Assembly: GCA_903920455.1 (NCBI GenBank)
Contig: CAIXLY010000035.1
Span: 1 to 64,000 of the forward strand
DNA length: 64,000 nucleotides
Origin: an uncultured bacterium
GTDB taxonomy: Bacteria > Bacteroidota > Bacteroidia > Chitinophagales > Chitinophagaceae
Direction: 5' to 3'
The notes beneath the pieces are model-generated. The model had not been told where the DNA came from, did not search any database, and worked only from the letters and a program-made list of their open reading frames with translations. Positions within the stretch are counted from its first letter, which is position 1. Each line of letters begins with the position of its first letter. Positions 1-64,000 of this stretch are shown here, piece after piece. The position numbers and the translations under genes are program-made.

Positions 1-94
1 AGAAGCCGTGAAAATAACGGAAAAAAAACGATGCAAAAACCTTTTTAAGCGAAAGCGCTGTTAATAACTTCAGTGCGTACTAAAGTTGGGCGAC

Positions 95-2428
95 ATGAAA
101 TGTGGGAAGATGGTTGTTATGGGAGTATTTCAGTTTTTATCCTTGCTTTTAAATGAAGCAGATGCGCAAAAAAGATGGGATGGTGAAGCTGGAGATGGAT
201 CATGGAACTCTGAAACCAACTGGTCTCCCAATGGGGTGCCTGATAGTACTGACTTATTACTATTTGACAACTTCATCATCCCAATTTCCTACACCATTAC
301 GCTACCCTCAGGAGCCAATCAAATCAAGTTAAGTGCACTGAGTATTCAGCCTTTCCCGGGCCAGTCCATCACCCTGATAATACCAGAAACCAATACAGCC
401 GTTCCAGCAATCAACCTGAGTTCCGCCCAGCAGTCCATCACCATCTGCAACAGAGGCAACTTAATCAACAGAAGCGGTGCCGTTGCAGGCAATACCATTC
501 AAATGAACGGCAAAATAAGAATTGAAAATGGGGGAAAATATAGTCACCAGACCCTAAGAGGCAACGCCTATATCATCACAAAAAACGAAGTGGTTGCTGG
601 CACCGAACTGGGAACAATTGAATTTGATGTGCCAGGTGCAGCATCCTACCCGATTTCTGTTTCAGGCAAACAATATGGAAGCCTGCATCTCATTTCAAGT
701 ACACAAGAAAAAAGAAATTATTTAGGGAGTGGCAACAATGACCTAACGATTAGGGGAAACCTGATGGTTGAGGGAAGCACTCAATTCAATTCAACACTCA
801 ATAGCAACATCTATATAAACGGCAACCTTAGTATATCCGGTACACTTTCACTAAGTCCATCTGTGGCCGACACTACCAACCGAGAACTGATATTCTTGGG
901 CGACTCTTCCAGCTTTTTTTCTACCGGTAGCTTAGTGCTCGGAGCGCATTTCAGAAACATTCGAATACAGAAAGGAACACTATGGCTGAAGTCTGCTATC
1001 CGCTTCAGTCATGCCAGCTCCGCATTTATTGTTGGCTCTTCCGCTCGGGTGATGCTCGATACAACATGCATTGTTGGAGAGGGACTCTTTAAAAGCGATA
1101 GCGCTGCAGTCTTGGGCATCGCTTCCCCTGATGGCATTTCAGTAGACTCATCAAAGGGTAATATTCGAACAGCTCAACAAGTGTTTAGTCCAAAAACATC
1201 GTTCATGTTCTACGGCGATCAAGAGCAGGTAAGCGGGACTGGCTATCCCTCATCTGTTTCCTCACTTGAAATCAACAAGACAAATGGCAATCTGCGACTA
1301 ACGTCGCCACTTGAGATTAGCGATAGCCTGCGATTATCAAGCGGCAGGATCCTGAGTTCAATCGAGAGTCCGCTTTATCTCACCGGCATCATCTGTGCTG
1401 ACGGAATCAATCAATATGGATGGGCCGGCGGAAACAACAAGAGCTTTATTGACGGCCCCTTCAGATCAAAATCAACCATACAAGGAGAGGCCTATTTTCC
1501 AATTGGCAAGAATGAAGTTTTTGCACCACTCAAGATTCAGTTTAAAAATGGCATTAGCGGAGAACTTGAAGTAGAATATCATAATACTACAACAGCAATA
1601 AACAACAAGCTGTTGCTACCTCCACTCAAATCGATAAACAACAAAGAATACTGGGATATAAAATCAACTTCGCAGTTAGATACAACGAGCGCCAACGAAT
1701 CCATCATATTAAGCCTAAGGCCAACGCATCATTACAACACAACCAACCATCCGTTTATTGTAAGGGCCGATTCACTAAAGGGTGAATGGAGTTTGCTGGC
1801 AAACTCAGCTTATGATTCATTATCCTCAACCATAGCATCTGCAATGTACTTAAGGGATGGAGTCTATTCGACAGGTAGCATGCAAGAAGAAATTCTCGGG
1901 GCACAACGCATAAATTTATCATTTAAAAAAGACAAACAACAAGCAACACTAGAATGGAATATCCAGGACCACATCTTGGAAAAATTTATCATAGAAAAGA
2001 GTGCCGATGCAATAAAGTTCAACGCGATAGGACAGCACGATGTAGCAATGAATCAGACTGAGAGAAGATTCATCAGAAAAATCAATCTCGATGAAAATCA
2101 AGACGCATACTTCAGAATAGAGGGAATTGATGTACTAGATAAACAAGTTCTTTCAAACGTTGTATTCATTAGAGGCCAGAAAAATTTCAGCCTCCTTTAT
2201 CCAAACCCTACATCGAAAGAACTGACGATAAGAATGTCGGATCAAATAAAAAGAAGAAAAGCTGATATTCAAGTGATGGATAACTTCGGAAGAGCAATCC
2301 CTATAAGCATCTTATTCAACAACAATTTGATGAAAATAAATATTGCCCACTTGGCTAGAGGCCTGTATCGGCTGATTGTAATTGCTGATGGGAAAAAGGA
2401 AGTATACCCCTTTATAAAAAGTAACTAG
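95..2428 (+). CDS. Secreted/cell-surface protein with C-terminal type IX secretion (T9SS type A) sorting domain
   Basis: ORF 86..2428 (in-frame ATG at 95 gives a better signal peptide); C-terminus 'LLYPNPTSKELTIRMS...GLYRLIVIADGKKEVYPFIKSN' is typical of a T9SS CTD. Confidence 0.8.
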   Translation: MKCGKMVVMGVFQFLSLLLNEADAQKRWDGEAGDGSWNSETNWSPNGVPDSTDLLLFDNFIIPISYTITLPSGANQIKLSALSIQPFPGQSITLIIPETNTAVPAINLSSAQQSITICNRGNLINRSGAVAGNTIQMNGKIRIENGGKYSHQTLRGNAYIITKNEVVAGTELGTIEFDVPGAASYPISVSGKQYGSLHLISSTQEKRNYLGSGNNDLTIRGNLMVEGSTQFNSTLNSNIYINGNLSISGTLSLSPSVADTTNRELIFLGDSSSFFSTGSLVLGAHFRNIRIQKGTLWLKSAIRFSHASSAFIVGSSARVMLDTTCIVGEGLFKSDSAAVLGIASPDGISVDSSKGNIRTAQQVFSPKTSFMFYGDQEQVSGTGYPSSVSSLEINKTNGNLRLTSPLEISDSLRLSSGRILSSIESPLYLTGIICADGINQYGWAGGNNKSFIDGPFRSKSTIQGEAYFPIGKNEVFAPLKIQFKNGISGELEVEYHNTTTAINNKLLLPPLKSINNKEYWDIKSTSQLDTTSANESIILSLRPTHHYNTTNHPFIVRADSLKGEWSLLANSAYDSLSSTIASAMYLRDGVYSTGSMQEEILGAQRINLSFKKDKQQATLEWNIQDHILEKFIIEKSADAIKFNAIGQHDVAMNQTERRFIRKINLDENQDAYFRIEGIDVLDKQVLSNVVFIRGQKNFSLLYPNPTSKELTIRMSDQIKRRKADIQVMDNFGRAIPISILFNNNLMKINIAHLARGLYRLIVIADGKKEVYPFIKSN

Positions 2429-2778
2429 ACCGAAAAACTTTCACCACATGCACAAGTTCTGCTTGCATTTGGATTCATAAAATGAAATCCCTTTCCGTCA
2501 AGTCCGTCTGAATATTCAAGGGTTGTGCTGAATAAATATAAAACACTCTTTCTATCCGTTACCAACTTTACATTCTTGTCTTCAAACACCTGATCACCAG
2601 CTTTGATCTCATTGTCAAAATCCATTTTATACGTAAGGCCAGAGCAGCCACCGCTCACTACGCTTACCCTGACAAAATAATCTTCTCCCCTTCCTTCTTG
2701 AGCAAGAAGGTCGATTACCCTTGCCTTGGCTTTGTCGCTGATGAAAATCCCACTCATCATTGTTGTCGCTTCCATCAT
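2425..2778 (-). CDS. Iron-sulfur cluster assembly accessory protein (IscA/HesB/ErpA family)
   Basis: VSGGCSGLTYKM and ...SRTCACGESF motifs; adjacent to cysteine desulfurase. Confidence 0.93.
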   Translation of the reverse strand: MMEATTMMSGIFISDKAKARVIDLLAQEGRGEDYFVRVSVVSGGCSGLTYKMDFDNEIKAGDQVFEDKNVKLVTDRKSVLYLFSTTLEYSDGLDGKGFHFMNPNASRTCACGESFSV

Positions 2779-2811
2779 TCTACATTTAGATTACAAAGTT
2801 ATGCATTCTCA

Positions 2812-4068
2812 TCAACTTGCGGGATGATGCCATCCGGGTACCCTTTCAAGATTTCCCTTTTTGAACAATTGCCATGTCATGCTCTCCTCTCGAAGTTGCC
2901 TTATGGAGGAAATGACATGATTCAAAGCTTTGTTAAAATCATCTGTAGAAGTAAAGCGCCCGAAAGAGAAGCGTACTGTTGCCATGGCCTGTTGATCACC
3001 TAATCCCATTGCTACGAGCACATGAGAAGGCTTCCCTGTTGCAGAGGAACAAGCGGCGCCAGAAGAGACACAAAGCAATTCGTTTAGTTTAGACAACAAG
3101 GGCGGCCCCTCTAAACACCTGAAAGAGATGGAAGAAACCCCAGGCAGCCTATTCATTTGCTGGCCATTGATAACAACATCACCAAGTTCCAACAGGCTAA
3201 TTTCGAAAGCAGCAACCAAGGCATCCATTTGTTCCTGATGCGATACCATATCCTGAACAGCAAACTCCAGTGCATTTGCCATCCCAACAATTCCTGGGAC
3301 ATTTAATGTTCCCCCTCTGATTCCGTATTCTTGTCCGCCGCCATGCAACAGGGGCATGACATGAAAGGGTCTATGTTTCTTATTGATATATAACCCGCCA
3401 ACTCCCTTCGGACCATAAAACTTATGTCCTGAAAAAGCCAGCAGATCAATATTCAGCGCTTGAAGATCAATCGGCAATTTACCAACGGTCTGCGTTGCAT
3501 CACAGAAAAAAACAACACCTGCATCCCTACAGATATCGCCTATACTTTTAACATCATGGATGACACCCGTTTCATTATTGGCGTGCATGATGGCGACCAT
3601 GACCGTGTCTTTGGTAATGGCATCTCTCAGCTGGTTCAAATCCAATGCGCCCTCATGATTCACTGGAAGAATTGTAACTGCGCAGCCCTTGGTTTCCAAC
3701 TCCCTACATACTTCCAAGACTGCACTGTGTTCAGTAGCACAGGTAATGATGTGATGCCTTGCAGTTGAAGCAGCAGGCAATATGCTTTTTAGTGCAGTGT
3801 TGACGGATTCGGTAGCACCTGAAGTAAATACGATTTCTTCTTCAGCAGCATGTAACAGGCGTGCAATGGTCTGTCTTGAATGATCAACTGCGCTCCCTGC
3901 TGCTCTGCCAAAAGAATGGACGATGGCAGAGGGGCTTCCATAATGCGTTGTCATGTAGGGCCACATGATTTCTGCTACCCTTGGATCACAAGGCGTTGTA
4001 GAGAGGTGGTCAAGATAAATGCGATTGTCCAAGTATTGATAAATGAATTGTAAATTTATGGCTTCCAA
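2812..4068 (-). CDS. iscS: Cysteine desulfurase (IscS/NifS family)
   Basis: YLDHLSTTPCDPRV, HANNETGVIHDV, SGHKFYGPKGVGGLY, SSGAACSS motifs. Confidence 0.93.
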   Translation of the reverse strand: MEAINLQFIYQYLDNRIYLDHLSTTPCDPRVAEIMWPYMTTHYGSPSAIVHSFGRAAGSAVDHSRQTIARLLHAAEEEIVFTSGATESVNTALKSILPAASTARHHIITCATEHSAVLEVCRELETKGCAVTILPVNHEGALDLNQLRDAITKDTVMVAIMHANNETGVIHDVKSIGDICRDAGVVFFCDATQTVGKLPIDLQALNIDLLAFSGHKFYGPKGVGGLYINKKHRPFHVMPLLHGGGQEYGIRGGTLNVPGIVGMANALEFAVQDMVSHQEQMDALVAAFEISLLELGDVVINGQQMNRLPGVSSISFRCLEGPPLLSKLNELLCVSSGAACSSATGKPSHVLVAMGLGDQQAMATVRFSFGRFTSTDDFNKALNHVISSIRQLREESMTWQLFKKGNLERVPGWHHPAS

Positions 4069-4107
4069 GGAAGAAACTCGTTCTCAGGTACACAAGAAAA
4101 CTTAATT

Positions 4108-4518
4108 ATGAATAAGATAGAACATATTGGCGTGGCGGTTCGTTCTTTGTCGCTATCCATCCCCTTATTTGAAAAGCTATTAGGTACCCCTTGTTACAAA
4201 ACCGAATTTGTACTGTCTGAAAAAGTGAATACCGCCTTTTTTAAAACAGGCGAGAGCAAGATTGAGCTCTTGGAAAGCATGGAGCCCGATGGCGTGATAT
4301 CAAACTTTGTTGAAAAAAATGGCGAAGGCATGCACCATATTGCATTTGAGGTAGATGATTTGCAGGCGGAGATAGAAAGACTTAAAGCAGAAGGATTTAA
4401 ATTCATTAATGAAGAGCCTAAGCGAGGTGCTGACAATAAGATGGTTTGTTTTCTTCACCCCAAAACCACCAATGGGATGCTCGTGGAAATTTGCCAACAG
4501 GTCTTGCCAGCACAGTAG
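4108..4518 (+). CDS. mce: Methylmalonyl-CoA epimerase
   Basis: MNKIEHIGVAVRSL...GEGMHHIAFEVDD...; vicinal oxygen chelate fold, 136 aa. Confidence 0.9.
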   Translation: MNKIEHIGVAVRSLSLSIPLFEKLLGTPCYKTEFVLSEKVNTAFFKTGESKIELLESMEPDGVISNFVEKNGEGMHHIAFEVDDLQAEIERLKAEGFKFINEEPKRGADNKMVCFLHPKTTNGMLVEICQQVLPAQ

Positions 4519-5235
4519 TTACGATATGATATTCAGCTTTTCAGCAGCAAGTTGGGCAGCAAGTTGACTGGCATCTTTTTTATTAAACGCCTTACCTTCT
4601 GCAATAATTTCACCATCAACTACTGCCGCTACAGTAAATAAACGCCTGCCATTTTCAATTTTTTCTTCCAGCGTTTCAAACTCCAGCAAGCGTCCATTTC
4701 GGTTGGCCCAGGTATAGAGTTTGTTCTTCTTATTGATTTCAGCGGTCTCCAAGTCTTCCATAAACATATGTGGAAGAATCATTTTTTTTAAGACCCATTG
4801 CTTGGTTTTGATATACCCACAATCGATGTATACTGCGCCAATCAAGGCCTCCAGCGCGTTCCCAAAAATCTGGCTAGACCTGAGGGATCCATCACTTCTA
4901 TTAAAAGAAGTGATTTTTTTCAACCCCATTTTTATGGCAATGTCGTTCAGTATTTGCCTGTTCACCATCTTGCTTCTCATCTCAGTGAGAAAGCCTTCCC
5001 CTTTGTATGGGTATTTCATGAAAAGAAAGTCTGCGATGACACTGCCGAGAATAGCATCGCCAAGGTATTCGAGTCTTTCATTATTGTCCGTTGCTCTCTC
5101 TTTGACAGAACGATGGGAAAGTGCAGCAACATATAGGCTAATCCTGTCAGGTGCAAAACCAAGTACGTTGCACAGCTGATTCAGAAAATCTTTTTTTTGT
5201 CTGCTGCTAAAAATATATTTGATCCTATAAAACAA
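4519..5235 (-). CDS. rnc: Ribonuclease III
   Basis: NERLEYLGDAILG signature plus C-terminal dsRBD; acpP-fabF-rnc gene order. Confidence 0.95.
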   Translation of the reverse strand: MFYRIKYIFSSRQKKDFLNQLCNVLGFAPDRISLYVAALSHRSVKERATDNNERLEYLGDAILGSVIADFLFMKYPYKGEGFLTEMRSKMVNRQILNDIAIKMGLKKITSFNRSDGSLRSSQIFGNALEALIGAVYIDCGYIKTKQWVLKKMILPHMFMEDLETAEINKKNKLYTWANRNGRLLEFETLEEKIENGRRLFTVAAVVDGEIIAEGKAFNKKDASQLAAQLAAEKLNIIS

Positions 5236-5294
5236 GCAGTGAGATTTGTCGTTTGGGGAATTCCGGACAGTAGGCTTTTCCGGAATGAATGCAA

Positions 5295-6545
5295 TTAAAG
5301 ATACTTCTTTACAATGAGAGAAGCATTATGACCACCAAAACCAAAGGTGTTGCTGAGTGCTGCCCTTACAGTTCTTTTCTTTGGTTTCCAGAAGGTGAAG
5401 TCAAGCTTTGGATCTAGTCCATCATCATCTGTAAAATGGTTGATTGTTGGAGGAATGAGATCGTGCATTACGGAATAGGTACATGCAATTGCCTCGATCA
5501 CTCCCGCTGAGCCAAGAAGGTGGCCAGTCATTGATTTTGTAGAACTAATATTGAGATTGTAGGCATGTTCACCAAATACACCAAGGATTGCTTTGGTTTC
5601 AGCGATATCACCCAGTGGGGTTGATGTACCATGGACATTGATGTAATCGATATCTTCAGGCGTCATTTGTGCTTCCTCAAGGGATGCCCGCATAACATTC
5701 AGTGCACCGAGCCCTTCGGGATGTGGCGCAGTAATATGGTATGCATCAGCCGTTGCGCCGCCTCCAGCAATCTCTGCGTAGATGGTTGCGCCCCTGCGTA
5801 TGGCGTGTTCAAGTTCTTCGAGTATCAAGGTACCGCTACCTTCACCCATTACAAATCCATCACGGTCTTTATCAAAGGGTCTTGATGCAGTTTTGGGATC
5901 ATCGTTTCGCTCACTGAGTGCCTTCATCGCGTTGAATCCGGCTACACCAGCATCACAAATCACTGCTTCGCTTCCGCCCGCGACCATGATGTCTGCTTTT
6001 CCAAGCCTGATATAATGAGAGGCCTCAATAACTGCATGTGTTGAAGATGCGCAGGCGCTGACTACTGCGAAATTGGGACCACGAAATCCATGTCGCATAG
6101 AGATATGACCAGCTGCGATATCCAAAATCATTTTGGGAATGAAGAAGGGGTTGAAGCGTGGAGTTCCATCACCCCGTGCATAATTCATTACTTCTTCTTG
6201 GAAAGTAAGTAATCCGCCGATTCCACTAGAAAAAATAACACCAACCCGATCAGGATTGACATTTTCTTTGGTGATACCCGCGTGCTTTATGGCTTCATCG
6301 CTTGAAACAAGTGCGAGCTGTGCAAAACGATCGATTTTCCGTGCTTCCTTCTTGTCTAGGTAGTCAACCGGATCGAATCCCTTTACTTCGCAGGCAAACC
6401 TTGTCTTGAACTTTGATGAATCAAAGAGTGTGATATTGTCAGCACCAGATATACCAGAGACTAACCCATCCCAGAAAGCCTGAGCAGTATTGCCAATGGG
6501 GGTTATTGCCCCTATTCCGGTGATGACTACTCTTTTCAGTTCCAT
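5295..6545 (-). CDS. fabF: Beta-ketoacyl-ACP synthase II
   Basis: KRVVITGIGAITPIG, VSACASSTHA, HGTSTPLGD, GHLLGSAGV, NTFGFGGHNA; likely ATG at 6545 (MELKRVV). Confidence 0.96.
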   Translation of the reverse strand: MELKRVVITGIGAITPIGNTAQAFWDGLVSGISGADNITLFDSSKFKTRFACEVKGFDPVDYLDKKEARKIDRFAQLALVSSDEAIKHAGITKENVNPDRVGVIFSSGIGGLLTFQEEVMNYARGDGTPRFNPFFIPKMILDIAAGHISMRHGFRGPNFAVVSACASSTHAVIEASHYIRLGKADIMVAGGSEAVICDAGVAGFNAMKALSERNDDPKTASRPFDKDRDGFVMGEGSGTLILEELEHAIRRGATIYAEIAGGGATADAYHITAPHPEGLGALNVMRASLEEAQMTPEDIDYINVHGTSTPLGDIAETKAILGVFGEHAYNLNISSTKSMTGHLLGSAGVIEAIACTYSVMHDLIPPTINHFTDDDGLDPKLDFTFWKPKKRTVRAALSNTFGFGGHNASLIVKKYL

Positions 6546-6578
6546 ATGTGACGTGTACAATAAAGGGAGGGCCCTAGA

Positions 6579-6815
6579 TTATTTCGCGTGTTCCTCCAAA
6601 TAAGTTACAGCCTGGCCAACAGTGGTGATGGTTTCAGCTTGCTCATCAGGGATGGAAATATTGAATTCCTTTTCGAATTCCATGATCAGTTCAACAGTGT
6701 CCAGAGAATCTGCACCGAGATCGTTTGTAAAAGAAGCTTCAGGAGTTACCTCGTTCTCTTCAACACCGAGTTTGTCAACAATAATTTTCTTTACTCTTGT
6801 TGCAATGTCTGACAT
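6579..6815 (-). CDS. acpP: Acyl carrier protein
   Basis: [17 protein letters not shown] phosphopantetheine site. Confidence 0.97.
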
Positions 6816-7040
6816 GATTTTATTTTTTGGTTTATTGTCTGCAAAATTAAACTATTTAGAGTAAAAACCATTGTTCAAGGCAATTTCTATGTAATTATTT
6901 TCCGAGATAAAACTGCCTTAACTCATTGATAATCAGATGAAAAAATGACAACAAGCAAAAAACTTATAATAGGGGGCCGATTTTGATCAAAAAAATATCC
7001 ATTCAAGTATAGGATTGCAGCAATTAATCTAATTTGTAGA

Positions 7041-7472
7041 ATGGCAATTAAAGTCATAGAACACGGAACTTCAGCGTACCATGAAATGGTTGCGTTGAGG
7101 ATGGAAATTCTTCGCAAGCCACTGGGGCTAACCTTCAGCACTGATGAATTGGATAAAGAAAAGAAAGATTTGTTGATTGGCGCCTATGAAGAGGATACGC
7201 TTCTTGCCTGCTGCATTTTAACACCTTTATCAAGGAACAGCTATAAACTCAGACAGATGGCTGTTCATCAGAAAATGCAAAGGCTGGGTATAGGTGCTGC
7301 CATGATGCATTTTGCAGAAAACGTTGCAAGAGATGCAGGCTTCAATTCAATAATCATCAATGCGCGTAAAACAGCAATTGGCTTTTATGAAAAAATGGGA
7401 TACGCCATTCATCGCAACGAGTTCATTGAAGTTGGTCTACCCCATGTGGAAATGCAAAAAAAGTTAATCTAG
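7041..7472 (+). CDS. GNAT family N-acetyltransferase
   Basis: QMAVHQKMQRLGIGAAMMHFAE acetyl-CoA binding motif; 143 aa. Confidence 0.88.
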   Translation: MAIKVIEHGTSAYHEMVALRMEILRKPLGLTFSTDELDKEKKDLLIGAYEEDTLLACCILTPLSRNSYKLRQMAVHQKMQRLGIGAAMMHFAENVARDAGFNSIIINARKTAIGFYEKMGYAIHRNEFIEVGLPHVEMQKKLI

Positions 7473-7948
7473 GACTTTCCGATTCCCTTTCTAAATATCC
7501 TTCTTGCCTCATCCAGCATTTCCTCTTGGGCAAATGCATCTTTTGGAATTAGGAAAAAGGTCTTGCTGTCAAAATACAAATGGAAGAATCCTGGTGTTTC
7601 ATAATACGATGAGAACTCTCTCCAGGCCCAGCTCTGCTGGCCAGTTGCAGTACTAATAAAAAAATGATCCTCTTCTATTGAAACATTAAACTGATCCCTA
7701 AAGGTTTTACTTTTCTTATAAATGAGCGCTGGCAACCATATCCAGAATGCGCCCATCATGGTAATCCACAGCACAGAGCTCATCAGGAAGGGAAGTGGAG
7801 ATATCAATTTGAAGCCATAGAGTATTACGGCCAACAGGGCAAACACATTGACCAGTATCATCATCAACTTGATCTCTCTCCTAGAAATGAAATGGTACCG
7901 CAGAGCCTGCAGTACCTTTCCTTTATTGTAAGTTATTTCGACTTTCAC
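7469..7948 (-). CDS. YcxB-like membrane protein
   Basis: Two TM segments followed by a YcxB-like C-terminal domain; GTG start at 7948 (VKVEITYNKGKV) avoids the 76-bp overlap with nrdJ implied by the long ORF 7469..8032. Confidence 0.6.
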   Translation of the reverse strand: MKVEITYNKGKVLQALRYHFISRREIKLMMILVNVFALLAVILYGFKLISPLPFLMSSVLWITMMGAFWIWLPALIYKKSKTFRDQFNVSIEEDHFFISTATGQQSWAWREFSSYYETPGFFHLYFDSKTFFLIPKDAFAQEEMLDEARRIFRKGIGKS

Positions 7949-7956
7949 GTGAGCAA

Positions 7957-10900
7957 TTAGCTGCAACCCATACTGTTTCCACAGTTGAGGCATTTGTAAC
8001 AGGTTCCGCTTCTTACTGTGATGTGTCCGCAAGTATTACATGCAGGCGCATCACTTTGCATGCTCTTCATGAATTCTTGAGTACTGTTCTCAGCCCTTAC
8101 TGCCTGCGGTGCCTTTTGTGCTTTGGGTGCAGGAGCAGCGCCCGGGGTTGGTGCAACTACCCGAACATCAGAAAGTTCAGGCTTTGAATCACTTTCAAAG
8201 CGGGGCATTTCAGTAGCATCCCACTCATCCTTTCCTGTATTCATCACTTCTGGCTTGTCCAACACATGAACCAGGTCAGTACGGTTCAAATACTCGTAAG
8301 CAAGGCAGCGGAATACGAAGTCAACGATGGAGGTAGTTGACTTAATATTTGGATGGTCTACCATACCTGAAGGTTCAAACTTGGTAAACACAAACTTCTC
8401 TACAAACTCTTCTAATGGAACACCATATTGAAGACCAACTGAAACTGCAATGGCAAAGCTGTTCATCAAGCTGCGAAGGGTTGATCCCTCTTTGGCAAGA
8501 TCGATAAATATTTCACCAAGGGTTTGGTCGTTATACTCTCCGGTGCGCAAGAAAATTGCTTGTCCGTTGATTTTTGCTTTCTGTGTGAATCCCCTTCTCT
8601 TTGCAGGAAGTTTTTTACGCTCAACAATTCTTGAAAGCTGACGCTTCAATTTTGTATCAGGTGAGGCGTGCATTCTTTTTTGTAATTCGTCCAACAACTC
8701 ATCTACGGTAAGTTTGCTTACATCAAGGAATGGACTATCAGCAGAGACTGCAGCTTCTTCAGCTTTTTCCTCATCAGTAACCTTGCTATCGCTTTTATTG
8801 CTGAGTGGTTGACTAAGCTTTGAACCATCGCGGTAGAGTGCACAAGCTTTCAAACCAAGTTCCCAGCTAAGGAGGTAGCTATCGGCAATTTCAGCGATTG
8901 TTGCCTCGTTCGGAAGGTTGATGGTTTTAGAGATGGCGCCGCTGATGAATGGTTGCGTTGCTCCCATCATGCGGATATGGCCATGTGCATGAATATAGCG
9001 CTCTCCTTTTTTGCCGCATTTGTTTGCGCAATCAAAAACAGGATAGTGTTCTGGTTTAAGGTGTGGAGCACCTTCGACCGTCATGGTGCCACAAACAAAA
9101 TCATTGGCTGCATCAATTTCAGAACCCTTGAAACCAAGTGCCTGAAGCATGTTCCATTCGAAGTTGAAGTACTGCTCAGGTTTGAATCCAAGGCGCTGCA
9201 AACACTCTTCGCCCAATGCATACACATTGAATACAAAACCAACCTCAAATGCAGAAACAACTGCTTCATCAAGTTTTTTGATTTCGCTGGCAATAAATCC
9301 TTTCTCACTCAACACTTCGTGGTTGATGAATGGAGCGCCGGCGAAAGAACCAGAACCAACCGCGTATTTGATGATAGCGTCTTGTTCTGCTTCAGAATAT
9401 TTAAGGTTCGCAAGTGCTTGCGGAACCGATTGGTTGATGATTTTAAAATAACCACCACCAGAAAGTTTCTTGAATTTAACAAGTGCGAAGTCAGGCTCAA
9501 CACCAGTGGTGTCGCAATCCATAACCAATCCAATTGTTCCTGTTGGTGCAATAACGGTTGATTGCGCATTGCGGTAGCCATATTGCTCACCCAGTTCTAC
9601 TGCATCATCCCAGGCCTTGCATGCTGCCTTAAGGAGGTAATCAGGGCAATCTTTCGCCTTGATCCCTTGTGGCTTAATGCTTAGACCAACATAAGCCTGA
9701 TCTGCATCGTAAGCTGCAGCGCGGTGGTTTCTCATCACCTTAAGCATGTGCTCACTATTCTCTTTGTATCTAGGGAATGGACCATGTATTTTAGCAATCT
9801 CAGCAGATGTCTTGTATGAAATACCGGTCATGATTGCTGTAATAGCCCCTGCAATTCCTCTCGCCTCATCACTATCATATGGAATACCACTCACCATCAA
9901 CATGCTACCAAGATTAGCATAACCAAGTCCAAGTGTTCGATAGTCGTAGCTGAGCTGAGCAACTTCTTTACTTGGGAACTGTGCCATTAACACTGAAATC
10001 TCAAGAACGGTCGTCCACAACCTTACTGAATATTCAAAACCTTTTACATCAAATGAGTTATCAGACTCATTGAAGAACTTCCTAAGGTTTGCAGAAGCGA
10101 GGTTACATGCGGTGTTATCAAGGAACATGTACTCACTACAAGGGTTTGAAGCCCTGATTCTTCCACCTTCCGGACAAGTATGCCATTCATTGATGGTTGT
10201 ATCATATTGAGTTCCCGGATCTGCACAACGCCAAGCAGCATAAGCAATTTTATCCCACAATGCTTTTGCAGATATTTTCTTCATCACTCGGCCATCCATT
10301 CTTCCGGTAAGTTCCCAATCCTCACCTGCAGCAAGTTTCTCAAAAAATGCATTCGGTATCCTTACTGAGTTATTGGAGTTTTGTCCACTTACTGTCTTGT
10401 ATGCTTCCCCTTCGTAATCACTTGCATAACCTGCAGCAATAAGCGCAGCTACTTTTTTCTCCTCCTCCACTTTCCAGTCAATAAATTGCTCAATCTCAGG
10501 ATGATCAAGGTCTAGACAAACCATTTTAGCCGCACGGCGGGTTGTTCCACCACTTTTAATGGCTCCTGCTGCACGGTCGCCTATTCTCAAGAAGCTCATC
10601 AATCCAGATGAAGTTCCGCCTCCGCTTAATTTTTCACCTTCGCCACGCATGTTGGAGAAATTTGTTCCAACACCTGAACCATATTTAAAGATCCTGGCCT
10701 CACGAACCCAGAGGTCCATGATACCGCCTTCGTTTACAAGATCATCTTCAACACTGAGAATGAAACAAGCATGTGGCTGAGGACGCTCATAAGCAGAAGT
10801 GGATTTTTTCAACTGACCATCCAATTGGTCTACATAATAGTGTCCTTGTGGCTTGCCCTTGATGCCATAGCTTTCATGCAAACCAGTATTGAACCACTGT

Positions 10901-11319
10901 GGTGAGTTCGGCACACAAGCTTGGTTAAGTATTGAAAAAACCAGCTCCTCATAAAATACAGTAGCATCTTCAGTTGAAGCGAAATAGCCATAACGCTCTC
11001 CCCATACCCTCCAGCAATGAGCCATACGATGGGCAACCTGCTTAGAAGAAGTTTCCCTTCCAAGAGAACCATCAGGCTGTGGCACACCTGCTTTCCTAAA
11101 GTATTTTTGTGCAATAATATCTGTAGCAATCTGGCTCCATTGCTTAGGCACTTCCACATTGGTCATTTCAAATACAACTTCACCACTTGGATTACGGATA
11201 ATCGAAGTGCGATAATCGTATTCGAACATTTCAAACACACTTACCTTACTTGAAGTAAAATGTCTGTCGAATTTTAGTCCCTGACTGTTTGCTGTTGCTT
11301 TAGTTTTGTTTGTGGCCAT
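7957..11319 (-). CDS. nrdJ: Vitamin B12-dependent (class II) ribonucleoside-diphosphate reductase
   Basis: 1120 aa; [55 protein letters not shown], C-terminal CNTCG..[8 protein letters not shown] motif. Confidence 0.95.
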   Translation of the reverse strand: [1120 protein letters not shown]

Positions 11320-11618
11320 CTTGCTATTATTGAGGTTAGTGGTATGCTAGTTGTTTTCCTAGACAGAGTACGAAAATATCTTTACTTGTCTACTCTTCAA
11401 ACCCCTAAATATCAACACCCTGTTGATAACTGCAACAATCCGCAACAGTAGGGGCTTTGCAATTTTGTTCACTTTTTTAAAAAAATATTTTTGGTCAAAT
11501 ACGGGAAAATTGGTAGTCTAAATATCCTCGAAAGTTTGAAAAGAATTTGTGACAAAAATCATGTTTGAAGACGTGCAGAACAATAACTTCGCGAAAATTC
11601 ATCTGCATCCAATTTTTT

Positions 11619-12347
11619 ATGAAAACTTTTTTCTGCACAATAGCGTTTTTCTTCATGATCATTTGTTCAACAACAGTTGCACAAGAAAAAAAATTCAGCG
11701 GCTGGGCGATGAGTGCAAACACCATCAAAATTAATCCGAAAATAGTTTTTCAGTTTGATATGCAATTGCGTTCAACCAATAATTTTAAAAACCCAGAAGT
11801 GTTTATAATAAGGCCTGTATTGGCTTATATGATAAACAAAACAACTTCGATTGGTATTGGCGTTGGGTCAATTTCCACCTGGAAAACAATTGAAGAAGTA
11901 CGAGACGAAACAAAAGAATTTCGCATATTTCAACAAATGAATACAGAAAAAAAATATGGTGCGTCAACAATTCAACACCGGATTAGGGTAGAAGAAAGAT
12001 GGCTTCCTGAAGTTAGTGTAGCAGATGGCGCCTTTAAAAAAACTGGAACTAATTTTAATTTCAGAGCACGATACCTAACAAAATTCATGATCCCAACGAA
12101 AAAGACATTGCAGTTTTCAAAAGGTTTTTATGTGGTGGCTCAAAATGAGTTTTATTTCAATCTTGCAGGAGCATCTTTTGCTAACAATAAATTTTTCGAC
12201 CAGTCAAGGACCTATGGCGGTGCTGGGCTAAGAATAAATAAAACATTGGATATCGAGCTGGGATATATGTATCAATACGTGGAAGGCGAAGCCAAGACCT
12301 ACATATCCAACAGCATACTTCACTTTGCGACTTTCTTGAGACTCTAG
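11619..12347 (+). CDS. DUF2490-like outer-membrane/secreted protein
   Basis: ORF 11565..12347; in-frame ATG at 11619 gives signal peptide MKTFFCTIAFFFMIICSTTVAQ; beta-rich C-terminal pattern. Confidence 0.7.
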   Translation: MKTFFCTIAFFFMIICSTTVAQEKKFSGWAMSANTIKINPKIVFQFDMQLRSTNNFKNPEVFIIRPVLAYMINKTTSIGIGVGSISTWKTIEEVRDETKEFRIFQQMNTEKKYGASTIQHRIRVEERWLPEVSVADGAFKKTGTNFNFRARYLTKFMIPTKKTLQFSKGFYVVAQNEFYFNLAGASFANNKFFDQSRTYGGAGLRINKTLDIELGYMYQYVEGEAKTYISNSILHFATFLRL

Positions 12348-12433
12348 CTCACCAAGCCCCCTAGGCTTACTTGATTGAACAATCACAAAGCGAAAAGTTT
12401 TTCGCACATTTGCAATGGAGGCCATACCAAATC

Positions 12434-13225
12434 ATGACGCAACCCACATACAATAAGATTGTTGAACATAAAACCCAGGCTAAAAAATCTTTTGCCCTGC
12501 TCATAGATCCCGACAAAACCTCTGTTCATCAAGCAAAGAAACTGATTGAGCTGAGCAACAATGCGGCAGTAGATTTCATCTTTGTTGGCGGGAGCCTCCT
12601 GATCACCGATCATCTGGAAGAAATTGTTAAGCAGTTTAAAAAAGAATCCAACATCCCTATACTGCTGTTTCCTGGAAGTCCGGCTCAGGTAACCCCTTAT
12701 GCAGACGCTCTCCTTTATTTGTCGTTGATCTCTGGAAGAAACCCAGAATTGCTGATCGGACAACATGTGATCTCTGCTCCATTGATAAGAAAAAGTGGAC
12801 TCGAAATCATCTCCACAGGGTATATGCTCATCGATGGTGGAAATCCAACAACCGCCTCCTATATCAGCAACTCAATTCCAATTCCGGCAGACAAAAATGC
12901 CATAGCAGCCTGTACTGCTATGGCAGGTGAGATGCTGGGGTTGAAGCTAATCTACCTGGACGCTGGCAGTGGCGCCATGAACCCAATCTCGGAGGCAATG
13001 ATTTCCGCAGTATCATCCCAAATAAGCATACCCCTCATTGTTGGAGGAGGCATTACAGAGCCCGAAAAGGCATATCGCAACTGCATGGCGGGAGCAGACA
13101 TGGTTGTGGTGGGCAATGCCGTTGAAAAAGACCCTGGACTGATCAAAGAGATGAGTGTGGCCATTCGGACAGCCTCCTCAAACCCCAGCATGGTTGAGTC
13201 GCCTGAAAGTAATGGGGCATTTTAG
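12434..13225 (+). CDS. Geranylgeranylglyceryl/heptaprenylglyceryl phosphate synthase family protein (GGGPS/PcrB-like)
   Basis: SFALLIDPDKT, FIFVGGSLL, IPILLFPGSPAQV, STGYMLIDGG, YLDAGSGA, PLIVGGGI..P..A.....GADMVVVGNAVEKDP. Confidence 0.9.
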   Translation: MTQPTYNKIVEHKTQAKKSFALLIDPDKTSVHQAKKLIELSNNAAVDFIFVGGSLLITDHLEEIVKQFKKESNIPILLFPGSPAQVTPYADALLYLSLISGRNPELLIGQHVISAPLIRKSGLEIISTGYMLIDGGNPTTASYISNSIPIPADKNAIAACTAMAGEMLGLKLIYLDAGSGAMNPISEAMISAVSSQISIPLIVGGGITEPEKAYRNCMAGADMVVVGNAVEKDPGLIKEMSVAIRTASSNPSMVESPESNGAF

Positions 13226-13295
13226 GGTCTTTTTTAAGAAATAATCAGTTACTTTGCAGTTCATTATTTATCGTTAAAAAGATAGACTAAGAACA

Positions 13296-13424
13296 ATGAA
13301 AAAAAACCTGACCTCCTCATCAATAGCAGAAACGGCTCATGCCGGTTCCATGCGTTGGGTTTTTACTGTGCCTCAAGGAACAGTTTTTTTATGCCGACCG
13401 ATTCCATTTTTGGTACGACGTTGA
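13296..13424 (+). CDS. Candidate 42-aa leader/small ORF upstream of the arginine operon
   Basis: Hand translation from ATG at 13296: MKKNLTSSSIAETAHAGSMRWVFTVPQGTVFLCRPIPFLVRR*; below the size limit of the supplied ORF track. Confidence 0.3.
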   Translation: MKKNLTSSSIAETAHAGSMRWVFTVPQGTVFLCRPIPFLVRR

Positions 13425-13515
13425 TAGATACCACCCCCGAACGACTGCCGTAAACTGTCTGACCCAACCCCACCAGGGATTGCGCTGACATGTGTTAATT
13501 TTCAATTCGTAAAAA

Positions 13516-14226
13516 ATGGAACAGCAAAAACAAGACTTCAACATATATATCGCTAGCGAGGCCGACTTCGAGTTCGCTGAGCAAATTTGCCAAGAGATGG
13601 AGGAATCCGCAAAAGCAAGGGGCACAGGAATAGCAAAAAGAAGTCCGGATTATATTCGAAAAAAAATGATCGAGGGCAAAGCCGTTATTGCACTCACAAA
13701 GGAAAATACTTGGGCAGGCTTCTGCTATATCGAAACATGGGGTCATGGCAGCTATGTTGCCAACTCAGGATTGATTGTAAGTCCCTTGTTGAGGAAAAGC
13801 GGACTGGCAAGGCTAATCAAGAAAAAAATCTTTGCGCTGAGCAGGGAAAAATATCCTGATTCAAAAATATTTGGCCTAACCACAGGGTTGCCTGTGATGA
13901 AAATCAACTCAGAACTAGGCTACGAGCCAGTTACTTACTCAGAATTGACCCAGGATGAAGACTTCTGGGCGGGCTGTAAGAGTTGCATCAACTATGAGAT
14001 TCTGATGAGCAAAGAAAGGAAAAACTGCATGTGTACTGCTATGCTTTATGACCCTAAGGATCATTATGAGCCAGCAGAAACAAAGCAATATTTCGAACAA
14101 AATGCTAAGGGCTTTGAACGTTTGTTCCGTTTTAAAGAATGGAAACTATTACGGTCTTTCATCAAAAAAGACGGAAAAGCAATCAGGTCAATTAAAGGTT
14201 TTTTCTCCCCATTATTTAATTTCTAA
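13516..14226 (+). CDS. GNAT-family N-acyltransferase; candidate N-succinylglutamate (ArgA-like) synthase
   Basis: GNAT-like GLIVSPLLRKSGLARLIKKKIF; first long gene of the arg operon. Confidence 0.7.
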   Translation: MEQQKQDFNIYIASEADFEFAEQICQEMEESAKARGTGIAKRSPDYIRKKMIEGKAVIALTKENTWAGFCYIETWGHGSYVANSGLIVSPLLRKSGLARLIKKKIFALSREKYPDSKIFGLTTGLPVMKINSELGYEPVTYSELTQDEDFWAGCKSCINYEILMSKERKNCMCTAMLYDPKDHYEPAETKQYFEQNAKGFERLFRFKEWKLLRSFIKKDGKAIRSIKGFFSPLFNF

Positions 14227-14243
14227 CGCAAGCAGCTTATATC

Positions 14244-15449
14244 ATGGCAAAAAAAGTAGTTCTCGGTTTTAGTGGTGGCCTGGATACCACATTCTGTGTG
14301 AAACACCTATCGGAAGAAAAGGGCTATGAAGTGCATAGCATCATTGTCAACACTGGTGGATTTAGCGAAGAGGAACTGAAAAAGATTGAAGCCCATGCCT
14401 ATTCATTGGGCGTCACCTCTCACACCACAGTAAATGCAGTCAAGACATACTACGATAAAATAATCCGCTACCTGATCTATGGAAATGTATTAAAAAACAA
14501 CACCTATCCGCTTAGCGTAAGTGCTGAAAGGCTGAGCCAAGCTTTACACATCGCTGAACATGTTCAGCAACTGGGCGCAGATGCAGTAGCGCATGGAAGC
14601 ACCGGAGCGGGTAACGATCAGGTTCGTTTTGACATGATTTTTCACATCCTGATTCCGGGCGTTGAAATCATTACACCAATTCGCGATCTCAAACTCAGCA
14701 GGGAAGAAGAAATTGACTACTTGCAGAAAAAGGGAGTAACTGTGAATGCCGAAAAAGCGATGTACTCTATCAATAAAGGCCTCTGGGGAACAAGCATCGG
14801 AGGAAAAGAAACCTTATCGTCAAAAGGAATCTTTCCAGAATCTGCATGGCCAACCCAGGTTACCAAACATGATACCGAGGAGCTGGTCATAGGATTTGAA
14901 AAAGGTGAGATTAAATCAGTCAACGAAAAAACATTCGATCATCCATCACTTGCCATACAAGAACTGCAAACTATTGTTGGTCCCTATGGAATTGGTCGCG
15001 ATGTACATGTGGGGGATACCATCATTGGCATCAAGGGAAGAGTAGGCTTTGAAGCAGCTGCGCCGATAGTAATCATCAAGTCGCACCATGCACTAGAAAA
15101 ACATGTGCTCACAAAATGGCAGCTTCAATGGAAAGATACACTGTCACAGTTTTATGGCAACTGGCTACACGAGGGACAAATACTTGATCCTGTAATGCGA
15201 GACATCGAAGCTTACCTAGAACACGCACAACAAACCGTAACAGGAAAAGTATTTCTTCAGCTTATGCCCTACAGGTATCAAATTGTGGGAATAGAATCAA
15301 GCTATGACCTCATGAACAGCAAATTTGGCAAGTACGGAGAGATGAACAGCGGTTTCACAGGTGAGGATGTTAGAGGTTTTAGTAAGATTTTTGGTAATCA
15401 AAATATCATCTGGAGAGCTGTTCAGGCTGAAAACAACACCAAGGAATAA
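14244..15449 (+). CDS. argG: Argininosuccinate synthase
   Basis: VVLGFSGGLDTTFCVK; STGAGNDQVRFD; arg cluster. Confidence 0.94.
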   Translation: MAKKVVLGFSGGLDTTFCVKHLSEEKGYEVHSIIVNTGGFSEEELKKIEAHAYSLGVTSHTTVNAVKTYYDKIIRYLIYGNVLKNNTYPLSVSAERLSQALHIAEHVQQLGADAVAHGSTGAGNDQVRFDMIFHILIPGVEIITPIRDLKLSREEEIDYLQKKGVTVNAEKAMYSINKGLWGTSIGGKETLSSKGIFPESAWPTQVTKHDTEELVIGFEKGEIKSVNEKTFDHPSLAIQELQTIVGPYGIGRDVHVGDTIIGIKGRVGFEAAAPIVIIKSHHALEKHVLTKWQLQWKDTLSQFYGNWLHEGQILDPVMRDIEAYLEHAQQTVTGKVFLQLMPYRYQIVGIESSYDLMNSKFGKYGEMNSGFTGEDVRGFSKIFGNQNIIWRAVQAENNTKE

Positions 15450-15458
15450 ATATCGCAT

Positions 15459-16442
15459 ATGCACAACAAGATAAAAATCGGAATCATTGGCGGAGCTGGC
15501 TACACTGGCGGAGAACTCATTCGCCTGTTGTTGATTCATCCGAATGCAGACATTCAATTCATTCACAGCAAGAGCAATGCGGGGAATCCGATTTACCATG
15601 TGCACCAAGACCTCATTGGCTCAACAGAATTAACATTCTCGGCAGACATTCATCAAAATATTGATCTTCTTTTTCTCTGTCTTGGTCATGGAGAATCCAC
15701 CAAATTTCTAACGCAACATCAGATCAAGCCTTCCATCCGAATTATCGATCTGGCAAACGACTTTCGCATAACAAATCAGTCAACACAAGGGGAAAGAACC
15801 TTTGTCTACGGACTCCCTGAACTCGGAAAAGAGCTTATAAAAAACGCTAAAAACATTGCCAATCCTGGTTGTTTTGCAACAGCAATTCAATTGGGGCTCC
15901 TTCCTCTTGCAAAATCCGGACAACTAAACGAAGTATACACCACCGGAATCACAGGATCAACGGGAGCAGGACAATCGCTAAGTGCAACAAGTCATTTTAG
16001 CTGGAGAGCAAATAACATACAGGCCTATAAAACCCTGACTCATCAGCATATAGCAGAAATTCATCAGTCCATTCGCGGATTGCAAGGAAACGAAATTCCA
16101 GCTGTTCACTTTGTGCCATGGCGCGGCGATTTCACAAGAGGCATTTTTGTTTCCTCCACGCTCAGCACAACCCTATCGGTTGAAAAGCTCAACGAGCTTT
16201 ATAAGGCTTACTATGCAAATCATCCATTCACGATAGTATCCGAAAAACCGATTGCGCTTAAACAAGTGGTAAACACCAATAAGTGCGTCATCCACATCGA
16301 AAAAGAAAATGATAAGGTGGTCATCCACTCAGCAATAGACAACCTTCTTAAAGGTGCCAGCGGACAGGCTGTTCAAAATATGAACCTTATGTTTGGACTG
16401 GAAGAAATTAATGGACTACATTTAAAAGCCAGCGGATTTTAA
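15459..16442 (+). CDS. argC: N-acyl-gamma-glutamyl-phosphate reductase
   Basis: IGIIGGAGYTGGELIRLL; NPGCFATAIQLGLLPL. Confidence 0.95.
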   Translation: MHNKIKIGIIGGAGYTGGELIRLLLIHPNADIQFIHSKSNAGNPIYHVHQDLIGSTELTFSADIHQNIDLLFLCLGHGESTKFLTQHQIKPSIRIIDLANDFRITNQSTQGERTFVYGLPELGKELIKNAKNIANPGCFATAIQLGLLPLAKSGQLNEVYTTGITGSTGAGQSLSATSHFSWRANNIQAYKTLTHQHIAEIHQSIRGLQGNEIPAVHFVPWRGDFTRGIFVSSTLSTTLSVEKLNELYKAYYANHPFTIVSEKPIALKQVVNTNKCVIHIEKENDKVVIHSAIDNLLKGASGQAVQNMNLMFGLEEINGLHLKASGF

Positions 16443-16452
16443 ACACATATTT

Positions 16453-17256
16453 ATGAAAGCAACAATACTCGGTGCGGGAAATATTGGAATGGCATTGGCA
16501 GAAGGCCTTGTACAAAGTGGCACATGTAAAAAACAGGAGATTACACTCACCAGGAGAAACCCAAAAACACTCGCGGAACTTCAAAAAATTGGATACAAGA
16601 CAACGACTTCAAATGCCGATGCAATAAAAGATGCAGACACCATTTTTGTTTGCGTTCTGCCACAACAATTAAATGAACTTCTTCAGGAAATCAGTGCTGC
16701 CATCAATCCAAAAAAACAGCTTGTGGTGTCTGTTGTTACCGGAGCACACACCAATGTATTTAAAAATCTCCTTGGCGCCAATGTTCGAATAATCAGGGCC
16801 ATGCCCAACACCGCTATGAAGGTGAGGCAGAGCATGACCTGTCTTTCTTCAGCAAATGCCACCCAAAAAGATATTGGCATGGTGCAATCCCTATTCAATA
16901 CCATGGGACAAAGCATTATCATTGAAGAACAAATGATGAGTGCCGCTACAGCATTATGCGCTTGCGGAATCGCATTTTTCCTTAGAACAATCCGGGCTGC
17001 CTCACAAGGTGGTGTGGAAATTGGTTTTCATGCAGGAGATGCGTTAAAAATTGCTGCACAAACTGCACTCGGAGCAGCAAGCTTACTGACGGAAAATAAA
17101 AGCCACCCAGAGCAGGAAATTGATAAAGTAACATCCCCTAAGGGCTGTACAATAGCTGGACTCAACGAAATGGAATATCAAGGCCTAAGCTCTTCAATGA
17201 TCAAGGGAATTAAATTATCAGCCGATATGGCAAACGAACTTTATAAGGAATCATGA
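16453..17256 (+). CDS. proC: Pyrroline-5-carboxylate reductase
   Basis: ILGAGNIGMALAEGL; RAMPNTAMKVRQSMTCL; TSPKGCTIAGLNEME. Confidence 0.93.
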   Translation: MKATILGAGNIGMALAEGLVQSGTCKKQEITLTRRNPKTLAELQKIGYKTTTSNADAIKDADTIFVCVLPQQLNELLQEISAAINPKKQLVVSVVTGAHTNVFKNLLGANVRIIRAMPNTAMKVRQSMTCLSSANATQKDIGMVQSLFNTMGQSIIIEEQMMSAATALCACGIAFFLRTIRAASQGGVEIGFHAGDALKIAAQTALGAASLLTENKSHPEQEIDKVTSPKGCTIAGLNEMEYQGLSSSMIKGIKLSADMANELYKES

Positions 17257-18395
17257 AGCTTTTCGACGTATACCCCATCAATGACATCAACATAACCCGG
17301 GCACTTGGCTCGAGGGTATGGGACAATCATGGCAAAGAATATATGGACCTTTATGGTGGCCATGCAGTAATTAGCATCGGTCATTGTCACCCACATTGGG
17401 TAAATCGAATAAAGGATCAGCTTGATAAAATTGCATTCTATTCCAATTCAATCAAAATACCGCTGCAGGAAGAATTGGCATCAACATTAGGAGAGGTGTC
17501 AGGCAAAAAGGAATTCGAACTTTTTCTGTGCAACTCCGGAGCAGAAGCAAATGAAAATGCGCTTAAACTCGCTTCATTTCATACTGGTAGAAAAAAAATC
17601 ATTGCTTTCAAAAAAGCATTTCATGGTAGAACATCTCTTGCAGTTGCTGCAACAGACAATCCAGCCATCATAGCTCCTGTTAACGAAACAGACAACATCA
17701 GTTTCCTTCCTTTCAATGATAGCGATTCACTTCGCGCTCACTTCAAATCTGAAGGAAACCAAATAGCTGCAGTTATCGTAGAAGGAATTCAAGGTGTTGG
17801 TGGAATCAATGTTGCCAGTGACATATTTTTACAAACAATCAGGGCCTGTTGTGATGAATATGGCGCAGTGTATATTGCCGACAGTGTACAATGCGGCTAT
17901 GGTAGATCAGGCATTTTTTTCAGCCACGATGCTGCAGGCGTAGAAGCAGATATTTACTCAATGGCAAAAGGCATGGGAAATGGATTTCCAATCGGAGGAA
18001 TCATCATCTCACCAAAGATTAAAGCAAAACACTTTATGCTAGGCACAACATTTGGGGGAAACCATCTTGCCTGTGCCGCAGCGTTAGCCGTGTTGGAAGT
18101 AATACGTGATGAACCTTTAATGCCCAATGCAGCGGCTGTTGGAAACTACCTGCAACAGAAACTAACCTCCATCCCAGAAATTAGTGGTGTAAGAGGCCGT
18201 GGCCTAATGATTGGCTTTGACGTTTCTGAAACCCACAAGAACTTAAAAAAAGACCTGCTTTTCAAGCATAGCATATTCACGGGTGAGGCAAAGCCCAACG
18301 TAATCAGGCTACTGCCTTCGCTGGCATTGAGCATGGAAGATGCCTCTCTGTTTATTTCTTCGCTAAAAAAAGCAATTGAGCAATATCAACCATAA
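17253..18395 (+). CDS. argD: N-acylornithine aminotransferase (class III PLP)
   Basis: DLYGGHAVISIGHCHP; NSGAEANENALKLA; SMAKGMGNGFPIGG. Confidence 0.93.
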   Translation: MKLFDVYPINDINITRALGSRVWDNHGKEYMDLYGGHAVISIGHCHPHWVNRIKDQLDKIAFYSNSIKIPLQEELASTLGEVSGKKEFELFLCNSGAEANENALKLASFHTGRKKIIAFKKAFHGRTSLAVAATDNPAIIAPVNETDNISFLPFNDSDSLRAHFKSEGNQIAAVIVEGIQGVGGINVASDIFLQTIRACCDEYGAVYIADSVQCGYGRSGIFFSHDAAGVEADIYSMAKGMGNGFPIGGIIISPKIKAKHFMLGTTFGGNHLACAAALAVLEVIRDEPLMPNAAAVGNYLQQKLTSIPEISGVRGRGLMIGFDVSETHKNLKKDLLFKHSIFTGEAKPNVIRLLPSLALSMEDASLFISSLKKAIEQYQP

Positions 18396-18402
18396 GACCC
18401 TC

Positions 18403-19371
18403 ATGAAACAATTCATCTCCGCCCATGATGTCTCAGACATCCCGGAACTGATCACCAACGCACTGAATTACAAAGCCAATCCCAGACGAGATGAACTTCT
18501 TGGGAAACACAAACGCATTGGCTGCCTGTTTCTAAATCCAAGCATGCGCACCAGGTTAAGCACCCAAGTTGCAGCACAACAGCTTGGCATGGAAATCGTA
18601 ATTTTTAATGTTGGCAACGAAGGATGGGCACTTGAATTTGAAGATGGTGCAATCATGAATGGCACCACGAGTGAGCATGTCAAAGATGCAGCGCCAATTA
18701 TGGGAAATTATTTTGATATCCTTGCCGTACGCTCTTTCCCAAAACTGGAAGACAGAGACGTTGATTATTCAGACCACATCATCAAACAATTCATAAAGTA
18801 CGCAGGCGTTCCAGTAATTAGCTTAGAAAGCGCTACGCTACATCCATTACAAAGCCTGGCAGACTTAATTACCATCAAGGAATCCATCATTGAACAAAAA
18901 ATTACAGACAGGAAACCTAAAATAGTATTGACATGGGCGCCTCATGTTAAAGCCCTTCCCCAGTGTGTTGCAAACAGTTTTGCCCAATGGGTGAATGCTT
19001 GGGGAGAAGCTGATTTCGTGATCGCTCATCCAGAAGGATACCACCTTGAAGAAAGTTATACCGCCGGGGCAACCATCACACACAATCAAGAAGAGGCGCT
19101 TACCAATGCCGACTTCATCTATGTAAAAAACTGGAGTTCTTACTCAGACTACGGAAAGGTTCTTTGCAATGACAACGCTTGGATGCTTAATAATAAAAAG
19201 CTGCAACTAACCAATAATGCCAAGGTGATGCATTGTCTGCCTGTAAGAAGAAACGTTGAACTCTCAGATGAAATTCTGGATGGACCAAACAGCCTGGTTA
19301 CCAAACTTGCATCAAACAGGGTGTGGGCAGCTCAATCTGTAATTGCGGAGATGCTAAAATCAAGGCGTTAA
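18403..19371 (+). CDS. argF': N-succinyl/N-acetylornithine carbamoyltransferase
   Basis: NPSMRTRLSTQ carbamoyl-phosphate motif; LHPLQSLADL; MHCLPVRRN; ATG at 18403 (MKQFISAHDV). Confidence 0.93.
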   Translation: MKQFISAHDVSDIPELITNALNYKANPRRDELLGKHKRIGCLFLNPSMRTRLSTQVAAQQLGMEIVIFNVGNEGWALEFEDGAIMNGTTSEHVKDAAPIMGNYFDILAVRSFPKLEDRDVDYSDHIIKQFIKYAGVPVISLESATLHPLQSLADLITIKESIIEQKITDRKPKIVLTWAPHVKALPQCVANSFAQWVNAWGEADFVIAHPEGYHLEESYTAGATITHNQEEALTNADFIYVKNWSSYSDYGKVLCNDNAWMLNNKKLQLTNNAKVMHCLPVRRNVELSDEILDGPNSLVTKLASNRVWAAQSVIAEMLKSRR

Positions 19372-19432
19372 AAAATGGTAAACAAAACAGTCCTGTGTTA
19401 TACAATCAAAAAAAATATTAGATAAAAATAAA

Positions 19433-20218
19433 TTGATACAAGAACCACTATACATCATCAAAGTAGGCGGAAACATCATTGATAATGATGAGAAGCTAAG
19501 TTCATTCCTCATTGCCTTTGCGGCACTGAAGGGAAGAAAAATTCTTGTGCATGGTGGCGGCAAACTTGCGACCAAACTCGCAAATGACCTTTCTGTGCCG
19601 CAGCAAATGGTGGATGGAAGAAGAATCACTGATGGAGAGACCCTAAACATAGTGACGATGGTATATGCAGGGCTGATCAATAAACAACTTGTAGCAAGGT
19701 TAAACGCCCTGGATTCCAAATCAATCGGACTAAGTGGGGCTGATGCAAATCTAATCAGCGCACACAAAAGAAACCATCCAACAATAGACTTTGGATTTGT
19801 TGGAGATGTTGATCAAGTGGATGCCGGATTCTTGCTTTCTCTAATTGAACAAGGCCTCAACGTAATCATTGCTCCCATTACCCAAGACAAGAATGGTCAG
19901 CTGCTTAACACCAATGCAGATACCATTGCGCAAGAAATTGCTAAAGCAACCGCCAAACACACCCCGACAATACTAATCTACTCTTTTGAAAAAAAGGGAG
20001 TGATGATGGATGTAAACGATGATACTACCTTAATACCTGCCATCAATGCTGAACTCTTCGAAAAACTAAAAGTTGAAAAAGCAATTTTTGAAGGAATGAT
20101 ACCTAAACTGGAGAATGCCCTTCAAGCAGTAAACGCTGGCGTAAAAAAAGTAATTATTGGTGACGCAACTGCGCTTGAATCATTGGTGGAAGGAAAAACT
20201 GGAACAACAATTTATTAA
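19433..20218 (+). CDS. argB: N-acylglutamate kinase (TTG start)
   Basis: IIKVGGNIIDN..., ILVHGGGKLATKLA, GLSGADANLI. Confidence 0.92.
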   Translation: MIQEPLYIIKVGGNIIDNDEKLSSFLIAFAALKGRKILVHGGGKLATKLANDLSVPQQMVDGRRITDGETLNIVTMVYAGLINKQLVARLNALDSKSIGLSGADANLISAHKRNHPTIDFGFVGDVDQVDAGFLLSLIEQGLNVIIAPITQDKNGQLLNTNADTIAQEIAKATAKHTPTILIYSFEKKGVMMDVNDDTTLIPAINAELFEKLKVEKAIFEGMIPKLENALQAVNAGVKKVIIGDATALESLVEGKTGTTIY

Positions 20219-20228
20219 AAACAACAAG

Positions 20229-21335
20229 ATGTCAGATATAACCAAGTACGCGCAAGATGCCATTACACTGCTAAAAAAAATGATCTCCATCCCTTCCTTT
20301 AGTAGGGAAGAAAAAGATGTAGCGGATGTAATTGAACTTTTCATCAGGTCTAAAGGCGTTGAAACAAAACGACTGCTCAACAACATCTATGCCCTGAATA
20401 GGCACTTCGATCCAATAAAGCCAAGCATATTCCTCAATTCTCATCACGACACAGTAAAGCCTGCAACGGGGTATAATACGAATCCCTTTGTTCCTACTGA
20501 ACTAGATGGAAAAATTATTGGCTTAGGCAGCAATGATGCAGGAGGGCCATTGGTTTCATTAATCTCTACATTCCTGTATTTCAATGATAGAACTGACCTG
20601 CCCTTCAACCTTATTATTTCTGCTACGGCAGAGGAAGAAATTTCTGGGAGCAATGGCGTAGAGCTTTTGTTAAACGACACTGCATTCATCAAGGAATTGA
20701 GAGGAAGCACCATCATTGGCGCATTGGTTGGAGAGCCTACAAAAATGCAAATGGCTGTTGCCGAAAGAGGCCTGCTCGTCATTGATGCGGCAACACATGG
20801 TAAGGCAGGACATGCTGCAAGAGGAGAAGGTATCAATGCACTCAATATTGCAGTGAAGGATATCACCGAAATTAACTCCATGGTGTTTGATAGGGTATCC
20901 CCGCTAACAGGAAAAACAACAACCAATGTTACCGTAATTGAAACAGAAAACAAGGCACATAATGTTGTTCCTTCAATATGCCACTTTGTGATTGACGTTA
21001 GGGTCAATGAGCTCTACACCTTCGAGGAGATGTTGACAACCCTGCGCAGTAAATTGACCTGTGACCTCAACCCAAGAAATTCACGCCTTCGCTCAACAAT
21101 GATTCCAATGAATCACCCAATTGTGATGGCTGGAAAAAAACTTGGCCTACCACATTATGGCTCTCCAACAACCAGCGATAAAGCATTGATGTATTTTCCT
21201 GCATTGAAAATCGGACCTGGAGATTCAGCACGAAGCCATACTGCAAATGAATATATTTACCCTCATGAAATTGAACAGGGAATTGCAGGATACATTGAAC
21301 TGCTGGAAGAAACCAAATCATTCCTCTTACCCTAA
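20229..21335 (+). CDS. argE: M20 family deacylase (N-acylornithine deacylase, ArgE-like)
   Basis: SIPSFSREE, LNSHHDTVKP, GSNDAGGPL, ATAEEEISGSNG; ATG at 20229 (MSDITKYAQDA). Confidence 0.9.
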   Translation: MSDITKYAQDAITLLKKMISIPSFSREEKDVADVIELFIRSKGVETKRLLNNIYALNRHFDPIKPSIFLNSHHDTVKPATGYNTNPFVPTELDGKIIGLGSNDAGGPLVSLISTFLYFNDRTDLPFNLIISATAEEEISGSNGVELLLNDTAFIKELRGSTIIGALVGEPTKMQMAVAERGLLVIDAATHGKAGHAARGEGINALNIAVKDITEINSMVFDRVSPLTGKTTTNVTVIETENKAHNVVPSICHFVIDVRVNELYTFEEMLTTLRSKLTCDLNPRNSRLRSTMIPMNHPIVMAGKKLGLPHYGSPTTSDKALMYFPALKIGPGDSARSHTANEYIYPHEIEQGIAGYIELLEETKSFLLP

Positions 21336-21354
21336 GATTGAAAAATAATTAAGC

Positions 21355-22659
21355 ATGAAACTCTGGAGCAAAGAAAAAACTAGCACTGCTGAGCAAATTG
21401 AACAATTTACTGTTGGCAACGACCGCAACTTCGATCTGATGATGGCAGGCTTTGATGTAGAAGGTTCAATTGCACATGTTACCATGCTTGGAGAACAGGG
21501 TTTGATGACAAAGGAACTTTCAGAAAAAGCAATTGCAGGGCTTCAGAAGATTAAGGAAGAAATCAATGCTGGCAATTTTACAATAGATGGTGGCGCTGAG
21601 GATATTCATTCACAAATTGAATGGATGCTCACACAGAGAATCGGTGAAGCTGGAAAAATGATTCATACAGGCAGAAGCAGGAATGACCAAGTTGCATTGG
21701 ACATCAAACTTTTTCTTAGGTCTTCACTACAAGGATTGAGAATTGAGATTCTGGACCTATTTAACCTCCTCCAAAGAAAAAGCGAAGAAAATAAACAAAC
21801 GCTCATTCCAGGATATACGCACTTTCAAATCGCGATGCCTTCATCAATAGGCCTATGGCTTGGAGCCTATGCGGAAAGTCTGGTTGATGATATGGAATTT
21901 ATTGCTGCGGCCTACAGAGTAACGGATAAAAATCCACTTGGAAGCGGTGCTGGATATGGCTCATCTTTCCCATTGAATAGGTCCCGCACTACAGCATTGC
22001 TTAATTTTCATACCCTCAATTATAACTCAGTATACGCACAGATGAGTCGGGGTAAGACAGAAAAATTGGTATCGAGTGCCATTGCTTCAGTTGCCTCTAC
22101 CCTGAGCAAATTATCCATGGATTGCTGCCTGTTCATGAATCAAAATTTTGCATTCATCAGTTTCCCAGATGAGTTAACAACAGGAAGCAGCATTATGCCA
22201 CATAAAAAAAATCCTGACGTGTTTGAATTAATCAGGGCAAAATGCAACAGAATACAATCCGTTCCAAACGAACTCACCTTATTGACCAACAACCTGCCTT
22301 CAGGATACCATCGTGATATGCAGCTAACCAAAGAAATCCTGTTCCCTGCAATTGAACAACTAAGCGCTTGCTTGTCAATGATGAAATTGATGCTCAATGC
22401 CATGATGGTAAGGCCTCATATCCTAGAGGAAGAAAAATATAAATACATCTTCAGTGTAGAGGCCGTAAATGAATTGGTAAATAAAGGAGTTCCCTTCAGG
22501 GATGCCTATGCGGAAGTTGGCAATAGCATTGACGCTGGAGGGTTTAGCTTTGACGCTACAAAAAAATTACACCACACCCACGAGGGCAGTATAGGGAATC
22601 TTTGCAATGACAACATCAAGGAGGAAATGCGAAAGGTGGCTAGCTTTATTTCCATCTAA
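21355..22659 (+). CDS. argH: Argininosuccinate lyase
   Basis: HTGRSRNDQVALD; GSSIMPHKKNPDVFE. Confidence 0.96.
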   Translation: MKLWSKEKTSTAEQIEQFTVGNDRNFDLMMAGFDVEGSIAHVTMLGEQGLMTKELSEKAIAGLQKIKEEINAGNFTIDGGAEDIHSQIEWMLTQRIGEAGKMIHTGRSRNDQVALDIKLFLRSSLQGLRIEILDLFNLLQRKSEENKQTLIPGYTHFQIAMPSSIGLWLGAYAESLVDDMEFIAAAYRVTDKNPLGSGAGYGSSFPLNRSRTTALLNFHTLNYNSVYAQMSRGKTEKLVSSAIASVASTLSKLSMDCCLFMNQNFAFISFPDELTTGSSIMPHKKNPDVFELIRAKCNRIQSVPNELTLLTNNLPSGYHRDMQLTKEILFPAIEQLSACLSMMKLMLNAMMVRPHILEEEKYKYIFSVEAVNELVNKGVPFRDAYAEVGNSIDAGGFSFDATKKLHHTHEGSIGNLCNDNIKEEMRKVASFISI

Positions 22660-23284
22660 ATGTCTTGATCAAATGCCTCATGTCTGTTTCAATAAAATCA
22701 CTGACCACAGAAAGTGAATCAGCATTTGGAGATGCATCAAAATACAGTGCGCCCCTCATAAAATGTTTGGCACCGTCGGTGATATAAAACTGCCTGGAGG
22801 TTGCGGCCTCGCCACCCACATAAAAATAAACACCTGAAGATCCATAGTCTGACAAAAAGGGTGAGTCAACAATTGCGCTTGCCTTGATGGTGTGCTTGTA
22901 GGTCATTTTGTATGCCTCTTCTCGCAAGTCTTCAAAAGAGTTTTTTACTACAGAATCCTTGTACCCAGTACCAGTCTTAATTTTATAAATCGACTTGCCG
23001 CCAATTGATTTATAGCTCAGGTATATACGCCCCTGAAACTGATCAAAATCAACATTTATCCAATAGGGGGTATTCCCTATTGTGTCTACTTGTACTGAAA
23101 CGTGTGCATATACAGGGTATTCAAATGCATATGGATATCCAGGGTCATTAAACAAATGATATGACCTTTGAGGGAGTTCGATGTTGTAGTAAGCCCTTGG
23201 CTTAGGGGTAAAATTACTGTTGCACGAAGCAAGATTAATAATAATTATCACTAAAAAGAATCCAACTATAATTGATCTCATCAT
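22646..23284 (-). CDS. gldD: Gliding motility lipoprotein GldD
   Basis: Lipobox LASC; TPKPRAYYNIELPQRSYHLFN...YPYAFEYP; adjacent to gldE. Confidence 0.9.
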   Translation of the reverse strand: MMRSIIVGFFLVIIIINLASCNSNFTPKPRAYYNIELPQRSYHLFNDPGYPYAFEYPVYAHVSVQVDTIGNTPYWINVDFDQFQGRIYLSYKSIGGKSIYKIKTGTGYKDSVVKNSFEDLREEAYKMTYKHTIKASAIVDSPFLSDYGSSGVYFYVGGEAATSRQFYITDGAKHFMRGALYFDASPNADSLSVVSDFIETDMRHLIKTFRWK

Positions 23285-23285
23285 G

Positions 23286-24554
23286 TTACAATGGCTGTGG
23301 GGCAGTAATGGTAATCTTTACTTTTTGTATTCTATTCACAAGTACCTCCAGTACAGTGAACGAAAAATCCTGGGCAACAAGGACTTGATTGACTTTGGGA
23401 ATTTCTCCTGCCAACTCAAGTACTAAACCGGCCACCGTTTCACTATCCCCTCTGAAACCATCAAAGATTCTACTGGGCAGGTGCATAATCTTACACGCTT
23501 CGTTGATCATCATCTTGCCCTCAAAAATATAATTGAACTCATCAATTCGAATATTCACCGACTCCTCATCATCATATTCATCCCTAATCTCACCGATGAT
23601 TTCCTCTAAAATATCTTCCATGGTTATTACGCCATCAGTGCCTCCAAATTCATCCACTACAATTGCAAAGTGTGTTCTCTTTGCTTGAAATTCTTTCAGT
23701 AAATCTTCAACAAGCATTTGCTCATGAATAAAAAAAGCAGGGCGCAACAATTGCTTCCACTCAAAATCATCCCCCTTATCAAGGTATGGTAGAAGATCTT
23801 TCGAATGAATCATGCCATTGATGGTATCTAAACTGTCTGTATACACTGGAAACCTTGAGTATTGCTGATCGGCTACGCGTTTTTTTAATTCACTAAAACT
23901 GATCGAGGCATCAACACCTTGAACATCAAGCCTACTGCGCATTGCCCTTCTTACAGTTACATTTCCAAACTGTGCAATTCCTTTTAAAATATTTTTTTCC
24001 TCCTCTGTTGTGCCATCATTTGTTCCCAGTCCAATGGCCTGATCAATCTGATCAAGGCGGGAAGTCATGTCATTAGTTCCTCTCAAAGGCTTTTCAATTC
24101 GTTCAGTAATTCCAGCCATCCATCCTCCTGGTATTGAAAACATTTTAAAATTTAACCAAACGAAAAAAGAAGAATAGTATGCGAACCTGATATAGTTATT
24201 TGAAGCCCACACTTTTGGCAACAACTCCCCAAAAAGAATCAAAACAACAATGGCAAGTACAAGACGCAATAAAAAAAGTAAGAGTCCGGTTACTCCGGGA
24301 AACATCTCTTCTGTCAGCAAATAATTACACAACAAGACAATTAGAATCCGAAATACCATGTTGCCTACCAGCATTGAAGACATCAACAGACGGGGTTCGC
24401 GTAAAAGTTGGAGCATCCTGTTGGAGCCAGGATATTGCCTAGCCCTTAGGTTGTTCAACTCTTTATATCCAATAGAAAAAAATGCAATCTCCGCACCAGA
24501 ATTCATAAATAGCATCAGCAAGGAGATCAACAACAGAATGGTGAGAACGATCAT
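23286..24554 (-). CDS. gldE: Gliding motility-associated CorC/HlyC-type membrane protein GldE
   Basis: DUF21-type TM domain, CBS pair (FPVYTDSLDTINGMIHSKDLL; FAIVVDEFGGTDGVITMEDILEEIIGEI), CorC C-terminal domain. Confidence 0.9.
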   Translation of the reverse strand: MIVLTILLLISLLMLFMNSGAEIAFFSIGYKELNNLRARQYPGSNRMLQLLREPRLLMSSMLVGNMVFRILIVLLCNYLLTEEMFPGVTGLLLFLLRLVLAIVVLILFGELLPKVWASNNYIRFAYYSSFFVWLNFKMFSIPGGWMAGITERIEKPLRGTNDMTSRLDQIDQAIGLGTNDGTTEEEKNILKGIAQFGNVTVRRAMRSRLDVQGVDASISFSELKKRVADQQYSRFPVYTDSLDTINGMIHSKDLLPYLDKGDDFEWKQLLRPAFFIHEQMLVEDLLKEFQAKRTHFAIVVDEFGGTDGVITMEDILEEIIGEIRDEYDDEESVNIRIDEFNYIFEGKMMINEACKIMHLPSRIFDGFRGDSETVAGLVLELAGEIPKVNQVLVAQDFSFTVLEVLVNRIQKVKITITAPQPL

Positions 24555-24599
24555 TGGTTCAAAAATACAGAAAACTACACTAGCAGCATTTATTGGATG

Positions 24600-25664
24600 T
24601 TAATCTTGGTTGAGGTATCTGGTGATGAGTCTGGGGAAGGCTAATTTTTTTAATTGTGAACGAGACTTCCATACATGGCTTGGATGATTGATTTTATCAT
24701 GCAGTTGAACATGAAGAATCCGGCAGTGAATCCGCTGGTGGGTTAGTTGATGAATCAGTGGGGATGAAAGTTCAATGATATCTTCTTTCGTTAGTCGATG
24801 TTTTATTCCCCAAAATGAAAGCTTACTCAGTTCCTTTTCTTCAGCAGGTTCATCTGTTTCCCGCAATACAAATTCAAAGAGGTCTTTCCAGATGCCATTT
24901 TCTATTCTCTTTCTCACCAGTTGGCTTCCCTGGTGCTCTAGCAGTAAGTAATAAAAAAAACGCTCTATTGGTTTCTTCTTTTTTGCCTTGATGGGGAAAT
25001 TGGTTTGAGCGTTGTGCTTCAGGGCATAACATTGCTTTCGAAGGGGGCAGGTTTCGCAGATTGGATTCTTTGGCTTACAAACTGTTGCGCCAAAATCCAT
25101 AATGGCCTGATTATAAGATGCCGGATCCAGTTTGTCTATAAGCTCCCCTGCCAAAAGCTCAAGCATTTTTTTACCATTTGCCTGATCAATAGGGTCGGTA
25201 ATACCAAACACCCTGGATAATACCCGGATCACATTCCCATCAACGACTGCCAACGGCAAGCCAAAGGCAAAGGAGCCAATGGCGGCGGCAGTGTATGCCC
25301 CAACCCCTTTTAGGGAAAGCAGGCCCTCTACACTTTGGGGAAAGATCCCGCCCCTCTCCAAACTAATCTCCTTAGCCGTCTTGATAAGGTTCCTGCATCG
25401 GGTGTAGTAACCAAGTCCCTCCCACATCTTAAACACTTCATTATCATTGACTTGCGCCAAATCATGAACAGTCGGGAACCGTTTTATGAAGCGATTATAA
25501 TAATCCAGCCCTTGCTCTACCCTAGTCTGCTGCAGGATGATTTCACTTAACCAGATTTTGTAAGGATCTCGAATGCCTTTCCAAGGCATATTCCGATCAT
25601 TTATCTGATTGTTCCACTTGAGCAGCGCCTTGGAAAACCACACTTTATGTTGTTTTTCAACCAC
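24600..25664 (-). CDS. mutY: A/G-specific adenine glycosylase
   Basis: MPWKGIRDPYKIWLSEIILQQTRVEQG; C-X6-C-X2-C-X5-C Fe-S cluster CETCPLRKQC. Confidence 0.95.
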   Translation of the reverse strand: MVEKQHKVWFSKALLKWNNQINDRNMPWKGIRDPYKIWLSEIILQQTRVEQGLDYYNRFIKRFPTVHDLAQVNDNEVFKMWEGLGYYTRCRNLIKTAKEISLERGGIFPQSVEGLLSLKGVGAYTAAAIGSFAFGLPLAVVDGNVIRVLSRVFGITDPIDQANGKKMLELLAGELIDKLDPASYNQAIMDFGATVCKPKNPICETCPLRKQCYALKHNAQTNFPIKAKKKKPIERFFYYLLLEHQGSQLVRKRIENGIWKDLFEFVLRETDEPAEEKELSKLSFWGIKHRLTKEDIIELSSPLIHQLTHQRIHCRILHVQLHDKINHPSHVWKSRSQLKKLAFPRLITRYLNQD

Positions 25665-25819
25665 TTATATTGATTTTAATTTGGTAAAGCGATAAAATAT
25701 ATGCAATTTTAGTGAACTGTTTTACAATTTTTACAATGCCATATCTGTGAAACAGCAAAGAAACTTTAAAATAATTTTTAATATTCCAAATATCCTGAAC
25801 TGATTAAAATCAAATACAA

Positions 25820-26143
25820 ATGAGAAAAGCTGATTTGATTAATAAAATTGCCGAAAAAACGAATATACCAAAGGTAGATGTTTTGGTTACCCTTGAAACC
25901 ATGTTCAAAGAGATCAAAGCCAGTCTTTCTAATGGTGAGAATATATACATACGTGGTTTCGGTAGCTTTATCACAAAGAAAAGGGCCGCTAAAATTGGGC
26001 GCAACATCAAGCGCAACACAGCAGTTCATATCCCTGCTCATTTCATCCCCGCATTCAAGCCTGCTAAGGAATTTATGCAGGAAGTAAAAAAACTGGAGAT
26101 CAGTGCCCAAATCAAAGAAGAAGGTGCTGATGAAATGGCCTAG
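25820..26143 (+). CDS. HU/IHF family DNA-binding protein
   Basis: MRKADLINKIAEKTNIPKVDV...GENIYIRGFGSFITKKRAAKIGRNIKRN. Confidence 0.93.
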   Translation: MRKADLINKIAEKTNIPKVDVLVTLETMFKEIKASLSNGENIYIRGFGSFITKKRAAKIGRNIKRNTAVHIPAHFIPAFKPAKEFMQEVKKLEISAQIKEEGADEMA

Positions 26144-26173
26144 CACAAGCGTTCCGCCTAAAAAAATTATTCA

Positions 26174-27022
26174 ATGTTGAAAAAACAGCAATGGATTGCA
26201 GCTGCTGCTGGAGTAGCGCTGCTGTTCGCTATATTTATTTTTGGGAAATTCAGTCCTTCGCATGAAGACCATGAGGGGCATGACCATGCTCAGGACAAAG
26301 TGGGGCAAAAAGAGTTTGATATTAATGTGTATATCGGCGAATTGAAGAAAACAATGACCCCTACACAGTCGGCCTACCTCACTTCACTTGAAGATGCCCT
26401 AACCCGAGGAGACCTGGTTACACAGCGAAAAGCCAACTATCAATCACTTTCAAACTTTTGGAGAGATAGCATCCATAGCTTTCTTCCTTACGTCTATTAT
26501 CTAAGCGAAAAGGCCAAGTTGGAAAATTCTGAAAAAAACCTCAACTTCGCAGCCCACTCGATATTGGAAGAATTGAGGGGAGTAACTGATCCAGGCTTGA
26601 AAACATGGATGGCAAACCAGGCTAACGACCTGTTTACCCGGTCACTGAAACTCAATCCAAGCAATGATTCCGCCATCATCGGCCAAGGCAGCACCTTTTT
26701 CTTTGGTGCAACTGGGGCGCCAATGGAAGGAATCATGAAAATAAGGGCGGTTGCGGAAAAGAATCCGAACAATGTTTTTGCCCAATTTATGTTGGGATAC
26801 GGCGGGATGGTTTCCGGCCAAAATGAAAAAGCAATTGAACGTTTCAAAAGAGTAGTGGAGCTTGATCCGGAAAACGCTGAAGCTGTTTTCCTTCTTGCTG
26901 AACTCTATGAAAAGTCAGGAGATAAGAAACAAGCGATTGAATGGTATCAACAAGGATTGAAAAACGTAAAGAATCCTGAACTGATCAAAGCACTTGAGGA
27001 AAAGATAAATTCATTGAAATAA
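26174..27022 (+). CDS. TPR-repeat membrane protein
   Basis: N-terminal TM segment; TPR-like ...AIERFKRVVELDPENAEAVFLLAELYEKSGDKKQAIEWYQQGL. Confidence 0.85.
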   Translation: MLKKQQWIAAAAGVALLFAIFIFGKFSPSHEDHEGHDHAQDKVGQKEFDINVYIGELKKTMTPTQSAYLTSLEDALTRGDLVTQRKANYQSLSNFWRDSIHSFLPYVYYLSEKAKLENSEKNLNFAAHSILEELRGVTDPGLKTWMANQANDLFTRSLKLNPSNDSAIIGQGSTFFFGATGAPMEGIMKIRAVAEKNPNNVFAQFMLGYGGMVSGQNEKAIERFKRVVELDPENAEAVFLLAELYEKSGDKKQAIEWYQQGLKNVKNPELIKALEEKINSLK

Positions 27023-27049
27023 TTATTAACACTTTAAACTCACTGAGTT

Positions 27050-27145
27050 ATGCCTTGTGGTAAAAAAAGAAAACGTCATAAGATAGCTACGCACAAACGT
27101 AAAAAGAGACTAAGAAAGAATCGTCACAAGAAAGGGAAGAAATAA
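27050..27145 (+). CDS. 31-aa AURKAIP1/COX24-like highly basic small protein (putative ribosome-associated)
   Basis: Hand-translated ORF absent from track: MPCGKKRKRHKIATHKRKKRLRKNRHKKGKK*. Confidence 0.8.
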   Translation: MPCGKKRKRHKIATHKRKKRLRKNRHKKGKK

Positions 27146-27253
27146 TCCTTTTCAATTCTCTCATCCATTAAAGCATTGGTGTTGGGTTAATCTGGGAATC
27201 AATATTCTTAGCATTGGCCTCACCTTACGTGCAATAATAACTCAGACATACGT

Positions 27254-28801
27254 TTGAACAAGGAACTTATTATAAACTCATCTGCCCAGGGTGTTCAAAT
27301 TGCCCTGTTGGAAGACAAAAAACTGGTAGAACTTCATAACGAAAAAGCAGATGCCAGTTTTGCTGTAGGTGATCTCTATTTGGGTAAGGTGAAGAAACTA
27401 ATCCCTGGTCTTAATGCAGCATTTGTAGATGTTGGTTTTGAAAAAGATGCCTTTCTTCACTACACAGACCTGAGTCCGTTTGCCAAATCCTTGTTGAAAT
27501 TCACGCAGATTTCAATCAACACACCGGTACAGAGCCAACAAGATTTCTCAAACTTTACTGTTGAAGCAGAGATTGTCAAGACAGGGAAGATTAATGAAGT
27601 ACTTGGGCAAAAACCAAACATACTGGTTCAAATCCTTAAAGAACCCATCGCAGCAAAAGGACCACGCCTCAGTTGCGAAATATCCTTGCCGGGAAGGTTC
27701 GTGGTAATCACTCCATTTAATGATGTGATTGCCGTCTCAAGAAAGATTCACTCAGGTGAGGAAAGAAAACGTTTGCAAAAAATTATTGAAGCAATTAAAC
27801 CAAAGAATTTTGGGGTAATTGTTCGGACTGCTGCAGAAGGAAAAAATACTGCAGAGCTTCATGAAGACCTTAACACTCTTTTCATGAAGTGGAAGTCTAT
27901 GCAACAAAACCTAAGTGGTGCCGTTCCTCCTGCAAAGGTGCTTAGCGAGCAGACAAAGGCCACTAGTATACTACGAGATCTCCTGAGTGCAGACTTTAAT
28001 AAAATTGTCGTTAACGACAAGCAACTTTATGCAGATACAAAAGCATACATACAAAGAATTGCGCCAGACAAGGCAGATATTGTTTCTCAATATACAGGCA
28101 CGGCTTCAGTATTTGATCACACCGGAGTTACCAAACAAGTGAAAGGCTCCTTCGGCAAAACGGTAAACCTCCCTAGTGGCGCCTACCTCATCATCGAGCA
28201 CACTGAAGCATTGCATGTTGTTGATGTTAATAGCGGATACAAAAGTGTCGGAAACAATCAGGAAGATAATGCCTTACAGACAAACCTGGAGGCGGCTGAA
28301 GAGATTGCCCGACAATTAAGGCTTAGGGATTTGGGTGGTATTATTGTGGTGGACTTTATTGACATGAAGCTTCCAGACAATAAGAAGAAGCTTCAAGATG
28401 CAATGGAAGAATTCATGAAGCTTGATAGGGCCAAGCATGCTGTTCTTCCAATTACCAAGTTCGGACTGATGCAGCTGACTCGTCAGCGTATGAAGCCGGA
28501 GATGAACATCAATACACAAGAACAGTGTCCATCCTGCCAAGGAACTGGTAAAATATCCTCTACCCTTGTATTGGAAGATGAGATCGAAAAAAATATTAGC
28601 TACTTAAGTGAGCAAAAGCACAAATCACTTTCTATTTCAGTACACCCTATCCTTTATGCTTACCTGACAAAAGGATTTATTTCGAAAAGACGCAAATGGT
28701 CTTGGAAGTATAAGATTGCCCTTTCCATCAAGGCAGATAATTCATACTACCTTACTGAATTCCATTTCTTCGACAAGAGTGAGGAAGAAATCAGACTTTA
28801 A
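27254..28801 (+). CDS. rng: Ribonuclease E/G (TTG start)
   Basis: S1-like VGDLYLGKVKKLIPGLNAAFVDVGFEKDAFLHYTDL; GGIIVVDFIDM; C-P-S-C zinc link CPSCQGTG. Confidence 0.95.
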   Translation: MNKELIINSSAQGVQIALLEDKKLVELHNEKADASFAVGDLYLGKVKKLIPGLNAAFVDVGFEKDAFLHYTDLSPFAKSLLKFTQISINTPVQSQQDFSNFTVEAEIVKTGKINEVLGQKPNILVQILKEPIAAKGPRLSCEISLPGRFVVITPFNDVIAVSRKIHSGEERKRLQKIIEAIKPKNFGVIVRTAAEGKNTAELHEDLNTLFMKWKSMQQNLSGAVPPAKVLSEQTKATSILRDLLSADFNKIVVNDKQLYADTKAYIQRIAPDKADIVSQYTGTASVFDHTGVTKQVKGSFGKTVNLPSGAYLIIEHTEALHVVDVNSGYKSVGNNQEDNALQTNLEAAEEIARQLRLRDLGGIIVVDFIDMKLPDNKKKLQDAMEEFMKLDRAKHAVLPITKFGLMQLTRQRMKPEMNINTQEQCPSCQGTGKISSTLVLEDEIEKNISYLSEQKHKSLSISVHPILYAYLTKGFISKRRKWSWKYKIALSIKADNSYYLTEFHFFDKSEEEIRL

Positions 28802-28944
28802 TTATTTTCCGAAACTTAGTTTCAAGAATTTTGAATTTACTAATATGGCACTGCTATTAAGTATTAGTGCAGCATATGATCAAGTCTGCATAAGACACAC
28901 AATCACACAAGTCAATCGTTACTTCAACTTTTCAAAGGCATAAA

Positions 28945-28971
28945 AAAGCCCGCATACCATATGCGGGCTTT
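28945..28971 (+). terminator. Hairpin terminator: AAAGCCCGCATA-CCA-TATGCGGGCTTT
   Basis: Perfect 12-bp inverted repeat with 3-nt loop between rng (+) and susD (-); convergent, possibly bidirectional. Confidence 0.8.
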
Positions 28972-28991
28972 GAAAATATCATGTACGCGGA

Positions 28992-30485
28992 TTAGTAATC
29001 GCTGTTTTGAATCATGTTTTCATTTGCATTCAAGACTGACTGCGGAATAGGCAATGTCCACTCTCTCGCGTCTGATGCAAGCAAACAAGATCCCGAAGCT
29101 GAAATTGCAGATTCTCCACAAGGATAGCCTCTTGAAATTGTACGCGTAGTTCTTTTTAGATCAAAGAAGCGGTGGCCTTCTCCTACAAGCTCAGCTCTTC
29201 TCTCATCAGCAATAGCATCCAACAGATCTTGACCGGTTAAAGATTCATCTTCATAGTCTGCAATCCTTGCTGCACGGAGTTCATTTAGACTGCTCATGGC
29301 AAGGGCATCGCTTCCAGAACGGGCCAATGCTTCAGCATGAATAAGAAGCATTTCTCCGCTACGGATAGCAGGGAAATTGGCATTCCCATCAGCTGATGCT
29401 TTACCCTGGTACTTGGTGATTGACATTGAGCCATCTACCTCAGAGAAAAATGCCAGGAATCTAAGGTCATTAGATTTGATTAATCCTGAAGTGCCATCAG
29501 TAACAACAATTTCCGGAACCGGCCTAAAGTAGGACCTTCCGTTGTCTGGCCAGTACATGATGTAAGTAGGACCAGACTGTCCAGACTCAAATTTAACGTT
29601 CCAAATAATTTCACCCACATTGGTTTCGTCATACATGCCAGAAAACTCTTCCTGCGTTGTAGCCAAAGGACGACCATCTTGTGCAGTCAATGCACTATAT
29701 GCAGCATTAGCAGCATCTGTCCAGTTACCAGCATAGAGATGAATTCTAGCGGCAATAGCGTAAGCCGCATTCAAGTCAATATAAGATCTTGTAGTTAATC
29801 CTGCTTCGTTAATATCCATGTCCACATCACCCAACAAAGCAATAGCCTCATTAATATCAGATATCAAATTCTGGTAATAATCAGGATTTGAAATTCTTGC
29901 TGGCTTCAAAGAAGTAGATACAATAAATTTCTTGGTGTATGCAAGGGCTAAACTAGAGCTTGCAGTCTTATCGTAAGACGGAGCAAAATATCTAAACAAA
30001 TCAAAATGAGCCAAAGCGCGTATAGCAAATGCTTGACCTTTAATTCTGTTTGCTTCTCCCTGATTCAAATCAGTAGTAAACTTATCTATATCTCTAATAA
30101 CGATGTTAGCAGCAGCGATTACCTCATATGGCGCACTGTAGAATGCAGAAACTTGATCTGTAGTAGAGTTATAAAGCCAATCTGCCATATCTCTAGAATT
30201 GGCCAACGATTCCGTAGTTGACTCATAGAGATTATCACTCATTGCATCTGGCATAATAGACCAGCCTGCGCCAGATCCGCTAGCAGAACCATAATAATTT
30301 GAGGCCCTAAACCCTGCATAAGCACCTGTTAGCACCTCACCAACTTGCTTCATGCTTGAAGGGTTGTTTAATGCATCAAGAGAATACTCAGGAGAAAGGT
30401 CAATTACTTCATCTTTTGAGCACCCATGTAACAAGCTGATCGCTATCAGAGCTATTAATGTATTTTTAAATAATATCTTCTTCAT
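28992..30485 (-). CDS. RagB/SusD family outer membrane lipoprotein
   Basis: Lipobox LLHGC; FAIRALAHFDLFRYFAP; ELRAARIADY...ERRAELVGEGHRFFDLKRT. Confidence 0.95.
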   Translation of the reverse strand: MKKILFKNTLIALIAISLLHGCSKDEVIDLSPEYSLDALNNPSSMKQVGEVLTGAYAGFRASNYYGSASGSGAGWSIMPDAMSDNLYESTTESLANSRDMADWLYNSTTDQVSAFYSAPYEVIAAANIVIRDIDKFTTDLNQGEANRIKGQAFAIRALAHFDLFRYFAPSYDKTASSSLALAYTKKFIVSTSLKPARISNPDYYQNLISDINEAIALLGDVDMDINEAGLTTRSYIDLNAAYAIAARIHLYAGNWTDAANAAYSALTAQDGRPLATTQEEFSGMYDETNVGEIIWNVKFESGQSGPTYIMYWPDNGRSYFRPVPEIVVTDGTSGLIKSNDLRFLAFFSEVDGSMSITKYQGKASADGNANFPAIRSGEMLLIHAEALARSGSDALAMSSLNELRAARIADYEDESLTGQDLLDAIADERRAELVGEGHRFFDLKRTTRTISRGYPCGESAISASGSCLLASDAREWTLPIPQSVLNANENMIQNSDY

Positions 30486-30506
30486 TGTAATGCGTTTGAT
30501 TGGTGA

Positions 30507-33470
30507 TTAGAATCCGATGGACAGGCCAACAGTTGTTTGAATGAGTGCTGGATATTGGGCGCCGACAAGTGCAGTACCCGTTATTTCAGGATCGAAACTT
30601 CGGTACTTGGTTTTTGTCCACCAGTTCTGACCTTGAACAAAGATTCTTGCAGAACGAATATTAGCTTTAGACAAGAACTTGGTGTTGAACGTATAGCCAA
30701 GAGTTACGTTACGCAATCTCCAGAAGCTGCCATCCTCTAAGAATCTTGTGGTTTCAGAAATAAAAGGATTTCTTGGCCCATAATCAGTTGCACTAGATGA
30801 TGACCTTGGCACGTCTGTAATTTGACCCGGTGCTGTCCACTCACGAAGAAGTGTTGCATCCATATTATCATAAAAATAGGATGGGTTGGTAACGTTTATT
30901 CTATCGTTGTTGTAAAGAAAACGCTTGAGGAAGAAGTTGAGTTGAGCACTCAGGTCAATGCCTTTATAGCTCCAACTACTTGTCAGCCCCCCAAACCAAG
31001 GAGCATCTGAAGTGCCCTGGTAAGTGGCATCATCTGGCGAGAATACCATCGTGGTGGTACCATCTTTCTTTAAGTACTGTGAATTTCCGTTTGCAGGATT
31101 TACTCCAGCATATGGAACATAATAGTGCGTATTAAGAGGGTATCCTTCTTTCAGGATTATATTTCCAGAGACAACAGAGTCAGTTGGTAAATCAACGATT
31201 CTGTTTTTATTATATGTGAGGTTGCCTCCAATTGTCCATGTAAAATTCTTTGTTTTAATGATATCTCCACGAAGAGACAATTCAATACCACTATTTTTTA
31301 CACTGCCGAAGTTACTCGGCACGCTACTGAAACCGCTGATTGAAGGATCTATAGGAAGTGAATAAAATAATTCAGTTGTTGTCCGATCATATATCTCAAT
31401 AGTACCACTCAACCTTCTGTTGAGAACCGCAAAATCCAACCCAAAGTTGGTTGTTTTGTTGGCTTCCCAACGGTAATCAAGATTACCTGCGGAGGATGGT
31501 GTCCAACCGGTCACCCCTGCATAAGAAGAACGCCCGAATAATGGAAGCGGGAAATCGCCTGCAGCAGTTATGTTATTACCCGTTGTACCAATACTTGCAC
31601 GAAAACGAAGGTCGTTAATGAACAAAAGATTAGCCATAAATTTTTCGTCTGAAACAACCCAGGTTGCTCCTACAGATCCAAAATTTGCAAATCGATTGTT
31701 GACTCCAAAACGGGAAGAGCCGTCACGACGACCTACCAATGTCAAGAAGTACTTAGCATCATACCCGTAATTGAAAATTCCAAAATAAGACAGTAGTCCA
31801 TTCGCTGTTCCAGTACCACCTACAGTGGGTATGAATGTTGGGTTTGCGGCACTGCCTGCAGTGATACCCGCTTCATTTGTAAATCCGTTGGTGAATCCAT
31901 AGCCAGTGAAGTTGAATCTGCGGTAATCACTTTTAACGGCTTCTGTGAAAACTCCACCCTCAACTTCATGCTTTCCAAAAGTTCTTTTATAGTTTAAAGA
32001 AGTGGTACCAGTGTAGCGGAATGCGCGGTTGCTTTCTTTGTATAGGATACCCGTTTTAGATTGACCACCAGAAGTCAGAGGATCTGTAAACTGACTATAT
32101 TCCCCTTGAGCGTAATCAAGTCCCCAATTTGTTCTTGCATTTAATCCCTTAAGAAAAGGAAAATGATATTCAAGATAGCTGGAAGCAACAGTCTTGATCT
32201 GCAAATTATTATTATAATTTTCAAAGAGCTCCATGGCACCATTGGGCTGATAAGAATACAGCAAACCAGGGCCGCCATATTGCTGATAATCTTTTGTATT
32301 GGGGTCGAAATCTCTTTCATAGGGATTAGACCAACGAACAGCATTGAGCGGAGTATTCAAATAGGTATCTCCTTCCGCAGTTCTTTTGATTTTAGACCAA
32401 CCAGATTGAAGGTTGATTCCAAAGCGCCAATTTTTTATTGTATTGTCGACATTTACACGAGCGGTATAACGCTTCATTCCAGTAGTCTTTACGATACCTT
32501 CTTGATCCATATAAGACAAAGAAGCAAAGAACTTAGAGGTCTGGGTACCACCAGAAGCATTAATCATGTGCTGATGCGTAATGCCTCTTTGAAATAAGGC
32601 ATCTTTCCAGCTAAAGTTTACTTTACGTAAGCTATCAGCGAAGTCATCTTCCCATCCGTAAGGATTACCCCTTTGTAACTCGTATGTAACTTTTTGATCA
32701 CTATTCATAACCACAAGACGATCTTCAGGAAGATCACTTACACCATATTGCGCATCATAATTCAATTGAAGTTGACCAACACGTCCACGGCGTGTAGTGA
32801 TTACAATAACACCATTGGCACCACGTGATCCGTACATTGCCGTTGCAACCGCGTCTTTCAATATCTCAACACGATCAAAGTCACCTTGATTAAGTGTTGC
32901 GAAATCACCAGCAGCAATTTCAATGCCATCCATTATATATAAAGGTGTATTACCGCCACTTATTGAACCATTGCCGCGGATCCGCACTGAGGCAGATGCG
33001 CCAGGCTGACCACTACCAGCAACAACTGCAACTCCAGCAGCCTGACCTTGTATGGCTTGGTCAAACGAACCAAAAGGTTGTTTACGAATTTCTTGTGTGG
33101 GAGCTGTTGCAATTGCACCAGAAAATTTCTTACGCTGAATTGTTGTGTAACCAGTTACCACAACTTCGGAAACGCTGTTAGCAGAAGCTGCTGATAAACT
33201 GATTGAAAGTGGAGCGCCCGTTAGTTTTACCGACATGTCCTCAAATCCGATTGAGGAGATTGATATAGAAGTCGCTGAAGCAGGCACAGAGATGGTGAAC
33301 TCACCATTTGCATTGGTTGCGCCAATTGATTTCCCCCCTACACTTATTGTAGCACCTGAAACAGGTCCGCCGCTAGACTCAGTTACCTTGCCGCTAACAG
33401 TTTTGTTTTGAGCGAATGAGGTTGCTATGAAAAGTAACGACATTACCAGTAGTGATAGGATTTTTCTCAT
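30507..33470 (-). CDS. SusC/RagA family TonB-linked outer membrane protein
   Basis: Carboxypeptidase-regulatory-like N-terminus; VRIRGNGSISGGNTPLYIMDGIE; EILKDAVATAMYGSRGANGVIVITT. Confidence 0.96.
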   Translation of the reverse strand: MRKILSLLVMSLLFIATSFAQNKTVSGKVTESSGGPVSGATISVGGKSIGATNANGEFTISVPASATSISISSIGFEDMSVKLTGAPLSISLSAASANSVSEVVVTGYTTIQRKKFSGAIATAPTQEIRKQPFGSFDQAIQGQAAGVAVVAGSGQPGASASVRIRGNGSISGGNTPLYIMDGIEIAAGDFATLNQGDFDRVEILKDAVATAMYGSRGANGVIVITTRRGRVGQLQLNYDAQYGVSDLPEDRLVVMNSDQKVTYELQRGNPYGWEDDFADSLRKVNFSWKDALFQRGITHQHMINASGGTQTSKFFASLSYMDQEGIVKTTGMKRYTARVNVDNTIKNWRFGINLQSGWSKIKRTAEGDTYLNTPLNAVRWSNPYERDFDPNTKDYQQYGGPGLLYSYQPNGAMELFENYNNNLQIKTVASSYLEYHFPFLKGLNARTNWGLDYAQGEYSQFTDPLTSGGQSKTGILYKESNRAFRYTGTTSLNYKRTFGKHEVEGGVFTEAVKSDYRRFNFTGYGFTNGFTNEAGITAGSAANPTFIPTVGGTGTANGLLSYFGIFNYGYDAKYFLTLVGRRDGSSRFGVNNRFANFGSVGATWVVSDEKFMANLLFINDLRFRASIGTTGNNITAAGDFPLPLFGRSSYAGVTGWTPSSAGNLDYRWEANKTTNFGLDFAVLNRRLSGTIEIYDRTTTELFYSLPIDPSISGFSSVPSNFGSVKNSGIELSLRGDIIKTKNFTWTIGGNLTYNKNRIVDLPTDSVVSGNIILKEGYPLNTHYYVPYAGVNPANGNSQYLKKDGTTTMVFSPDDATYQGTSDAPWFGGLTSSWSYKGIDLSAQLNFFLKRFLYNNDRINVTNPSYFYDNMDATLLREWTAPGQITDVPRSSSSATDYGPRNPFISETTRFLEDGSFWRLRNVTLGYTFNTKFLSKANIRSARIFVQGQNWWTKTKYRSFDPEITGTALVGAQYPALIQTTVGLSIGF

Positions 33471-33706
33471 GTAGTCTATAGTTTTGAAATTATGTTGATC
33501 TGCAAAAACTCAATTCTTTATACAATTGAGTTCAGAAGGTTTGCCCCCTGATTTTCAAAGAAAACGTTAATTCATGCCAAATATTGCTGACCCAGATAAA
33601 ATAAAAATTGATACTGCCATTGGGCGGAGTCGTAGAATCCAAAAAATCCTCGACTGTTTCAATGCTCAGCCAAGGGTTCGCTACAACCAAAGGCTAAAAA
33701 ATGATG

Positions 33707-34392
33707 TTAGTCGCGATCCCTATTCCCTAAAAAGATGAGAGTATATTGAACTAGGGTAACCAGATAAGCAATTGCCGCAACAACATAGGTCATCGCAGCC
33801 CATTTAAGCGCTTCCTTGGCCATGTTATGCTCTGAAAGGGTGGCAACCCCGGAAGATTCCAGCCAAATAAGGGCCCTTTTGCTGGCGTCGAACTCAACGG
33901 GGAGGGTGATCAAAGAAAATACTGTTGTGAGTGCAAAAAGAATGATTCCAGCGAGAAGAAGCCCGGGAAAACGTTAATTAAGGGTATTTCAGCCAGTAAA
34001 CCCAGCTGAATGAGCATGGCACTAACCTGAACTATAGGCACCATCCTGCTCCTGAACATGAGCCAAGGGTATGCTCTGACGTGCTGAACGGCATGCCCGC
34101 ACTCATGGGAGGCCACTCTAGCAGCTGCAATGCTAGGATGATGGTACAACTCAGGGCTGAGACTGACCGTCTTGCTAATGGGGTTGTAATGATCTGAAAG
34201 AAACCCCTCCCCTGAAACGACCCTAACATCGTAAATTCCGTTCTCATGAAGCATGCGCTCGGCTACCTCTTTCCCAGAGAGATGAGATGCCAGGGGTACT
34301 GCCCCAAACTGCTTGAATTTCGACTTCAACCTGAAGGGAACCAACATGCCAATTCCTACAAACATTAAAGAAACCAAGCAAATAGAGCCCAT
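33707..34392 (-). pseudogene. Neutral zinc metallopeptidase (YugP-like) split by a frameshift; alternatively a candidate -1 programmed frameshift
   Basis: 33910..34392 carries HECGH zinc motif (ASHECGHAVQH); -1 frame continues GLLLAGIILFALTTVFSLITLPVEFDASKRALIWLE... through 33707. Confidence 0.8.
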
Positions 34393-34649
34393 AGATCTTT
34401 TTTAAAAAATTAAGGAGGGTTTAGTGAAAGAGCTGTAAAAAAATAATTTTGTCGGGATTTTGACAAGTCGCATTTATTGCATCGCAAGTCATTGTAAATC
34501 AGTTATTTATTATAGCATCTGTTGAGGCCAAAAAGCCTCTTTACTACTAATATGGGGGGCTAAATTTATTCACAAAGGGAAAAATTAATTTTGTACTGTG
34601 GGAGCAATTTGTAATTTAGTGGAAGAATTTAATGGGTTAGTAAGTACTG

Positions 34650-34686
34650 AAGGGTCAGCTTTTGCTGGCCCTTTGGTTTTTTAGAA
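34650..34686 (+). terminator. Rho-independent-like terminator AAGGGTCAGC-TTTT-GCTGGCCCTT...GGTTTTTT
   Basis: 10-bp stem (one G-T) with tetraloop, followed by a T-rich run. Confidence 0.7.
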
Positions 34687-34780
34687 AGGTTGTTTTTTCA
34701 TCAAGACATTTTCGTCAAAATACAATACCAAAAGCGAAGGTTCGCAAAAGTTTTCTGCACCGGTTCTTTACCTTTAACGA

Positions 34781-36145
34781 ATGAGCAAAATAAAGAAAGC
34801 ATTCTTTTGCAAAAACTGCGGATACGAATCTCCAAAATGGTCAGGAAAATGTCCTGCATGCAATGAATGGAATACGTTCACAGAAGAAATCATCCACAAA
34901 GAAACTTCAAGTCAAAAAGAAAACTGGAAAGAAACACAATCAGGGCAATCAAAAAGTGTTGTACTACACGAAGTAATATCCAAGGAAGGTGAAAGAATTA
35001 TAACGAAAGATCAAGAATTAAATCGTGTACTTGGAGGAGGAATCGTTCCTGGAAGTTTGGTGCTCGTTGCGGGAGAACCCGGGATTGGTAAGTCAACTTT
35101 ATTTTTACAAGATGCGTTGATGATGAATGAACTTCGCATACTCTACATCAGCGGAGAAGAAAGTGAACAGCAAATTAAAATGCGCGCAAATCGCATCAAT
35201 GTTTCTCACGATGAATTCTATCTACTCACTGAAACATCGACCCAGAGCATATTTCAAGAGATAAAAAAAATAAAACCTCAGCTTGTTATCATCGACTCAA
35301 TACAAACTTTACAATCTCCTTACATCGATTCTTCACCAGGAACAATATCACAAATAAGAGAATGTACATCTGAGTTTCAACGCTTCGCAAAAGAAACACA
35401 AACACCTGTTATATTAATAGGACACATCACAAAAGATGGCAGCATTGCTGGACCGAAACTTCTTGAGCACATGGTGGATACTGTCTTGCAATTTGAAGGA
35501 GATCAACACTATGCCTACAGAATTCTTCGCACCACAAAAAATAGATTTGGGTCCACCGCTGAACTTGGGATTTATGAAATGACTGGAGTAGGCATGAAGC
35601 CGGTAGAAAATCCATCAGACATTCTTATCAACCAAAAAGAAGAACAACTTAGCGGTATTGCAATCGGTGCAACTATGGAAGGATTGAGACCATTGCTCAT
35701 AGAAGTTCAAGCACTTGTTACTCCATCTGTTTACGGAACACCTCAGCGAACTGCAAGCGGATTTGATCTCAGAAGGCTTCAATTGCTCCTTGCCGTACTG
35801 GAAAAAAGAGGTGGTTTTCACTTCGGCACAAAAGATGTTTTTGTGAATATTGCAGGCGGACTCAAAATAGAGGACCCGGCAATTGACCTTGCCATGGTCT
35901 TTGCCTTACTGAGCTCCTATGAGGACATCCCCCTGTCCCAAAAGACCTGTTTTGCAGGGGAAGTTGGGCTTAGCGGAGAGATTAGGGCAGTAAATCGGGT
36001 AGATCAAAGAATCTCAGAGGCAGAAAAACTGGGTTTCGAGAATATTGTCATCAGCAAATACAATAGAAAATCAGAATCTCACAATGGAATCAAGACTACC
36101 TCCGTAGCCCTAGTAGAAGAAGTATACAGAACAATATTCAAATAA
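34781..36145 (+). CDS. radA: DNA repair protein RadA
   Basis: FCKNCGYESPKWSGKCPACNEWNTF; VAGEPGIGKSTLFLQ; KNRFGST. Confidence 0.96.
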   Translation: MSKIKKAFFCKNCGYESPKWSGKCPACNEWNTFTEEIIHKETSSQKENWKETQSGQSKSVVLHEVISKEGERIITKDQELNRVLGGGIVPGSLVLVAGEPGIGKSTLFLQDALMMNELRILYISGEESEQQIKMRANRINVSHDEFYLLTETSTQSIFQEIKKIKPQLVIIDSIQTLQSPYIDSSPGTISQIRECTSEFQRFAKETQTPVILIGHITKDGSIAGPKLLEHMVDTVLQFEGDQHYAYRILRTTKNRFGSTAELGIYEMTGVGMKPVENPSDILINQKEEQLSGIAIGATMEGLRPLLIEVQALVTPSVYGTPQRTASGFDLRRLQLLLAVLEKRGGFHFGTKDVFVNIAGGLKIEDPAIDLAMVFALLSSYEDIPLSQKTCFAGEVGLSGEIRAVNRVDQRISEAEKLGFENIVISKYNRKSESHNGIKTTSVALVEEVYRTIFK

Positions 36146-36154
36146 AAGGGGTAG

Positions 36155-36856
36155 ATGAGACACCTGGCTCGTGAGGCTTATGAGTCAATCATTCATTTAT
36201 TCTACCCAAGCATCTGCTTTGGATGCCAGAATGAAATCATAGAAGGGGATGAAATGCTTTGCATATCATGTCTTCAATCTCTCCCTTATACATCGTTTGA
36301 AACGATAGAAAACAATCCAGTTTCAACGCTTTTCTGGGGGAGATGCAAGATCATAAATGCCTTTAGCACGTTCTACTTTATCGAACAAACTCCATTGCAA
36401 AAAATTATTCATCAAATTAAATACAAAAACGAAGAAAACTTAGGCGTTTACATGGGGCAACTCATGGGATACAAGATTGAAGCAATTAAAAGAAACATAG
36501 CGGTCGACTTATGTATCCCCATGCCACTGCATCCAACAAAAGAACGAGAGCGAGGATATAACCAATCAGCACTGCTTACAAAAGGAATCGAAGAGGCCAC
36601 AGGAATTCCGACAAAGCTGAACACGCTCACTAGAAAAACACATACAAGCTCTCAGACAAAAAAGACTCGAATTGAAAGATGGATGAATGTTGAAAATATA
36701 TTTGACATCAATGATCCAAATGAAATAAAGGGTAAGCATGTTTTATTAGTAGACGATGTAATTACTACTGGGGCTTCAATAGAAGCCTGCATAAACGTGC
36801 TGCTTGCAAACCAAGCAGCCGGAGTATCAGTGGCCAGTCTTGCTTATACAATCTAA
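36155..36856 (+). CDS. comF: ComF family phosphoribosyltransferase-like protein
   Basis: CFGCQNEI..CISCL zinc motif; RERGYNQSALL; VLLVDDVITTGASIEAC PRPP motif. Confidence 0.9.
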   Translation: MRHLAREAYESIIHLFYPSICFGCQNEIIEGDEMLCISCLQSLPYTSFETIENNPVSTLFWGRCKIINAFSTFYFIEQTPLQKIIHQIKYKNEENLGVYMGQLMGYKIEAIKRNIAVDLCIPMPLHPTKERERGYNQSALLTKGIEEATGIPTKLNTLTRKTHTSSQTKKTRIERWMNVENIFDINDPNEIKGKHVLLVDDVITTGASIEACINVLLANQAAGVSVASLAYTI

Positions 36857-36913
36857 AAGGAAATCATTCTTTTGTTATGCTTTAGTGTTAAATTTGACAT
36901 ACAATTCTATTTT

Positions 36914-37432
36914 ATGATCAGACTAATCATTCTTATTTCATTCGCCATGTTCACATCCGCAAATACTTCAATTCATCAATTTAAGGTCCCTTCAATCGAT
37001 GGAAAGACAATTGATTTTTCAAAGTTTAAAGGAAAGAAAATTCTTATTGTAAATACAGCATCTGAATGTGGCTATACACCGCAGTATGCAGATCTTGAGC
37101 GACTATACAAAGCACACGGAAGTAAACTTGTAATTGTTGGATTCCCTGCAAACAATTTCGGTGGACAAGAACCAGGCTCAAATGCTGAAATAAAAGACTT
37201 CTGCCAGAAAAATTATGGGGTAAGTTTCATCATGGCAGAAAAAGTTTCTGTTAAAGGATCAGACATTCACCCACTATTCAGCTGGCTTACAAAAAAAGCG
37301 GCCAATGGTGTGATGGATGCAGAGATCAAATGGAATTTCACTAAATTTCTTCTTGATGAAAAAGGCCAACTCATAAAAGTATTCCCAAGTGGCGTAAATC
37401 CGATGAGTGAGGAGATTACGAAAATGCTTTAA
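36914..37432 (+). CDS. Glutathione peroxidase family protein (Cys type, exported)
   Basis: NTASECGYTPQYADLERL; FPANNFGGQEPG; KWNFTKFLLDEKG; ATG 36914 gives signal peptide. Confidence 0.92.
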   Translation: MIRLIILISFAMFTSANTSIHQFKVPSIDGKTIDFSKFKGKKILIVNTASECGYTPQYADLERLYKAHGSKLVIVGFPANNFGGQEPGSNAEIKDFCQKNYGVSFIMAEKVSVKGSDIHPLFSWLTKKAANGVMDAEIKWNFTKFLLDEKGQLIKVFPSGVNPMSEEITKML

Positions 37433-37436
37433 ATAC

Positions 37437-37627
37437 AAGGTTGAGGGAGGTTTAGAGAGGTTGAGAGAAGTTTAGGGGTTTAGATGTTTAGTGGAATAGA
37501 TTGTAAATTCAACTTAGGTGCTAATAGAATCAAGTTCCATAAGAGAACCTAAATAAATTAATCATAGAATTACTAAACGCCTAAACAACTAAACTTCTCT
37601 CAACCTCTCTAAACCTCCCTTAACCTT
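37437..37627. repeat. Family A intergenic inverted repeat (56-bp arms 37437..37492 and 37572..37627, 79-bp spacer)
   Basis: aaggttgagggaggtttagagaggttgagagaagtttaggggtttagatgtttagt versus revcomp of right arm aaggttaagggaggtttagagaggttgagagaagtttagttgtttaggcgtttagt; few mismatches. Confidence 0.92.
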
Positions 37628-37638
37628 ACCTTTACCCC

Positions 37639-38829
37639 ATGCAATTCAGTGAAATATTCGGGCATACTGCAGAGAAGGAAAAACTCGTCAGCTTAGTAGC
37701 CAACAACAGGTTAAGTCATGCCCTATTGTTTTTATCTAAAGAGGGAAGCGGAGCACTTGAACTGGCCATTGCCCTTGCTCAGTATATTGTATGTGAAAGA
37801 AATAAACCTGGAAACAAAAGTAGTGAAGCCTCCTTATTTGGAGAAGAGGCCCCCTCAACATTCCTAAACGACGCCTGCGGCAATTGCGCATCGTGCAGAA
37901 GGGCGTCTGGACTAATACATCCTGATATTCATTTTTCATTTCCAACAATTATCAAGACTTCCGGAGAAAAACCCGTTTCAAGCGACTTCATCACGGAGTG
38001 GCGAAGCTTCGTACAACAAACTCCATTTGGAAATGCCTATGATTGGCTGCAATCTATAGGCGCTGAAAATAAGCAAGGAAATATCACAGTGCATGAATGT
38101 GAAGACATCTTAAGAAAACTGAGCTTAAAGAGTTTTGAAAGTGGTTACAAGATCTTGATTCAATGGATGCCAGAATATCTCGGCGCATCAGGAAACAAGC
38201 TACTGAAGCTCATTGAAGAACCTCCCGCAAATACACTATTCATCTTTGTAGCAGAAGACGAATCAAAAATACTGCCAACCATCCTCTCAAGAACCCAACT
38301 CGTTAAGTTCAATCGGCTGGAGTCTAGGGATGTACAAGATTGGCTAATCACAAAACAAGCAGTGCCCAAAGAAAAAGCAATCCAAATTGCCTCAATGGCA
38401 AATGGCAACTTGAGGGAGGCATTTCAACTGCTTCATCAGGCTGATGAAGACTGGCAGGAGATGCTCAGAGAATGGCTTAACGCCATCCTAAAAAATGGGC
38501 CCCCTGCACAAATCAAATGGGTAGATGAAACCAGCAAACTGGGAAGGGAGAAACAAAAGCAGTTCGTAGCCTATTTTATTCATCTGTTGTCGATTGCCGT
38601 TCATCTGGCAAATCAAGGAACCGCTCCTGATGTAGATGAGAAGGAGCTTGATTTTGCCAATCGCCTTCTCCGCCTAGCAGCTACCGAACAACTCGAGGCC
38701 ATAGTCCATCAGCTGGATAAAGCAATCTATCAAATTGAAAGAAACGCCAATGCCAAGATGCTTTTCATGGCGCTGACCATCAAAATTTATCATATAATAA
38801 GAGATAAAACTGTAATTTTAGCAAACTGA
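37639..38829 (+). CDS. holB: DNA polymerase III subunit delta'
   Basis: LSHALLFLSKEGSGALELAIALAQYI; C-X2-C Zn module CGNCASC; LLKLIEEPPANTLFIFVAED; ILPTILSRTQ. Confidence 0.93.
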   Translation: MQFSEIFGHTAEKEKLVSLVANNRLSHALLFLSKEGSGALELAIALAQYIVCERNKPGNKSSEASLFGEEAPSTFLNDACGNCASCRRASGLIHPDIHFSFPTIIKTSGEKPVSSDFITEWRSFVQQTPFGNAYDWLQSIGAENKQGNITVHECEDILRKLSLKSFESGYKILIQWMPEYLGASGNKLLKLIEEPPANTLFIFVAEDESKILPTILSRTQLVKFNRLESRDVQDWLITKQAVPKEKAIQIASMANGNLREAFQLLHQADEDWQEMLREWLNAILKNGPPAQIKWVDETSKLGREKQKQFVAYFIHLLSIAVHLANQGTAPDVDEKELDFANRLLRLAATEQLEAIVHQLDKAIYQIERNANAKMLFMALTIKIYHIIRDKTVILAN

Positions 38830-39038
38830 CACGTGATGAGGACTGGATGGAGCGCGGTGGATCTCTGAAGAACAATTGCATAATTAGTAGTGAATATATA
38901 AAGAAGCGGCAGGTCGTTTTGTGATTTTTTGTTTTGCACATTGATTTTCCTACCTAGATCCTCCCCAATTTCTCATCTCATTTTTTGAACAATCGACTCG
39001 ATACTCTTTAACAGAGTACCCGGCACAAATATGTTAAT

Positions 39039-40427
39039 ATGGGATGCAGTTCATGCGGAACCAAAGACGGAGGAAAACCAGGCGGCTGCCAAAGCAATGG
39101 TGGCTGTAGTTCTGGAGGTTGCAACAGACTTAACGTTCACGATTGGCTGGCCAATCTTCCGTTCACCGACCCTGCAATATCTTGCAGAATCGTAGAAATC
39201 AGTTTTAATAACGGCAGCAGAAAAGACTATTTCAGAAATACCACACTCCACCATTTCAACAAAGGCGAAATAGTCAGTGTTGAAGGAGTTAGCGGTTATG
39301 ATGTTGGAGTAGTTAGCCTTAGCGGAGAGCTAGTTCGTATGCAATTGAAGAAGAAAAGAATTGCCGAAGACCATGCCGACATGAAAAAGATCCTCAGAAG
39401 GGCAACCGAAGTGGAAATTCAAAAATGGCAGGAAAATAAAGCCAAAGAAAAAGAAGCCCTAGCACGTGCAAGAGCAATTTCTAGGCAATTGAAACTCGTG
39501 ATGAAAATTTGCGAAGTTGAATTTCAGGCAGATGGCCGCAAAGCAACATTCTATTATACCGCAGAAGACAGGGTTGATTTCAGAGAATTGATCAAACTAT
39601 ATGCTGGCGACTTTAAGATTAAGGTTGAAATGAAGCAGATTGGTGCTCGCCAAGAAGCGGCCAAAGTTGGTGGCATCGGAAGCTGCGGAAGAGAGCTTTG
39701 CTGCAGCAGCTGGTTGAACGAATTCAAAAGCGTAACCACAGCCATGGCGCGCTATCAAAACCTCAGCATCAACCAAACCAAACTTAGTGGTCAGTGTGGT
39801 CGACTCAAATGTTGCTTGAACTATGAGCTCGATACTTACCTCGATGCACTTCAGCACTTCCCCGACCATGTAGACATATTACAAACTGCAAAAGGAAATG
39901 CACAGCTCATTAAAAAAGATATTTTCAAAAACTTGATGTGGTATACACTGCCTGACAGCAGTAAACAATACCCACTCACGATCGACACCGTTAAGAAAAT
40001 CAAATCACAAAACGAAAAAGGTATCCGACCGGAAGAACTGGAAACTGCTGAAATCAGCAGCACTGGAAGCAAAGCCAAAGAGGCCGAACCTCAGTTTGTG
40101 GATGTAGTTGGACAAATTAGTCTTAGATCTCTAGACAGATACGCACAGAAAAAAAAGGGACAGGGAAACAGCCAGGGACCGAGGAGTAGCCAGGGACGAG
40201 TGACAAGGGACGAGGGACGAGGGGGCAGCCAAGGACCGAAGAGCAGTCAGGGACGAGGGACAAGGTCGCAGATCCAGACCGAAGCGTCTGGAGACAGGGG
40301 ACAAGGAAATAACCAGGGACCAAGAAGCAGCCAGGGACGAGTGATCAATAAAAAAGATAATGCTGACACCGCTTCAGCACCAAGAACAAAACCGAGCATA
40401 CAGATTAAGAAGGGGAATGAAGGTTAA
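39039..40427 (+). CDS. PSP1/RicT (YaaT)-like regulatory complex protein with Cys-rich N-terminus and repetitive C-terminal tail
   Basis: YYTAEDRVDFRELIKLYAGDFKIKVEMKQIGARQEAAKVGGIGSCGRELCCSSWL; CGRLKCCLNYE. Confidence 0.92.
   Translation: MGCSSCGTKDGGKPGGCQSNGGCSSGGCNRLNVHDWLANLPFTDPAISCRIVEISFNNGSRKDYFRNTTLHHFNKGEIVSVEGVSGYDVGVVSLSGELVRMQLKKKRIAEDHADMKKILRRATEVEIQKWQENKAKEKEALARARAISRQLKLVMKICEVEFQADGRKATFYYTAEDRVDFRELIKLYAGDFKIKVEMKQIGARQEAAKVGGIGSCGRELCCSSWLNEFKSVTTAMARYQNLSINQTKLSGQCGRLKCCLNYELDTYLDALQHFPDHVDILQTAKGNAQLIKKDIFKNLMWYTLPDSSKQYPLTIDTVKKIKSQNEKGIRPEELETAEISSTGSKAKEAEPQFVDVVGQISLRSLDRYAQKKKGQGNSQGPRSSQGRVTRDEGRGGSQGPKSSQGRGTRSQIQTEASGDRGQGNNQGPRSSQGRVINKKDNADTASAPRTKPSIQIKKGNEG
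40161..40343 (+). repeat. Family B G-rich repeat array inside the PSP1 gene (about three degenerate ~40-bp units)
   Basis: Units encode QGNSQGPRSSQGRV / GGSQGPKSSQGRG / QGNNQGPRSSQGRV; nucleotide text cagggaccgaggagtagccagggacgagtgacaagggacgaggga. Confidence 0.85.
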
Positions 40428-40434
40428 GGAGGTT

Positions 40435-40497
40435 TACAGAAATTTAGGGAGGTTTAAAAAATCTTCAACTTCTCTAAACCTCCCTAAACCTCTCTAC
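40435..40497. repeat. Family A intergenic inverted repeat/hairpin
   Basis: tttagggaggttta ... taaacctccctaaa, with flanking ggttaaggaggttta and cctctctacccc text. Confidence 0.8.
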
Positions 40498-40501
40498 CCC
40501 T

Positions 40502-41395
40502 TTACCGATACATCAAATAACACATCGCCCAAACAGCTGGTGCTGCAAGAAGTATTGAATCAAAGCGATCTAGAAATCCTCCATGTCCTGGCATAAAATT
40601 TCCACTGTCTTTAACACCGGCCATTCTTTTAAATTTACTCTCAACGAGATCGCCGATTGTTCCAAAAATAGCTGTTGCGAGAAGAATTACGAGTAGCTCC
40701 CAATTCGCACCCCATGTTAGCTTACCTACCAAAAACATCAGGGTTACACTCACTAAAATACCACCTACTGTTCCTTCCCAGGTTTTTTTGGGGGACCATG
40801 AAGTGAGTGGAGTTTTACCAATCATAGACCCTATCAAATATGCCATTGTATCATTTATCCAAATGGCGAAAACGAGCAAAACTGTCGTAATAAATCCATT
40901 TAAGCCCGATAATAGAGTAGTGATTGAATTTTCCTGATTTGAAGTACCCCAAATCCACCCACTGCGAAGGTTGACCAACAAAGCAAGAGAAATAGAGATA
41001 TAAGCAAGTCCACTCGTGAATTTCAACAACTGATGCTTTGTATACCCTCGGTTGAATAATACCAAAAGCGGGAACAACAACAAACAAAATCTGACAATCC
41101 ATTTCCCAGCTTCGCTGATGTAAATCCCACCAACCTCTATGCTTTCTGCAGTTGCCATCAACATCAATCCCCAGCCCAAAATAGGAATATGTATTTTCTC
41201 CCACCAACTGGGCTGTTCAGTTGAGGAAACAATATTTGCTGATAGTTTATGAAATTCATGCCAACAGCCGAAATGCACAACAGAAAATAAAATAAAAAAA
41301 CTCCATTCATTCCACAACAGTCCGGTGAGCATTACTGCTGCATATATTAATGCAGTTTTAACCCTTGTTTTAAATACTGGAATATTTAATGTCAT
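40502..41395 (-). CDS. cdsA: Phosphatidate cytidylyltransferase
   Basis: SPKKTWEGTVGG; GDLVESKFKRMAGVKDSGNFMPGHGGFLDRFDS. Confidence 0.95.
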   Translation of the reverse strand: MTLNIPVFKTRVKTALIYAAVMLTGLLWNEWSFFILFSVVHFGCWHEFHKLSANIVSSTEQPSWWEKIHIPILGWGLMLMATAESIEVGGIYISEAGKWIVRFCLLLFPLLVLFNRGYTKHQLLKFTSGLAYISISLALLVNLRSGWIWGTSNQENSITTLLSGLNGFITTVLLVFAIWINDTMAYLIGSMIGKTPLTSWSPKKTWEGTVGGILVSVTLMFLVGKLTWGANWELLVILLATAIFGTIGDLVESKFKRMAGVKDSGNFMPGHGGFLDRFDSILLAAPAVWAMCYLMYR

Positions 41396-41406
41396 GCCCT
41401 AGGTAT

Positions 41407-42318
41407 TTAAATCGCTTGTTGATGTTTGGAAATTCCCTTCCTGTATATTTTAAAAAGAAACACTATTATAACAATTGCAATTGCGCCCCACCAAATTGGA
41501 TATTTATCTTCCATGGCAGCTTCAATAGACTTGCCTTGTATTCTCAATATATATACCTGCACAACAGCAATGGCATTATTGATAAAATGAGCCAAGATGG
41601 GAATCCATAAGTTCTTGCTATAGGCATAAAGTAGGCCAAGGACCAATCCTAATGCAGTTCTTGCTAAAAATCCATAAAAAGAAAAATGAATGGCGCTAAA
41701 TAAAATTGAGGTTACAACCACACTTACCCAAAGATTCCCTGTTGAGCGATGCATCATGTTTTGAAAGCCTCCCCGGAAAAATACTTCCTCAAAAACAGCA
41801 GGCGCAGCAGCCATTACCAACAACGTAATCAATAAATCAGGAATTGTTTTTATTTGCGACATCACCGCAACCTGTTTCATATAGCTGTCTTCAAGTCCCT
41901 TAAAATATATTTCCAGCTTTGCTGAAACTGGTATCATCTCATTGAGTGTTGCCAAAGAGCCAGCAAGAAGTATTGTAGTGATCATGATTCCCATACCAAG
42001 CCCCAGCGTTCTCCACGTCAAGTGATTTCCAAAACCCAAAAATTGAAATGGCTTTTTGTTTAGGATGTATGCAGTCAGCAACCCAGGAATCAAAAACATA
42101 AAGAGCGTAAGAATAGTCTGCACAACACGCACTTCACTCACAAATAAAGGATCGGACATAGCATGCTGCATCTCCGCCATCTGCTGACCAGTCATCAGCC
42201 TCCATACAAAAAATGATACTCCCCCTCCAGCCATTAAGCCGAGCCCCATGAGTGCTATTAGGATAAAAAGACCTGACCTTTCATTCATTCCAGGCCTATT
42301 TTGCAAGTTTTGTTCCAT
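41407..42318 (-). CDS. CPBP family intramembrane metalloprotease
   Basis: EEVFFRGGFQNMMHR and FSAIHFSFYGFLARTALGLVLGLLY; HFINN. Confidence 0.93.
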   Translation of the reverse strand: MEQNLQNRPGMNERSGLFILIALMGLGLMAGGGVSFFVWRLMTGQQMAEMQHAMSDPLFVSEVRVVQTILTLFMFLIPGLLTAYILNKKPFQFLGFGNHLTWRTLGLGMGIMITTILLAGSLATLNEMIPVSAKLEIYFKGLEDSYMKQVAVMSQIKTIPDLLITLLVMAAAPAVFEEVFFRGGFQNMMHRSTGNLWVSVVVTSILFSAIHFSFYGFLARTALGLVLGLLYAYSKNLWIPILAHFINNAIAVVQVYILRIQGKSIEAAMEDKYPIWWGAIAIVIIVFLFKIYRKGISKHQQAI

Positions 42319-42375
42319 CTTGTCTATGCTTTAACCAGTCAACAAATTTCTAGTGTGTAACTTCGCGTTATTCTA

Positions 42376-43359
42376 ATGATAAAGATAGGCAACATAGAAT
42401 TACCCTCCTTTCCTTTGTTACTTGCTCCTATGGAGGACGTAAGCGATCCGCCATTCCGTGCCGTCTGCAAAAAGCATGGCGCAGATCTTATGTATACGGA
42501 ATTCATCAGCAGCGAAGGACTTATTCGCGATGCCTTAAAAAGTCGCCAAAAGCTGGATATTTATGAAGAAGAGCGCCCAGTCGGCATTCAGATATTTGGA
42601 GGGGATGAAGAAGCTATGGCAATCAGTGCAGCCATTGTAGACACCGTGAATCCTGACCTGCTCGATATTAATTTTGGATGTCCTGTAAAAAAGGTAGTGT
42701 GCAAAGGCGCTGGAGCAGCCGTATTGAAAGATATTGATTTGATGGTGAGACTAACCAAAGCAGTAATCAAATCCACTTCCGTGCCAGTGACTGTAAAAAC
42801 AAGACTTGGCTGGGATTTCGATAGCATCAACATCATGGAAGTGGCCGAAAGACTGCAAGATATTGGCGTTCAAGCATTGTCGATTCATGGCAGAACAAGA
42901 AGTCAACTGTATAAAGGAGAAGCTGATTGGAGCTATATCGCAGAGGTAAAAAACAACCCGCGCATTCATATTCCCATTTTTGGAAATGGAGATATTGACT
43001 CCCCTGAAAAAGCTCTGGAATACAAAAACAAATATGGTATTGACGGCATCATGATTGGCAGAGCAGCCATTGGATACCCATGGTTTTTTAGAGAGGTCAA
43101 ACACTATTTTGCAACGGGAGAAATACTAGCTCCTCCTACAATTGAGGAAAGGGTTGAAGTCATCAAACAACATCTTCATGCTTCTGTAAAATGGAAAGGG
43201 CCAAAGCTGGGTATTTTTGAAATGAGAAGACACTATGCAAACTACCTCAAGGGTATCCCTAACATAAAACCACTCAGGTCAAAACTTGTTATTCTCAATA
43301 CTGCTGAAGAAATTGAGGAAGAACTTGATGCATCCATGAGCAATTTGCTTTTAACATAA
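42376..43359 (+). CDS. dusB: tRNA-dihydrouridine synthase
   Basis: LAPMEDVSDPPFR; INFGCPVKKVVCKGAGAA; IHGRTRSQLYKGEADW; GIMIGRAAIGYPWFF. Confidence 0.94.
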   Translation: MIKIGNIELPSFPLLLAPMEDVSDPPFRAVCKKHGADLMYTEFISSEGLIRDALKSRQKLDIYEEERPVGIQIFGGDEEAMAISAAIVDTVNPDLLDINFGCPVKKVVCKGAGAAVLKDIDLMVRLTKAVIKSTSVPVTVKTRLGWDFDSINIMEVAERLQDIGVQALSIHGRTRSQLYKGEADWSYIAEVKNNPRIHIPIFGNGDIDSPEKALEYKNKYGIDGIMIGRAAIGYPWFFREVKHYFATGEILAPPTIEERVEVIKQHLHASVKWKGPKLGIFEMRRHYANYLKGIPNIKPLRSKLVILNTAEEIEEELDASMSNLLLT

Positions 43360-43422
43360 TTGCAAAACACGATACTCAAATGAGGTTCTTATCCCTACAT
43401 TTGCACCACTAATACCCATAAC

Positions 43423-44082
43423 ATGACCATACATAAAGAAGGATATCCAACGATTGCTTTGAGTACAGTGTTCCTTGGTGGACTTATTATTCTCTCCAAT
43501 ACTTTTCTTGCACCCTTATCAGAAATGATTGCCTGGCTTGTATATATAGTCTGTGGAAGCCTTTGGCTATTTATACTCTCTTTCTTTCGAATCCCAAGTA
43601 GAACGTTCATTCAAGATGAGCGTGCAATTATATCCCCGGCGGACGGCAAAGTGGTGGTCATTGAAGAAACGATCGATACTGAATATTTCAATGAAAAAAG
43701 ATTGCAAATCTCTGTATTCATGAGTCCTGCAAATGTTCATGTAAACAGATATCCCGTATCTGGCAAAGTGCTGTATAGCAAATACCATAAAGGAAAATAT
43801 CTGGTGGCCTGGGACCCTAAGTCTTCTACTGAAAATGAGCGACATAGTGTAGTAATTTCAAATCCATCAATTACCCTGCTCGTTAAGCAAATTGCCGGGG
43901 CTGTTGCAAGAAGGATTGTAAATTATGCTAGCCCTGATCAAGAGGTAGTGCAGAATGAGGAGCTGGGATTTATCAAATTTGGCAGTCGTGTTGACCTTCT
44001 TCTTCCTATAGGCACGAAACCCACTGTTAAAATAGGCGATGCTGTAAAAAATGGCGTTACCGTACTTGCAAGAATTTCCTGA
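43423..44082 (+). CDS. psd: Phosphatidylserine decarboxylase proenzyme (archaeal/short type)
   Basis: ISPADGKVVVIEE; VFMSPANVHVNRYPVSG; autocleavage region LGFIKFGSRVDLLLP. Confidence 0.93.
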   Translation: MTIHKEGYPTIALSTVFLGGLIILSNTFLAPLSEMIAWLVYIVCGSLWLFILSFFRIPSRTFIQDERAIISPADGKVVVIEETIDTEYFNEKRLQISVFMSPANVHVNRYPVSGKVLYSKYHKGKYLVAWDPKSSTENERHSVVISNPSITLLVKQIAGAVARRIVNYASPDQEVVQNEELGFIKFGSRVDLLLPIGTKPTVKIGDAVKNGVTVLARIS

Positions 44083-44787
44083 TTAAAGAATGTGCATGAG
44101 CTCACCCAAATTCGCAAGCACATAAGTCGGCTTGATTTTCGACGTGTGTGGTACTGTTGGATTATAATATGCAGCATCCATGCCCGCGTTCAATGCACCT
44201 AGAATATCTACTTCTAGGGTATCTCCCACCATGATGCTCTTGTCTGCCGATGTGCCTGTTTTAGTCAATGCATATTCAAAAATAGCCGCATGGGGTTTCA
44301 TGATTCCAGATTGCTCTGAAGTGACAACTTCTGTAAAAAAATGACCGATCCCACTATTTTTTAATTTCATGTGCTGGGTTAGTTCAAACCCGTTGGTGAT
44401 GATGTGCATTGGATATTTCTTATCAGCCAAGTAGTTTAACAACTCCATGCATCCCTCGAAGAGACTAGTTTTGGTGGGAAGTATCTCCAGGTACTTTTCG
44501 CTCATTTTTTTTGCCAATACTTCATCGGTTAGTTTAAAATCAACCAGAGTCCTCCACATTCTTCTCCACCTTAGCTCTGCCCGATTGATGTGCCCTTTTC
44601 TAAAACGCTCCCAATAGGTATTATTATGGTGATGGTAGGTGGTATGAAAATGTTCGAAGTCATCGGTTGCTATCCCTTGAAGCCTCAGCTCCTGAAAAAG
44701 ATCCTTGAGCGTTGCTACAGAATTGGTGTCAAAATCCCAAAGGGTATGATCAAGATCAAAAAATATGTGTTCGTACTTCTTTGCCAT
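44083..44787 (-). CDS. YjjG-type noncanonical pyrimidine nucleotidase (HAD hydrolase)
   Basis: HIFFDLDHTLWDFD; MVGDTLEVDILGALNAG; ATG at 44787 (MAKKYEH) preferred over the TTG at 44859, which lies in a repeat element. Confidence 0.9.
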   Translation of the reverse strand: MAKKYEHIFFDLDHTLWDFDTNSVATLKDLFQELRLQGIATDDFEHFHTTYHHHNNTYWERFRKGHINRAELRWRRMWRTLVDFKLTDEVLAKKMSEKYLEILPTKTSLFEGCMELLNYLADKKYPMHIITNGFELTQHMKLKNSGIGHFFTEVVTSEQSGIMKPHAAIFEYALTKTGTSADKSIMVGDTLEVDILGALNAGMDAAYYNPTVPHTSKIKPTYVLANLGELMHIL

Positions 44788-44840
44788 AATATGCTGCAAA
44801 GCTAAGCAAGTAGAAGGTCTTGAGGGGAAGAACTTAACTA

Positions 44841-44899
44841 CAGGGACAAGGGAATACAAGGGATGAGGGACTAGTCAATCGTCTCTAGTCCCTTGTATT
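44841..44899. repeat. Family B G-rich element with imperfect inverted repeat
   Basis: cagggacaagggaatacaagggatgagggactag ... ctagtcccttgtatt. Confidence 0.85.
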
Positions 44900-44939
44900 T
44901 ATAATCTCTTTGCCCCTACCTTTGGTGAAAATTGACAAT

Positions 44940-45638
44940 ATGAATGTAGTCGTCACAGGGGCCTCCAGAGGAATAGGAAAAACAGTTGCAGAATATTTTG
45001 CAGCAGAAGGGGCAAACTTGTTTCTCTGTTCAAGGAACATGGAAAAAACAACAGTTTGGCAGCAAGAACTGATGAAAAAACACAACATTCAAATCACCAG
45101 CTTCAGCGCTGATCTCGGAGTAGCAGAACAAGCAAAACATTTTGCTGAACAGGTATTGAAGGCAGCCGATGCTATTGACATCCTGATCAATAATATTGGC
45201 ATCTACGAACCAGGGTGTACATATAACGAACAAGAGGGCCAACTTGAACACATGTTATCGGTCAACCTCTATGCTTCATATCACATTACCCGCGCATTGA
45301 TCCCATCAATGATAAAAAGAAAAGCAGGACATATTTTTAATTTCTCTTCAACAGCAGGATTGCAAGCCTACCCAAATGGAGGATCTTATAGCATCAGCAA
45401 ATGGGCAATGGCAGGCTTTAGTATGAACCTCAGGGAAGAGATGAAAGAATTCAATATCAAGGTAACTACTGTATACCCAGGAGCCACACTGACCAGTTCA
45501 TGGGATGGATTCGACATCGACCCAAAGCGTCTAATGGAAACTTCAGATATTGCAAAAATGATTGTAGCGGCAACCAAACTATCTCCACAAGCTTGTGTGG
45601 AGGAAATTTTAATCAGGCCACAGCTGGGCGACTTATAG
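44940..45638 (+). CDS. Short-chain dehydrogenase/reductase
   Basis: VVVTGASRGIGKTVAEYF; NNIGIY; YSISKWAMAG; ATG 44940. Confidence 0.92.
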   Translation: MNVVVTGASRGIGKTVAEYFAAEGANLFLCSRNMEKTTVWQQELMKKHNIQITSFSADLGVAEQAKHFAEQVLKAADAIDILINNIGIYEPGCTYNEQEGQLEHMLSVNLYASYHITRALIPSMIKRKAGHIFNFSSTAGLQAYPNGGSYSISKWAMAGFSMNLREEMKEFNIKVTTVYPGATLTSSWDGFDIDPKRLMETSDIAKMIVAATKLSPQACVEEILIRPQLGDL

Positions 45639-45649
45639 CTCCCGAGATA

Positions 45650-46357
45650 CTAATCAGAGAATTTGTACCCGACGCCTCTTACCGAATGAAAGTGAATTGG
45701 CTCACGGGGGTCTGCCTCGAAATACTTTCTAAAGTTCAAGATAAAATTATCAATTGTTCTGGTGGTAGGAAAAACCTGGTATCCCCATACTGCTTGAAGA
45801 ATTTTCTCTCTTGAAACCACTTCGTTGCGGTATTCCATGAGCAACTTAAGCAGCATAACTTCCTTTTTACTTAACTCAATCAATTCGCCACGCTTGTTAA
45901 TGGCAGTTTGCGCCTTGAAATCAATTGTGTTGCCACCGAATTCATATTGATCGCCTATCGTAGTTTTTTCCTGCAGCTTTCTATTCTTATCGATCAATTT
46001 TTCAACACGAAGCAATAACTCTTCCAGATTAAATGGTTTCGTCAAATAATCATCCGCACCTCGACGAAGTCCAGCTATCCTGTCTGCACTACCTGACCTT
46101 GCGCTAAGCATCAATACTGGGGTATCAATGTTTTTAAGCCTGATCCGCTCACATACATCAAAACCATCTACCTGAGGAAGCATGATGTCCAACAAAATCA
46201 AATCATAATACTCCTCATCCACCTTCTTTAATGCGATGGCTCCGTTGTTTGCACAAGTAACCTCATACCCTTCCAGCTCTAAATTAAGCTTAAGTGCCTC
46301 TTGAAGATTCTCTTCATCTTCCACCAACAAGATCGATGCCTTTGACTGATTTACCAT
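45650..46357 (-). CDS. OmpR/PhoB-type response regulator
   Basis: LLVEDEENLQEALKLNLELEGY; DLILLDIMLPQVDGF; winged-helix C-terminus RTIDNFILNFRKYFE. Confidence 0.95.
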   Translation of the reverse strand: MVNQSKASILLVEDEENLQEALKLNLELEGYEVTCANNGAIALKKVDEEYYDLILLDIMLPQVDGFDVCERIRLKNIDTPVLMLSARSGSADRIAGLRRGADDYLTKPFNLEELLLRVEKLIDKNRKLQEKTTIGDQYEFGGNTIDFKAQTAINKRGELIELSKKEVMLLKLLMEYRNEVVSREKILQAVWGYQVFPTTRTIDNFILNFRKYFEADPREPIHFHSVRGVGYKFSD

Positions 46358-46360
46358 ATA

Positions 46361-47341
46361 CTAATTTTTAGGAAGTATCACCTTGAAAATACTTCCTGAT
46401 GGATGATTGTTCTCGATATACAACCTTCCTTTGTGATCTTGAATAATCTTGGTGCTCAAGTAAAGACCAAGTCCAGTTCCTTTGGATTTTCGTGTTGCCT
46501 CGTCTTCTAAACGATAGAACTTTTCAAAAATCTTTGCCTTCTCACGCTCCGGAACACCGGCCCCCAAGTCAGCCACACTCAATACACATTCGTTTTCTTT
46601 TTCCTCAAGCCTTATAGTGATGGGAAGATTAGGGGGTGTATACTTTACAGCATTCTCAAGTAGATTATTCAATACCAGTCCGATTAAAAACTCCTCTCCA
46701 AATCCCAAAACATGTTCACTGGAATAATTCTCAATATTGCGCTGAGGATACCTCCGCTGAAACTCCAGGACAGCCTTATCAACCAACAATGAAAAGTTAA
46801 ACTCCTGCTTAGTTAGGGTATACCCGCCTGATTCAAGCTGTGAGCTAAGAAGTATATTATTGCATAGGGCATTTAGCCTATCAGTTTCATTGATGGCATC
46901 TCCTAGAATTTTTTTCTGCCTGTCTTCATCGAGCTTATGTCGCCTTAAAGTTTCCAAACTCAGTTTGGTAACCGCAATCGGAGTTTTTAATTCATGGGTA
47001 ACGGCCATCATAAAGTTCTTTTGCTGAAGATGATATCTAATCTGACGACGAACCACACTGTAAACAAACACTGCCCCCAGAATAGTGAACACAAGAAAGG
47101 TCAGTCCCTCCCCAATATATTGCTTGGCATTTCTGGCATGGGCATCTTGGATTATTTCCAAAGCATTGGCATCAGCAACATTGAATTTAATAAGCTGCTC
47201 TTTCTGAAAGGCAAACATCTGGTCATTTTGCTGATCAAGTTCAATATACCACCAGGCTAAGGCAGCGATGAGGTAGGCAAGGAGGAACCAATATACATAG
47301 TTGATGAACTTGAGTGGGATCCGATCAAACAGTTTGCGCAT
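46361..47341 (-). CDS. Sensor histidine kinase (two TM segments)
   Basis: AVTHELKTPIAV H-box; NLLENAVKYTP N-box; DLGAGVPE; KGTGLGLYL. Confidence 0.95.
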   Translation of the reverse strand: MRKLFDRIPLKFINYVYWFLLAYLIAALAWWYIELDQQNDQMFAFQKEQLIKFNVADANALEIIQDAHARNAKQYIGEGLTFLVFTILGAVFVYSVVRRQIRYHLQQKNFMMAVTHELKTPIAVTKLSLETLRRHKLDEDRQKKILGDAINETDRLNALCNNILLSSQLESGGYTLTKQEFNFSLLVDKAVLEFQRRYPQRNIENYSSEHVLGFGEEFLIGLVLNNLLENAVKYTPPNLPITIRLEEKENECVLSVADLGAGVPEREKAKIFEKFYRLEDEATRKSKGTGLGLYLSTKIIQDHKGRLYIENNHPSGSIFKVILPKN

Positions 47342-47342
47342 A

Positions 47343-47810
47343 CTACTTCAATTTTTCTACACGGAGTCCAGCGTTAAATACATGTGAAATGGGACTTATA
47401 CGCATGTGCTGTTCAATTTTGATTTGATATCGACCAGGCTTTATGAATTTGACTGGATCGCGGTATAGCAAAACGCGATGATCGAAAATATCATCCATCC
47501 CTGACCCCAACCACTTATTTTGAGAGGCCAAGGGGATGTCAAACCTTTCAGAGCGCCAGTTGCTGTCTCCCGGTAATTGGCTATGCAAGCGAATCCAGAG
47601 GTTATTATACTCATAAGCATCCGAATGCCTGACCAAAAAATATATGCGGTAACGTGAGGCTGTATCTGCAATGTCAAATGAGAACTCGGGCTGATAAGAA
47701 GCGGCCCATTGCTGCTTGGGGATCACCACCACCTTCTCAAATAATCCAGTTTCATTACAAGAAACGAGGAAAAATGAAAGGATGAGGGTATACACGAATT
47801 TGCCAGACAT
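47343..47810 (-). CDS. gldH: Gliding motility lipoprotein GldH
   Basis: Lipobox LVSC; QWAASYQPEFSFDIADTASRYRIYFLVRHSDAYEYNNLWIRL. Confidence 0.88.
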   Translation of the reverse strand: MSGKFVYTLILSFFLVSCNETGLFEKVVVIPKQQWAASYQPEFSFDIADTASRYRIYFLVRHSDAYEYNNLWIRLHSQLPGDSNWRSERFDIPLASQNKWLGSGMDDIFDHRVLLYRDPVKFIKPGRYQIKIEQHMRISPISHVFNAGLRVEKLK

Positions 47811-47859
47811 GGAAACAAAGTTAGGCATCATTCCACTAATGATCATGATTCCTTATCTA

Positions 47860-48735
47860 CTATAGGATATTCAATACTTGTTCCTTCGCCTTTTCCAGTT
47901 CATCCTTCATTTCCACAACACATTTCTGAATATCCGAATCGTATGCTTTTGATCCAGTTGTATTAATCTCTCTGCCAAGCTCCTGAAGCAAAAAAGATAG
48001 CTTTCTTCCCTTGGAAACCTCATTTTCTGCCAAAAGGGTCTTAAAGTACACACAGTGATTCGTCAACCTCACCTGTTCTTCAGTAACATCAATCTTTTCG
48101 ATATAATAGATAAGCTCCTGCTCAAAACGGTTCATATCGACTCCATCACTCCCCACCTGCTCATCGAGCAAACGAAGTATATTTTCCCTGATTTTCTGCT
48201 TGCGAAGAGGCTCATAAGTCATCAGTTTTTGCTGAAGTGTCTCTATATTTTCAATACGGAGCAGTAGCTCTTGCTCCAACGCCTTGCCCTCATCGATTCG
48301 GTGCTGATTTATTTTTTGGACAGCATCTGCAATCACTTTCTTGAATTCCTCCCAGTCGGTATCCCCCACTTGATCTGAGGAAGTTGCAACTACCTCTGGC
48401 AACCTGAGTATGGAAGCCAGCAATTGGGTGTCATCTGCCTCAAGGCTATCAGCAAGTTCTTTTAATTGTGTGTAATAAGACGCGGCGAGGTCTAGGTTAA
48501 CGGTGGAGGGTTTTAGCGTTCCATTTTGCTTGATGGTAATGGTACATTCAACGCTTCCCCTAACCAAAAATTGAGAAAGAATATTCCTAATCTCGAATTC
48601 AAATGGCTTTAATTGAGCTGGAATCTTAAGTAAAAGGTCGAACTGCTTACCATTCAAAGAGCGCAATTCAACAAGAAACACCTTGCCTCCAACTCCTCTT
48701 TCTGCTCTTCCATAACCTGTCATGGATCTCAACAT
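47860..48735 (-). CDS. YicC family protein
   Basis: MLRSMTGYGRAE...VELRSLNGKQFD; C-terminal KGRKLSFLLQELGREINTTGSKAYD. Confidence 0.95.
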   Translation of the reverse strand: MLRSMTGYGRAERGVGGKVFLVELRSLNGKQFDLLLKIPAQLKPFEFEIRNILSQFLVRGSVECTITIKQNGTLKPSTVNLDLAASYYTQLKELADSLEADDTQLLASILRLPEVVATSSDQVGDTDWEEFKKVIADAVQKINQHRIDEGKALEQELLLRIENIETLQQKLMTYEPLRKQKIRENILRLLDEQVGSDGVDMNRFEQELIYYIEKIDVTEEQVRLTNHCVYFKTLLAENEVSKGRKLSFLLQELGREINTTGSKAYDSDIQKCVVEMKDELEKAKEQVLNIL

Positions 48736-48865
48736 AATAATTTATTTAACGCAATGTAAGAGAATTATTCGGCTGAAAGTCAAGCCGGAAAAGAATTTCA
48801 GGAGCTGTCTGCAAAAAAGCATCTAAGAAAAAACTATTTTAAAAAAGCATTTATCGTATAAAAGT

Positions 48866-48893
48866 ACAGCGCCCCGTTGAAACGGGGCGCTGT
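48866..48893. terminator. Very stable hairpin ACAGCGCCCCGTT-GA-AACGGGGCGCTGT in a divergent intergenic region
   Basis: Perfect 13-bp inverted repeat (effective tetraloop TGAA); minus-strand side followed by ACTTTTATAC. Confidence 0.75.
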
Positions 48894-49152
48894 TATATAT
48901 ATGGGTTAATAAGTACAGGGAATAAAATCCCTACACAATATTAAAATTATATTTCATTAAGATAAAATATTTGGCCAACAATTTTATTCACATTTTTTTT
49001 TGAGATGTTAATTACTTATAATTATCCTTGGCTCTGAATCAACAAAAACCATGTTTCAATTTATAAAAAACAGAACCTGATGAATCTGTTTTTAAAGGGT
49101 CAGTGATCTTATCTGAGACAGCTTAACACTATCTTTGTTTTAAATCATCACG

Positions 49153-50112
49153 ATGAAATTCCCATCACAAGTATCCATAAATACAATCGCCAAATTAATT
49201 GGAGCAAGCATACACGGAAACAAAACCGGTTTTGCAACTGGAATAAACGAGATACACAAAGTTGAATCTGGCGATTTGGTTTTTGTAGACCACCCGAAGT
49301 ATTACAAAACCTGCATTGAATCGGCGGCATCATTCATCATCATCAATGAATTGACGGAATTCCCAGAAGAAAAAGCACTGCTACTCGTTGAGAATCCTTT
49401 TGAAGCATACCTCAAGATTGTTAAGCACTATCGGCCCTTTGAGCCTGCAACAGCCATGGTAAGTACATCTGCTGAAGTAGGTGAAGGAACTTATATTGCC
49501 CCTAATGTGTTTATAGGTCATCATGTTGTTATCGGATCCAATTGCATCATCCATCCCAATGTTAGCATTATGGATCATTGCATCATCGGGAATAACGTAA
49601 CTATCCAAGCGGGTTCCATCATTGGATCAGATGCATTTTATTATAATTCAAAAAAGGACAGGGACGTTTGGTATAAAAAAATGGACAGCTGTGGCAGGGT
49701 AATCATCGAGGATCATGTTGAGGTTGGTGCAAGTTGTACAATTGATCGAGGCGTTACCCATGATACCATAATTGGACAAGGAACCAAAATGGACAATATG
49801 GTACATGTTGGACATGATGTAGTGATTGGGAAAAATTGTCTGTTTGCTGCCCAAGTTGGAATTGGTGGTGCAACAACAATCGAAGATGGGGTGGTGATGT
49901 GGGGACAAGTTGGGGTGAATAAAACAATTCACATCGGGGCCAATGCCATGATCATGGGGCAAAGCGGAGTGACCTCAAGTTTAGCAGGTGGAAAGATTTA
50001 TTTTGGCTATCCGGCAGGAGAAGCTGTCGCTAAACAAAGAGAGCTGGTATGGATAAAAAGGATACCCGAGATCTGGGCAATGCTTCAGGGCATAAAGTCA
50101 AAAAAGGACTAA
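49153..50112 (+). CDS. LpxD-family UDP-3-O-acylglucosamine N-acyltransferase (paralog-like, stand-alone)
   Basis: Left-handed beta-helix hexapeptide repeats ([38 protein letters not shown]...). Confidence 0.88.
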
Positions 50113-50172
50113 GCTTCAAATGAAATCGGATTAATTATATGCTAAAAGCAGTTTATTTAGCTGCGCCAACAA

Positions 50173-51168
50173 CTATAAGCTTTTACTGTGCTTTTTTTCT
50201 AGGTAAGCTTTACAGCATATTCGAATGGCATCACTTACGGGGGTAAACTGAAATCCGGGAAGTGCAGTCAAAACTTTGATGTTGTCAAAATAAACTTTTT
50301 GCTGAGCCGTTTCTGCTGTTTCCTTAGTAAGCAAAGGATCAGATCCTGTAAAAAGGCTTTTAAATCGTTCAATTCTCCAAACAAGGCTTGCCAAAAACGG
50401 ACTAACTTTTCTTGAGGGTGCCTTTTTGCCAAATGCCATGGCCATTTCAGAAAAAACAGATTGGTATGATTTGTTTTCTGCAGACACAATAAATCTTTCA
50501 CCGCTAATGTCGCTCTTCATCAGAAGAACCATCAGCTTGGCTACATCTTCCGCGTAAACAAATCCACTTATCCCTTCGGTGTACCAAGGAAATTCATTGT
50601 TGGCATTTTTAAATGTTGCAGAAGACCCATGGTTCCAGTCGCCTACCCCAAGAATAATTGAAGGATTAACCATCACTGCGTTCAGCCCCTCGCTTATTGC
50701 TCTCCACACTTCCAACTCTCCCAGGTATTTCGTCTTTCCGTATACAGAGGGATTTGCATTTTCATCCCACTTCACTTTTTCGTTTACTGTTTCGTTATTC
50801 CGCTTTCTTCCCAAGGAAGCCACAGAACTCACATGCACTAATTTTTCAACTCCAGCAGCGAGCGCGGCATTCACCACGTTTGCCGTTCCCTCAACATTGA
50901 TCTTATACAGTTCTTCCTCCCTTGATGGATTAAATGAAACTATTCCTGCACAATGAAAAACTTTTCGGCAATCTTGCATAAGCTCCTCTAGAACGACCAG
51001 ATCAAGGATGTCACCTTTGACCCACTCAACACGAGCTACTTCCTCTGCAGACAACAATACAGGAATTGACGAACGATATAACGCAACAATTTGCTCGCCA
51101 TCATTTAGCAACTCGCGAATGAGATAAGAACCCAGGAGGCCGCCTGAGCCGGTAATGAGCGTTTTCAA
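50173..51168 (-). CDS. NAD-dependent epimerase/dehydratase (extended SDR)
   Basis: LITGSGGLLGSYLIRELL; HVSSVASLG; YGKTKYLGE. Confidence 0.92.
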   Translation of the reverse strand: MKTLITGSGGLLGSYLIRELLNDGEQIVALYRSSIPVLLSAEEVARVEWVKGDILDLVVLEELMQDCRKVFHCAGIVSFNPSREEELYKINVEGTANVVNAALAAGVEKLVHVSSVASLGRKRNNETVNEKVKWDENANPSVYGKTKYLGELEVWRAISEGLNAVMVNPSIILGVGDWNHGSSATFKNANNEFPWYTEGISGFVYAEDVAKLMVLLMKSDISGERFIVSAENKSYQSVFSEMAMAFGKKAPSRKVSPFLASLVWRIERFKSLFTGSDPLLTKETAETAQQKVYFDNIKVLTALPGFQFTPVSDAIRICCKAYLEKKHSKSL

Positions 51169-51172
51169 GTTT

Positions 51173-51203
51173 GAAAGGTTGAGAGAGTTGAAAAAGTTGA
51201 GGG
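51173..51203. repeat. Family A single-arm element
   Basis: ttgaaaggttgagagagttgaaaaagttgaggg; same GAGGTTGA/GAGAGTTGA text as the other family A loci. Confidence 0.55.
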
Positions 51204-51204
51204 C

Positions 51205-52233
51205 CTAGACTCCGGAAAATTGCTGTAAAAACCGGACATCATTTTCACTAAATAATCTAATGTCTGTAATGCCATATTTTAGCAATGCAGGTCGTTCCAC
51301 TCCCATCCCGAATGCGAATCCGGTATATTTTTCAGGATCTATTCCGCAGTTTGCCAATACATTGGGGTGCACCATGCCACATCCAAGTATTTCAAGCCAG
51401 CCTGTTCGCTTACACACTGCACATCCATCTCCCTTGCACAACAGGCAGCTGATATCCATTTCTGCACTAGGTTCTGTGAAAGGGAAATAACTGGGCCTAA
51501 ATCTTACTTTCACATCTTCACCAAACATCTCTTTCACAAAGAAATAGAGGGTCTGTTTCAGATCGGCGAAAGAAACATGTTCGTCAATATATAGTCCCTC
51601 AACCTGATGAAAAAAACAATGCGAGCGGGCACTGATTGTTTCGTTTCTATATACCCGACCCGGACAAATAATCCTGATGGGCAGCTGATGCTTTTGCATT
51701 TCCCTTATCTGAACATTGCTGGTATGTGTTCGCAATAAAATTGCAGGATCTGTTGAGAGATAAAACGTATCCTGCATATCCCTTGCTGGATGGTTCTCAT
51801 CAAGATTGAGTGCGGTAAAATTATGCCAGTCGTCTTCAATCTCGGGACCTTCGGCAACGGTGAATGATAGTCGTTGAAAAATATCCACTATCCTATTCCT
51901 CATCAGGGTAACCGGATGTCGGCTTCCAGAAGGCATTGGCGAACCAGGTAAAGAGCTATCCAGATGTGAACGTGGAGCAGCACCAAGTTGTCTAATTCGT
52001 AGCTTTTCAGACTCATATTTTTCCTCAGCGAGGTTCTTGAAGCCATTCATGATTTGTCCGAATTCCTTTTTCCGGTCAACCGGCACATTCTTCATATCCC
52101 CCATCATTGCTTTTATCAATCCCTTGACCCCAAGAAACTTAATCCTGAACTGTTCAAGCGAATCTGCATCAGATGCAGCAAAAGAGGAAATCTCTTCGCT
52201 GTGTATATTAATCTGTTTAAGCATTTCTTCCAT
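51205..52233 (-). CDS. pheS: Phenylalanyl-tRNA synthetase alpha subunit
   Basis: GSRHPVTLMRNRIVDIFQRLSF; EGPEIEDDWHNFTALN; FRPSYFPFTEPSAEMDI; GMGVERPALLKYGI; ATG 52233. Confidence 0.96.
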   Translation of the reverse strand: MEEMLKQINIHSEEISSFAASDADSLEQFRIKFLGVKGLIKAMMGDMKNVPVDRKKEFGQIMNGFKNLAEEKYESEKLRIRQLGAAPRSHLDSSLPGSPMPSGSRHPVTLMRNRIVDIFQRLSFTVAEGPEIEDDWHNFTALNLDENHPARDMQDTFYLSTDPAILLRTHTSNVQIREMQKHQLPIRIICPGRVYRNETISARSHCFFHQVEGLYIDEHVSFADLKQTLYFFVKEMFGEDVKVRFRPSYFPFTEPSAEMDISCLLCKGDGCAVCKRTGWLEILGCGMVHPNVLANCGIDPEKYTGFAFGMGVERPALLKYGITDIRLFSENDVRFLQQFSGV

Positions 52234-52345
52234 AGCACGAAGATAATGATTCAGTGGCTCACAAGCAGCCATCTCGAGAGGCAGATTTTGAATTTACAGT
52301 CAGAATTTATCGCCACTTTATATTAGGTTTGCCTAAATATCTCAC

Positions 52346-53476
52346 ATGTCATTTTATAACCTGACCGATTTTCTTGATCCCCTTCATGTTGCCAGCATAT
52401 CGGAGGACGCCGATCTAAAAGAGGGTCAAATAGGCAGGTCAATCGGAATTTATGAAACTGAGTTCCCAGATCTTTCTGAAACGGATATCGTTATTGCAGG
52501 TTGTGAAGAGCTGAGGGGAGATGGCAACCCGTCCGGGGACATGGCGGGAATTAACAACATCAGAAAAGAACTATACTCGTTATATTATTGGCATAAAGAG
52601 ATTAAAATTGCCGACATCGGGAACATCCGGATCGGTAAATCACTGTCAGATACCTATGCCGCAATCAAAACCGTTTCGGAAGAGTTGATTCGAAATGGAA
52701 AAACTTTCATCCTACTGGGCGGATCACATGATCTATCTATGGCGATGTACGACGCCTACCGCGGAATGAATAAAATCATTGAAGTTACAGGAGTGGATGC
52801 CTACATTGACTTATCAATTGATAATCCAGTAAAATCAAGAAACTTTTTGATGGAGATGCTCACTGGAGAGCCAAACTTCATCAGGCATTACAATCATATA
52901 GGTTTCCAGAGCTATTATGTTCACCCACACATGCTGGAAACAATGGACAAACTCCGCTTTGATTGCTATAGGCTCGGAAAAGTGAAGGAACATATTGAAG
53001 AAGTAGAACCCGCCATTCGAAGCAGTGATTTTTTGAGTTTTGACATTGCAGCACTTGGTTCAGCAACTTTCTGGGAAGGCAGTAGTCCAAATGGATTGAA
53101 TGGTGAAGAAGCATGTACATTGATGCGCTACGCGGGAATGAATGCGCAGATGAAATCTGTTGGCATATATGGCTACAACAAAAAAACAGACCCCAAAGCC
53201 AACCTCGCCAAACAGATTTCACAAATGTTATGGTACTATATTGATGGCGTTCAATATGGGAGAACTGAAGCAGCATTAGACAATAAAGACATGTTTATTG
53301 AGTGTCATATTGCATTTGCCGCTATTGAAACAACATTCATCCAAAGCAGAAAAACTGGCAGGTGGTGGATGAAAATGCCGGATGGCAAATATGTTCCTTG
53401 CAGTTACAACGATTTCACCCAAGCGGGCAACAATGAAATACCCGAGCGATGGTTAAGATTACTAGAGCGGGGTTGA
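52346..53476 (+). CDS. Arginase/formimidoylglutamase-fold protein with degenerate metal site
   Basis: ILLGGSHDLSMAMYDAY, VDAYIDLS, SFDIAALG arginase-superfamily motif positions. Confidence 0.82.
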   Translation: MSFYNLTDFLDPLHVASISEDADLKEGQIGRSIGIYETEFPDLSETDIVIAGCEELRGDGNPSGDMAGINNIRKELYSLYYWHKEIKIADIGNIRIGKSLSDTYAAIKTVSEELIRNGKTFILLGGSHDLSMAMYDAYRGMNKIIEVTGVDAYIDLSIDNPVKSRNFLMEMLTGEPNFIRHYNHIGFQSYYVHPHMLETMDKLRFDCYRLGKVKEHIEEVEPAIRSSDFLSFDIAALGSATFWEGSSPNGLNGEEACTLMRYAGMNAQMKSVGIYGYNKKTDPKANLAKQISQMLWYYIDGVQYGRTEAALDNKDMFIECHIAFAAIETTFIQSRKTGRWWMKMPDGKYVPCSYNDFTQAGNNEIPERWLRLLERG

Positions 53477-53501
53477 TTGGTTGTTTTGACATCAACATTA
53501 C

Positions 53502-54833
53502 ATGAATAAAATATTCTATAGTTTTCTACTGGCGTTTGTGTGCATGTTCAGCGCATGTACTACACAACAAAAAATTGCAAAGACATCATCTCGGCTATTG
53601 ATCAAAGACTCCAGCTTGCGGGAATCACATATTGGAATATATATTCAAGATCCCGAGGGTTTTAAAAAACAATATAGCCATCAATCCAACAAACTTTTCA
53701 CGCCAGCCAGCAATATGAAGATCATCAGCTGCTTCGCAGCCATGAAATACTTGCCAACCTTGCTTCCAGCCGCAATTACAACCGATCTCGACACCGCAGT
53801 TTTAATTACTCCCACAGGAGATCCAAGTTTTCTTCATCCAGATTTTCAAACGCATCCCCTTTTTGAAAAACTAAAATCTATACATAAGCCGATATATTTC
53901 ACAGACAAGCATTGGAATAGCAATGCCCTAGGGTTAGGATGGAGCTGGGACGATTACAATGATCATTACATGGCTGAACGCAGTGCATTCCCCATATATG
54001 GCAACCTGATTACATGGTATCAGGAAAAAACAAAAAAAGAAAATCCGACTTATGCCGGAGATACAATTGATCTGTTTGTCTACTCAATACCGGAAGTAAC
54101 ATGGCCTGTCAATTTTGGCAAATCAAGTGCCAACTTCCATGTAAAAAGAGAGATGCACAGCAATGCGTTTACCTTGTATGAAGGAAATCAAGCATCTGCC
54201 AGTAGGGCTGTGCCCTTTATTACAAATGGCATTGAAACAGCAATTGCCCTACTCAAAGACAGTCTTCACAAAGATATTTTACTGGCAGAGGAGAATACAC
54301 TGCTTAATGCAAAAGGCAGAAAAACAGAAACCATCTATTCTCAGCCAACAGATTCGTTACTCAAAAAAATGATGTACCGAAGTGATAATTTTTATGCAGA
54401 CCAATCGCTTGAAATGATTAGTCAGCTCACCTTACAAAAAATGGATGAGTCCGCCATCATCAATGAGATACTTTCAAAAGATCTTTCAGACATTTCGCCT
54501 TCATCGAGATGGGTAGATGGGAGTGGACTTAGTAGATACAATCAGTTTAATCCGGAAGACATGGTACTTGTCCTAAACAAACTTAAATCCGAATTTTCTT
54601 GGGAAAGAATTACAACGATTTTTCCGGTTGTAGGCGAAAGAACAAACACTCATTTATCGCAAGAACCCTTCATTTACGCAAAATCTGGCTCCATGCGGGG
54701 GGTATACTGCCTCAGTGGATATGTATTTACTAAAAAGAAAAAGTGGATGACCTTTTCCATTATGATCAATAATCACGCATCATCGGCGTCGGTGCTGAGG
54801 GGGAAAGTGGTTGAGTTTTTGAAGGCGCTTTAG
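53502..54833 (+). CDS. dacB: D-alanyl-D-alanine carboxypeptidase/endopeptidase (PBP4, S13 family)
   Basis: TPASNMKI (SxxK), WVDGSGLSRYN (SxN-like), AKSGSMRGVYCLSGY (KSG). Confidence 0.92.
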   Translation: MNKIFYSFLLAFVCMFSACTTQQKIAKTSSRLLIKDSSLRESHIGIYIQDPEGFKKQYSHQSNKLFTPASNMKIISCFAAMKYLPTLLPAAITTDLDTAVLITPTGDPSFLHPDFQTHPLFEKLKSIHKPIYFTDKHWNSNALGLGWSWDDYNDHYMAERSAFPIYGNLITWYQEKTKKENPTYAGDTIDLFVYSIPEVTWPVNFGKSSANFHVKREMHSNAFTLYEGNQASASRAVPFITNGIETAIALLKDSLHKDILLAEENTLLNAKGRKTETIYSQPTDSLLKKMMYRSDNFYADQSLEMISQLTLQKMDESAIINEILSKDLSDISPSSRWVDGSGLSRYNQFNPEDMVLVLNKLKSEFSWERITTIFPVVGERTNTHLSQEPFIYAKSGSMRGVYCLSGYVFTKKKKWMTFSIMINNHASSASVLRGKVVEFLKAL

Positions 54834-54837
54834 AGGG

Positions 54838-54900
54838 AGGTTGAAGAGGTTGAAGAGGTTGAAGAGGTTGAAGAGGTTGAAGAGGTTGAAGAAGTTGAGA
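54838..54900. repeat. Tandem 9-bp repeat (AGGTTGAAG)x6 plus degenerate copy; family A
   Basis: Direct reading: aggttgaag repeated 6 times from 54838, followed by aagttgaga. Confidence 0.95.
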
Positions 54901-54942
54901 GAGATTTTCTAAACAACTAAACCCTAAACTCCTAAACAATTC

Positions 54943-56787
54943 TCACAACCCAAACACCATATTCAGATAATCTTTTTTGACTTCTACGAAAAGTGGTTTG
55001 CCATCGAAATGTGTAATGCAGTGATTGCATCTTGAAAGCTGCTGAACAAGGTCAATCATTTCTTCAGCTGTCAATTTCTTGCCTGCTTTTACAGCATGTT
55101 TTCTTGCCAGCGTTTTAGATATTTTTTCTTGGTATGATTTGTGCAAAGATGCTGATGCATCCTTAACGTCCTCAATGATCAATTCAATCACCGAAAGATC
55201 ATTCTCGGATGAATAATCGGCTGGACTTCCTTGTAATAAAAAAGTATTTGCTCCGAAAGGCTCCAGCTGGTAACCCATCTTCAATAGATCGGGCAGCACC
55301 TGTTGAACGATCTGCATATCGGCAGGAGACAAATTGACTGCAACAGGAAAAAGATTTTGTTGAACAGGAATCCCCTTCCCATTCCAGGCAGAATTGAATT
55401 TTTCAAACAGCACCTGTTGATGGGCAAGTTGCTGATTTAGCACAGTAATGCCTTTTTGCTGCTCGAATACAATATAAGTAAGGTGAAATTGAGAGACGGC
55501 AGTTCCTTCATCCAGATAAAGTGCGCCAGTGGCGGGGTGATAGGCTGAAGGTTCTGCGTTATACGATGAAAATTCAGTTTGGCTTTCTGTTTTTTGCTGG
55601 GGATTACTCTTGAAAAAGTCTTTCCAGTTACTCAAATTGCTTGAAGATTCTATTCTATGTGCTTGATGCTGATCAACAAAGCTTTTGAAAAGGCCGCCAG
55701 AACGGGTTTCATCCTGCCTTGAATTCGTAAACGGTTTTGACACTGCATCAAGCTGTTGAATTGAGGCATCCAACCCGAAATCTATTGTTGGGGCAATGCT
55801 AAACTGCGCCAATGCATGCCTTATTGCTGATTTTACAAATGCATATACAATCTTATCATCTTCAAACTTAATCTCCTGTTTGGTGGGATGAACGTTCACA
55901 TCAAGATGAACTGGATCGATATCAAGAAAGATTGCAAAAAACGGAAAGCTTGCATCTGGGATGAGCGACTCATACGCACTGACAATTGCATGATTTAGAT
56001 AGGCGCTTTTTACAAATCGATTATTGACGAAAAGATATTGGTCACCTCTTGTCTTTTTTGATGTTTCAGGTTTTCCAATAAAGCCACTGATGTCTAGATA
56101 ATCAGTTTTCTCATCCACCTGAACAAGCTTGGTTGCATACGTATTTCCCATCAACTGAACAATACGCTGCTTCAGGGAGCCCTTTTCGAGATGAAATATT
56201 TCCTGACCATTGTTGGTCAGTGAGAAAAAGATTTCAGGAAACGCCAATGCCACCCTGATGAACTCATCAGTGATATGACGCTGCTCAACCACATTGCTTT
56301 TAAGAAAGTTTCTTCTTGCCGGCACATTGAAAAAGAGGTTTTTCATGGTGATGGATGTACCTACTGGGTAACTGCATGGCTCCTGACGAAGCACTTTGCT
56401 ATTTTCAATTTCAATTTCAGTACCAAGTTCATCATCTGCACGCTTGGTTTTCATGATGACCTGGGCAACCGAAGCAATTGAGGCGAGGGCTTCACCCCTG
56501 AACCCCATGGTTCTTATTTTGAATAAATCTTCAATGGTTGAAATCTTTGACGTCGCATGTCGTTCAAAACAATTTCTCGCATCAGTTTCAGTCATGCCCT
56601 TTCCGTTGTCAATCACCTGTATAGATGATTTTCCAGCCTCAGAAACAATTAGCTTGATTTCTGTAGAACCGGCATCAACGGCATTCTCGAGCAATTCTTT
56701 TACCGCACTAGCAGGCCTTTGCACAACTTCGCCAGCAGCAATTTGATTTGCAATATGTGCAGGTAAGAGATTTATTTGATTGGGCAT
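54943..56787 (-). CDS. mutL: DNA mismatch repair protein MutL
   Basis: IAAGEVVQRPASAVKELLENAVDAGS; DNGKGM; RHATSKI; GFRGEALASI. Confidence 0.97.
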   Translation of the reverse strand: MPNQINLLPAHIANQIAAGEVVQRPASAVKELLENAVDAGSTEIKLIVSEAGKSSIQVIDNGKGMTETDARNCFERHATSKISTIEDLFKIRTMGFRGEALASIASVAQVIMKTKRADDELGTEIEIENSKVLRQEPCSYPVGTSITMKNLFFNVPARRNFLKSNVVEQRHITDEFIRVALAFPEIFFSLTNNGQEIFHLEKGSLKQRIVQLMGNTYATKLVQVDEKTDYLDISGFIGKPETSKKTRGDQYLFVNNRFVKSAYLNHAIVSAYESLIPDASFPFFAIFLDIDPVHLDVNVHPTKQEIKFEDDKIVYAFVKSAIRHALAQFSIAPTIDFGLDASIQQLDAVSKPFTNSRQDETRSGGLFKSFVDQHQAHRIESSSNLSNWKDFFKSNPQQKTESQTEFSSYNAEPSAYHPATGALYLDEGTAVSQFHLTYIVFEQQKGITVLNQQLAHQQVLFEKFNSAWNGKGIPVQQNLFPVAVNLSPADMQIVQQVLPDLLKMGYQLEPFGANTFLLQGSPADYSSENDLSVIELIIEDVKDASASLHKSYQEKISKTLARKHAVKAGKKLTAEEMIDLVQQLSRCNHCITHFDGKPLFVEVKKDYLNMVFGL

Positions 56788-56990
56788 TAATGAACTCTAT
56801 TTATAATATAGGTTGTGAATTATTTCAGGGTTGGGGACTAACTTTTGCAACTTGAGTACAAATTGAGACAGTCCGCCCGTCTATCTGCTGCTAGTGATCG
56901 CGCGCATTAGGAGTATTTTCATAACTTTCAACCCTGAACTTACTGCCTAATAGCTACAACCCGATCACAAAGTTAACAAAACATCCCTGC

Positions 56991-59879
56991 ATGAAGTGGA
57001 GAAAATCAACGCTCAGTGTAATGTTTTTACTGATTTCTGCAGGTGCTTTTGCGCAACAGGCATCTCATTGGGCGGATAGCGTGTTGAAGAGTCTAACAGC
57101 CGATGAAAAAATCGCCCAATTGATCATGGTAAGGCTCTCTGCAATAGATAGTAAAACCAGGATTGTCAAATTCTATGACTCAACCGTAGAGAGAGATATC
57201 AAGCAGTATAATATTGGCGGAATATGTTTATTCCAGGGCGGTCCGGTCAAACAAGCATCTTTTGTGAACTATTTCCAATCCATCGCAAAGACTCCTATCC
57301 TCTTTGCCATTGACGGAGAGAATGGCGTAGGAATGCGCCTTGATAGTGTTCCGGGTTTACCCCGCATGATGATGCTTGGTGCATTGCGTGACAGCAATCT
57401 GGTTTACCGCTATGGAGAATGGGTGGCAGAGCAATGCAAACAGTTGGGCATACAGGTAAACTTTGCACCAGTTGCCGACATCAACAACAATCCCAATAAT
57501 CCAGTTATCAACGACCGTTCATTTGGAGAAAATAAATATAGGGTGGCAACACTGACCACCCAATATATGCTTGGGATGAAAAAGAAGGGCGTAATGGGAA
57601 GTGCGAAACACTTTCCCGGACATGGAGATGTAGAAGTTGACTCTCACCTTGCACTTCCTGTAATCAATAAATCAAGAGCGCAACTGGACAGCCTAGAGTT
57701 GTATCCATTTAAAAAATTGTTTGAAGCTGGCATTGGCAGTGCCATGGTAGCACATCTTTTTATCCCTTCAATCGATAGTAACGCAAATCGGGCAACTTCA
57801 ATCTCTAGGCAAAATGTGACTGATTTGCTAAAAGGGGAAATGCAATTCAAGGGACTCACCTTTACAGATGCCCTTGAAATGAAGGGCGTTGCAGATGCAT
57901 TCCCCAATGGCGATGCAGCCGTTGAATCTCTAGTTGCCGGAAACGATATGCTTTGTCTGCCTGGAGAAGTAGCGCTGGTCATCCAAAAAGTGAAGGATGC
58001 AATCAATAGTGGCCGGGTTAGCTGGGACCAAATTGACCAACATGTAATCAAGGTACTAGAAGCCAAATATGAAACTGGTTTGTCTTCATGGAAGCCTGTT
58101 GCAACAGAGAATCTTGCCAACAGACTAAATGAAAAAACAGATTTGTTTAAAAAGGAGATTGCTCAAAAAGCAATTACACTGGCAAAATATAACAACCCTG
58201 GTTCTTTTCCACTGCCTCCAGACCTCACAGGAAAATATGCGGTGATTGATATTGGAAAAAATAAAAACTCAGTATTCTCAAGTGACATGAGAAGATCTTT
58301 CAATACCGATGTTTTTGCATTTGACAATACCCAGCCGATAGAAGCAGTTGATAGCTTATTGGTAATGATGGGTGACAAGTATGAAAAAGTGATCATTGCA
58401 ATCCATGAAATTCCAAGGTTCCCAGCAAACAATTTCAACCTAAGCGCAGCAACGATTCTACTGGCAAACAAAACCTTTGGTAGAAGCGGATCAACAATTG
58501 TTGTTTTTGGGAATCCTTATTCAGCAAAGAACTTTTGTGATGCAGACAATGTGCTAATCTGTTACGATGATGATGCCATAACACAAGAAGTTGTAGCCAG
58601 TATGCTAAGAGGAGAAGTATCACCAGAAGGACAATTGCCTGTTAGTGTTTGCAGCTCAATGCCAGTGGGTACAAGCCATTCAATAAAAATATCCTTACAC
58701 AGACCCCAACAAGTACGAGTAACAGCGCAAATAAAAATCGACTCGATCATTAACGATGCAATCAAACAAAAAGCAACTCCCGGCATGGCCCTGCTTGTGG
58801 TGAAAGATGGCAAGATCGTTTATGAAAAAACTTACGGACAAATGAGTTATGACAAAAACGAAAAAGTGAGCAAGGAATCCGTCTATGATCTTGCATCAAT
58901 AACAAAGATCTGCGCAACTACACTCTCATTGATGAAGTTGTATGACGAACAAAAGATTGAACTCAATAAGACATTGGGAGATTACTTGCCCTGGGTTAGG
59001 GGCAGCGACAAACAGGGGCTCACTATAAAAGATATTCTATTGCATCAAGCAGGACTAAAGCCCTTCATTCCCTTTTATAAAGAAATTGCAGACAGCACCA
59101 CGAAGAAACCGTTACCGGGCTATTTCAGCAAATTAAGTGATGAAACCTATAGCATAAAAATAGACGATTCAATTTATATGAGAGGCCAATGGAGAGATAC
59201 CATGATGAGTAGGATTCTTAGTTCTCCGCTAGATAAGACAAAACGGTATGTGTATAGCGACAATGATTTTATTCTTCTAGGAGAAGTAATCAAGGCTGTA
59301 AGTGGTCAATCGATAGATCAATATGCATATAATAATTTTTACAGGCCCCTAGGATTGAGGAGTATTGGGTTTAATCCGACGAACTACGTCGACAAAAAAA
59401 CAATAGCGCCAACGGAAGATGACCCGTACTTCAGAGAAAAAATGATTAGGGGCTATGTGCATGATCCTGGAGCTGCAATGTTTGGTGGCATCGCAGGACA
59501 TGCTGGACTTTTCAGCAATGCATATGATGTTGCAGTATTGATGCAGCTGATGATGAATAAGGGAGTGATCAATGAAAAAAGATATATCGCTGCATCAACC
59601 ATTGATCTCTTTACCTCCTATCAAAGTAATATCAGTAGAAGGGGCTTAGGGTTTGACAAACCAGAGAAAGACAATGCAACCCGCAAGGAGCCTTACCCTG
59701 CAATCAATGTATCACCCGCAACATTTGGACACACTGGATTTACTGGCACTTGTGCATGGGCCGACCCAGTCAATAACATAGTATTTGTATTGCTCGCCAA
59801 TCGGGTACACCCCACTGCAAAGAATTTATTTGGCAACTTGAATGTAAGAGGAAAGGTAATGAAAGAGGTGTGGAAGTAA
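56991..59879 (+). CDS. Fusion of glycoside hydrolase family 3 (NagZ-like) and beta-lactamase-like serine hydrolase
   Basis: KHFPGHGDVEVDSHLALPVI, FTDALEMKGV; C-terminal half SITK (SxxK), YSDND, GHTGFTGT. Confidence 0.93.
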   Translation: MKWRKSTLSVMFLLISAGAFAQQASHWADSVLKSLTADEKIAQLIMVRLSAIDSKTRIVKFYDSTVERDIKQYNIGGICLFQGGPVKQASFVNYFQSIAKTPILFAIDGENGVGMRLDSVPGLPRMMMLGALRDSNLVYRYGEWVAEQCKQLGIQVNFAPVADINNNPNNPVINDRSFGENKYRVATLTTQYMLGMKKKGVMGSAKHFPGHGDVEVDSHLALPVINKSRAQLDSLELYPFKKLFEAGIGSAMVAHLFIPSIDSNANRATSISRQNVTDLLKGEMQFKGLTFTDALEMKGVADAFPNGDAAVESLVAGNDMLCLPGEVALVIQKVKDAINSGRVSWDQIDQHVIKVLEAKYETGLSSWKPVATENLANRLNEKTDLFKKEIAQKAITLAKYNNPGSFPLPPDLTGKYAVIDIGKNKNSVFSSDMRRSFNTDVFAFDNTQPIEAVDSLLVMMGDKYEKVIIAIHEIPRFPANNFNLSAATILLANKTFGRSGSTIVVFGNPYSAKNFCDADNVLICYDDDAITQEVVASMLRGEVSPEGQLPVSVCSSMPVGTSHSIKISLHRPQQVRVTAQIKIDSIINDAIKQKATPGMALLVVKDGKIVYEKTYGQMSYDKNEKVSKESVYDLASITKICATTLSLMKLYDEQKIELNKTLGDYLPWVRGSDKQGLTIKDILLHQAGLKPFIPFYKEIADSTTKKPLPGYFSKLSDETYSIKIDDSIYMRGQWRDTMMSRILSSPLDKTKRYVYSDNDFILLGEVIKAVSGQSIDQYAYNNFYRPLGLRSIGFNPTNYVDKKTIAPTEDDPYFREKMIRGYVHDPGAAMFGGIAGHAGLFSNAYDVAVLMQLMMNKGVINEKRYIAASTIDLFTSYQSNISRRGLGFDKPEKDNATRKEPYPAINVSPATFGHTGFTGTCAWADPVNNIVFVLLANRVHPTAKNLFGNLNVRGKVMKEVWK

Positions 59880-59895
59880 CTTGCCTACCGAAGGC

Positions 59896-60010
59896 AGGGG
59901 GGACAAGGGACTAGGGAATACAAGGGACGAGGAAATACACAAATTATATTTAATAAAAACGAGGGACTAGTGTATTCCACTTGTCCCTCGTCCCTTGTCT
60001 CTCGTCCCTG
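59896..60010. repeat. Family B G-rich intergenic inverted element
   Basis: gggggacaagggactagggaatacaagggacgagg ... cttgtccctcgtcccttgtctctcgtccctg. Confidence 0.88.
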
Positions 60011-60016
60011 TAGTTT

Positions 60017-60853
60017 CTACAGCATATTCAACTGCGTTCTTACCAAAGCCTTTGCAGCAACCCAGGCTTTATGGTAATTGTTAATGCGAATTCGCTCTTC
60101 CAGAATACGCTGGGGCTTAACAGCCCTTATCTTTTTAAAAAGACTCAAATAATATTTATATGCTAAGTATACACCAAATCTTGATTTTAAAGGAAGCCTT
60201 AAGATAGCGTGATAGGCATTATCGAAATCATTAGCAATATCATCTTCGATATTATTTTTCATTTCGTTTGTGAAGGCATTGAAATCAACTCCAGGAAAGT
60301 AAACTCTATTTAACTGCTGATAGTCGGCCTTTACATCCCGAAGAAAATTTACTTTTTGGAAAGCTGCACCAAGTGATTGTGCACCAGGCCTGAGGGTTTC
60401 GTACTGCGATTGATCGCCATCACAAAAAACATAGAGACACATCAGACCAACGACTTCAGCACTTCCGTATATGTATTCTGCATATCCACTTGCGTCATAC
60501 TTTGCTTTATCAAGATCGAATTCCATACTCTTGAAGAAGGCTTCGATAAGCGCAAGATCAATGTGATACTTATTTACAGTACGCTGAAAACTTTGAAGAA
60601 TTGGATTCAAGCTAATTCCTCTTTGTATAGAAGCATAAGTCTCGAGTTTGAAATCAGCCAATAGCTGCGACTTGTCATGATCATGAAATGTATCTACAAT
60701 CTCATCTGCAAATCGGACAAATCCATAGATATCATAAATGGGGCCTTGGATATCGCGGTGCAACAATTTTATTGCACTGCTAAATGAAGTACTGTATCGT
60801 TTTGTTGTAACGCGACTGCATTCGTGGGACACTTCATGAAAAACTGAAATCAT
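60017..60853 (-). CDS. crtB: Phytoene synthase (squalene/phytoene synthase family)
   Basis: YGFVRFADEIVDTFHDHD; AFQKVNFLRDVKADYQQLNRVYFP. Confidence 0.95.
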   Translation of the reverse strand: MISVFHEVSHECSRVTTKRYSTSFSSAIKLLHRDIQGPIYDIYGFVRFADEIVDTFHDHDKSQLLADFKLETYASIQRGISLNPILQSFQRTVNKYHIDLALIEAFFKSMEFDLDKAKYDASGYAEYIYGSAEVVGLMCLYVFCDGDQSQYETLRPGAQSLGAAFQKVNFLRDVKADYQQLNRVYFPGVDFNAFTNEMKNNIEDDIANDFDNAYHAILRLPLKSRFGVYLAYKYYLSLFKKIRAVKPQRILEERIRINNYHKAWVAAKALVRTQLNML

Positions 60854-60895
60854 ATTATTGAAGATAAATAAAAAATAAAAGACAACAAAGACTCC

Positions 60896-62380
60896 CTATG
60901 CCCTATCTGCTGCGTTAGCATTAATTAATTTGGCTACTACTTCTCCGCTAATCAAACTTGGGGGAACACCAGGACCAGGAACAGTTAACTGCCCTGTGTA
61001 ATATAAGTTTTTGACTTTCTTACTCACACAAGACGGTTTTAAAACAGCGGTTTGCATCAACGTGTTTGCCAAACCGTATGCATTTCCTTTGAACGCATTA
61101 TAATCACCAACAAAATCAGTATAAGAATATGCTCTTTTATAAACAATATGCGCTCGTATATCTACTCCAGTTCTTTCAAGCAAACGATCTGCAAGCACAT
61201 TGAAGTAATGTTCTCTCACTTCCTCAGAATCTCCATCAAGACCGGCTGCAATTGGGATGAGAAAAAATAGATTTTCACTTCCTTCAGGAGCTTGCGTTTG
61301 GTCAGTCACAGATGTTGCGCTTAAATAAAATAATGGTTCTTTAGGCCATGCGGGTGATGTGTATATTTCATCGGCATGATTTGCAAAGGGAACATCAAAG
61401 AACAGAGAATGATGTTGAATTCCTGGTATTTTTGTATTTATGCCTACATAATAAATCAATGAACCTGGCGCCATTACTCGCTTATCCCAATAAGAATCAG
61501 AATATGCCCTATATTCTTTTTGAAGGAGTTTTGTCTCAATAAAATGATAATCTGCAGCCCCTACAATTACATCTCCTTGTATTGTTTGTCCATCATGCGT
61601 TGATATGGATCTTGCAGTTCCTCCCTCAACATTGATGGCAGTTACTGTTTGATTAAAATGAAATTTAACTCCCTTTTCAAGGGCAAGCTTATGCATTCCT
61701 TCTACAATTTTATACATGCCTCCACGGGGAAACCATGTTCCCAATTTAATATCTGCATAATTCATCAGGCTATACAGTGCAGGTGTGTTTTCCGGCAAGG
61801 CCCCTAGAAATAAAACTGGAAACTCCATCATCTGACGAAGCTTTGGATGCTTAAAATATTTTCCGATATGCGCTTTGATATTATTAAAAACATCAAGCCT
61901 GAAAAGTCCCGCAATCAATTCCTTATCAAGAAATTCTAACAACGACTGTCCTGGTTTGAATACAAGTTTATGTACACCAACTCTGTACTTGTATTCAGCT
62001 TCCTTCATGAATGCATCGAGTTTATCCCCAGCACCAGGCTCTAACTGGTCAAACATATTTTTTAATTCCTCATAGTTTGCAGGAACATCCATGTGGTCTT
62101 CTTCCCAATAAATTCTATAAGAAGGATCCAGCCTGATTAACTCGTAGTAGTCAGTAACTTGTCGCCCGAAACTTGAGAAGTATCTTTCGAATATATCCGG
62201 CATCCAATACCAGCTCGGTCCCATATCAAATGTAAATCCATCGGTCTTAAAATGCCTAGCTCTGCCACCTGGGTGGTCATGCTTTTCAACAACATGAACG
62301 TCCCATCCCATTGAAGACAAGAAAGTGGCTGCGGAGAGACCTGCAAATCCGCTTCCGATAATTACGGCTTTTTTTGACAC
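60896..62380 (-). CDS. crtI: Phytoene desaturase
   Basis: AVIIGSGFAGLSAATFLSSMGWDVHVVEKHDHPGGRA; C-terminal LYYTGQLTVPGPGVPPSLISGEVVA. Confidence 0.95.
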   Translation of the reverse strand: MSKKAVIIGSGFAGLSAATFLSSMGWDVHVVEKHDHPGGRARHFKTDGFTFDMGPSWYWMPDIFERYFSSFGRQVTDYYELIRLDPSYRIYWEEDHMDVPANYEELKNMFDQLEPGAGDKLDAFMKEAEYKYRVGVHKLVFKPGQSLLEFLDKELIAGLFRLDVFNNIKAHIGKYFKHPKLRQMMEFPVLFLGALPENTPALYSLMNYADIKLGTWFPRGGMYKIVEGMHKLALEKGVKFHFNQTVTAINVEGGTARSISTHDGQTIQGDVIVGAADYHFIETKLLQKEYRAYSDSYWDKRVMAPGSLIYYVGINTKIPGIQHHSLFFDVPFANHADEIYTSPAWPKEPLFYLSATSVTDQTQAPEGSENLFFLIPIAAGLDGDSEEVREHYFNVLADRLLERTGVDIRAHIVYKRAYSYTDFVGDYNAFKGNAYGLANTLMQTAVLKPSCVSKKVKNLYYTGQLTVPGPGVPPSLISGEVVAKLINANAADRA

Positions 62381-62394
62381 AGTGGAAAGTTAAT

Positions 62395-62895
62395 CTAAAA
62401 CTTGTTGATTTGGTTTTTCAGCAACCTTCTCGCAAAGTGAATTCGACTCTTGATTGTTCCAAGAGGTTCATTCAACATGTCTGCAATTTCATGGTATTTG
62501 TAGCCTTCGAAGTATAATACAAAAGGCTGCTTGAATATAGTGGGCAACTGGTAGATTGCTTGGTTGATGTCCTTCATCCTCATATTCGTTTCTGCTGTGT
62601 TTGGAACAGCAGATTGATTATGGTCTAGGAGAAACTCATTTGGGCTGTTATCGAATATCGTGTTCTGCTTTGACTTCCGACGATAGTTATTGATGAATAT
62701 ATTGCGCATGATGGTATACAACCATGCTTTGATATTAGTGCCTACACTGTATTTTTCTTGATTGGATAATGCCCTAAACATCGTTTCCTGCAAAAGGTCT
62801 TTAGCAGACTCTTGATCTTTAGTCAATGTCACCGCAAAAGGCCTTAGGTATTCGGAGTTTTGGAGGAGCAACTGGTTGAATTCTTGTGTAGACAT
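62395..62895 (-). CDS. ECF-type RNA polymerase sigma factor
   Basis: DLLQETMFRALSN; IKAWLYTIMRNIFINNYRR; HEIADMLNEPLGTIKSRIHFARRLLK; ATG 62895 (MSTQEFNQ) preferred because the ORF start at 62934 lies in the operator region. Confidence 0.93.
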   Translation of the reverse strand: MSTQEFNQLLLQNSEYLRPFAVTLTKDQESAKDLLQETMFRALSNQEKYSVGTNIKAWLYTIMRNIFINNYRRKSKQNTIFDNSPNEFLLDHNQSAVPNTAETNMRMKDINQAIYQLPTIFKQPFVLYFEGYKYHEIADMLNEPLGTIKSRIHFARRLLKNQINKF

Positions 62896-62901
62896 AGAAT
62901 T

Positions 62902-62934
62902 TTGTTTAAGTGTTGATAGATCAAATTTAAACAA
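62902..62934. promoter_or_regulatory. Putative operator site 1: TTGTTTAA-N17-TTAAACAA
   Basis: Perfect 8-bp inverted repeat (10-bp arms TTTTGTTTAA/TTAAACAAAA), spacer 17 bp. Confidence 0.7.
62922..62929 (-). promoter_or_regulatory. Putative Bacteroidota -7 element TAAATTTG (TANNTTTG) for the ECF sigma gene; candidate -33 TTG at 62952..62954
   Basis: Reverse complement of caaattta; TTG located 22 bp upstream (slightly longer than usual spacing). Confidence 0.4.
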
Positions 62935-62956
62935 AAATGGAATAGGCCGACCAAAT

Positions 62957-62989
62957 TTGTTTAATATTTTATATATTATACTTAAACAA
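62957..62989. promoter_or_regulatory. Putative operator site 2: TTGTTTAA-N17-TTAAACAA
   Basis: Same arms and same 17-bp spacer, centre-to-centre distance 55 bp from site 1. Confidence 0.7.
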
Positions 62990-63015
62990 AATACAATTCA
63001 ATGAAAACCAATCGA

Positions 63016-63897
63016 TTAGGCTAATTCAGTGATGAATTCGGTAACTTCTTGAAGGGACCGCTTAAAATGAATCTGTGAGGGGAGTTTTTTCTCGTAATTA
63101 GCAGCGAGTCTGCCTGAGATGATGAGGGGGACTGTTCCAAAGCGGTTGAGCGACTGATGGATAAACTTATCAAAATTAAAAACGCTGGATACTGAGGTGA
63201 GGTGGGTATATATGAAGTCGGGCTTCTTATGTTTTAGAACATATTCAACATCTTCCAAAGGCACATTGGCTCCAAGGTAGAGCACATAAAGTCCCCTGCT
63301 CTTTAATAAATATTGGATAAAGAGGAGGCCAAGTTCATGGTATTCTCCTTCTGGAAGGAATAAAAGGCCGGTTTTTTTCAGTTGAAACATCGGAGTTACA
63401 GCTTCAGTTCCAACGATTAATTTCTGTCTGATGATATTTGAAACCAGGTGTTCCTGGGCAGGATTGATATGGCCCGTAATCCAAAGCACTCCAATTCTTT
63501 CCATGAAAGGAAAGATAATTTGGTGAATGGTCTTTTCGATGCCCTTTGCATTGATATGCTCCTCAAGACTATTCTCAAATCCCTCTAGATCCATGTCTAT
63601 CATTGACTGAATCAAGGAGTTTACAATCCGTTCTTGTTGGGCTTGTATATTATTGATTGAAAGAATCTTAGAGGTGATATCATCGTTCGACATCTTATCA
63701 ATGTGCGAAATCTTGAATCCATATTTATTAAGAAGAGAGATATTCAGAATCTTTTTCAGTTCCTCATTATTGTAATACCGGATGTTGGTATCCGTCCTTT
63801 GTGGCTTTAAAAACCCATAACGCTGCTCCCAAATTCGGATGGTGTGGGCTTTTATCCCTGTTAAATTCTGCAAATCTTTAATGGTAAATGCGTTCAT
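63016..63897 (-). CDS. MerR-family regulator with C-terminal cobalamin-binding domain (CarH/LitR-type)
   Basis: TIKDLQNLTGIKAHTIRIWEQRYGFLKPQRT (MerR HTH); W-ITGHINPAQ-EH (Wx9EH) and GEYHELG in the B12-binding region. Confidence 0.92.
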   Translation of the reverse strand: MNAFTIKDLQNLTGIKAHTIRIWEQRYGFLKPQRTDTNIRYYNNEELKKILNISLLNKYGFKISHIDKMSNDDITSKILSINNIQAQQERIVNSLIQSMIDMDLEGFENSLEEHINAKGIEKTIHQIIFPFMERIGVLWITGHINPAQEHLVSNIIRQKLIVGTEAVTPMFQLKKTGLLFLPEGEYHELGLLFIQYLLKSRGLYVLYLGANVPLEDVEYVLKHKKPDFIYTHLTSVSSVFNFDKFIHQSLNRFGTVPLIISGRLAANYEKKLPSQIHFKRSLQEVTEFITELA

Positions 63898-64000
63898 CGT
63901 GATAATAACGCCTAATTAGCTGAATTGTTTAACAGCAGTAGGGAAGATAAGCCAGGAGCTTAGTCAAAAGGAAATCTAAAACTGTTGCTCCAATACTTTA

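Follow-up and report, generated by a model that had tools for sequence, protein, structure and literature searches.

A candidate cobalamin photoreceptor of the CarH type lies beside a carotenoid gene cluster in the 64,000-nucleotide stretch of DNA analysed here (the window), and we consider it likely, from sequence and predicted structure, that this regulator is an AdoCbl-dependent dark repressor of an ECF sigma factor-crtI-crtB operon that light releases. The strongest new evidence, absent from a preliminary description of this DNA, is a pair of inverted repeats between the regulator gene and the sigma gene.

The cluster occupies positions 60017-63897 on the minus strand in a freshwater Bacteroidota bacterium and consists of a carH-like gene for a 293-aa MerR/cobalamin-domain regulator (63016..63897), an ECF sigma factor gene (62395..62895), crtI for phytoene desaturase (60896..62380) and crtB for phytoene synthase (60017..60853), so that the four co-directional genes originally described were all recovered from the ORF list with Pfam in agreement. 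The start codon of the sigma factor (Pfam Sigma70_r2 and r4_2) is most likely the ATG at 62895, giving 166 aa, and not the listed TTG at 62934, because relatives share the ATG start. CrtI (494 aa, Pfam Amino_oxidase) is of the CrtID type, with 731 bits against the NCBIfam NF058655 cut-off of 640; its gene is probably in one operon with the sigma gene since only 14 bp separate the two. CrtB (278 aa) was recognised by Pfam SQS_PSY (133.6 bits) and by its position after crtI as the operon's last gene. No anti-sigma gene adjoins the sigma gene, and an Rfam search of the cluster found nothing. The synteny extends to other genomes, where the four-gene order was found again in most of 80 loci and, judging from this recurrence, is not a product of chance; the locus form is conserved in Chitinophagaceae and several Cytophagales, and culturable relatives that carry this locus too include Sediminibacterium salmoneum, Hydrotalea sandarakina and Algoriphagus. 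The gene cluster itself is already known from Echinicola, whose merR-rpoE-crt clusters hold the same gene set in Bacteroidota (PMC8683446); in the portions of that report considered here, the regulator is listed but not named CarH, and neither operator nor mechanism is given.

Evaluating the regulator revealed a MerR DNA-binding domain (residues ~1-70), a four-helix B12-binding_2 cap (~84-165) carrying W139, E149 and H150, and a Rossmann B12-binding domain carrying H187 and G209-P213. In Pfam, MerR_1 at 55 bits and B12-binding_2 at 41 bits both exceeded their cut-offs, while B12-binding was weak at 27.4 bits where 32.1 is required; against the NCBIfam CarH equivalog NF052513 the regulator reached 109.5 bits for a cut-off of 400, which by sequence places it as a relative of that narrow equivalog and outside it. 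The Wx9EH motif is intact at residues 139-150 (WITGHINPAQEH) and E-x-H-x-x-G falls at residues 185-190 (EYHELG). Both motifs, previously proposed as CarH positions, align to Thermus thermophilus CarH (TtCarH, also TtLitR; phmmer, E 6e-23), with the Trp, Glu and two His at W131, E141, H142 and H177 and with R157 at R149, and W139, E149, H150, E185 and H187 are invariant across 36 relatives. Our alignment is further supported by an AlphaFold2 model (pLDDT 90.4), for which Foldseek against solved structures returned CarH 5c8e/5c8d as best PDB matches (cobalamin domain TMt ~0.80), such that the equivalence of the Trp, Glu and His positions to those of CarH, on which the preliminary description had staked its reading, is borne out by alignment and fold alike. 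TtCarH shares domain order, fold and carotenoid targets with this regulator and differs in that its His132 is Ile and its D201 is Asn here, at ~22% identity in the structural alignment. In the Thermus protein His132 is the upper ligand in the light-state bis-His form, and not every member of the family has it. His occupies this position in just 2 of 88 motif-bearing orthologues, and CtMerR of Chloracidobacterium (8jbs), an AdoCbl-signature MerR photoreceptor from another phylum, carries Arg there and retains its light response (PMC11796333). The signature described for light response of the CarH type, GxxW, EH, GxxH and GxxxP (PMC11796333), is complete (G136xxW139, E149H150, G184xxH187 and G209xxxP213), and the remainder of the classic B12 motif (x41 SxT/V x22-27 GG) is degenerate and partly kept, with THLT and SG262R at those places.

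Judging by its gene content, the genome appears equipped for B12 import, adenosylation and use, with a cobalamin riboswitch upstream of a BtuB-like receptor, an ATP:cob(I)alamin adenosyltransferase (210 bits) and, in the window, a class II AdoCbl-dependent ribonucleotide reductase. This equipment, along with the missing His132, would also suit a regulator that senses the cellular AdoCbl level and not light, so that ample AdoCbl would repress carotenoid synthesis and light would have no physiological role. We regard such a sensor as unlikely, given that the residues which set light-responsive cobalamin domains apart have been conserved, that the target pathway is photoprotective, that a photolyase gene sits beside carH at one related locus (L174), and that the organism probably lives in light because its genome, which also encodes lycopene cyclase, encodes rhodopsin and Blh.

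Between carH and the sigma gene lie two 31-bp inverted repeats, TGTTTAA-N17-TTAAACA, one distal (62958..62988) and one proximal (62903..62933; both unstranded) at 55 bp from it; no further exact copy exists anywhere in the 2.31-Mb genome, and the reversed control gave 0. At no more than one mismatch the repeat was present in 33 of 34 loci (0.07 expected), with relatives keeping the distal copy at ~-93 relative to the sigma ATG; scattered single copies occur elsewhere in the relatives' genomes. The pair surrounds a putative Bacteroidota primary-sigma promoter on the minus strand, in which a -33 element TTTG (62952..62955) lies downstream of the distal repeat at a distance of 2 bp and a -7 element TAAATTTG (62922..62929; consensus TAnnTTTG) overlaps the proximal repeat at its left arm; that repeat probably overlaps the transcription start too. 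A sequence logo of 28 loci showed TTTG favoured at the -33 place and TAAnTT nearly invariant in the -7 box. The arms fit nAnnTnnACAn, the published 11-bp CarH unit, and the pair is likely the operator of the CarH-type regulator. Its layout, two spaced inverted pairs, appears to have no precedent among described CarH operators: those characterised consist of tandem direct repeats of the same TnnACA unit, three of them in TtCarH, whose target operon, unlike this one, does not open with an ECF sigma gene. The myxobacterial CarH/CarA operator at Pcrt (~55 bp) likewise has TnnACA units at a carotenoid promoter, and inverted repeats were formerly proposed for CarA, but footprints favour tandem direct repeats (PMC9304148). 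A tandem direct-repeat operator was rejected here, as no TnnACA-N5-TnnACA pair exists at this locus; such pairs occurred in 4 of the 34 loci, and triples in none.

The placement of the repeats, overlapping and flanking the promoter, suggests dark repression rather than light activation and thereby qualifies the likeness to Streptomyces coelicolor LitR/LitS that the preliminary description had drawn. The likeness holds for gene order, a B12 MerR regulator adjoining an ECF sigma factor and carotenoid genes, and this order, along with the described activation of the litS promoter by LitR (PMC12705666), would favour a light-activated regulator that turns on the sigma promoter while sigma drives the carotenoid genes, as sigma-LitS drives crtE. 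We find this rather improbable for the present locus, in another phylum, where the sites overlap a primary-sigma promoter in a repressor arrangement (the proximal repeat across the -7 box and, probably, the site where transcription starts, the distal abutting the -33 box), where crtI and crtB come straight after sigma and crtI is probably in its operon, and where relatives with sigma-less clusters have the repeats directly before crtI.

Surveying related loci, which have the same repeat pair, we found it in 46 of 53 sampled loci whose genome has carH and in 0 of 13 without, in a non-random sample of loci and a count that ignores kinship; one of those 13 belongs to a genome with only a 38% paralogue, and 10 of 12 genomes without any carH match were also without a recognisable adjacent sigma gene. 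When carH is divergent, unlinked or on another contig the repeats stay before sigma, for which reason we rejected them as a carH terminator. Clusters without sigma have the repeats before crtI or carH instead, two genomes with sigma-crtI and no carH have no repeats, and loci labelled Bacteroidales hold a carH-repeat-sigma module without carotenoid genes. The position of the repeats immediately before sigma, and a further TGTTTAACTTTR half-site ahead of crtZ both in this genome and in one relative, could point to another regulator binding the repeats, or to a promoter recognised by the ECF sigma itself, with carH acting elsewhere. Such a binder is quite improbable, however, considering that the repeats persist where sigma is gone and are missing where sigma occurs without carH, that their arms match the CarH recognition unit, and that a dyad is unusual for an ECF promoter. 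The genes crtZ-crtY lie near crtB in most relatives; a promoter motif shared between the regions before crtZ-crtY and rhodopsin, as for a sigma regulon, was not established. A CarA-like, B12-independent regulator with its cobalamin fold kept only as scaffold is highly improbable: CarA too retains much of the B12 motif and the motif is partly degenerate here, but the Trp of Wx9EH is missing in CarA (PMC9304148) and invariant in the 36 relatives, and no gene for CarS or CarR was seen alongside the cluster.

For the dark repressor that we favour, we infer AdoCbl binding, light response, binding of the repeats, repression and sigma targets as follows. In the dark, AdoCbl would be held between the helical cap (W139, E149, H150) and the Rossmann domain, with H187 as lower ligand, and the bound regulator would oligomerise, its MerR domains occupying all four TnnACA half-sites in the repeat pair and covering the -33/-7 promoter. 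On exposure to green or blue light the Co-C bond would be cleaved, the oligomer would disassemble and leave the DNA, and the freed promoter would allow sigma, CrtI and CrtB to be made. With no anti-sigma gene adjacent, the level of the ECF sigma factor would be limited by its own synthesis, and the factor would switch on further light-response genes; myxobacterial CarQ, in contrast, works with the anti-sigma factor CarR, of which no counterpart adjoins this cluster. Whether this amounts to a widespread Bacteroidota B12 light circuit, in which a His132-less CarH on two spaced inverted repeats bracketing -33/-7 shuts the promoter as one dimer per repeat or as a bridging tetramer, and in which the primary target is an ECF sigma factor relaying light beyond carotenoids, we judge to be an evenly balanced proposition.

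In the literature searched, we found no description of CarH or a CarH operator in Bacteroidota, where Chryseobacterium lacus shows light-induced carotenoids with no known regulator (PMC7064467). Our analysis names a candidate photoreceptor, its probable DNA sites and a target operon together for this phylum. If the proposal is right, the same half-site serves CarH in inverted and in direct repeats alike, light is relayed via an ECF sigma factor, and Bacteroidota genetics would gain in the operator pair a compact green-light switch. Among the 35-40% paralogues, no photolyase gene was found alongside at the three loci examined, and their clade adjoins signal peptidase and deaminase genes.

Between carH, the gene for the 293-aa MerR/cobalamin-domain regulator, and the adjacent ECF sigma factor gene lie two perfect 31-bp inverted repeats, TGTTTAA-N17-TTAAACA (proximal, 62903-62933; distal, 62958-62988), which we propose as a putative CarH operator and term dyads. 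These were the sole exact matches in the whole genome (G000; 2.31 Mb, 106 contigs), where a reversed-pattern control returned zero. A dyad with ≤1 mismatch stood within 160 bp before the sigma start in 33 of 34 related sigma-bearing loci, against 0.07 loci expected from Markov resampling, and with ≤2 mismatches allowed the proximal dyad was found in 32 of the 34 and the distal in 29. Proximal and distal dyads are 55-57 bp apart in the aligned related loci, as in most Chitinophagaceae, with lineage-specific spacings of 44 bp in Algoriphagus (L175, L178, L182) and 36 bp in Flavisolibacter and genome G107 (L164 and G107 being among the differing loci). The aligned pre-sigma sequences also contain a putative promoter, TTTG-N21/22-TAnnTTTG, which we take to be the Bacteroidota consensus, its putative -33 box directly following the distal dyad and its putative -7 box sharing bases with the proximal dyad's left arm. 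Dyad arms fit the CarH recognition unit nAnnTnnACAn (PMC8156234), with only 70 of 107 arms carrying the A that lies three bases ahead of the T. Each dyad comprises two such units, inverted and outward-facing, whereas characterised CarH operators are tandem direct repeats (PMC9304148), none of which occur at the window locus.

Comparing loci that we chose from the same bacterial family revealed a dyad in 46 of 53 cases with carH versus 0 of 13 without (Fisher p 4e-9, for related genomes and author-chosen loci). Where carH is linked to sigma-crtI, a dyad precedes sigma in 33/35, including G040, in which carH has the opposite orientation and the dyads still precede sigma; where carH is unlinked, this holds in 5/5. 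With sigma absent and carH followed by crtI, the dyad precedes crtI in 8/13, and two loci beyond those eight (G083, G006) have it before carH. The 13 dyad-less genomes with crtI and without carH include one with only a 38% paralogue and two that retain sigma, and of the 12 in which nothing matches carH, 10 have no adjacent sigma gene either. Exact dyads lying away from carH or crt genes in some relatives (G098, C12:311939 and C12:313912; single sites in G009, G046, G085 and G089) are possibly further regulon members or chance. Separately, a lone TGTTTAACTTTA half-site in L183, about 17 bp upstream of where crtZ probably begins, resembles the operator arm plus -7 box preceding sigma in relatives, with a similar site in L186 and none in most other loci.

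The regulator (63016-63897, minus strand; Pfam matches to MerR_1 and B12-binding_2 and, weakly, to B12-binding) has Thermus CarH as its closest solved relative (E 5e-23; 3whp, 5c8d). The preliminary description had equated its Trp, Glu and His positions with those of CarH, and alignment upheld this, matching W139, E149, H150 and H187 to Thermus W131, E141, H142 and H177. These four residues, with G136, G209 and P213, are invariant across 36 relatives, and the published light-response signature GxxW, EH, GxxH, GxxxP (PMC11796333) is complete, G184 included, so that by signature the sequence reads as a CarH. Structure prediction agreed, CarH being the first PDB match of the AlphaFold2 model (pLDDT 90.4), with the modelled cobalamin domain alone giving a TMt of about 0.80. 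Unlike T. thermophilus CarH (TtCarH), the protein has Ile at the position of His132, the light-state upper ligand, and Asn at that of D201; the SxT/GG half of its B12 motif is degenerate, and its score for the NCBIfam CarH model, 109.5 bits, falls below the 400-bit cut-off. His occupies the His132 position in only 2 of 88 motif-bearing orthologues. H132A in TtCarH hinders disassembly (PMC10442372); the missing His132 does not exclude a light response, because the Chloracidobacterium MerR photoreceptor CtMerR carries Arg there. A phylogenetic tree placed a crtI-direct clade and a signal-peptidase-adjoining clade apart from the window protein's orthologues. A separate clade of CarH-like paralogues of about 35-41% identity (L047-L054, including L047, L049 and L052) has an ExHExP-type motif in place of ExHxxG and neighbours genes for a signal peptidase, a deaminase and a sigma-54 response regulator; the inverted repeats are not present at these loci.

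The four genes were borne out as first described, all on the minus strand (60017-63897), with crtI passing the NCBIfam CrtID model and crtB belonging to the squalene/phytoene synthase family. Sigma probably starts at ATG 62895 and not TTG 62934, because relatives share that start. Gaps of 14 bp (sigma-crtI) and 42 bp (crtI-crtB) make these three genes look like a single operon, flanked by a convergent hydrolase-like gene downstream of crtB; a candidate PHP-type hydrolase gene lies upstream of carH. In the dark, AdoCbl-bound CarH would occupy both dyads and block the promoter; in light, Co-C cleavage would dissolve the oligomer, and the sigma factor would be expressed with CrtI and CrtB. The analysis establishes the sequences, the sites, their co-occurrence with carH and the genes for cofactor supply, from which we infer DNA binding, response to light, repression and a set of sigma targets. 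No anti-sigma gene adjoins sigma, and control through its synthesis is therefore expected.

In a synteny survey of GTDB genomes, the order carH-dyads-sigma-crtI-crtB recurs in most of the best 80 loci, in Chitinophagaceae (Sediminibacterium, Ferruginibacter, Hydrotalea, Lacibacter) and also in Algoriphagus and Pontibacter. Loci labelled Bacteroidales/Bacteroidetes have carH beside sigma without crtI nearby, most of them with dyads (L167, L168, L169, L176, L177); L170 and L174 lack both crtI nearby and dyads, and in L174 a divergent photolyase gene adjoins carH. A merR-rpoE-crt set is already listed for Echinicola (PMC8683446), and Chryseobacterium lacus has light-induced carotenoids, the regulator not known (PMC7064467). 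Our literature search, largely of sources outside subscription journals, turned up no account of CarH, or of an operator for it, in Bacteroidota. We call the window regulator a CarH by signature and predicted fold; it differs in the topology of its putative operator, in the lack of His132 and in having an ECF sigma factor as its putative first target.

Cofactor supply is encoded in the same genome, which has an ATP:cob(I)alamin adenosyltransferase, a cobalamin riboswitch preceding a BtuB-like receptor gene, and two strong B12-binding proteins. Besides carH, the window encodes an AdoCbl-using class II ribonucleotide reductase (7957-11319, minus strand; PF08471, PF02867). A crtZ-like gene and crtY form a separate operon (contig C55), and a rhodopsin gene is followed by a Brp/Blh beta-carotene dioxygenase gene (contig C58; L215, 2473-4257), so beta-carotene made here probably feeds retinal. 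Just outside the window, a 939-aa ORF (L034, 4748-7567; about 64748-67567 of contig C35) joins a truncated Wzc-type tyrosine kinase to most of a GDP-L-fucose synthase, either a genuine gene fusion created by a deletion or an artefact of joining during assembly.

Follow-up and report, generated by a model that had tools for sequence, protein, structure and literature searches.

Two palindromes of identical architecture, TTGTTTAA-N17-TTAAACAA, lie side by side between the gene for a CarH-like regulator and the gene for an ECF sigma factor, and they are best read as operators of that adjacent regulator, a MerR-B12 protein predicted to act as a light- and B12-responsive repressor. Judging from the sequences compared here, the probability of this reading is roughly 0.8. 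The two sites, called P (proximal) and D (distal) with respect to the sigma gene, belong to a cluster which on the minus strand runs in the order CarH-like regulator, ECF sigma factor, crtI and crtB. Its features within the window, that is, the whole 64,000-nucleotide stretch of DNA analysed, are as follows.

63905..63932, minus strand: candidate promoter of the regulator gene (TTAAACAATT ... GTTAT), tentatively of ECF type, holding a lone half-site; AACAATT and GTTAT are conserved in the genus
63016..63897, minus strand: CarH-like regulator with MerR DNA-binding and B12-binding domains (Pfam, phmmer), proposed binder
62957..62989, no strand: D, predicted distal operator, exact match to the palindrome, abutting the candidate -33 region
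62952..62954, minus strand: candidate -33 TTG between P and D, 25 bp before the TA of the -7 element
62922..62929, minus strand: candidate Bacteroidota -7 element TAAATTTG, within P and overlapping its left arm, in the sense of the sigma gene
62902..62934, no strand: P, predicted proximal operator, exact match to the palindrome
62395..62895, minus strand, ATG at 62893-62895: ECF sigma factor, first gene of the operon (Pfam Sigma70_r2, r4_2)
60896..62380, minus strand: crtI-type phytoene desaturase (CrtID; NCBIfam NF058655, 731 bits for a cut-off of 640)
60017..60853, minus strand: crtB-type phytoene synthase (Pfam SQS_PSY, E=1e-38)

The paired palindromes and the candidate promoters around them

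Both palindromes sit in the 120-bp gap between the regulator and sigma genes, and P stops 6 nt short of the sigma ATG. A sequence-only reading of this DNA had proposed two sites with the same arms, N17 spacers and a separation of 55 bp; both are indeed exact matches, and 55 bp is the distance from the left arm of P to the left arm of D. It had also held that two copies make a chance origin in AT-rich DNA less likely. At up to one mismatch P and D are the sole matches in the window, where shuffled windows lead one to expect 0.01, and the shuffles of orthologous regions described below agree, so chance is ruled out. The genome-wide search that the same reading had called for returned no other copy at ≤1 mismatch in the 2.3 Mb assembly, and thus no wider regulon in this genome at that threshold; at ≤2 mismatches, one further match appeared, with two mismatches and inside a gene.

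Compared with the -33/-7 promoter consensus of the Bacteroidota, the sites fall on a predicted promoter of the carotenoid genes. As had been claimed, one site covers a -7-like element and the other stands beside a TTG: TAAATTTG lies inside P, whose left arm provides the TA of the element, and the TTG is found between P and D. The motif TAnnTT[TC][AG] overlaps P at the same position in 61 of 66 relatives, and many of them, though not all, have a TTG at 22-25 bp ahead of the TA. No clear common motif was found in the sigma-crtI gaps.

Upstream of the regulator gene, a lone TTGTTTAA at 63925-63932, which reads TTAAACAA on the carH strand, had been noted as a half-site. The sequence is there, but its standing as a third operator half-site did not hold up, as what the genus conserves upstream of carH is AACAATT, about 14 nt, and then GTTAT just before the ATG, and not the full TTAAACAA arm. 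Nor is a single copy of the 8-mer unusual, as the window has 9 of them against 5.6 expected. The lone half-site is better read as a piece of what would be carH's own promoter. Since AACAATT and GTTAT resemble the -35/-10 pair of an ECF promoter, the sigma factor may in turn drive carH, in a negative feedback; this is a guess, and a loop is possible because the ECF sigma factor is the first gene of the putatively repressed operon. A genome-wide search with the ECF-like promoter of carH showed neither enrichment nor a link to other genes. Several Flavihumibacter records have a full palindrome before carH instead, this genus combining P with a carH palindrome; Sediminibacterium has P and D.

Conservation and identity of the half-sites

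Conservation was assessed in a genus set of 26 loci, our own included, where the region upstream of sigma could be read, and in a wider set of 80 named relatives (Chitinophagaceae and allies) plus further families, with 73 non-redundant sigma upstream regions from the order and dinucleotide shuffles as background. At ≤2 mismatches, P is present in 26/26 genus loci and D in 24/26, with arms kept while the spacer sequences diverge widely, and where both sites occur their left arms are 54-56 bp apart. Conservation upstream of orthologous clusters, which had been proposed as a check, extends to the order: at the same threshold P is found in 66/73 regions, D in 54/73 and both in 48/73, when shuffles give 0.6 regions with any palindrome. 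Some family members carry only P or only D. In most relatives P is 5-7 nt from the ATG, and the distance between P and D in the 73-region set is 54-57 bp. By clade (L226-L230, L232, L239), this distance takes values of 44, 52, 55-57 or 63-64 bp, which differ by about a helical turn.

The "exactly 17-bp" spacer of the sequence-only reading describes both local sites, but it is not a rule: spacers in relatives are 16 or 17 bp long, both lengths occurring within the genus, and 17 is thus the local value. The letters of TGTTTA and TAAACA show 97-100% conservation in P sites of the N17 type, and the spacer keeps the promoter letters and little else. The spacer of D in family loci has a symmetric TTTT-n4-AAAA core, an 11-bp step inward from each arm and absent from P, possibly made of degenerate half-sites or a bend.

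Additional exact matches in relatives lie mostly within a conserved coding gene and are otherwise scattered. Those in the coding gene, seen in several genus members (L177:2101-2133, L162, L163), are probably a coding coincidence. A palindrome also occurs at varying positions upstream of a hemD-like gene in 4/30 genus members (L161:2527-2559, L168:1420-1452, L178:2119-2151, L258); from its sequence, we take this gene to resemble uroporphyrinogen-III synthase. The hemD-associated palindrome is absent from our genome.

What, then, do the arms look like? Characterised CarH operators are built from an 11-bp unit, nnnnTnnACAn (PMC9304148), also given as nAnnTnnACAn (PMC8156234). All four arms of P and D contain TAAACA, a perfect TnnACA; A is favoured at position 2 of the unit (163/240 arms), and the 33-bp N17 site has the length of three such units. 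The half-sites are inverted, ACA facing outward, with cores 25 bp apart here and 24-25 bp apart in relatives. Of the 73 regions, 52 have TGTnnA followed by inverted TnnACA at a distance of 25 bp and 30 have the pair 24 bp apart, for less than 1 in shuffles. Tandem TnnACA at 11 bp occurs in 0/73 regions (1.25 in shuffles), which rules out hidden 11-bp direct repeats as the operator layout. The palindromes are therefore read as CarH half-sites in a new, inverted layout, and as predicted operators; a point against this reading is the layout itself, unlike the tandem repeats of characterised CarH proteins.

The candidate binder and its rivals

The regulator has a MerR domain followed by B12-binding domains: Pfam MerR_1 and B12-binding_2 score above their cut-offs and B12-binding slightly below its curated one. 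By phmmer, residues 3-220, covering the DNA-binding and cobalamin domains, match Thermus thermophilus CarH (5c8d) with E=5e-23. The capping motif W-x9-EH and the lower-ligand motif E/D-x-H are both present, and their residues W139, E149-H150 and H187 are invariant in 147 sequences from the genus, the family and the crt-linked set. The score against the NCBIfam CarH equivalog NF052513 is 109.5 bits for a cut-off of 400, hence the name CarH-like. In T. thermophilus CarH, the residue after the tryptophan, His132, has a part in the photoproduct. This position is I, V, M or L in the genus, so the photochemistry may differ from that of T. thermophilus, and a histidine four positions past the tryptophan is invariant in the family. 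The genome encodes a cobalamin adenosyltransferase.

Within the genus, 33/37 genomes have the sigma factor, and the four others have no carH or just a 42-residue fragment of it; as the two genes always go together, the binder is unassignable from the genus alone. Loci beyond it are more telling, and show the sites to be conserved across the class Bacteroidia. At L157, where carH is followed by crtI with no sigma gene, an exact palindrome lies 4 bp before carH. In the f25 family (L238-L248), where no sigma gene separates carH from crtI, palindromes run over the start codon of carH, and in many species a second one lies immediately before crtI. In L242:1459-1490, L238, L240, L243 and L245 the right arm includes this start codon (ATGAACAAT, or its variant with TTG), so the predicted operator extends into the coding sequence. 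At loci with carH and the sigma gene in divergent orientation (L146, L173, L223), the palindromes are between both genes. At order and phylum level, palindromes were sought up to 200 bp ahead of carH and up to 300 bp past it: 30/34 crt-linked loci beyond the genus have one nearby at ≤2 mismatches (shuffles, 0.2). Among carH-like loci without recognised crt or sigma genes, a site at ≤1 mismatch is present in 3/15, always directly before carH, and lacking in 12/15. The recognition helix (KAHTIRIWEQRY) and the wing (RTDTNIR) are near constant across the crt-linked set, and in six paralogues without a good palindrome the wing differs, ending in HR. Palindromes placed at carH and crtI in sigma-less families of the Bacteroidia point to the CarH-like MerR-B12 protein, and not to sigma, as the likely binder, and of all candidates it is the best. 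The earlier proposal that the sites are the neighbouring regulator's operators over the sigma promoter thus gains support from conservation, the TnnACA match, the overlap with the -7 element (61/66) and the sigma-less loci.

In most relatives P keeps a fixed place close ahead of the sigma ATG. This, together with the co-occurrence of sigma and carH in the genus, could also suggest that the ECF sigma factor itself binds the palindromes, or that they are its own promoter elements in an autoregulatory arrangement. This is highly improbable: the palindromes persist at carH and crtI with no intervening sigma gene (L157, L240-L248), loci which lead us to reject sigma as binder, inverted repeats are not what ECF promoters are, and a good -7 element for the primary sigma factor, TAnnTTTG, overlaps P. 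An unrelated transcription factor encoded elsewhere is unlikely as well, if not to the same degree. The few palindromes at other genes in some species, such as the hemD-like gene (4/30), would suit it, but the sites track crt-linked carH through families and changes of synteny, most carH-like genes with no recognised crt or sigma gene next to them have none (12/15 at ≤1 mismatch), and the core of the sites is the CarH half-site. Least probable of all is that P forms an RNA hairpin in the 5′ leader, acting as an attenuator or in translation control. P does fold better than shuffles (-7.2 kcal/mol, z -3.3), but D, which lies upstream of the promoter, does not (z -0.5), and the arms are fixed letters and not co-varying pairs, with just 4 symmetric changes. 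Located at the -7 element, the left arm of P should moreover stay untranscribed from the sigma promoter. A search of Rfam for an RNA element or riboswitch gave no credible match, and with D unfolded such an element was rejected.

A subtler alternative keeps the CarH-like protein on the sites but removes light and B12 from its control, the protein being either constitutive or, like CarA, countered by an antagonist protein. In favour of this, Myxococcus xanthus CarA retains a B12 motif but works without B12 (PMC8156234), and descriptions of its operator give two inverted repeats (PMC9304148); in our regulator, His132 is not conserved. The capping and ligand residues are however invariant in every crt-linked CarH examined, and an adenosyltransferase is encoded in the genome, so that we hold this alternative to be rather unlikely, while giving it real weight.

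Predicted mechanism and significance

The binding, the repression and the dependence on light and B12 that we infer for the CarH-like regulator would run as follows. D ends at the predicted -33 region, and P would span the -7 element along with the position where transcription should start. By analogy with CarH, the repressor would be on DNA in the dark, with adenosylcobalamin, and from either site it would block RNA polymerase carrying the primary sigma factor at sigma-crtI-crtB. Light would break the Co-C bond of the cobalamin and release the repressor; once it is released, sigma, CrtI and CrtB would be made together and carotenoid synthesis turned on. The near-constant spacing between P and D may reflect promoter geometry and not bridging by a tetramer, since it is also set by the -33/-7 distance; the values of other families (44, 52, 55-57 and 63-64 bp) favour neither. 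We put forward more tentatively, as a model somewhat short of an even chance, that CarH-type repressors of the Bacteroidia read inverted half-site pairs, that both palindromes may be held together across the ECF sigma promoter by a tetramer or by two dimers, and that light first makes sigma, which would shape later expression, including that of the repressor.

MerR-family operators, such as those of MerR, CueR and TnrA/GlnR, are also inverted repeats over promoter elements. Classical sites of this family are shorter, about 17-20 bp, and are bound by an antiparallel coiled-coil dimer, whereas the palindrome here covers 31-33 bp. The CarH proteins of T. thermophilus and Bacillus megaterium share with our system the domain order, the cobalamin-contact residues, TnnACA and an operator over a carotenoid-gene promoter. 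Their operators, however, are 3-4 tandem 11-bp direct repeats, in contrast to the inverted half-sites, 24-25 bp apart in two separate palindromes, seen here. M. xanthus CarA does have two inverted repeats at its promoter, one upstream of the -35 and one overlapping it, bound cooperatively by two dimers (PMC9304148). That operator totals about 55 bp around the -35, whereas the present one would take up 88 bp, extending across the -7 element and start site, and its first target would be an ECF sigma gene, unlike that of CarA. Work on CarH operators in Myxococcales and reviews describe direct repeats for CarH and two inverted repeats for M. xanthus CarA (PMC9304148, PMC8156234), and no description of a Bacteroidota CarH operator was found in the open-access literature.

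If the operator reading is true, a second arrangement of the DNA-binding heads on the same half-site is open to this photoreceptor family, and is used class-wide. Light-regulated carotenoid synthesis would then be predicted in a very large bacterial group, for which no such study was found in the literature searched. The palindrome would offer a ready binding motif with which to find light regulons in Bacteroidota, as well as new parts for green-light optogenetics.
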